Shown one piece after another: positions 1 to 26,470 of a DNA stretch of 26,470 bases. A program made the translations under genes and the position numbers. The stretch comes from Lachnospiraceae bacterium (GTDB lineage: Bacteria > Bacillota_A > Clostridia > Lachnospirales > Lachnospiraceae): NCBI GenBank assembly GCA_028694115.1, contig JAQUUB010000056.1, forward strand, positions 1-26,470, in the 5' to 3' direction. Below the pieces are notes generated by a model. That model was not told the DNA's origin. It did not search any database and saw only the letters and a program-made list of their open reading frames with translations. The stretch's first letter is position 1. Each line of letters opens with the position of its first letter.

Positions 1-1610
1 GTAATATTAATCACGTTACGAAATCCCCTGTTTTGCAGGGCTAAAACTGCGTTATAGCTTCTCTGACCAGTTCTGCAGTGTACATACACTGGTTTGTCTT
101 TTGGAATTACATCTAATCTTTCCCTAAGTTCACTTAATGGGATATTGATTGCTCCTTTGAGATGTCCTCGATTGTATTCGTAGCTTTCTCTGACATCAAT
201 AATGATTTGATCGCTTTCAACCAGTTCTCTTACTTTATCTACATTCACTTGTTTAAATTCACCATTTAAAAGATTGGATCCTACATATCCTGCATAATTT
301 ACAATATCCTTTGCTGTTGTAAATGGAGGTGCATAGCTCAATTCCAAATCCTTTAAATCTTCCACTGTTCCACCAAATTTAATGGCAGTCGCAATCACAT
401 CAATTCTTTTTGTAACATCACCTTTTCCAATTGCCTGGGCTCCCAAAATCTTTCCAGTTGGTACTTCAAAAAGCAGTTTAAAATGCATTGGAGCTGCATC
501 TGGCATAATTCCTACTTTATCAGACAGAATTACGCGTACAATTTCATATTTGATATTCATATTAAGAGATTTAATTAAGGACTCATTTAATCCGGTCGAT
601 GCACCATGATACTCAAATACTTTAATTGCAGAAGAACCAATATATCCTTTGTTTAAGGTATTCTTATGATGGATATGCTCAGCTACAGATCTTGCCTGCT
701 TTAAAGCAGGACCTGCTAATGATAATTTTGTCATAGTATGGGTTAATGCATGATAAACTTCGATTGCATCACCAACTGCATAGATATCTGGATCATTGGT
801 ACGATAATTTTTGTCTACTTTAATGGCACCTGTTTCTCCAATTTCAAGACCCGCTTCTTTTGCAAGATATGTTTCAGGTGATACACCAATTGCCATAACT
901 ACAGCCCCAGCATTCAATGACTTACCGGAAGCCAAGACAACCTTATCTTCTAGAAAACTTTCTACTTTATCGCCTAAGATGACATCTACCTTATGGTCTA
1001 TTAACACTTTATGAAATATTTGAACCATATCATAATCAAATGGCCTGAGAATCTGATTTGTTGCCTCGATCAGTGATATCTGGTATCCAGCTTTACTTAA
1101 GTTCTCAGCAACTTCAACTCCAACATATCCACCACCAATCACTGCGATATCCTTGCTATCCATTTGTTTTACAAATTGATTTAGCTTATCAATGTCAACA
1201 ACATTTCGTACTGTGAATACATTGACATGTTCAATACCCGGAAGCTTTGGTACAATTGGAGAAGCTCCTGGTGATAAGATCAATTTATCATAATTTTCGG
1301 TATACTCTTCTTTAGAATCGGTTTTCTTTACTTTAACAACTTTGTTTTCCCTGTCAATTGCTGTCACTTCGCTATTAACGCGGGCATCTATATGATATTG
1401 CTTAAAAAAAAGCTCTGGATTCATTAAAACCAAATCGTCTGCATCCTGAATCATACCACTCAAATGATAAGGAAGAGAACAGTTAGAAAATGACACATGT
1501 GGTCCTCTTTCAAACATAATAATTTCATCATCTTCGCTATTTCTTCTGAGTTTAGCTGCTGCAGATGCTCCACCTGCAACACCACCAATAATTACTATCT
1601 TTTGTCCCAT
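1..1610 (-). CDS. CoA-disulfide reductase / NADH oxidase-like flavoprotein with C-terminal rhodanese domain (partial, 3' end outside window)
   Basis: FAD- and NAD(P)H-dependent reductase of the CoA-disulfide / persulfide reductase family, fused to a rhodanese domain. The protein starts at ATG 1610 behind a strong AAGGAGG site and is open for about 536 codons to the window edge. Seen: N-terminal FAD dinucleotide fold (IIGGVAGGASAAAK, residues 7-20); the family redox cysteine in SFSNCSLPY (Cys44, equivalent to the single active cysteine of CoADR); a second NAD-binding GGGYVGVE; an FAD-contacting YAVGDA; and a C-terminal rhodanese domain with the loop HCRTGQRS just before the edge. Known for the family: reduction of CoA disulfide, CoA persulfide or polysulfide. 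Inference: a role in sulfane-sulfur or peroxide/oxygen defence. It is 24 bp downstream of a separate single-domain rhodanese, so both are probably co-transcribed. Some relatives carry further TusA- or DsrE-like domains; whether this one does cannot be seen. Confidence 0.88.
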   Translation of the reverse strand, partial: MGQKIVIIGGVAGGASAAAKLRRNSEDDEIIMFERGPHVSFSNCSLPYHLSGMIQDADDLVLMNPELFFKQYHIDARVNSEVTAIDRENKVVKVKKTDSKEEYTENYDKLILSPGASPIVPKLPGIEHVNVFTVRNVVDIDKLNQFVKQMDSKDIAVIGGGYVGVEVAENLSKAGYQISLIEATNQILRPFDYDMVQIFHKVLIDHKVDVILGDKVESFLEDKVVLASGKSLNAGAVVMAIGVSPETYLAKEAGLEIGETGAIKVDKNYRTNDPDIYAVGDAIEVYHALTHTMTKLSLAGPALKQARSVAEHIHHKNTLNKGYIGSSAIKVFEYHGASTGLNESLIKSLNMNIKYEIVRVILSDKVGIMPDAAPMHFKLLFEVPTGKILGAQAIGKGDVTKRIDVIATAIKFGGTVEDLKDLELSYAPPFTTAKDIVNYAGYVGSNLLNGEFKQVNVDKVRELVESDQIIIDVRESYEYNRGHLKGAINIPLSELRERLDVIPKDKPVYVHCRTGQRSYNAVLALQNRGFRNVINI

Positions 1611-1633
1611 AAAATTGCCTCCTTCATTTGAAA

Positions 1634-1954
1634 TTATTTTCTCTTTGATCCGACATAAGAGCCCATACCACCGGCAACATTGATTACACTAAATCCTTGC
1701 TTTGTAAGTGTTCTGCATGCATTTCCACTTCTTCCACCTGACTGGCACATGATATAGTATGTCTTATCTTTTATCAAATATTTCTCAGGACTTGATAATA
1801 GATTTCCCATAGGAATATTTTTGGCAGTCTTTATACTACCGCCTTGGTATTCATACGGTTCTCTTATATCAATTAATTCCACCTTACCAATCAGGTTGTC
1901 CATATCATTTACGTGAATTACTTTACTATCATCTCTCTTTAAAAAATCAAACAT
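1634..1954 (-). CDS. Single-domain rhodanese-like protein
   Basis: A 106-aa stand-alone rhodanese (sulfurtransferase) domain. Seen: the active-site loop CQSGGRS with the persulfide-accepting cysteine, the structural DIREPYEY motif near residues 29-36, and GG(M)GSY near the C terminus as in single-domain rhodaneses. The start at ATG 1954 is set by an excellent AGGAGG site (about 1961-1966). No signal peptide, so probably cytoplasmic. It lies directly upstream of a CoADR-like flavoprotein with its own rhodanese domain, which suggests transfer of sulfane sulfur between the two; that partnership is inference. The physiological donor and acceptor cannot be told from sequence. Confidence 0.9.
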   Translation of the reverse strand: MFDFLKRDDSKVIHVNDMDNLIGKVELIDIREPYEYQGGSIKTAKNIPMGNLLSSPEKYLIKDKTYYIMCQSGGRSGNACRTLTKQGFSVINVAGGMGSYVGSKRK

Positions 1955-2020
1955 TTTATCTTCCTCCTAGGTTTTTGCTTTTTTGTTTTTAGTTAAATTT
2001 TTATCTTACCTTTAATACAA

Positions 2021-2061
2021 ATTATAATGAAATTTCTATTATTATCTGTGACCATATCACA
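2021..2061 (-). promoter_or_regulatory. Probable promoter with CRP/FNR-like palindrome upstream of the rhodanese operon
   Basis: On the minus strand a perfect TATAAT sits at 2026-2021, with no good -35 at the usual distance. Instead an inverted repeat TGTGA-N5-TCACA occupies 2047-2061, centred near 2054, about 40 bp upstream of the expected transcription start. That placement is typical of class II activator sites of the CRP/FNR family, but the spacer is 5 rather than the usual 6 bases. No regulator gene is in the window. The -10 box is fairly secure; the operator is a suggestion. Confidence 0.4.
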
Positions 2062-2082
2062 TAGTATTTATACACAATAAAA

Positions 2083-2118
2083 AAACCTTCTCGCTGATAT
2101 TACATAGCTTGAAGGTTT
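2083..2118 (-). terminator. Intrinsic terminator downstream of the cytidylate-kinase-like gene
   Basis: Minus-strand hairpin with arms AAACCTTC and GAAGGTTT (8 bp), inner GCT/AGC pairing, and a following T tract (AAGGTTTTTTTATTG). It lies about 120 bp after the stop codon of the kinase-like gene and before the rhodanese promoter, so it separates these two transcription units. Confidence 0.65.
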
Positions 2119-2153
2119 GATAATCTACAAATAGTTTTCTATTTTTCCCATAC

Positions 2154-2216
2154 TTACTTATTTCTTCCAATCTTCTGAGGTGGAACCTTTATCATTTTCT
2201 CTAAATTCGAATACAT
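2154..2216 (-). CDS. Possible 20-aa small ORF
   Basis: A short ORF, MYSNLEKMIKVPPQKIGRNK, lies between the stop of the cytidylate-kinase-like gene (21 bp away) and the terminator at 2083-2118, so it would be on the same transcript. An AAAAGG sequence abuts the ATG, which is too close to be a normal ribosome binding site. The peptide is basic and unlike low-complexity noise, but nothing else supports translation. It may equally be random or a remnant. Confidence 0.15.
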   Translation of the reverse strand: MYSNLEKMIKVPPQKIGRNK

Positions 2217-2236
2217 CCTTTTATTATCTATTCTTA

Positions 2237-2863
2237 TTAACTTTCTTTCTTTTCAAAATCCTCAATAAACTGCTTTAATAATTGTACGGTTCCGTCAATT
2301 CCAAGGATGCCAGAATCAATCGTCAGGTCATAGGTGTCTGAATGGGACCATTTCTTAGAAGAATAATAATTGTAATAGCTGGAACGCTGTTTATCTTTTT
2401 TAATAATCATATCCTTCGCTTTTTCTGGAGTTAATTGATACTTTTCTGCAATCCGTTTCACTCTCGTTTCCATTTCTCCATGAATGAAAATATTAATACA
2501 ATTTGAATAATTTGCTAATGCATAATCAGCACATCTTCCTACGATAATGCATGGACCCTCATCAGCAAGCTTTTTAATCGTATCAAACTGTGCAAGGAAT
2601 ACTTTATGACTCACAGGCATATCTACATACGTTGATGAATTATATCCAAAGGAATAAGTATCCATAACTAAATTATAAAGGAAACTACTCGTAGGCTTTT
2701 CATCATGATTTTCAAATACCTCTTTACATAATCCGCTCTCTTTTGCTGCTCTGGCTAATAATTCTTTATCATAACATTTAATTCCTAATTGCTCTGCTAA
2801 TTTTTCACCGATTTCTCTTCCTGCACTACCAAATTGACGTCCAATGGTTATTACTGTTTTCAT
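2237..2863 (-). CDS. Cytidylate kinase-like family protein
   Basis: P-loop nucleoside monophosphate kinase-like protein of about 208 aa, of the Firmicutes 'cytidylate kinase-like' family (Cytidylate_kin2 type), distinct from classical Cmk. Seen: the N-terminal phosphate-binding loop TIGRQFGSAGREIG, then CYDKELL, the central IIVGRCADY strand and a C-terminal YDLTIDSG strand. I place the start at ATG 2863 (MKTVITIG) because AAAGGGG at 2874-2880 lies 10 bases upstream; an in-frame GTG at 2872 sits on top of that site and is unlikely. Substrate is not established for this family; it should not be assumed to be CMP. It has its own promoter (2892-2920) and terminator (2083-2118), so it seems to be a single-gene unit. 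Confidence 0.75.
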   Translation of the reverse strand: MKTVITIGRQFGSAGREIGEKLAEQLGIKCYDKELLARAAKESGLCKEVFENHDEKPTSSFLYNLVMDTYSFGYNSSTYVDMPVSHKVFLAQFDTIKKLADEGPCIIVGRCADYALANYSNCINIFIHGEMETRVKRIAEKYQLTPEKAKDMIIKKDKQRSSYYNYYSSKKWSHSDTYDLTIDSGILGIDGTVQLLKQFIEDFEKKES

Positions 2864-2891
2864 ATAAGCCACACCCCTTTCGTATACTAAT

Positions 2892-2920
2892 ATTATACAG
2901 TAAAATGGAATTTTTTTCTA
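2892..2920 (-). promoter_or_regulatory. Probable sigma-A promoter of the cytidylate-kinase-like gene
   Basis: Minus strand: -10 TATAAT at 2897-2892, 17-bp spacer, and -35-like TAGAAA at 2920-2915, which overlaps the stop codon of sdaAA. The predicted start lies just before the AAAGGGG ribosome site of the downstream gene, giving a very short leader. Confidence 0.5.
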
Positions 2921-3790
2921 CTCGTTCTCTAAAGATAATTTTATTTCCAGCCCCTTTTCTGTAGCAGCCAAACCGCCTGTTCCAGTTTCTTTTAAGGAAG
3001 GATGCATTTTATCTCCGATATCCTTCATCGCATCAATAATCTGATCAATTGGAATTGCAGTTTCCATTCCTGCTAAAGCCATATCTGCACAGAGATATGC
3101 ATTTGCAGCTCCTAGTGCATTTCGATTGATGCAAGGAATTTCAACAAGTCCTGCTACGGGATCACAGGCAAGCCCTAGTAAATTCTGCAATGCAATTCCA
3201 GCAGCATGTAATACCATCTCTTTGCTGCCTCCTTTGATAAATACTAATGCACCAGCGGCCATTGAACTCGCAGTTCCTATTTCTGCCTGACATCCCCCCT
3301 GAGCTCCGGAGATACTTGCTCTTGAGGCAATCACCTGACCAATTCCAGAGGCAACATAGAGAGCATCTATAATTTGTTCCTGTGTTGCTTTTTTCTCCTG
3401 AAACATTGGAATTAAGACCGCAGGTAACACACCACAGGAGCCACCTGTAGGAGCTGCAACAATTCTTTGCATACACGCATTGGATTCACCCATCTGAGTG
3501 GCTACTTTCATTACCTTCCCTAAAAATTCACCACTTAATGGAGTACCCTCCTTCATGTAATTTTCTAATTTTTGTCCGTCGCCGCCTGCCAGTCCACTCG
3601 TCGACCGTAGTTTTCCATTATAGGTAGCATGAGCAAACAGCATCGCATCAAAAAGAGCGGTCATTTGTTTGATAGAATCTTCTCTTGTCATACCTGTTTC
3701 TTTACAATCATTTTCTAATACAACCGTCTTAAAATCCTGGTTTTTCTGATTACAGACTTCTAATAGATCTGCTAACGATTTAAATGCCAT
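2918..3790 (-). CDS. sdaAA: L-serine ammonia-lyase, iron-sulfur-dependent, alpha subunit
   Basis: Catalytic subunit of the two-subunit, oxygen-sensitive [4Fe-4S] L-serine dehydratase, converting L-serine to pyruvate and ammonia. Seen: the family motif APTGGSCGVLPAVL with a cluster-type cysteine, ASISGAQGGCQAEIG, CDPVAGLVEIPC with further cysteines, and the C-terminal GTGGLAATEKG. The likely start is ATG 3790 (MAFKSLADLLEVC), which gives about 290 aa. Upstream in-frame starts at 3802 and 3838 fall inside a hairpin repeat, so their codons are probably not protein-coding. The reading frame follows sdaAB, 200 bp upstream, in the usual Clostridia order; the intervening DNA is the structured repeat described separately. 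Well assigned; only the start is uncertain. Confidence 0.92.
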   Translation of the reverse strand: MAFKSLADLLEVCNQKNQDFKTVVLENDCKETGMTREDSIKQMTALFDAMLFAHATYNGKLRSTSGLAGGDGQKLENYMKEGTPLSGEFLGKVMKVATQMGESNACMQRIVAAPTGGSCGVLPAVLIPMFQEKKATQEQIIDALYVASGIGQVIASRASISGAQGGCQAEIGTASSMAAGALVFIKGGSKEMVLHAAGIALQNLLGLACDPVAGLVEIPCINRNALGAANAYLCADMALAGMETAIPIDQIIDAMKDIGDKMHPSLKETGTGGLAATEKGLEIKLSLENE

Positions 3791-3804
3791 TTTTATACCC
3801 ATCT

Positions 3805-4003
3805 GCATGCTTCGAGCATGCAAAATTATGCTTCGCATAATTATTAATCAATAGTTGAACACGTATTTTATTCAACCTTCCAGACGTGCCGCTATAAGCG
3901 GCACAAATAATCAGTGAGAAGAAGGCGCTTGCGGCTTCTTCCTGTGTGAGATTTAGTGATTCTTAGGAGCAGTATTTTCGTGACTTAGAATCACTTCTCA
4001 CAC
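3805..4003 (-). repeat. Modular multi-hairpin repeat, copy A (between sdaAB and sdaAA)
   Basis: A chain of six hairpins: (1) 3944-4003, outer arms GTGTGAGA/TCTCACAC and inner arms GTGATTCT/AGAATCAC; (2) 3918-3941, 10-bp arms with one mismatch and a 4-base loop; (3) 3886-3904, GTGCCGCT/AGCGGCAC; (4) 3854-3876, GTTGAA/TTCAAC; (5) 3825-3841, ATTATGC/GCATAAT; (6) 3805-3821, GCATGC/GCATGC. The box ACAAATAATYARTGA sits between hairpins 2 and 3. Hairpins 1, 2, 3 and 6 and the box match copy B near the right edge in the same order and orientation, but several stem sequences differ in a base-pair-preserving way. Hairpin 1 overlaps the last codons and stop of sdaAB. There is no run of T after any stem, so it does not look like a simple terminator. 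Confidence 0.75.
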
Positions 4004-4662
4004 TTTCTTCCATCAATATAAGTAACTTTAATTACTCCTTCTAGATGTTCCAGCCACTTGATAGAATCTTCTGGTACGGTTTGATCCAGTTCAAGCACCA
4101 TAACTGCATAGCCACCTCGTTTATCACGATAAAGCTGCATGGTTGCAATGTTGATTGACTTGTGAGAAAGCATGGAGGTTACTTCCGCTACATGTCCAGG
4201 CTGATCCATATTATGGATAATTAGTGTTGGCTTATCTCCAGAAAAGTTAACCGTAATTCCGTCAATCTTATTGATGATAATCTGACCTCCACCAATGGAG
4301 GACGCCTGAATTTCAAGTTCTCGTCCACTAGCCCCTGTTAAATTCATTAGTACACTATTCGGATGTGCATTGTTTAGAGAAACGGTATGGAATTCAAAGG
4401 ATAATCCCTGTTCTTTGGCAAGTTCAAAGCTTTTGGGGATACGAATATCCTGAGGCTCCATATTTAATAAACCTGCGATTATCGCCTGCTGAGTTCCATG
4501 ACCATATCCAGTGGTAGCAAAGGATCCAAATAAGCCAATCTCCGCCGTTTTGGGATTATCCTTTAATAATTGTCTTGCCATTAATCCAATTCGGACAGCA
4601 CCTGCTGTATGCGAGCTTGATGGTCCTACCATAATTGGTCCCATGATATCAAATATGTTCAT
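3991..4662 (-). CDS. sdaAB: L-serine ammonia-lyase, iron-sulfur-dependent, beta subunit
   Basis: Beta subunit of the [4Fe-4S] L-serine dehydratase. Seen: N-terminal NIFDIMGPIMVGPSSSHTAG (serine-dehydratase beta domain), SFATTGYGHGT, and a C-terminal ACT domain starting near HNMDQPGHVAEVTSML (roughly residues 145-220 of about 223), which in this family senses serine. I place the start at ATG 4662; a GTG at 4689 would add nine residues but overlaps the AAAGG ribosome site. The last codons (C-E-K-stop) lie inside hairpin 1 of the repeat, so the natural C terminus was probably replaced when the repeat arrived. Transcribed with sdaAA; the product pyruvate fits with the CstA-family gene upstream. 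Confidence 0.93.
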   Translation of the reverse strand: MNIFDIMGPIMVGPSSSHTAGAVRIGLMARQLLKDNPKTAEIGLFGSFATTGYGHGTQQAIIAGLLNMEPQDIRIPKSFELAKEQGLSFEFHTVSLNNAHPNSVLMNLTGASGRELEIQASSIGGGQIIINKIDGITVNFSGDKPTLIIHNMDQPGHVAEVTSMLSHKSINIATMQLYRDKRGGYAVMVLELDQTVPEDSIKWLEHLEGVIKVTYIDGRKCEK

Positions 4663-4699
4663 ATACGATTCTTGCCTTTCTAAATCCACTTACATTTAA

Positions 4700-4717
4700 A
4701 ACGATTTGTGAATCGTT
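4700..4717. promoter_or_regulatory. Inverted repeat upstream of sdaAB
   Basis: Perfect 7-bp inverted repeat AACGATT-N4-AATCGTT, about 40 bp before the sdaAB start and between it and the cstA terminator. It could be an operator for the serine dehydratase operon, or a small leader hairpin (on the minus strand it is followed by TTTT). I could not find a convincing -35/-10 pair around it. Confidence 0.3.
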
Positions 4718-4731
4718 ACAGTTTACAAGCA

Positions 4732-4773
4732 AAAAAGGTCCTTGCTAACGCTTTTGTTAGCTAAGACCTTTTT
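4732..4773 (-). terminator. Strong intrinsic terminator downstream of cstA
   Basis: Hairpin with 18-base arms, 16 of 18 paired, and a 6-base loop, running from AAAAAGGTC to GACCTTTTT. It lies 38 bp after the cstA stop. Because A and T runs flank both sides it could work in either direction, but all neighbours are on the minus strand, so its job is to end cstA transcription before sdaAB. Confidence 0.8.
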
Positions 4774-4811
4774 AGTATTCCAAATAAATATGTAATTATG
4801 AAATGAATTAT

Positions 4812-6485
4812 TTATGCTTTTTTTGCTTTGTTTTCTTTTTCTACCTGAATTAGTACTTTGCCACCTTCAATAACAAGAATAACAGCTAAGATTACAACAG
4901 GTATAATAATTACACACTGTAAGCCTTCTTTCAGAATCGCTCCTGTACCATCTAATAAAGCGGTAACATTTGCTTTAAATGTAAGAACTAATGAGCTAAG
5001 TGTAGCAGCAAGCATGAAAATCATAGGGAAATAAAGCATTTTATTATTTTTCCCTTTTCTAGCCAGGTATACGGATAATGCAAGGAATGCAGGAACAGAT
5101 ACTAACTGGTTACAAGCACCAAATAATGGCCAGATTTTTGCATATCCAGCTAAACAAAGTAATAAGCCAAATGCAGCGGTAATCAAGGTTGCAAGATACA
5201 TATTGCTAAGAACATTTTTCTTCTCATCTTTTCCAGCAAATAATTCCTGGAACATGAAACGTCCAAGTCTTGTTGCTGTATCAAGTGATGTCAAACAGAA
5301 AGCAGATACTGCTAACGCAATAATGGTATAAGTTGCTGTTACTGCTGTCTCACCAAATCCCATGGTTGCAAAGAAGTTACTGATTGCTGTTGCAAATACA
5401 ACGGTAGGGGAAGCCATTCCTTCAGGAATTGAACCATTCGTTGATACAACACCAATTGCAATTAATGAGATAACTGCTAATACACATTCGATTAACATAG
5501 AACCATAACCAATTGCTAATGCATCCTTTTCATTGTCAAGCTGTTTTGAAGTTGTTCCAGAACCAATTAATGAATGGAATCCAGAAACTGCACCACATGC
5601 TACAGTAATGAAAAGAATTGGGAACATGAATTTTCCACCAACATTAAATCCTATAAATGCTGGAGTTGTAATGGCTGGATTTGCACCAATAATACCAATA
5701 ACAGCAGCACCAATCATAAAATAAAGCAAGAAACTACTTAAGTAATCTCTAGGCTGTAATAAAATCCAGACAGGAGTTACGGATGCAATGCAAATATAAA
5801 CGAATACAAATGCAATCCAGAATGTTTTTGGTAAGTTAATAGGAAAAGCTAAACCAAATGCAACACACCCAGCAAGTACTACGATTCCAACTATTGTAGA
5901 AACAAGAATCGGAGCATTTTTTCTATATACAAAGAAACCAAAAACGATAGCTACCGGAATGAAAAGAATGGAAGCTGTAGCAACCGAACCATTTGCTGTA
6001 CTCACACTGGCATCTGCTATTGTAAAGGAGTTTGCAACTATATCTGCAAATGCAGCTACAACTAAAACTAAAACAAGCCAAGCAAATACGGTAAATAACA
6101 CTTTACATTTGTGTCCAATATTTTCTTCGATAACTTCACCAAGTGATCTGCCTTTGTGACGAATAGAAACAAAGATTGAACCAAAGTCCTGAACTGCTCC
6201 GAAGAAAATACCTCCGATTACAATCCATAAAAATACAGGAATCCATCCGAAAAAAGCTGCCTGAATTGGACCATTAATAGGGCCCGCACCAGCGATAGAT
6301 GAAAAATGATGTCCTAATAGAACTGGTGTCTTTGCAGGACAGTAATCCACACCGTCTGCCATTTCATGAGATGGTGTTGTTCTTGCAGGGTCAATTCCCC
6401 ACTGTTTAGCTAACCATTTACCATAAGTAAAATAAGCCGCTACAAAAATAACGATTGATAATAAAATTAATACTATTGCACTCAC
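4812..6485 (-). CDS. cstA: CstA-family carbon starvation / pyruvate transporter
   Basis: Integral membrane transporter of the CstA family. Seen: 557 aa with well over ten hydrophobic segments, the family signature GHHFSSIAGAGPI (residues 58-70), followed by GPIQAAFFGWIPVFLWI and the conserved acidic/basic loop VQDFGSIFVSIRHKGRSLGEVI. It starts at GTG 6485 behind an excellent AGGAGG site 8 bases away. It is shorter than E. coli CstA and BtsT, which have about 700 residues. Known: E. coli CstA and BtsT take up pyruvate, and CstA was first linked to peptide uptake. Inference: pyruvate, or peptide, uptake here, consistent with the serine-to-pyruvate enzyme next door. The gene is a separate unit ending at the terminator at 4732-4773. 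Confidence 0.88.
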   Translation of the reverse strand: MSAIVLILLSIVIFVAAYFTYGKWLAKQWGIDPARTTPSHEMADGVDYCPAKTPVLLGHHFSSIAGAGPINGPIQAAFFGWIPVFLWIVIGGIFFGAVQDFGSIFVSIRHKGRSLGEVIEENIGHKCKVLFTVFAWLVLVLVVAAFADIVANSFTIADASVSTANGSVATASILFIPVAIVFGFFVYRKNAPILVSTIVGIVVLAGCVAFGLAFPINLPKTFWIAFVFVYICIASVTPVWILLQPRDYLSSFLLYFMIGAAVIGIIGANPAITTPAFIGFNVGGKFMFPILFITVACGAVSGFHSLIGSGTTSKQLDNEKDALAIGYGSMLIECVLAVISLIAIGVVSTNGSIPEGMASPTVVFATAISNFFATMGFGETAVTATYTIIALAVSAFCLTSLDTATRLGRFMFQELFAGKDEKKNVLSNMYLATLITAAFGLLLCLAGYAKIWPLFGACNQLVSVPAFLALSVYLARKGKNNKMLYFPMIFMLAATLSSLVLTFKANVTALLDGTGAILKEGLQCVIIIPVVILAVILVIEGGKVLIQVEKENKAKKA

Positions 6486-6532
6486 ACTTAATCCCTCCTA
6501 ATTATTTAGTTTTTTTTTGGTGTGCTTGTGAC

Positions 6533-6579
6533 CTTATATAAACGGAATACCTATTGTCCCATACGTTTCCGAATATAAG
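6533..6579 (-). promoter_or_regulatory. Imperfect hairpin in the cstA upstream region
   Basis: Inverted repeat with arms CTTATAT...ATATAAG (7 bp) and, inside it, CGGAA...TTCCG (5 bp), around a loop of about 19 bases. It lies 48 bp before the cstA start codon and has no T run after it on the minus strand, so it is not a standard terminator for the gene at 6583. It may be a leader structure or operator of cstA. Confidence 0.3.
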
Positions 6580-6582
6580 CGT

Positions 6583-7110
6583 TTAATTTTTTGAAAAAAC
6601 ATTGCTATATAGTTTCTTCAACTTACGGCCTTGATAATTGTGATAAATTTTATTGTTTTTTAAATCCACCACCAGAAATCTTCCCTGGCTGTATCCTCGT
6701 ATATTTAATTGATAGCCTTTTTCGAATTTTAATTTATGTATCTGTTTTTGCATTTCTCGCGAAACATCATGATTGCATAGATATACAAAAGTCAAATAAC
6801 TATACATATGATTTTGTTCTGGAAGCTTTTCTCCTTTTCGAACCAAAACTGGTTCCATATAAGTTTCCATTATATTTTTAGCTTTTTCTATCTCAACCAT
6901 AGAAATACTGTCTATTTCCTTAACAAGTAAATGTTCATAGCTATCTGCCTTCCACATATTCATGTCGCGTACTAAGACATACTTTTCTATATGAGAAAAG
7001 AAGTACCCATATGCAAGGTACTCCTCTCCTTTGATTTCATATGGTCTAGTCAAATCAAAAGTACCTGCATAATATTTCAATAGTTTGTCTAGGTAGTCCA
7101 TACCAATCAT
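6583..7110 (-). CDS. Conserved-looking protein of unknown function (175 aa)
   Basis: I do not recognise this protein. It is a soluble-looking 175-aa protein without a signal peptide or membrane segment, rich in Tyr, Lys and Glu. The N-terminal half (MDYLDKLLKYYAGTFDLTRPYEI) looks helical. The C-terminal part (FLVVDLKNNKIYHNYQGRKLKKLY) is strongly basic with a beta-like stretch. The start at ATG 7110 is backed by AAAGGGG at a good distance. It has its own likely promoter (7220-7248) and stands between the RluD-type synthase and cstA, so context gives no function. No cysteine cluster or nucleotide-binding motif is visible. Confidence 0.75.
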   Translation of the reverse strand: MIGMDYLDKLLKYYAGTFDLTRPYEIKGEEYLAYGYFFSHIEKYVLVRDMNMWKADSYEHLLVKEIDSISMVEIEKAKNIMETYMEPVLVRKGEKLPEQNHMYSYLTFVYLCNHDVSREMQKQIHKLKFEKGYQLNIRGYSQGRFLVVDLKNNKIYHNYQGRKLKKLYSNVFSKN

Positions 7111-7219
7111 AAAATACCCCTTTGTATCAAGTTTTGTATTCGCTATAAATTTCTTTTGGTCTATAAAATAAAATTAAAATAAAAAAGTATAAAATTTGTA
7201 TAAAAATACCATCGAAACT

Positions 7220-7248
7220 AGAATATCATAATGATTTTTAAAAATCAA
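7220..7248 (-). promoter_or_regulatory. Probable promoter of the 175-aa gene, overlapped by a palindrome
   Basis: Minus strand: -35 TTGATT (7248-7243), 17-bp spacer, -10 TATTCT (7225-7220). A perfect 16-bp palindrome TGATTTTTAAAAATCA at 7232-7247 covers most of the -35 box and part of the spacer, the position of a repressor site. The leader to the ATG at 7110 would be about 100 bases and is very AT-rich. Confidence 0.4.
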
Positions 7249-7252
7249 CCTA

Positions 7253-8164
7253 TTATGACAGGATGTTTAAAAGATTTTCAAAATATTCCGGTGTTTTTGC
7301 TATTACTTCAATATATTTTCCTGTCGTTGGTTGTAGAAATCCTAATACCTTTGCATGTAATGTCTGGCCAATCAGATCTTTATAGGGGCATTTTAAGCTA
7401 CAGTATACGTCATCTCCAAGCAAGGGATGATGAATACTAGCCATATGCACACGAATCTGATGAGTTCGTCCTGTTTCAAGCCGACATTCAATATAGGTGT
7501 AATCACGAAACCTTTTTAATACTTTGTAATGGGTGATGGCATCTTTTCCATGTAGTTCATTGATTGCCATCTTCTTACGGTTGGTTTTATGTCTTCCAAT
7601 CGGTGCATGAATAGTTCCTTGCTCCTCTTTTATTACTCCGTGTACAATGGCAATATATCGTCTATTAATGGAATGTTCTTTCAATTGGGCTGCAATATGA
7701 TTATGTGCATAATCGTTTTTGCATGCAATGATACTGCCTGTCGTATTCATATCTATTCTATGCACGATTCCCGGTCTCATGACACCATTTATTCCAGAGA
7801 GATCTTTACAATGATACATTAATGCATTTACAAGAGTACCCGAATGATGTGTATTGTCTGGATGAACCACCATTCCTTTTGGCTTATCTACCACAATTAC
7901 GTCTGGATCTTCATAAAGAATTGTCAGAGGAATATTTTCAGCAACGATTTCAGGCTCTACTAAATCTGGAACCTCCATAGTTACGATATCCCCCACAGTT
8001 GATTGATAACCCGACTTTACTGGTTTCCCATTTACTAATACTTGTTGGTCCTTAATCATTTTCTGTAAATAGGAGCGCGAATAGTCAGTAAATGCTTCTG
8101 ATACACATTTATCAATTCTAATATTTGCACATTCCTGCGTTATAACAAACGTTAGTGATGGCAT
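7253..8164 (-). CDS. RluA/RluD-family 23S rRNA pseudouridine synthase
   Basis: Isomerises uridine to pseudouridine, in this subfamily usually in 23S rRNA. Seen: an N-terminal S4 RNA-binding domain (about residues 14-60, RIDKCVSEAF...LVNGKPVKSGY), linker, then the catalytic domain with HRIDMNTTG containing the essential aspartate (Asp138), the upstream VVDKPKGMVVHP, and the C-terminal ETGRTHQIRVHMA. 303 aa is normal for the family. Start ATG 8164 has AGGAG, located over the lspA stop codon. It follows lspA by 9 bp, the common lspA-rluD pair of Firmicutes, so the two are translated from one message. The exact target uridines cannot be told. Confidence 0.93.
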   Translation of the reverse strand: MPSLTFVITQECANIRIDKCVSEAFTDYSRSYLQKMIKDQQVLVNGKPVKSGYQSTVGDIVTMEVPDLVEPEIVAENIPLTILYEDPDVIVVDKPKGMVVHPDNTHHSGTLVNALMYHCKDLSGINGVMRPGIVHRIDMNTTGSIIACKNDYAHNHIAAQLKEHSINRRYIAIVHGVIKEEQGTIHAPIGRHKTNRKKMAINELHGKDAITHYKVLKRFRDYTYIECRLETGRTHQIRVHMASIHHPLLGDDVYCSLKCPYKDLIGQTLHAKVLGFLQPTTGKYIEVIAKTPEYFENLLNILS

Positions 8165-8173
8165 GCGAATCTC

Positions 8174-8728
8174 CTATAACTGATTTTCCATAGGGTTCCT
8201 CATTGAGGAATGAATTTTTGGTGTTCTTGCCTTTTTGAAATTCAAATCATCTTCCTTGTAAAAGAACAGGATTAAAATAATCAAAAAGAACGTTGCTACG
8301 GAAACATAACAGTCCGCTACATTAAAAATTGGAAAATTAATATAAATAACATAAATAAAATCAATGACATAATTAAGTGAAATACGATCAATCATATTTC
8401 CAACAGCACCCGCACCAATTAATAAAAGACAAGCTCTTAAAGCGGTATATTTTTTTACTGCCGGGATATAGATTAATGCAAATAGAATGATAATCAGAAA
8501 AGTAATACCTACTACAATAAAGAACCATTTTTTATTCTGCAGCATTCCAAATGCGGCACCACTATTTTCTAAATAATGAAACTGCAATACACCAGAAATA
8601 ATTTGATAAGGTTCCTGATCCATAAGCTTCTCTACTGCTAAGGACTTTGTAAATTGATCAAACCATATGAGTACGCCCATTAAAAGTACATCCACAATAT
8701 ATGGAATTATTTTTTTCATTTTTTTCAT
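8174..8728 (-). CDS. lspA: Lipoprotein signal peptidase (signal peptidase II)
   Basis: Aspartic membrane protease that removes signal peptides from prolipoproteins at the lipobox cysteine. Seen: four hydrophobic segments, WFDQFTKSLAV near the N terminus, ENSGAAFG, and the two catalytic aspartates in GNMIDRI and FNVADCYV. I choose ATG 8728 (MKKMKKI), because GGGAG at 8734-8738, the end of aroB, lies at the right distance; the in-frame ATG 8740 overlaps that site. The C-terminal tail beyond the last membrane segment (DDLNFKKARTPKIHSS) is longer than usual. The start nearly touches the aroB stop, so translation is probably coupled. A client is visible in this window: the D,D-carboxypeptidase at 13117 has a lipobox. 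Confidence 0.93.
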   Translation of the reverse strand: MKKMKKIIPYIVDVLLMGVLIWFDQFTKSLAVEKLMDQEPYQIISGVLQFHYLENSGAAFGMLQNKKWFFIVVGITFLIIILFALIYIPAVKKYTALRACLLLIGAGAVGNMIDRISLNYVIDFIYVIYINFPIFNVADCYVSVATFFLIILILFFYKEDDLNFKKARTPKIHSSMRNPMENQL

Positions 8729-8730
8729 AA

Positions 8731-9828
8731 TTACTCCCATCTTATATTTAGTTCATTAACTGCCTGTATCATCTCTTCATCCGTTACAGTCGTATCAATA
8801 ACAGCTTTCCCAACTTTCTTAAGTAAAATAAATTTAACGTAATTTCCTTCCATCTTCTTATCTGATTTTGTCAGTGCAATGATTTCTTTACTATCAACAT
8901 CGGTAATAGAAATTGGAAGTGAAAATGGAACAAACATATCTCGTATTTCATAAAATTCTTCTGTAGACAGCATCTTTCTTTGATAAGAAATATTAGCAGC
9001 AGCAATACAACCCAATGCGACACACTCTCCATGCGTATATTTAAAATCCATATATTTTTCTATTGCATGTCCAATCGTATGCCCAAAGTTTAGTAATGCT
9101 CTCTCACCCTGCTCCGTAGGATCTTTTTCCACAACAGCCTTCTTTACCAAACAGCTTTGATAGATCATTTCTTCTAGAATCTCATACTCACGATCATTGA
9201 TTTCATTAAAATGATCAATCAACCACTCATAGTAAGCACTGTTCTTAATTAATCCATGTTTTAAAACTTCAGCCATGCCAGAAGCAAATTGTCTTTCGTC
9301 TAATGATTTTAAAACAGAAAGATTCATATAAACCAGTTTAGGCATGTGAAAAGCACCAACCATATTTTTGTAATTCTGAAAGTCAACTCCTGTTTTTCCA
9401 CCAATACTACTATCCGTTTGTGCTAAAAGGGTGGTGGGAATCTGAACAAAATCAATTCCTCTCAAATAGGTTGCAGCACAATAACCACACAGATCACCAA
9501 CAACTCCTCCTCCTAAAGCAAGGAGTAGATCTTTTCGATCAAAATGATGGTCGATTAAATGTTGATATAGATTCTCGACTGTATCCAGATTTTTATTTTC
9601 TTCTCCTGCATTCATTACAAATGTAGTAACCTGTGAAGTGATTTTTTCAATACTGTCTCGAACGGTGGATTCATATAACTTAGAAACATTGCTGTCAGTA
9701 ACAATACAAACTTTTCTATTCTTCAGTTCAAAGTCATTTAATACAAGATTTAGATTCAGGAATGAATCTTCAATATAAATTCGATATAGTTCATTATTTC
9801 CTTTACAGACAGGTATTATTTTTGCCAT
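8731..9828 (-). CDS. aroB: 3-dehydroquinate synthase
   Basis: Second step of the shikimate pathway: DAHP to 3-dehydroquinate, using NAD and a divalent metal. Seen: GGGVVGDLCGYCAATYLRGI (NAD-binding), PTTLLAQTDSSIGGKTGVD, metal-ligand residues in AEVLKHGLI and LNFGHTIGHAIE, and HGECVALG. 365 aa is normal. Start ATG 9828 has AAGGA nine bases upstream. It is the only aromatic-pathway gene here, sitting between sepF and lspA. Its 3' end carries the ribosome site for lspA, so the two are coupled. It is preceded by a strong hairpin at 9859-9886. Confidence 0.95.
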   Translation of the reverse strand: MAKIIPVCKGNNELYRIYIEDSFLNLNLVLNDFELKNRKVCIVTDSNVSKLYESTVRDSIEKITSQVTTFVMNAGEENKNLDTVENLYQHLIDHHFDRKDLLLALGGGVVGDLCGYCAATYLRGIDFVQIPTTLLAQTDSSIGGKTGVDFQNYKNMVGAFHMPKLVYMNLSVLKSLDERQFASGMAEVLKHGLIKNSAYYEWLIDHFNEINDREYEILEEMIYQSCLVKKAVVEKDPTEQGERALLNFGHTIGHAIEKYMDFKYTHGECVALGCIAAANISYQRKMLSTEEFYEIRDMFVPFSLPISITDVDSKEIIALTKSDKKMEGNYVKFILLKKVGKAVIDTTVTDEEMIQAVNELNIRWE

Positions 9829-9858
9829 TGTAAAATTCCTTTCTTCTTATTCCATAAA

Positions 9859-9886
9859 CAGGCTCCCTACAAAAGCAGGAAGCCTG
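9859..9886 (-). terminator. Strong hairpin between sepF and aroB (terminator or attenuator)
   Basis: 12-bp stem (CAGGCTTCCTGC with GTAGGGAGCCTG, two G-T pairs) and a TTTT loop, 15 bp after the sepF stop on the minus strand. It is followed only by TTTATGG, a weak T run, so it may terminate partly or mark an mRNA processing site, letting some transcripts continue into aroB-lspA-rluD. Confidence 0.5.
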
Positions 9887-9901
9887 ACAGAAGTATCTAC
9901 A

Positions 9902-10447
9902 TTATTTAAAACGATTATTTACAGAAGGAACATCAAAAGCTCCCCCATTTAATAAATCCTGAAAATCACCTGAAATATCAACAGAACGAGGTGTTATAAT
10001 AAATATGTAATGAGAAATCTTCTGAAGATTACCACTGATAGCAAATGTAGACCCCGAAGTGAAATCTATGATTCTCTGAGCAATATCAACATCAAGACCC
10101 TCTAAATTCAGGACAACCGTTCTATTTGCTAACAAAGTCTCTGTAATTTCTCTTGCATCCTCAACCGAAGTAGGTCTGATTACACATACCTCCATACCCG
10201 CTGGTATATTAGGCCTTTTCGCTAATCTCATAGGAGTAACTTTAGGAGAAAGTTTTTTTGTATCATCATCCATGCTATTATCAAAACTTTCTTTTTTTCC
10301 GAATTTTTTCTTTGGCTCATCGGTATAATTATCATCTTCATCTTCGTCTAAAAAGCCGTCATCATCATCGTACTCATCATACTCGTCATCATTCAATTTC
10401 ATCGCATTTAAAAACTTGTCCAAAACACTCATATTTTTTATAACCAT
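9902..10447 (-). CDS. sepF: Cell division protein SepF
   Basis: FtsZ-binding protein that links the Z-ring to the membrane in Gram-positives. Seen: a short N-terminal amphipathic membrane-binding helix (SVLDKFLNAMKL), a very acidic linker of about 30 residues (DDEYDEYDDDDGFLDEDE...), then the conserved SepF core (about residues 85-170: VCVIRPTSVEDAREITETLL...RTVVLNLEGLD...RIIDFTSGSTFA...). Start ATG 10447 is favoured by AAGGG six bases upstream, although ATG 10432 gives the more usual N terminus (MSVLDKF). It lies 9 bp downstream of the YggS-type gene, the standard ylmE-ylmF order. Together with MinCDE in this window it belongs to division-site control. Confidence 0.93.
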   Translation of the reverse strand: MVIKNMSVLDKFLNAMKLNDDEYDEYDDDDGFLDEDEDDNYTDEPKKKFGKKESFDNSMDDDTKKLSPKVTPMRLAKRPNIPAGMEVCVIRPTSVEDAREITETLLANRTVVLNLEGLDVDIAQRIIDFTSGSTFAISGNLQKISHYIFIITPRSVDISGDFQDLLNGGAFDVPSVNNRFK

Positions 10448-10456
10448 GCCTTTCCC

Positions 10457-11146
10457 TTATCGATAGATTCGATCTCCAAATATGCCTGTTCCTACACGCA
10501 CATATGTGGCTCCTTCTTCGATTGCGACTTGATAATCGCCTGTCATACCCATGGACAATACATCCATACTTACATTATTAACCGATTCTTGTGTTATGTC
10601 AACAGATAATTTTTTCATTTGTTCAAAATATTGACGATTATCCTCTGGATTTTCTACATATGGTGCAATTGCCATCAATCCCTTGATTGTCAGGTTTGGT
10701 AATGCAGCAATTTCCTTTACAAATGATACGGTATCAGATGGATCAATACCCGATTTGCTTTCTTCATGTCCAATATTAATTTGAACTAAAATATTTGCAG
10801 TCAGATTGTGTTTCTTTGCTTCTTTGCTGATTTCCTGTGCAAGCTTCATAGAATCAACTCCATGAATTAAAAAAGCTTTATCAATAATGTATTTTACCTT
10901 ATTCGTTTGTAAATGACCAATTAAGTGCCAATGAATATCTTTCGGCATTTTTTCAAATTTATCTACTAATTCCTGTACTTTATTTTCCCCAAATTCTCTT
11001 ATTCCAGCATCATATGCTTCCATAATAAGCTCAATCGGTTTTGTTTTGCTAACGGCTATTAAAGTAACTTCATTTTCTGACCTCTTTGCCTTTTCACATG
11101 ATTCTGCTATTTTTTTCTCTACATATGTTAAATTCTCTTGTACCAT
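10457..11146 (-). CDS. YggS-family pyridoxal 5'-phosphate homeostasis protein
   Basis: Single-domain PLP-binding protein of the alanine-racemase-fold YggS/PLPBP/YlmE family. Seen: PLP-lysine in LIAVSKTKP (Lys34), FGENKVQEL, HWHLIGHLQTNK, and GMTGDYQVAIEEGATYVRVGTGIFG at the C terminus, all family hallmarks. 229 aa is typical. Known: these proteins have no clear enzymatic activity and keep vitamin B6 and amino/keto acid pools balanced. It directly precedes sepF, as ylmE precedes ylmF in Bacillus, and follows the HlyD-like gene by 18 bp. Confidence 0.93.
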   Translation of the reverse strand: MVQENLTYVEKKIAESCEKAKRSENEVTLIAVSKTKPIELIMEAYDAGIREFGENKVQELVDKFEKMPKDIHWHLIGHLQTNKVKYIIDKAFLIHGVDSMKLAQEISKEAKKHNLTANILVQINIGHEESKSGIDPSDTVSFVKEIAALPNLTIKGLMAIAPYVENPEDNRQYFEQMKKLSVDITQESVNNVSMDVLSMGMTGDYQVAIEEGATYVRVGTGIFGDRIYR

Positions 11147-11164
11147 TTTACAAACCTCACCTTT

Positions 11165-12571
11165 TTATTGGAAAATAAAATCATCCGCATTTACACTTTT
11201 ACCCTCTAACACAATATGATCATATACATTTAATCCATAGTCCGTGTTTGATTTCACAATAGAATACTCTTTATTTTGATACAGAATTGTGATTTGGGAA
11301 AAATCTGCATATCCCTTATTGATATTATATACTCCTATTAAAGTACCTTTTTTACTAATAGGAAATTTTTCACCCGAATCTGGCATAATGATATAATCAC
11401 CAATTCTAAATACAGAAGTATCCACGTAATAATCATCCTCAGTTGAATAATAGATATCCGCACTGATAAATTCTGTTGAGACGGTACCGTCTTCTAAATA
11501 CGCTTCTCTCATAAATCCATCATTATCTGAATCTCCACCTTTTGTAATATACTCCTTCGGTATTAAATAGAATTCCTTTTCAACGATTGCGGAATTTGGT
11601 ATTTTTAATCCTACTTCTGTATCCAAAAGTAATTCGATATCTAAATATCGGTCCGATGCAAATGTAATCATAGAATTCGTAAAAGTAAGCTTTGCATACT
11701 GCTTTCCGTTTTTCTCAAATACCGTAACAGCACCCCATGACTCATCACCAGTTTTTAGAAATCGAACCTGAAGATAACCTTCATCTTTAATCTCCTGTGC
11801 TCTCTCATGATCTATCGGAATGACAACAGACCATTTTTCATCTGTAATAATCTTATATGCAGCATCATCAACATCAATTAATGAATTACTTTGTAATTGA
11901 GTCTTTGCATGATTTTCTTCTACAAAGGTATCCTCGGTAATATCGGAATCTCTAAGGCTCTCAAGTCCATCGGTAGAGTAAATTACAATCCCACTATCAT
12001 CAGAATAACTAAAGTTTATAAAGTCCTTAATTGAAGAATTTGTTAAGTCCGATAAACTAGAAAGAACGTTCTGATTCGCTAATTTTAATACCGTTCCTTG
12101 TACCATAAATTTAAAATCATAAACACTGTCAAAATCTTTATCATTATAATTATTATGATAATTGATAATTTGAGTTTTTAGTTCACTCATATCCTGATCA
12201 CTCAGCGATTCTCCACTTTCAAGATTCGAATTTATCATTTCTGAAAGCTTACCACTTTCATCAACCGTATATACTAATGCACCTTTTGCAACGCGTTCTC
12301 CCTCTCTGGCATAATAATTTATATATCCAGAGTTCGTTGTTTTATATACACTCTCTTTTCGAAGGACAACCCCTCGATACGTATTATTAACGGCTAAAGA
12401 ACCGGCTTTCACTTCATAGCCTGCAATATGTGAGGAGGTGAGATAAAAGAAAACCATAACAATGATATACACAAAAATAAAACCGAAAATCATTAATCCT
12501 AAATTAATATTCAGCGGCTTACGGTACTTCTTTATTTTATTGTTTTTTGGAGTCTTTTTTTGTCGACTCAT
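11165..12571 (-). CDS. HlyD-like membrane-anchored protein of the sepF locus
   Basis: 468-aa protein with a basic cytoplasmic N terminus (residues 1-23), one membrane segment (about 24-48, LGLMIFGFIFVYIIVMVFFYL) and a large extracellular part. After the membrane comes a biotinyl-lipoyl-like half (RGVVLRKESVY...NSGYINYYAREGERVAKGALVYTVD), the pattern of HlyD/membrane-fusion proteins, then mostly acidic sequence and a C-terminal beta-rich region (KGTLIGVYNINKGYADF...). Start ATG 12571 has AAGGAG at a good distance. No ABC or RND transporter partner is nearby, so a secretion role is not supported. Lying directly before yggS and sepF, a link to division or wall assembly is possible but is inference. 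Confidence 0.75.
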   Translation of the reverse strand: MSRQKKTPKNNKIKKYRKPLNINLGLMIFGFIFVYIIVMVFFYLTSSHIAGYEVKAGSLAVNNTYRGVVLRKESVYKTTNSGYINYYAREGERVAKGALVYTVDESGKLSEMINSNLESGESLSDQDMSELKTQIINYHNNYNDKDFDSVYDFKFMVQGTVLKLANQNVLSSLSDLTNSSIKDFINFSYSDDSGIVIYSTDGLESLRDSDITEDTFVEENHAKTQLQSNSLIDVDDAAYKIITDEKWSVVIPIDHERAQEIKDEGYLQVRFLKTGDESWGAVTVFEKNGKQYAKLTFTNSMITFASDRYLDIELLLDTEVGLKIPNSAIVEKEFYLIPKEYITKGGDSDNDGFMREAYLEDGTVSTEFISADIYYSTEDDYYVDTSVFRIGDYIIMPDSGEKFPISKKGTLIGVYNINKGYADFSQITILYQNKEYSIVKSNTDYGLNVYDHIVLEGKSVNADDFIFQ

Positions 12572-12586
12572 GGCATCTCCTTAAAA

Positions 12587-12611
12587 GGGCCATCACAATT
12601 TGTGACAGCCC
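12587..12611 (-). terminator. Intrinsic terminator or attenuator before the HlyD-like gene
   Basis: Minus-strand hairpin pairing GGGCTGTCACAA with TTGTGATGGCCC (12 positions, two G-T pairs; the real loop is about 5 bases), followed by CTTTT and then immediately the AAGGAG ribosome site of the next gene. It ends the P-loop gene transcript at least in part; no separate promoter is visible after it. Confidence 0.6.
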
Positions 12612-12631
12612 TCCAAAATACTTTATGTAAT

Positions 12632-13051
12632 CTATAATGAAACAACAACTCTTTCTTTCAAATCTTCAGGAAGATCGGCCTTTGTTACCGATACACTTAT
12701 TACGATTGTTATATGAAATTGATCGCTGATTTTGTCTAATTTACGAATTACTTCATATGTTTTTTCACCTTCAGTTAATGTTATTTTCAAAAATCTGTCA
12801 ATAAAAATCTGCTCTAAATCATGGTCTGCAGATATAATTCCACAAATAAAACCAATGAATTCACTACTATCACTTATAAAATAATCGCTTGTATTAATAA
12901 AACGAATCTTGTTTTTTAACTCATACATATGTTTTGCATCTTTGTCTAAAAATACTACATTTCCATTTGCTTTTGCGGATTCTTCATTTACCTTATCAAG
13001 AAGAATTTTTGTTTTACCCTTACCCTTTTCGCCTAGAATCAACTGAACCAT
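12632..13051 (-). CDS. Small P-loop protein of unknown function
   Basis: 139-aa protein beginning directly with a Walker A motif (MVQLILGEKGKGKTK, residues 1-15) and with a candidate Walker B strand (EQIFID) in the middle. It resembles a small, poorly studied Clostridia family sometimes labelled 'twitching motility PilT' by weak similarity; no other PilT feature is visible, so I do not accept that name. The start is ATG 13051, fixed by AAGGAGGAG seven bases upstream; longer in-frame versions (to 13078) run through this site. It lies between a wall carboxypeptidase and a HlyD-like membrane protein, so a part in envelope biology is a guess from context. Confidence 0.78.
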   Translation of the reverse strand: MVQLILGEKGKGKTKILLDKVNEESAKANGNVVFLDKDAKHMYELKNKIRFINTSDYFISDSSEFIGFICGIISADHDLEQIFIDRFLKITLTEGEKTYEVIRKLDKISDQFHITIVISVSVTKADLPEDLKERVVVSL

Positions 13052-13116
13052 GTTAATCTCCTCCTTCGATTTTTGCATAGTATTATTATATTCTATTTAC
13101 CCCTAAAAGACAACCA

Positions 13117-14094
13117 TTAATTACCTATAGACTCTAACAGATTTGTCATCTTTGCATAGAGTGTATCCCGATCTTTTGATTTCATTACAACTGAAATATA
13201 GGGGTTTCCAGAAGTATCTTTTGATAAAAGAATCAAATTAGCACCAGCAGAATTCGTGGTACCTGTTTTTCCACCAATCACTGTGACATTAGAGGGAGCC
13301 ATGACCTCCTCCTTTAAATACAAATTCGTTGTATTGTAGGTAGCATTAACTGTTTCACCTGCACTATTTGTATACGAAGTCGTATAATTACTTGTATGGA
13401 TAAGCTCAACAAAGTAATCATATTTCATAGCTTCATTAAAAATCAAATACATATCATAGGCAGTGGAATAATGCTTTTCATCATGAAGCCCATTTGGATT
13501 CACAAAATTCGTGTTAGTAGCTCCTAACTGTGTAGCTTCTGTATTCATTAACTTAGAAAATTCTTCTACACTCCCAGAAATATATTCTGCAATCATAACT
13601 GCAACATCATTTCCAGAATACATAAGCAGTCCATGTAATGCTTGATCTAGTGTAATCGTGTCACCTGGTTTAAAACCGCATAACTGAGCACCTGCTTCAT
13701 TAATTAAAACATGATCTGAAGCTGTCAGTTTATCCTCTGCATTTCCGTATTTAATCGCAAGTAAAGCAGTCATAACCTTTGTCATACTAGCTGGATACAT
13801 TTTCGTATTTGCATTCTTTGAAAAAATCACATTTTTATTAGTCACATCAAATAATGCTGCTGAACCATATCCTTCCATGTCCTCACCAGTTATCACATCA
13901 TCAGAAACAACACAAAGGTTTGTTGCAAAAGCATCTGCTACAGAATCCTTATCACTCGTTTCAAAACTAAATGCAGTAACAGGAGAATTGATATCATATG
14001 GAATTGTATATTCGTTTTTTCCACAACCAGCTAAAAATACAACACAAAAAAATACTGGCAGTAATAATTTTATCGAATTATTTGTACATTTCAC
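13117..14094 (-). CDS. D-alanyl-D-alanine carboxypeptidase, lipoprotein form
   Basis: Penicillin-binding serine peptidase (S11 / PBP5-like) that trims the terminal D-Ala from peptidoglycan side chains. Seen: catalytic SMTK (Ser103, Lys106), SGN (160-162) and KTGT (276-279), in normal order. The N terminus has a hydrophobic segment ending in the lipobox LAGC (Cys24), so it should be lipid-anchored on the outer face of the membrane. At 325 aa it lacks the C-terminal beta domain and amphipathic anchor of PBP5; the lipid presumably replaces that anchor. The start is GTG 14094, overlapping the mgsA 3' end by 17 bp; the ribosome site is weak, pointing to translational coupling. Confidence 0.88.
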   Translation of the reverse strand: MKCTNNSIKLLLPVFFCVVFLAGCGKNEYTIPYDINSPVTAFSFETSDKDSVADAFATNLCVVSDDVITGEDMEGYGSAALFDVTNKNVIFSKNANTKMYPASMTKVMTALLAIKYGNAEDKLTASDHVLINEAGAQLCGFKPGDTITLDQALHGLLMYSGNDVAVMIAEYISGSVEEFSKLMNTEATQLGATNTNFVNPNGLHDEKHYSTAYDMYLIFNEAMKYDYFVELIHTSNYTTSYTNSAGETVNATYNTTNLYLKEEVMAPSNVTVIGGKTGTTNSAGANLILLSKDTSGNPYISVVMKSKDRDTLYAKMTNLLESIGN

Positions 14095-14473
14095 GCCACT
14101 CTAGGTCTCCTCTGTCAAGAGATTTAATTAGCAACTCCGCTGATGCAAGGTTCGTAGCTAAAGGAATGTTATGAACATCACAAAGTCGAACAACATTATT
14201 TACATCAGGCTCATGAGATTTTTGTGTGAGTGGATCTCTTAAAAAAATAACAAGATCCATTTGATTATGTTCAATCTGAGCACCTACCTGTTGTTCTCCA
14301 CCTAAATGTCCTGCAAGATACTTATGAATATTTAAATTTGTAACTTCCTCAATCAATCTTCCTGTTGTACCAGTAGCATACAAATCATTTTTGCTTAAAA
14401 TTCCTCTATACGCAATACAGAAATTCTGCATTAGCTTTTTCTTTGCATCATGTGCAATCAGCCCTATATTCAT
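14078..14473 (-). CDS. mgsA: Methylglyoxal synthase (with Glu at the catalytic Asp position)
   Basis: Converts dihydroxyacetone phosphate to methylglyoxal and phosphate, a bypass of lower glycolysis. Seen: N-terminal IGLIAHDAKK, ATGTTGRLI (phosphate binding), FLRDPLTQKSHEPDV and IPLATNLASAELLI; 131 aa is normal. The conserved GGDQQ motif reads GGEQQ here (Glu60, codon GAA), placing Glu where E. coli and Bacillus have the catalytic base Asp. The start at ATG 14473 follows GGAGAG by 7 bases; ATG 14488 lies upstream of that site. Its position between rodA and the carboxypeptidase is a gene order I associate with Clostridia. Family is secure; activity is less so. Confidence 0.92.
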   Translation of the reverse strand: MNIGLIAHDAKKKLMQNFCIAYRGILSKNDLYATGTTGRLIEEVTNLNIHKYLAGHLGGEQQVGAQIEHNQMDLVIFLRDPLTQKSHEPDVNNVVRLCDVHNIPLATNLASAELLIKSLDRGDLEWREMYK

Positions 14474-14515
14474 TTCACATCTCTCCATTCTTATCTAATT
14501 ATGTAACGATCACTT

Positions 14516-15622
14516 TTAATATTTAATAGGTTGAAGTCCTACATTTAGAACAACTCCTAAGCCTATATATAAACTTACTAAAGAAGTAAGTCCATAGCTT
14601 ACAAATGGTAAAGGAATCCCTGTGTTTGGCATAACACCCGTTGCAACACCAATATTCATAAAACTTTGAAATCCGATATTTGTCGCGACTCCGGCACATA
14701 TCAGTGTTCCCGCAATATCCTTCGACTTTCTGCCAATCCTAACACATTCGATAACGCACATGAACTGCAAAATAATAACGGTACAACATCCGAGAAAACC
14801 TAATTCTTCTCCTACGATTGCAAAAATAAAGTCCGTTTGCGGCTCAGAAATAAAATTGCCATTTTTTACAGAAGCAACAACATTATTCTTGTATCCTTTT
14901 CCAGTTAACTGACCACTTCCAATTGCAGTAATGGAATTCTGCTGTTGATATCCCTGTGTATTCGAGTATTTTTCAGGTTGTAACCATGCTAAAATTCTTG
15001 TCTGTTGATATGGTTCTATGATTTTCTGATCTGGTTGTATTACTAAAACGAGCCCAATGATTAAAATAGGAACGACAATCGCAAGAACTGCCCCTATAAT
15101 CTTATAGCTTATTCCACCAATGAATACTAATACACAGAAAATAACCAAAATTATAATACTTGTAGACAAAGCTGGCTGCTTGATTACTAATAAAAAAGGC
15201 GGGATAAAAAGCAAAATCATAGAAAGAAGAATCCTAAAAGAATTAAGATGATCCTTATGTTTCATAATAAACTGTGCATAAAATAAAATCAATAGAATTT
15301 TTGCGAGTTCAGAAGGTTGGAAACGAGTTCCAGCTATTTCCAACCATCGCTGTGCTCCTCCAGCGTTATCACCAAAAATACAAACAGCTAGTAACAATAC
15401 TATATTTATAACATAAATAAACCAATAAAAATTTAAGACAAATGAATAATCTATAATTGATAAAATAAGCATGCAGACAGTACCTATCATAAACCCCATA
15501 ATCTGGCGGCTTTGTACAGATTCCTTCGCACTTCCAATTACAAGAATTCCAATAATGGTTACCGTAACTGCAAACAGTATTAATTTAAAATTGTAGTATC
15601 TTAATTGGTATCTTTTTAACAT
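14516..15622 (-). CDS. rodA: RodA/FtsW-family SEDS peptidoglycan polymerase
   Basis: Polytopic glycosyltransferase that polymerises lipid II and partners a class B PBP. Seen: 368 aa, about ten membrane segments, GGAQRWLEIAGTRFQPSELAK, the large loop (ILAWLQPEKYSNTQGYQQQNSITAIGSGQLTGKGY), the essential aspartate in EPQTDFIFA (Asp264), and PFVSYGLTSL. In the loop usually reading KQPDLGTS this protein has KQPALSTS (Ala151), losing an otherwise conserved aspartate. Assigned as RodA because PBP2 and mreBCD are in the same cluster. The start ATG 15622 follows a weak AATGGA site that belongs to a small repeated hairpin module (15629-15646). Called with confidence as SEDS; RodA versus FtsW/SpoVE rests on context. 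Confidence 0.88.
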   Translation of the reverse strand: MLKRYQLRYYNFKLILFAVTVTIIGILVIGSAKESVQSRQIMGFMIGTVCMLILSIIDYSFVLNFYWFIYVINIVLLLAVCIFGDNAGGAQRWLEIAGTRFQPSELAKILLILFYAQFIMKHKDHLNSFRILLSMILLFIPPFLLVIKQPALSTSIIILVIFCVLVFIGGISYKIIGAVLAIVVPILIIGLVLVIQPDQKIIEPYQQTRILAWLQPEKYSNTQGYQQQNSITAIGSGQLTGKGYKNNVVASVKNGNFISEPQTDFIFAIVGEELGFLGCCTVIILQFMCVIECVRIGRKSKDIAGTLICAGVATNIGFQSFMNIGVATGVMPNTGIPLPFVSYGLTSLVSLYIGLGVVLNVGLQPIKY

Positions 15623-15626
15623 AGTT

Positions 15627-15646
15627 TTCCATTTGCATATGATATG
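15627..15646 (-). repeat. Hairpin plus GCAAATGG module before rodA
   Basis: Minus strand: an imperfect hairpin GCATA...TATGC followed by GCAAATGG, ending 5 bases before the rodA start codon. It matches the end-module of the two longer repeats, which has the same position before sdaAA (3798-3821) and miaA (26212-26234). Nothing else of the long repeat is present here, so this may be a solo module or a chance match. Confidence 0.4.
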
Positions 15647-15675
15647 TATGCATCCATTTCTTACTTTTTTATAAT

Positions 15676-15951
15676 TTATCGTCTTCCAAATGTCTTTTTT
15701 AAATCAATGATTGGGATATTGGCATATAATGCAGGCATCTTCCCTTTATCTGACCTTGTTTTCAATATTTGTATTTCCATTGCTTTTGCATCTATTTCCA
15801 TGTATTTTGAAATAACCTTTACAATATCATCTTTTATCATTTCCATTACTTCTGGAGTACAGTTTGCACGATCTGAAATTAAGAGTAATTTCAGCCGGTC
15901 TTTTGCAACATCCTTTGAACTTTTTTTCTTAAAAAATTTAAATATACTCAT
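15676..15951 (-). CDS. minE: Cell division topological specificity factor MinE
   Basis: Stimulates MinD ATPase and drives Min oscillation, restricting division inhibition to the poles. Seen: N-terminal membrane-targeting stretch (MSIFKFFKKK), the MinD-contact helix (AKDRLKLLLISDRA), then the anti-MinCD/topological domain (MIKDDIVKVISKYMEID...MEIQILKTRS). About 91 aa, normal length. ATG 15951 is preceded by AAGGAGG at 7 bases, so an in-frame TTG one codon earlier is not needed. Follows minD by 9 bp. The presence of MinE rather than DivIVA alone indicates an E. coli-like oscillating Min system, known in Clostridia. Confidence 0.94.
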   Translation of the reverse strand: MSIFKFFKKKSSKDVAKDRLKLLLISDRANCTPEVMEMIKDDIVKVISKYMEIDAKAMEIQILKTRSDKGKMPALYANIPIIDLKKTFGRR

Positions 15952-15963
15952 CAAACAGCCTCC

Positions 15964-16755
15964 TTAAGCTCTTTTGAAGATACCTGAAAATCGTTTCCAC
16001 ATGGTTTCATTTGGTTCTAAATCCATTATAGGTATCTCTTCACCGAGAATTCGATGGCATATATTTTGATAAGCTTTGCCAGACAGTGTTCCATTTCCTA
16101 CAAGTGGCTCTCCTTGATTTGTTGCGATTACAACATTTTCATCATCAGGTACGGCACCAATTAATGGAATGGATAGAATTTCAATGACATCCTCTACTGT
16201 CATCATATCTCCTCGTTTAATCATATCAACTCGAAGTCTATTGACGATTAACTCTATTTTTGAAATATCATTTGCTTCTAAAAGACCAATAATACGGTCT
16301 GCATCTCTTATTGCGGATACTTCTGGAGTCGTTACAATCAGCGCCCGGTCAGCACCTGCAATTGCATTTTTAAAACCTTGTTCTATGCCAGCTGGACAGT
16401 CTAAAATAATATAATCAAAATCTTGTCTCATTTCAAAAATTAATTTTTTCATTTGTTCAGGCTTTACTGCTGTTTTATCCCTTGTTTGCGCTGATGGCAT
16501 CAAATAGAGTGAGGGATGTCTCTTATCCCTGATTAATGCTTGCTTAATCCTGCAGTTACCTTCAATCACATCTACCAGATTATAAACAATTCTGTTTTCT
16601 AGTCCCATTACAACATCTAGATTTCTTAGACCGATATCCGTGTCAATCATAACAACTCTTTTCCCACACTCGGATAATCCTGTTCCAATATTTGCTGAAG
16701 TGGTGGTCTTTCCCACTCCGCCTTTTCCTGACGTGACGACAATAACTTCACACAT
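15964..16755 (-). CDS. minD: Septum site-determining ATPase MinD
   Basis: Deviant-Walker-A ATPase of the ParA/MinD family that dimerises on the membrane with ATP and recruits MinC. Seen: VTSGKGGVGKTTTSAN (about residues 8-23), MIDTDIGLRNLDVVMG, the Walker B-like IILDCPAGIE, and a C-terminal amphipathic membrane-targeting helix (MWKRFSGIFKRA). 263 aa is normal. Start ATG 16755 has GGAGGATTAACT before it. Between minC and minE, as expected. Confidence 0.97.
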   Translation of the reverse strand: MCEVIVVTSGKGGVGKTTTSANIGTGLSECGKRVVMIDTDIGLRNLDVVMGLENRIVYNLVDVIEGNCRIKQALIRDKRHPSLYLMPSAQTRDKTAVKPEQMKKLIFEMRQDFDYIILDCPAGIEQGFKNAIAGADRALIVTTPEVSAIRDADRIIGLLEANDISKIELIVNRLRVDMIKRGDMMTVEDVIEILSIPLIGAVPDDENVVIATNQGEPLVGNGTLSGKAYQNICHRILGEEIPIMDLEPNETMWKRFSGIFKRA

Positions 16756-16809
16756 AGTTAATCCTCCATTTTATGTAATATCGTCCTACCAGAAACCATT
16801 CCCCCTGTC

Positions 16810-17487
16810 TTAAGAAAGAGGAATGTTATTCAGTAAATCTTTTGTAATTGGTTCTATGCAGATGGTATTTCCTTTTACATATGCTATCTTTGGTGCTGAT
16901 TTTGCCTTGAGCATCCATACAAATCCTTTTTCACCTTGTTTTGCAATAATGTCACCTATTTTAATTTGGGATGGCTTCATATCAAGCGCAGCCACAAAAT
17001 TATTGCTGTATCCACTTCCACCAGCATATGCGGTACCATATAAAGTACCTAATACCACAATATTGCCAGTCGATACAACGGTAGCTCCAGGATTAACATC
17101 CCCCAGAATAATTATGCTATAATCCGTTTCTAAAACTTGTCCACTTTTTAAGGTTCCTTTGTAAAATTGTCCATCATTATTATCTGTACTTTCTGCAAAT
17201 TGGTTCATTGCTCTAAGATAGACTTGATTTTTATCCTCATTTTTTTCAAGAATACAGGAAATTTCTATTTCCGCTGCATCTGTAATGGTATCTATCAATT
17301 CCATTTCTTCCTGATCACTTAGTATTCTTCCTTCAAAAGAAAGTACAGTCTTTGCCTTTCCAAAAAATTTGGCTGATTCTTGAAATTTTTCATAAACCGA
17401 TTGCTTGATTTCATCAAAGCTACAAGATGAATCAAGAATAACGGAAATACCATTTGGAAAGCTCTTAATAATAACCGTATTTTTCAA
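16810..17487 (-). CDS. minC: Septum site-determining protein MinC
   Basis: FtsZ polymerisation inhibitor positioned by MinD. Seen: a divergent N-terminal domain (about residues 1-95) and the conserved C-terminal right-handed beta-helix domain (GDVNPGATVVSTGNIVVLGTLYGTAYAGG and IKIGDIIAKQGE). About 225 aa. The start is best placed at TTG 17487, 7 bases after GGAGG; the in-frame ATG at 17502 contains that ribosome site itself. Follows PBP2 by about 35 bp and precedes minD. Confidence 0.93.
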   Translation of the reverse strand: MKNTVIIKSFPNGISVILDSSCSFDEIKQSVYEKFQESAKFFGKAKTVLSFEGRILSDQEEMELIDTITDAAEIEISCILEKNEDKNQVYLRAMNQFAESTDNNDGQFYKGTLKSGQVLETDYSIIILGDVNPGATVVSTGNIVVLGTLYGTAYAGGSGYSNNFVAALDMKPSQIKIGDIIAKQGEKGFVWMLKAKSAPKIAYVKGNTICIEPITKDLLNNIPLS

Positions 17488-17522
17488 AGCAAACACCTCC
17501 ATTGACTACACAAGTCACTAAA

Positions 17523-20414
17523 CTAATCTCCAGCAATACTACTTTCTGGAGTCTCTGCCTCTCCAGTGATGATATTATCGATATCTTCTACATTAAAATA
17601 ATACTTAAAAATATCTTTTGAAACTTCTGCTGCATTAGAAGATGTATAACCATATGCAATCCTGGTAGCTATCGCTATTTCTGGGTTTTCATAGGGTGCA
17701 TATCCAACAAATAATGCATGGTTCGGACGGGTTCTGATTTGCTGTGCGGTACCTGTTTTTCCAGCAGCCGTTAAAGTGTAATCTGAGAAAGAAGAGGAAT
17801 CCTGTACAACACCCCTCATTCCTTGATGAACGGCATTCCATATGGAATCTGAAATTGTAATGGTATTACGTAACTTTGGAGAGTAATCCTCCAAAATATT
17901 TCCTGAAGAATCTTCAATTTTATCAAGCAAACTCAGATTATAACAGCTACCACTGTTGGCAACGGTCGTTACATACCTTGCAAGTCCAGCTGTAGTGTAA
18001 CTATGAGTACCCTGTCCAATCGCTGAACGAACAGCATCTTCTGTGGATATCTGGGGTTCTGCTTCCGATAATTCAATTCCTGAAAGTTCTGAAAGCCCAA
18101 AAAGATCTGCATATTTTGCAATTTTAGAAATACCTATATCACTATTGTATTTTCCGTTACCATCGGCTCCTAATCGAAATCCTACTTCATAAAAGAAATA
18201 GTTACAAGAATGTGTGATTGCACCAGAAACATTTAAAGATCCATGTCTTGATGGATAAATCCAACATTTAGGTCCTTGTGAAAATTTTTCAAATTGACCA
18301 ATACAAGTAATGGTATCTCCTGTCGATATAACACCTTCTTCAAGTCCTGCTACTGAGGAAATCATTTTAAAAGTAGAACCTGGTGCTGTCTTTTGTTGTG
18401 TTGCATAACTGTATAATGGGTTTGATAAATCATTTGTTAATTGATTGTAATAATCAGCATCAATGGTATTGGCTAATTTATTATTATCATAGCTCGGATA
18501 CGATACACATGCTAACACTTCTCCTGTATTAACATCTGTTACAACGCTAGAACCAGTACATGGATCTAATGCGAGTTGTGCTGGCGTGATTTCAAGATTT
18601 TTAATCTTATTCATTATAAAGTTATAAGGAGAAATGGTTCCATTTTCAACAGATTCTTTTTCAGCAACATCAGCCATTATAATTTTTTGCTCAAAAAGTA
18701 GCATGCATATCTGACGTCCTGTAATACTACTATCATAAATCATATATTTAAATATTTTTTTGGAGAAGTCATTATTGTTTGATAAATTATTCAATATATT
18801 TTCGACTAACGCATTGTAAACCTCTGTGGAGTCTGAATATTGGGAATCCACTTTTATCTTTGTAATATCAATCCAGTTCATAGCAATTGCATGATTTAGA
18901 AAGTCTTTTAAACTGATTGTTTCCTCTTTCCATTTCTGATAAGTCTCATCCTTTTTATCAATCTCACTAGAAATTAAGATTCCGGAATTCTTTGATAATA
19001 ACATAGAAACAATAAAGCTTTCATATACCTGCATTTCTTTGGTAAGTGATGTATATGGAGTTGATGTATTTAACAACTCTTCTTTTAAACTATCAAGAAT
19101 CACTGACTGTTTACTAATAAATGCCTGATGAACATCTGCTTCATTCGCTTTAGCATTCGAAGACTGTAAATGAGAAATATCAATAATATTGTTGTTAAAC
19201 AATGCAAAGTAGACATCATCAATAGGAATAATAATATTTGCAGCACTTTCTTCAGCACCTTGATTATATTCTTTGACATTTTTTATTTTCTGCACTAAAA
19301 TACCAGCTAATTTCTGTTCAATGATTTTATAAACTGCACTTTGTAAATCAGCATTGATTGTAAGGTATAAATCATTTCCAGCTTCTGGGGCAACTTCTTT
19401 TGCAACCTCAACAACTTTTCCTAAATTATCAACATATACTTCTTCATGGCCCTTGGTACCCTGTAATTTCTCTTCCATTACCTTTTCAATGCCAGATTTT
19501 CCGACCATATCATTTAGTTCATAGGAATCGTTTGTAAGGCTTAATGCATCAAGTTCTTCCTGCGAAATCTTACCTGTATAACCAAGAATCGGTGAAAAAC
19601 TCTCATCATCAATATATTTACGTACCGTGTCTTCGGCGATATCAACACCTTGCAGCTGATCTTTATTTTCCATGATGACTGCTACTGTTTCCTCATTGAC
19701 ACTTGTTGCGACCGTTGTAGCAATATATTTTTGGAAACTGTTCAAATTCATTGCATAACGAACAGTAATCATTTTTAATAATTCTTCTTTTGTATAACCA
19801 GATCCTGTATGAAATACTTTTTTATTTCCTATGGTTTCGTACTTGCCAATAGAGAATTTTTTATCTCCAGCAAGAAATTCAATTACCTCACTTGGAGTCG
19901 CTGTTTTTTCTTTTACCAATAATTCACTTGTTTTCGTATGCCCATAAGCATCTGCTAAAAAACGAAGCAATTTTTTATCTTCAACGGCAAAAACAAAATT
20001 TCCATTTTTGTCTAGTACTATTTCAAAATCATTGATTAGTTTGTTATTATGTTCTTCGATAATGTTAATTAATCGATAGATGGTATCATTCAATTCTTGA
20101 TTTTTCGATGAGGTAGAATCATAATTGTCTTCAATTGTAACGGAATACGCGAGTTCATCGTAGGCTAATACTTTACCATTTCGATCATATATTTTACCCC
20201 TCGTACTTTTAATTGACTTCTCTTTTAATATCTTTAGCTTGAAATTATTTTGATAAGTTGCACCATTTACAATTTGTAACGTAAAAAGTCTTTGCACCAA
20301 AACAGCGAAAAGTATAAAAATCACTAAAAGTAAAATGAACATTCTAGAAAATATTAAGTTATAAAATCGTTCTTTGAATTCTCTAAACAAACTTTGTAGC
20401 ACTCCTTTTTTCAT
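17523..20414 (-). CDS. mrdA: Penicillin-binding protein 2 (class B transpeptidase), unusually long
   Basis: Elongation-specific peptidoglycan transpeptidase, partner of RodA. Residues are counted from the longest frame (start 20462, 979 aa). Seen: one N-terminal membrane segment (about 40-65), pedestal region beginning KSTRGKIYDRNGKVLAYDE (85-103), catalytic STFK (Ser696), SCN (752-754) and KTGT (902-905), and GYAPYENPEIAIA near the end. Between LTINADLQSAVYKIIEQ (near 367-383) and the usual TGSSVVTDVNTGEVLA (636-651) lies an insertion of about 250 residues absent from ordinary PBP2s of 600-700 aa. The start is uncertain: ATG 20414 or TTG 20390, the latter 11 bases after AAAGGAG and overlapping the mreD stop. 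The overlap with mreD implies coupling. Confidence 0.92.
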   Translation of the reverse strand: MKKGVLQSLFREFKERFYNLIFSRMFILLLVIFILFAVLVQRLFTLQIVNGATYQNNFKLKILKEKSIKSTRGKIYDRNGKVLAYDELAYSVTIEDNYDSTSSKNQELNDTIYRLINIIEEHNNKLINDFEIVLDKNGNFVFAVEDKKLLRFLADAYGHTKTSELLVKEKTATPSEVIEFLAGDKKFSIGKYETIGNKKVFHTGSGYTKEELLKMITVRYAMNLNSFQKYIATTVATSVNEETVAVIMENKDQLQGVDIAEDTVRKYIDDESFSPILGYTGKISQEELDALSLTNDSYELNDMVGKSGIEKVMEEKLQGTKGHEEVYVDNLGKVVEVAKEVAPEAGNDLYLTINADLQSAVYKIIEQKLAGILVQKIKNVKEYNQGAEESAANIIIPIDDVYFALFNNNIIDISHLQSSNAKANEADVHQAFISKQSVILDSLKEELLNTSTPYTSLTKEMQVYESFIVSMLLSKNSGILISSEIDKKDETYQKWKEETISLKDFLNHAIAMNWIDITKIKVDSQYSDSTEVYNALVENILNNLSNNNDFSKKIFKYMIYDSSITGRQICMLLFEQKIIMADVAEKESVENGTISPYNFIMNKIKNLEITPAQLALDPCTGSSVVTDVNTGEVLACVSYPSYDNNKLANTIDADYYNQLTNDLSNPLYSYATQQKTAPGSTFKMISSVAGLEEGVISTGDTITCIGQFEKFSQGPKCWIYPSRHGSLNVSGAITHSCNYFFYEVGFRLGADGNGKYNSDIGISKIAKYADLFGLSELSGIELSEAEPQISTEDAVRSAIGQGTHSYTTAGLARYVTTVANSGSCYNLSLLDKIEDSSGNILEDYSPKLRNTITISDSIWNAVHQGMRGVVQDSSSFSDYTLTAAGKTGTAQQIRTRPNHALFVGYAPYENPEIAIATRIAYGYTSSNAAEVSKDIFKYYFNVEDIDNIITGEAETPESSIAGD

Positions 20415-20901
20415 TCTCTTCAAGCTTACGATTGATAAATAGAATGACTCTATATAACCCAATGGTAACTACTACCGTATAAATAACTTCTGGTAAAATG
20501 ATACTTCTCAAATAAAAGAAAAAATCCATTCTGGTTCTAAGTAAAAACATGAGAACATAGGATGCAATACAATATACAAAATCACTTGCTGTAATAAAAA
20601 CAATGGGTAGTTTTACGTCATCCTTATAAAAGATTCTATTTAAAAAACCATTTCCATACCCAACAAACATATAAATCAAGGCATATAATCCTAATAAATC
20701 ACTGTAAAAAATATCGATTAAAAAGCCACAAAAAAATCCTACAAACAGACCTTCTTTTTTCCCTCTCATAAATCCAAAAGAGGATGTAATTACAATTAAT
20801 AAATTAGGGACAATCCCGCCTAAAGCAAGTGCTTTAAATAATGTACATTGAAGCAAAAAGCAAATAAGAATCAATATTGTAACAACAATTTTTCTTTTCA
20901 T
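20383..20901 (-). CDS. mreD: Rod shape-determining protein MreD
   Basis: Small integral membrane component of the elongasome. Seen: 172 aa with about five to six hydrophobic segments, and the MreD-like pattern GGIVPNLLIVITSSFGFMRGKKEGLFVGFFCGFLIDIFYS. Overlaps mreC by ATGA and the PBP2 gene at its 3' end, so translation of the three is coupled. Confidence 0.92.
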   Translation of the reverse strand: MKRKIVVTILILICFLLQCTLFKALALGGIVPNLLIVITSSFGFMRGKKEGLFVGFFCGFLIDIFYSDLLGLYALIYMFVGYGNGFLNRIFYKDDVKLPIVFITASDFVYCIASYVLMFLLRTRMDFFFYLRSIILPEVIYTVVVTIGLYRVILFINRKLEENEKRSATKFV

Positions 20902-21770
20902 TTGGTTTCATCCTTTTGTTGTTTTAATTGTTTAATAACTAAAACAACATCTAAATGTTCAAAATCTACAGCTGGAGTAATATTACCGGATTTTGTAAGA
21001 TTATTGGAATCTGTTTGAATTTGACTAATATATCCAATTGAAATACCTGGGAGATACTTATCACTGATATTCGAAGTGACAATTTGGTCTCCTTCTGTCA
21101 CTTTATTTTCTGTATCCTTTAATTGCTCAAAACGAATCTCACCTGATTCCATTAATTGCAAATCACCTGTAACTACTAAATTATCAGATGTTGATAAAAC
21201 CGTTGAACTGACATTACTTGAATCATCTATAATCGAACGAACCGTTGACCAATTGGGACCTACTTCTGTTACTAAGCCTACAAGTCCGCTTCCCGCCATA
21301 ACATTCATATTAACAGCAATGCCATCGTTGCTTCCCTTATCTAAAAGGAATACATTGAACCAGTTTCCTGGATCCTTACCGATTACTCTTGCTCCGATTT
21401 TATCATAATCAGAATATTTCTCATCTAATTCATATAATTCTCTAAGCTTTGTTAATTCGTACTTATCTTGAACTAAATTACTATTTTCAATGCTTAATTC
21501 ATCTATTTGCTTTTGTAATAATTTGTTTTCAGCCATTACATCATTTAATTTCTTCAAATCATCCGAACGCTCTGTAAACCAGATGCCTGTCTCTTCTATT
21601 CCGGATTGAAAAGGAACGATAACATAACCTGATACCATGGATAAGGGCGTTGTAACAATATCTGTTGTAAATGTTAAAATCATCATCACAATACATAGCA
21701 ATGTCATGATAAACAAAACATATTTACTCGGAAGCACAAATTTTTTTCGTTTAATATGTACTCTTGGCAT
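20898..21770 (-). CDS. mreC: Rod shape-determining protein MreC
   Basis: Bitopic membrane scaffold that activates PBP2-RodA. Seen: 290 aa, one N-terminal membrane segment (about 16-36), a coiled coil (about 68-110, DDLKKLNDVMAENKLLQKQI...), then the double beta-barrel domain (ARVIGKDPGNWFNVFLLDKGSNDGI...VMAGSGLVGLVTEVG...TVRSIIDDSSNVSS). Start ATG 21770. Preceded by a GC-rich hairpin (21796-21830) that separates it from mreB. Confidence 0.95.
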   Translation of the reverse strand: MPRVHIKRKKFVLPSKYVLFIMTLLCIVMMILTFTTDIVTTPLSMVSGYVIVPFQSGIEETGIWFTERSDDLKKLNDVMAENKLLQKQIDELSIENSNLVQDKYELTKLRELYELDEKYSDYDKIGARVIGKDPGNWFNVFLLDKGSNDGIAVNMNVMAGSGLVGLVTEVGPNWSTVRSIIDDSSNVSSTVLSTSDNLVVTGDLQLMESGEIRFEQLKDTENKVTEGDQIVTSNISDKYLPGISIGYISQIQTDSNNLTKSGNITPAVDFEHLDVVLVIKQLKQQKDETK

Positions 21771-21795
21771 ACACTAACCTCTAACTCTTAATGAT

Positions 21796-21830
21796 ATTAA
21801 TAATCCGGGGATAAACCCCGGACGATTAAT
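21796..21830 (-). promoter_or_regulatory. GC-rich hairpin between mreB and mreC
   Basis: Perfect 7-bp stem TCCGGGG/CCCCGGA with a 5-base loop, extended by flanking ATTAAT/ATTAAT arms after a 2-base mismatch. It starts over the mreB stop codon. It is GC-rich in an otherwise AT-rich region and has no T run after it, so an mRNA-processing or 3'-stabilising role, or a partial terminator setting mreB above mreCD, fits better than full termination. Confidence 0.5.
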
Positions 21831-22836
21831 TTGACATACCCTGTATGGAATAAGCGACGGATTTAAACTTGTCATCTTTTATAATTCTAGAAAGACCACA
21901 TGCAACACTTTCAGAAGCATTTTCAGCAAGATTTACCTTTAAATTTGTCCCTTTACTGATCAACTGGTTCAAATGATTTGTATTTGCAGAACCACCTGTT
22001 AAAAAGATTCCGTGTTTAAAGATATCTGCTGCTAACTCTGGCGGTGTTCTTTCAAGAATCACTTTAATATTATCGATAATCATATCAAAATGCTCTTTTA
22101 ATGCCTTGTCTACTAATTCTGTAGGAATTTCTCTTTCTACTGGAAGCCCTGTCACAATGTCCCTTCCATATACAACGGCACCTTCGCCAGCTGCTTCAAA
22201 GGAGGAAAGGTTTATCTTTACCTTTTCCGCTGTTTTTCCACCGATAATTAGATTATATTCTTTACGAACAATATTTTTAATGGCTTCATCAAATTTCTGT
22301 CCACCAACTTTAATCAATTTAGATAATACAATTCCACCTAAGGATAAAATGGATATCTCAGTAGTTGCAAATCCAACATTTACAACAAGCACACCCTGGG
22401 AGTTCTTAACATCAATATCAAGTCCTAATCCATCCGCAATTGCTTTCTCAACAACCATGATTTTTTTAGCTTTTACATTTGCATCTTTAATCAAATCATA
22501 GAATGCTCTTTTTTCTACTTCTGTTACATCTGTTGGAACAGAAATATAGAAATCAGCTCCTTGAAATTTTCCTTTTGTTAAGTCAGTTATAAAACTTTTT
22601 AGTACTGTCTGCATATTCTTAATATCAGCAATCACTCCATTGCTTAGTGGATAAGAAATATGAATATTACTTGGTGCCTTTTCATACATATCAAAAGCAG
22701 AATCTCCATATGCAAACAGAGTGTTTTTGTTTTCAATAGCAATCATGTTCTTTTCATTTAAAATAGAATCATCTGCACTATTATAGATTTTTATATTACC
22801 GGTACCTAAATCAATACCAAATGAATTGTTAGCCAA
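21826..22836 (-). CDS. mreB: MreB-family actin-like protein with degenerate phosphate-2 motif
   Basis: Actin-like cytoskeletal protein of the mre operon. Residues are counted from the longest frame (start 22854, 342 aa). Seen: phosphate-1 motif FGIDLGTGN (12-20), the MreB-like SNGVIAD (71-77), SLGGIVLSKLIKVGGQKFDEAI (171-192), and adenosine motif IFLTGGSA (283-290). Odd: the phosphate-2 motif, usually VVDIGGGTTE, reads VVNVGFATTE (157-166), losing the aspartate and two glycines, and the usual EEPMAAAIG region reads VEKAIADGLG. Start is probably TTG 22836 (LANNSFGIDLG), 8 bases after AAAGGAG; the frame also has TTG 22854, which would overlap radC. Filament formation is plausible; ATP hydrolysis is doubtful. 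Confidence 0.88.
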   Translation of the reverse strand: MANNSFGIDLGTGNIKIYNSADDSILNEKNMIAIENKNTLFAYGDSAFDMYEKAPSNIHISYPLSNGVIADIKNMQTVLKSFITDLTKGKFQGADFYISVPTDVTEVEKRAFYDLIKDANVKAKKIMVVEKAIADGLGLDIDVKNSQGVLVVNVGFATTEISILSLGGIVLSKLIKVGGQKFDEAIKNIVRKEYNLIIGGKTAEKVKINLSSFEAAGEGAVVYGRDIVTGLPVEREIPTELVDKALKEHFDMIIDNIKVILERTPPELAADIFKHGIFLTGGSANTNHLNQLISKGTNLKVNLAENASESVACGLSRIIKDDKFKSVAYSIQGMSN

Positions 22837-22850
22837 TCTTAAAACTCCTT

Positions 22851-23543
22851 TCAAATAAACCCTTTTTCCTTTAAACTGATGTATTTTCCATCACCAATAA
22901 TAATATGATCAATCAATGGTATTTCCATAAGTTTCCCTGCATCAATCACTTTTTTCGTAACAAGAATATCTTCTTTGCTTGGACTTGGATCCCCACTGGG
23001 ATGATTATGAATTAATAAAATATAAACGGCCTGCTTTCTAAGAGCCATTTTGAAGATTTCTCTCGTTGAAACAAGGGAACAATTCACAGTCCCCATGGAT
23101 AATTGATAATCACATAAAAAATGGTTTTTACCATCCATAAAAACAAGCCATGTTTCTTCTACCTCTGAATGTCTTAGCATCTCCATATAGTAGTCTGCAA
23201 CGGTTACAGGACGATCCACCTGTAATTTAAAACATTGCTCACTCCTCCAAAGTCTTTTGGAAAATTCAACAATACATGCAATCTGAACTGCCTTTACACT
23301 CCCAATTCCCTTTATCTTCATTAATTCTTCAAAAGAGATTTGATGTAAGGTATGAATTCCACCTTTATCTTCGCAGAGTTTTAAAAGAACAAGTGCCATT
23401 TCTACTACGCTCTCACCATGACACCCTGAACGTAAAATAACTGCCAGTAATTCCGCATCGCTTAAATGCTTTGCACCTTGCTCCATGCATTTTTCATATG
23501 GACGTTCCCTGCATGGATAATCTTTCATTTTTCTATCACTCAT
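22851..23543 (-). CDS. radC: RadC-family JAB-domain protein
   Basis: Member of the RadC (UPF0758) family. Seen: N-terminal helix-hairpin-helix-like part (KIKGIGSVKAVQIA, 76-89) and C-terminal JAB/MPN metal site HNHPSGDPSPSKED (His179, His181, Asp185). 230 aa is normal. Start ATG 23543 has AAAGGG upstream. Despite the name, a direct DNA repair role is not established for this family. Lies directly before mreB, as in many Firmicutes and other bacteria. Confidence 0.95.
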   Translation of the reverse strand: MSDRKMKDYPCRERPYEKCMEQGAKHLSDAELLAVILRSGCHGESVVEMALVLLKLCEDKGGIHTLHQISFEELMKIKGIGSVKAVQIACIVEFSKRLWRSEQCFKLQVDRPVTVADYYMEMLRHSEVEETWLVFMDGKNHFLCDYQLSMGTVNCSLVSTREIFKMALRKQAVYILLIHNHPSGDPSPSKEDILVTKKVIDAGKLMEIPLIDHIIIGDGKYISLKEKGFI

Positions 23544-23586
23544 TTTGTCCCTTTCTTTCGCTTCTCTCCGAAAGTAGGAACTACGA

Positions 23587-23838
23587 TTATATGTTACGGT
23601 ATATCAAAACACCTAAGATAATACCTAAGATACTGGATATGGAAATTCTAATCGTTAACCCCACAGTAAAAACCAGAATACCCAGATTTAGAACAAGTGG
23701 AGAATCGGTTCCAAAACTTTGTCCATAATTCAGCCAGCTCAAATATGAAATTCCAGAGGTAAGTTGTCCAACAAATCCCCCAATGACAAGACCTGCTAAA
23801 ACAAGAAGCAGGCAGACTACGTTATTTTTTCCTTTCAT
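23587..23838 (-). CDS. DUF4321-type small membrane protein
   Basis: 83-aa protein with two hydrophobic segments (about 6-26 and 47-80) separated by a short polar loop (SGISYLSWLNYGQSFGTDSP). It matches my memory of the DUF4321 family found beside radC and mreB in Clostridia. Function unknown; position at the head of the radC-mre-min block suggests an accessory envelope role, which is inference. The ribosome site is weak (AGG). Confidence 0.75.
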   Translation of the reverse strand: MKGKNNVVCLLLVLAGLVIGGFVGQLTSGISYLSWLNYGQSFGTDSPLVLNLGILVFTVGLTIRISISSILGIILGVLIYRNI

Positions 23839-23935
23839 ATGTAACCTGTCTTTCTACATTTCTTATTTTTAATATCTGACAAACTATAAATCGTCACATC
23901 AAATAATATCATAAATCAACTTTAATGTATATAAA
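23839..23935 (-). promoter_or_regulatory. Probable promoter region of the DUF4321-radC-mre block
   Basis: This 97-bp AT-rich gap is the clearest break between ynbB and the cell-shape genes. On the minus strand a TTTATA...16 bp...TATGAT pair is the best sigma-A-like candidate, but it is weak. No terminator-grade hairpin is visible, so read-through from ynbB is possible. Confidence 0.3.
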
Positions 23936-25258
23936 TTAAAAAGATTTTCTTTCTTCTAATTTTGATATAATATCTCCTTTTTTTACGACACCCGACTCGA
24001 CAAGCATCTGCAAACTCTTTAATATGCCGAATTTTGCATGTGCAAAAGTGAGTCCTCCCTGGAAGTATACTGCATAGGGTTCTTTCATCGGTCCATCTGC
24101 ACTAAGCTCAATGGAAGAGCCTGATACAAATGCTCCAGCAGCCATAATTACATCACTGTCATAACCTGGCATATCCCAAGGTTCTGGAGTTACAAAGCTA
24201 TCGACTGGAGCAGCTGCCTGGATTCCTTTACAAAAAGCAATGACGCCCTCAGGTACACCGAATTGAACAGCCTGAATAATATCATGGCGACTTTCTGTGC
24301 TGTTAGGAACTACAAAAAAGCCAAGCCTTTCATATATATTAGCAGCAAAAATTGCTCCTTTTAATGCGCCGGCGGTAACGGTTGGAGCTAAAAAGAGACC
24401 TTGATAAAAAGCTGGAAGAATCCCAAGTGATGCGCCAACTTCCTTTCCGAGTCCTGGAGACGTTAATCGATGAGCACAGTTTTCAACGCACTTTTTTGTT
24501 CCAGCAATATAACCTCCAATGGGTGCTAATCCGCCTCCTGGATTTTTAATTAGGGAACCGACTACCATATCTGCCCCCACATTGCTAGGTTCCGTAATTT
24601 CCACAAATTCCCCATAACAATTATCAACCATACAGATTACATCAGGTTTTATTCCCTTCATAAAAGCAATCAATTCCTTGATTCGCGTAACAGATAAGGT
24701 TGGCCTTGTCTGATATCCTTTCGAACGCTGAATCGTCACTAATTTTGTTTTTTCATTGATTGCATTCTTAATTCCATCATAATCAAAAGACCCATCTGGT
24801 AACAAATCAACTTGCTGATAAGAAACACCATACTCCGCTAAGGAACCATTTGATGGACGGATTCCAATTACTTCCTCCAAGGTGTCATAAGGCTTTCCAA
24901 CAGGCGACAGCAATTCATCCCCGGGACGTAGATTACTATGAAGGGCTAACGCCAAAGCATGAGTTCCACATGTAATCTGTGGACGAACAAGTGCATCCTG
25001 TGTTCCAAAAACATCAGCATATACTTTTTCTAAAGTATCTCTTCCCAAATCATTATAACCATATCCAGTCGTTCCTGATAAGCATGCTTCACTTACATGA
25101 TTTTTTTGTAAGGCTGATAATACTTTTAACTGATTAAACTCTGCTGTTTCATCAATTTGATTAAAACGTTCTCTTAGGGTTTGACAGACTGTTTCTCCAA
25201 AATCAAAAACTTCTTTTGAAATGCCCATTTTTTCATACATCGTAAAATTGTTACTCAT
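23936..25258 (-). CDS. Methionine gamma-lyase-family PLP protein (YnbB / 'aluminium resistance' family)
   Basis: Fold-type I PLP enzyme of the YnbB family found next to miaA/hfq in Firmicutes. Seen: SGTTGYGYNDLGRDTLE, QITCGTHALALAL (PLP phosphate region), the PLP-pairing aspartate in CMVDNCYGEF (Asp202) and PLP-lysine in GSLIKNPGGG (Lys238). 440 aa is slightly above relatives of about 415-430. The family is annotated as methionine gamma-lyase or aluminium-resistance protein, but activity is not firmly known, so no reaction is claimed. Overlaps miaA by ATGA, hence translational coupling. Confidence 0.9.
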   Translation of the reverse strand: MSNNFTMYEKMGISKEVFDFGETVCQTLRERFNQIDETAEFNQLKVLSALQKNHVSEACLSGTTGYGYNDLGRDTLEKVYADVFGTQDALVRPQITCGTHALALALHSNLRPGDELLSPVGKPYDTLEEVIGIRPSNGSLAEYGVSYQQVDLLPDGSFDYDGIKNAINEKTKLVTIQRSKGYQTRPTLSVTRIKELIAFMKGIKPDVICMVDNCYGEFVEITEPSNVGADMVVGSLIKNPGGGLAPIGGYIAGTKKCVENCAHRLTSPGLGKEVGASLGILPAFYQGLFLAPTVTAGALKGAIFAANIYERLGFFVVPNSTESRHDIIQAVQFGVPEGVIAFCKGIQAAAPVDSFVTPEPWDMPGYDSDVIMAAGAFVSGSSIELSADGPMKEPYAVYFQGGLTFAHAKFGILKSLQMLVESGVVKKGDIISKLEERKSF

Positions 25259-26202
25259 TCTATTATCTCTTTCCTTTTTAGTTTTTCTATCATAAACTGT
25301 AGTATTTGCTCCGTGTTATAAGAGAAGTCTGCCTTATTTACAAAAGTTACTGTCTTTTCTCTTCGAAACCAGGTCAACTGTCTTTTAACAAAGTGTCTTG
25401 TGTCTCGTTTTAATCGATAAACAGCTTCTTCTAAAGTTGTTTGACCATCTAAGTAATCAAGAATTTCTTTATAACCTAAGCCCTGCATTGCAACACTTGC
25501 GGTATCGTATCCCATCTTTTTCAAGTTTTGAACTTCCTCTAACAATCCATTTTCAAGCATTTGATCAATTCTTAAATCGGTTCTTTGATATAGGCGCTCT
25601 CGTTCATCATTCAATACAAAATATTCAAAATTATATGGTGATGGTCTCTCTCTTTCTGCTTCATTATGCTCAGAGATTTTCTTCCCCGTTTCATGATAAA
25701 ATTCAATTGCACGAATCACTCTTTTTATATTATTTTCATGAATGTTTTTTGCAGAAACAGGATCGATTTCTTCAAGTTTTTGGTGCAGAGCAGAAATTCC
25801 TTCTTTTCTTGCTAATTCCTCTAATTGCTGTCTATAACCATCCCGGTTACTCTCCTCTGCAAAATCAATGTCATAAAGAACTGCCTGTATATAAAATCCA
25901 GTACCACCAACTATAATCGGAATTTTACCTTTTTGATAGATTTCCTCTATCGCTTCTTTTGCCATTTTTTGAAATTTCGCAACATGAAACTCTTCATTCG
26001 GTAATAATTCATCAACAAGATAGTGTTTAACCCCTTGCATTTCTTCCTTGGTGATTTTTGCTGTTCCAATGTCCATAAATTGATAGATCTGCATGGAATC
26101 CGCTGAAATTATTTCTCCGTTGATAGACTTCGCTAAAAGAATCGATAATTCTGTTTTACCAACACCCGTTGGCCCCGTTAAAACAACTAAAGGCTTTTTC
26201 AT
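25255..26202 (-). CDS. miaA: tRNA dimethylallyltransferase
   Basis: Transfers a dimethylallyl group to N6 of A37 in tRNAs that read UNN codons. Seen: P-loop GPTGVGKTE (10-18 from the chosen start), the catalytic aspartate region SADSMQIY, IVGGTGFYIQAVLY, and C-terminal TRHFVKRQLTWFRRE. About 315 aa, normal. The start is ATG 26202 (MKKPLVVL) with GGGAG six bases upstream; an in-frame ATG at 26232 lies inside the repeat hairpin and would code from repeat sequence. The ribosome site itself (AAATGGGAG) merges with the end of the repeat. Confidence 0.95.
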   Translation of the reverse strand: MKKPLVVLTGPTGVGKTELSILLAKSINGEIISADSMQIYQFMDIGTAKITKEEMQGVKHYLVDELLPNEEFHVAKFQKMAKEAIEEIYQKGKIPIIVGGTGFYIQAVLYDIDFAEESNRDGYRQQLEELARKEGISALHQKLEEIDPVSAKNIHENNIKRVIRAIEFYHETGKKISEHNEAERERPSPYNFEYFVLNDERERLYQRTDLRIDQMLENGLLEEVQNLKKMGYDTASVAMQGLGYKEILDYLDGQTTLEEAVYRLKRDTRHFVKRQLTWFRREKTVTFVNKADFSYNTEQILQFMIEKLKRKEIIE

Positions 26203-26211
26203 ACTATACTC

Positions 26212-26470
26212 CCATTTGCATACTTTGAGCATGCTAATTCATTTAAAGAGAAGAATCCGCTCTAGCGGAACAAATAATTAATGAGAAGAATCCGCTTGCG
26301 GATTCTTCCTGTGTGAAACTTAGATATACTTAGCATGGTTCTCTCATGCGTTAGTATATCTTTTCACACTTTCAAACATGCCGATGCGGCATGCTCTCCT
26401 TCGTCGTGCCTTTCGGCACAAATAATTAATGAAATCAAGTAAAAAATCTTGATTTTTTATTTCCATTTGC
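26212..26470 (-). repeat. Modular multi-hairpin repeat, copy B (upstream of miaA, reaching the window edge)
   Basis: Chain of hairpins filling the space before miaA: 26432-26455 (AAATCAAG/CTTGATTT), 26406-26419 (GTGCC/GGCAC), 26377-26393 (CATGCCG/CGGCATG), 26311-26369 (outer GTGTGAAA/TTTCACAC, inner GATATACT/AGTATATC, tip GCATG/CATGC), 26285-26308 (10-bp perfect stem, 4-base loop), 26256-26269 (TCCGC/GCGGA) and 26218-26234 (GCATAC/GCATGC), then CCCATTTGC next to the miaA ribosome site. The ACAAATAATTAATGA box occurs twice (about 26270 and 26418). At the edge the CCATTTGC box reappears, so another module may continue outside. A 40-codon frame (26466-26344, minus) runs through it but is probably not a gene. 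Confidence 0.75.

What the first reader, a model, noticed from the sequence alone, without database searches (positions are those of the whole stretch)
3805..4003. Modular structured repeat family with compensatory stem changes (copies at 3805-4003 and 26212-26470)
Both copies share the same order on the minus strand: a two-part long hairpin, a 10-bp hairpin, the box ACAAATAATYARTGA, a C/G-rich hairpin, then a GCATGC hairpin ending before a start codon. Stem sequences differ but pairing is kept. The outer stem is GTGTGAGA/TCTCACAC versus GTGTGAAA/TTTCACAC; the inner stem is GTGATTCT/AGAATCAC versus GATATACT/AGTATATC. The mismatch after the inner 8 bp and the 1-versus-4-base internal loop are also kept in both. 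That pattern means structure is selected, as RNA or as single-stranded DNA (MITE/REP-like). I do not recognise it as a described family. With only two long copies, convergent hairpin turnover is possible.
Basis: seen in the sequence. Interest (0 to 1): 0.78.

Follow-up and report, generated by a model that had tools for sequence, protein, structure and literature searches.

The report
Mobile hairpin element between operon genes
A family of small, strongly folding DNA repeats, present in up to dozens of copies per genome in some Lachnospiraceae-type gut bacteria, sits right between neighbouring genes, in its complete form carries its own ribosome-binding site, and shows signs of having moved recently.

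Summary
A covariance model of the two window copies matches 19 of 299 genomes of the family of bacterium C-53. A model of the long hairpin counts up to 73 copies per genome and matches 37 of 38 genomes of one genus, but 2 of 398 phylum-wide. Of 24 stem pairs, 22 show double compensatory changes, while bulge, A·A mismatch and AAANNAC loop persist. No Rfam family matches. Copies lie between co-directional genes in sense orientation (101 sense, 4 antisense), often starting at the upstream stop codon. Complete copies (hairpins 1-2, ATTTG box, hairpin 3, Shine-Dalgarno) tend to sit between a Shine-Dalgarno and a start codon and rebuild the Shine-Dalgarno. Six copies in one genome have identical hairpins 1, and a sister genome has the site of a near-identical copy empty, without a gap. 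G·T pairs are no commoner than A·C (73 vs 86 cells), which points to DNA-level pairing rather than RNA selection alone. Neither Y1/RAYT transposase nor reverse transcriptase goes with it consistently. Copying step and function are inferred.

The parts
3944..4003 (-). Copy A, hairpin 1 (module 1): outer 8-bp stem, 3-nt bulge, 9-bp inner stem, A·A mismatch, loop AAAATAC (the apical five pairs are not formed in this copy)
   Evidence: R2 match 71.1 bits, E 1.2e-12 (this sequence is one of the 29 the model was built from); fold
3991..3993 (-). Stop codon of sdaAB lying inside hairpin 1 (the element supplies the end ...KCEK*)
   Evidence: ORF list and sequence; the 97% identical homologue P0001 ends ...KCEN
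3917..3942 (-). Copy A, hairpin 2 (GGAAGAAG...CTTCTTCT)
   Evidence: Fold; a hairpin directly follows hairpin 1 in 126 of 162 copies against 9 of 162 shuffled controls
3903..3917 (-). Copy A, box TCACTGATTATTTGT
   Evidence: Exact match; ATTTG-type box before hairpin 3 in other genomes
3886..3904 (-). Copy A, hairpin 3 (GTGCCGCT TAT AGCGGCAC)
   Evidence: Fold
3804..3877 (-). Copy A, three further hairpins, about 3853-3877, 3824-3842 and 3804-3822 (GCATGC)
   Evidence: Fold; limits read from the sequence
3788..3803 (-). Copy A, 3' end: GATGGGTATAAAA then the likely sdaAA start codon ATG (3790-3788)
   Evidence: Sequence; compare the ATGGRGGATTA-ATG ends of complete copies
26311..26369 (-). Copy B, hairpin 1
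   Evidence: R2 match 64.9 bits, E 2.9e-11; fold
26284..26309 (-). Copy B, hairpin 2 (GGAAGAATCCGC AAG...)
   Evidence: Inverted repeat I24
26270..26284 (-). Copy B, box TCATTAATTATTTGT
   Evidence: Exact match
26256..26269 (-). Copy B, hairpin 3 (TCCGCT AG AGCGGA); its right arm can also pair with the left arm of hairpin 2, and does so in the lowest-energy fold
   Evidence: (I23)
26218..26234 (-). Copy B, last hairpin (GCATGC...GTATGC)
   Evidence: Fold
26200..26217 (-). Copy B, 3' end: AAATGGGAGTATAGT (Shine-Dalgarno GGGAG) then the likely miaA start codon ATG (26202-26200)
   Evidence: Sequence
26376..26470 (-). Partial third copy cut by the window end: hairpin AATCAAG/CTTGATT, box 26418-26432, hairpin GTGCCG/GGCAC 26406-26419, GCATGC hairpin 26376-26394
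   Evidence: Box exact; weak R1 match 26412-26470, 15.8 bits, E 0.028; fold

Best explanation
It is a small (about 90-220 nt), modular, non-autonomous mobile DNA element of Lachnospiraceae-type bacteria. SHOWN: a 60-nt hairpin (8-bp outer stem of free sequence, bulge of usually 3 nt, 9-bp stem, A·A mismatch inside CTAAG/CTAAG, about 5 more pairs, loop AAANNAC), usually followed by a second hairpin and, in complete copies, by an ATTTG(T/A)G box, a GC-rich hairpin and a Shine-Dalgarno ending in TA. Copies are dispersed, in part recently, and lie in sense orientation at gene junctions: often starting at the stop codon of the upstream gene or, for most complete copies, between a Shine-Dalgarno-like stretch and a start codon. 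INFERRED: the complete element spreads without a transposase of its own, by recombination or polymerase template switching between the Shine-Dalgarno-like repeats (GGAGGNTTA type) found before it and at its own end. This would explain sense orientation, site choice, tandem arrays and the lack of a target duplication beyond the shared TA. The stems stay paired because pairing acts on DNA (a single-stranded DNA hairpin, and/or arm-templated correction). In the mRNA the hairpins then separate two cistrons and the element's own Shine-Dalgarno restarts translation, so insertion is nearly harmless.
For: Copies: 19 of 299 family genomes; copy numbers up to 73, and 0 in 11 other family genomes; 37 of 38 genomes of one genus, 1-75 copies each. 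Covariation: 93.5% of 696 cells paired, 22 of 24 pairs with double changes, 169 doubly changed cells against 8 changed on one side. Mobility: six G1032 copies at unrelated sites have the same 60-nt hairpin 1; at five measured sites (four of these six and L374, one base different) the element is 125-126 nt. Without the element, the L374 site aligns with no gap to sister genome G1050 across the junction (GGCAGATA|ATATG against GGCAGACA|ATATG). Site, by my own ORF calls: of 127 copies with both neighbours of at least 90 aa, sense/sense 101, divergent 14, convergent 8, antisense/antisense 4; 40 of 224 same-strand gene pairs sampled in G133 lie on the lagging strand, so 4 of 105 is fewer than replication strand alone would give (p = 3e-5). 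Where the upstream gene is in sense (122 copies), its stop codon ends within -2 to +3 nt of the element in 52 and within -35 to +5 in 83. Complete copies found by pattern: 30 of 218; TA before the element in 26 of 30 (66 of 188 in the rest); Shine-Dalgarno-like stretch before it, by a permissive pattern, in 20 of 30 (40 of 188); ORF of at least 40 codons starting within 14 nt after the element's own Shine-Dalgarno in 20 of 30, another element in tandem in 4, neither in 6. DNA-level pairing: 73 G·T and 86 A·C cells in 205 distinct hairpins; in the 161 with at most two non-Watson-Crick pairs 18 and 49; in hairpin 2, 13 and 21.
Against: No enzyme or intermediate was found. The sequence shared between flank and element end is short (2-9 nt). 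Most copies (188 of 218) were not recognised as complete, and Shine-Dalgarno exchange does not explain why shortened copies sit at stop codons. The same junction is occupied in several genomes with different stems (rpsK-rpsD, rpsH-rplF and metallo-hydrolase-thyA, three genomes each), which could mean local function. G·T and A·C are cells, not independent events, and differ by region: outer stem 34 against 12, middle 14 against 18, apical 17 against 41. The controls for this test are weak: terminator-like hairpins 13 against 7, 13 tRNAs 18 against 3. The exact empty site rests on one pair of genomes about 80% identical there; at the second site compared, five sister genomes lack the element but differ by small indels near the Shine-Dalgarno, and at the first site G1055 has no clear gene start.
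Confidence: 0.52

Rival explanations
1. A conventional cis-acting RNA family: the hairpins act in mRNA (for example as RNase III-type processing sites, mRNA stabilisers or cistron insulators), are selected at each site, and spread is incidental.
For: Strong sense orientation at gene junctions, position at the stop codon, occupancy of the same ribosomal-protein junctions in several genomes, and few copies between convergent genes (8 of 127; against the G133 layout p = 0.02), unlike BOX/RUP/SPRITE, which PMC3049150 (section 6 read) finds enriched there.
Against: G·T pairs are not commoner than A·C pairs, whereas a small tRNA control gave 18 against 3; neighbouring genes look functionally unrelated to my eye; some copies are recently mobile.
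Confidence: 0.25
2. A MITE or REP moved in trans by a transposase: either a Y1/RAYT-type enzyme acting on single-stranded hairpins or a TA-targeting (Tc1/mariner/IS630-like) enzyme.
For: Hairpin shape; TA before 26 of 30 complete copies, whose own ends also tend to be TA; A at -1 in 94% of 162 copies; recent identical hairpins.
Against: PF01797 was not found in 12 of the 19 carriers, among them those with 73, 28 and 22 copies, and was found in 5 of 11 non-carriers; reverse transcriptase was not found in 6 of 12 carriers tested (1 of 8 non-carriers); I saw no mobiliser gene recurring among the ORFs near copies; complete copies show no terminal inverted repeat by eye. Other transposase families were not searched, and assemblies may be incomplete.
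Confidence: 0.25
3. No family: unrelated hairpins kept palindromic by replication template switching, so that the two window copies resemble each other by chance or convergence.
For: Template switching can create and fix paired stems (PMC8794818, abstract and outline seen), and the near-equality of G·T and A·C fits arm-templated correction.
Against: Bulge, A·A mismatch, AAANNAC loop and module order recur across genomes and would be erased by correction alone; dispersed copies with identical hairpins exist.
Confidence: 0.05

Closest known systems
REP / BIME / REPIN with RAYT transposases
   Same: Short intergenic palindromes, many copies, tandem arrays, DNA hairpins with mismatches or bulges
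   Different: 60-nt hairpin with a free outer-stem sequence; no GTAG tag rule; no Y1 gene found in 12 of 19 carriers; tied to stop codons and Shine-Dalgarno sites
BOX, RUP and SPRITE repeats of Streptococcus pneumoniae
   Same: Structured small interspersed repeats near genes, BOX being modular
   Different: BOX/RUP/SPRITE are 61-63% leading-strand and enriched between convergent genes (PMC3049150 section 6); this family is sense-oriented between co-directional genes and its complete form ends in a Shine-Dalgarno. I ran no sequence comparison
MITEs in general
   Same: Small non-autonomous elements with hairpin potential, dispersed, in part recently
   Different: No terminal inverted repeat seen in the complete form; target duplication at most the ambiguous TA or a few bases
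ERIC and Correia (CE) elements (as described in PMC3049150 passages)
   Same: Structured repeats that, when inserted in operons, may mark transcripts for RNase E or RNase III cleavage
   Different: Other clades; cleavage and sequence likeness not tested here

Membership tests
REP/REPIN (RAYT-associated) | GTAG tetranucleotide next to the hairpin | tested here: not met
   The three bases before the hairpin read GTA in 11 of 162 copies, so GTAG can occur in at most 11
REP/REPIN (RAYT-associated) | Y1 (RAYT) transposase in the genome | tested here: not met
   PF01797 not found in 12 of 19 carriers; present in 5 of 11 non-carriers; the search rang in 5 of 14 named control genomes. Assemblies may be incomplete
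REP/REPIN (RAYT-associated) | Abundant, extragenic palindromes that fold as hairpins | tested here: met
   Up to 73 copies per genome, intergenic or overlapping gene ends, hairpins
MITE | Terminal inverted repeats matching a transposon | tested here: inconclusive
   Hairpin 1 is an inverted repeat, but the ends of the complete 125-126-nt element (GTGTGAAAA... and ...ATGGAGGATA) are not inverted copies by eye; no transposon ends were compared
MITE | Target-site duplication | tested here: inconclusive
   Left flank and element end share at least TA at each of five G1032 sites; at the one exact empty site no further duplication is needed
BOX (pneumococcus) | boxA-boxB(n)-boxC sequence modules | not tested
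   No sequence comparison with BOX was made; only genomic distribution was compared with PMC3049150
Any Rfam family | Match at the family's gathering score | tested here: not met
   Window: 0 matches; 20 loci, 19 of them with elements: only TwoAYGGAY, T-box, 6S and tRNA matches, none overlapping an element; best sub-threshold match to copy A is Cyano-1, 20.3 bits against a cut-off of 41
Integron attC-like sites | Structure-recognised single-stranded hairpin with conserved R boxes | not tested
   Considered from recall only

The most novel reading that the evidence does not exclude
A ribosome-binding-site-homing element: a transposase-free repeat that copies itself into the spacer between the Shine-Dalgarno and start codon of new genes by exchange at the Shine-Dalgarno sequence itself, brings a replacement Shine-Dalgarno so that the gene stays on, and keeps its stems paired by DNA-level arm copying rather than by RNA selection.
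Probability: 0.25. Interest if true: 0.88.

Novelty: new variant of a known kind. Interest (0 to 1): 0.68.

Why it matters
Small repeats are usually thought to survive where they do least harm, such as between convergent genes. This family does the opposite: it sits between genes of working operons, ribosomal-protein operons among them, almost always reading with the genes, and in its complete form it replaces the very signal that starts translation. Its stems are a case in which paired substitutions abound but G·U-type pairs are no commoner than A·C, so covariation, normally read as proof of RNA function, may here report DNA-level pairing. That makes two questions testable: whether a mobile element can home to ribosome-binding sites, and how far covariation tests mistake DNA palindromes for structured RNA.

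Tried and rejected
Box-only search: exact 19-base matches in 34 genome and 3 viral stretches showed no element on reading; rejected as chance. A looser viral pattern gave 11 stretches without a model match at E 1 or better, and a 3'-half pattern none. BLAST against phages (copy A, a complete G1032 copy) and plasmids (copy B, the same G1032 copy) gave no convincing match. Y1/RAYT rejected as a general mobiliser. Reverse transcriptase not found in 6 of 12 carriers tested. A shared mobiliser gene near copies: not seen; the recurring ORF groups are, to my eye, ABC-transporter-like ORFs and orthologous housekeeping neighbours. Terminator-like hairpins as control for G·T against A·C were few and mixed (13 against 7); the tRNA control is small (13 tRNAs, 18 against 3, with 25 other mismatched cells that suggest some misregister). 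Replication strand as sole cause of orientation: rejected at p = 3e-5, using the gene layout of one contig of one genome (G133) for all. My first regular expression for complete copies missed true ones (15 found); the corrected one found 30, of which L335 looks doubtful, and it still misses L369 and L370, which lack hairpin 2. The one match in G257 (L097) looks like a false positive (R2 E 0.002) and was left out of counts from then on, so the 19 carriers may be 18. One of the two phylum-draw carriers, G213, has only the second element class described under Noticed in passing.

Literature: (search listings) showed no paper describing this family; the MITE review PMC10969869 holds none of the six terms I looked for, and PMC3733652 none of Clostridi-, Firmicutes or Lachnospir-. 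PMC8040213 (passages seen) reports 3,161 candidate RNAs, 250 of them palindromic; its tables could not be opened (no supplement look-ups), so part of this family may be listed there.

Selections to tell: alignment A7 uses 29 of the 82 distinct hairpins (62 were aligned), chosen for being 60 nt and gap-free, which favours sequences that fit. Counts over all copies are; there, matches overlapping a better one (mostly the opposite strand) and identical sequences were dropped (193 matches, 166 copies, 161 distinct). Match listings were cut by the tool and I fetched part of what they list, so the copies examined are a sample leaning to high scores. Gene neighbours are from my own ORF script, not from annotation.

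Full report
What is in the window. The window looks like a stretch of a Lachnospiraceae-type bacterium; its own genome is not held. Its SdaAB has one homologue cluster at 97% identity, and the next are at 71-74% or less. Its MiaA is at best 66% identical in the listed matches of 291 of 299 sampled family genomes. Copy A lies between sdaAB and sdaAA, copy B upstream of miaA, both in the reading direction of the genes (gene names are mine). Each is a chain of hairpins with folding z-scores of -6.56 and -8.45. Copy A begins inside the sdaAB frame and supplies its last codons and stop; the 97% homologue ends ...KCEN instead of ...KCEK, as expected if a slightly different copy sits at the same place in a relative.

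It is a family. A covariance model from the two copies (R1) gave nine matches at E 0.1 or better in bacterium C-53, the best at 4e-8, and matches in 19 of 299 genomes of that family at E 0.001 or better (18 if the doubtful G257 is dropped). From 29 gap-free hairpins I built a model of hairpin 1 alone (R2). With R2 the copy numbers at E 0.01 or better are, for example, 73, 43, 28, 22 and 17 in G093, G270, G048, G202 and G133, and none in 11 other genomes of the family. In wider draws at E 1e-4 or better: 18 of 392 genomes of the order (eight of these were also in the family draw), 2 of 398 of the phylum (C-53 itself and G213, the latter with a variant class), 37 of 38 of the genus of G202. Five further named genomes (Anaerocolumna AGMB13025, Butyrivibrio YAB3001, an uncultured Roseburia, a Defluviitaleaceae and a Sedimentibacter) had none. 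NCBI taxonomy lists C-53 only as an unclassified bacterium; that it belongs to Lachnospiraceae is my reading. 'Family', 'order' and 'genus' are the search tool's groups, and whether all order-level carriers are in the same family is not told.

Anatomy. Hairpin 1 is about 60 nt: an 8-bp outer stem whose sequence is free (GTGTGAAA, AGAGATGA, GCCTAAAA, GGACGAAA and others, each with its complement), a bulge of usually 3 nt (2-4) on the 3' side, a 9-bp stem, an A·A mismatch inside CTAAG/CTAAG, about five more pairs and the loop AAANNAC. On the 29 selected sequences 93.5% of 696 cells pair (shuffles 69.7%), 22 of 24 pairs show changes on both sides, and 169 cells are doubly changed against 8 changed on one side. 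A second hairpin follows directly in 126 of 162 copies (9 of 162 in shuffled controls). Some genomes use another hairpin 2 (G133, G018). Complete copies then carry an ATTTG(T/A)G box, a GC-rich hairpin and a Shine-Dalgarno followed by TA.

Where it sits. Of 162 copies analysed with my own ORF script, 127 have both neighbouring ORFs of at least 90 aa: sense/sense 101, divergent 14, convergent 8, antisense/antisense 4. In a 400-kb sample of one G133 contig 40 of 224 same-strand gene pairs (18%) lie on the lagging strand; 4 of 105 is significantly fewer, so orientation follows transcription rather than replication alone (p = 3e-5, G133 as proxy for all). Where the upstream gene is in sense and at least 90 aa (122 copies), its stop codon lies within -35 to +5 nt of the element in 83 and within -2 to +3 nt in 52. 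The base before the element is A in 94% of 162. Neighbours are ordinary, often essential genes: rpsK-rpsD, rpsH-rplF, rpsE-rpmD, dnaK, tpiA, and a tRNA-Asn/tRNA-Glu cluster (protein names by my reading of translated ends). Reciprocal filled and empty junctions between genomes place the insert between stop codon and Shine-Dalgarno (rpsE-rpmD filled in G066 and empty in G037; rpsH-rplF the reverse).

It moves. In G1032 six copies have an identical 60-nt hairpin 1 at different places. I read 14 of the 25 G1032 copies; ten keep the 3' half (two of them, L369 and L370, without hairpin 2). All ten have a purine-rich, Shine-Dalgarno-like flank ending in TA before them and, a few bases after their own Shine-Dalgarno, an ATG; after L367 the frame is only five codons long, so no gene is evident there. 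The other four (L371-L373, L375) lie elsewhere. For five sites I joined the flanks without the element and searched the genus. At one (L374, whose hairpin differs by one base from the six) the joined sequence aligns without a gap to sister genome G1050 across the junction. At a second (L365) five sister genomes lack the element but differ by small indels around the Shine-Dalgarno. Tandem copies joined through the same Shine-Dalgarno end occur (L116, L118), and so does a four-unit array in L148.

DNA or RNA. If the stems were kept by selection on RNA alone, G·U should be tolerated more than A·C. In 205 distinct hairpins there are 73 G·T and 86 A·C cells (and 173 other mismatches); among the 161 best-preserved ones 18 and 49. 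These are cells, not independent events, and the outer stem taken alone goes the other way (34 G·T, 12 A·C), mainly in degenerate copies. The excess of A·C in good copies, if real, would mean G·T on the complementary strand, that is, the non-coding strand would be the one that folds; I treat this only as a hint. Template switching during replication can create and repair hairpin stems (PMC8794818, abstract and outline). It would make paired changes in one step, but would not by itself keep the bulge and the A·A mismatch; so a constraint on shape remains.

What moves it. The obvious candidate, a Y1/RAYT transposase, was not found in 12 of 19 carriers, including those with 73, 28 and 22 copies. 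Reverse transcriptase was not found in 6 of 12 carriers tested. No mobiliser gene recurs beside copies as far as I could see. At the five measured sites element end and left flank share a Shine-Dalgarno-like stretch ending in TA, identical over 2-9 nt. I therefore favour spread by exchange between Shine-Dalgarno repeats, but this is inference, and other transposase families were not searched.

Known relatives. Rfam has no match. The nearest kinds are REP/REPIN, MITEs and the pneumococcal BOX/RUP/SPRITE repeats; the last are reported as 61-63% leading strand and enriched between convergent genes (PMC3049150, section 6), unlike this family. No paper listed in my searches describes it (searches named in Tried and rejected). 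I file it as a new variant of a known kind: structured small mobile repeats, distinguished by placement at Shine-Dalgarno and gene junctions and by stems that look paired at DNA level.

Noticed in passing
L295, L296, L297, L299, L305, L306 (G362, G576, G213, G502) around 1501-1555: The same core (CTAAG-N5-AAANNAC-N5-CTAAG) sits inside a differently built palindrome (outer arms such as TTTATGG/CCATAAA, then GAAAACGT/ACGTTTTC): a second element class sharing the core hairpin.
   Followed up: partly
L293 at 1501-1555 and L303 at 807-861 (G471): A third setting of the core, inside a larger inverted repeat GGTGACGCGCC...GGCGGTCACC.
   Followed up: no
L091 and L277 (G241), about 142-203: The element lies a few bases after the 3' end of a tRNA-Asn gene and before tRNA-Glu, so a stop codon is not needed for placement.
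   Followed up: no
L154 (IMGVR_UViG_2861627031_000002) 2439-2498; L152 4750-4795: A match to the hairpin in each of two viral contigs; the one in L154 is followed by further hairpin-like stretches and an ATG.
   Followed up: no
L148 (G018) 1559-1950: Head-to-tail array of about 90-nt units of hairpin 1 plus hairpin 2, with what look like internally deleted partial units.
   Followed up: no
L086, L108, L180 (metallo-hydrolase - thyA); L084, L246, L264 (rpsK-rpsD); L125, L290, L292 (rpsH-rplF): The same gene junction carries an element in three genomes each, with quite different stem sequences: ancient insertions with stem turnover, repeated insertion, or local function.
   Followed up: partly
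L116 / L161 (G048), beside the tandem pair at 1590-1824 of L116: An ORF that reads to me like a tyrosine recombinase lies next to this tandem pair; seen near one locus only, not tested as a mobiliser.
   Followed up: no
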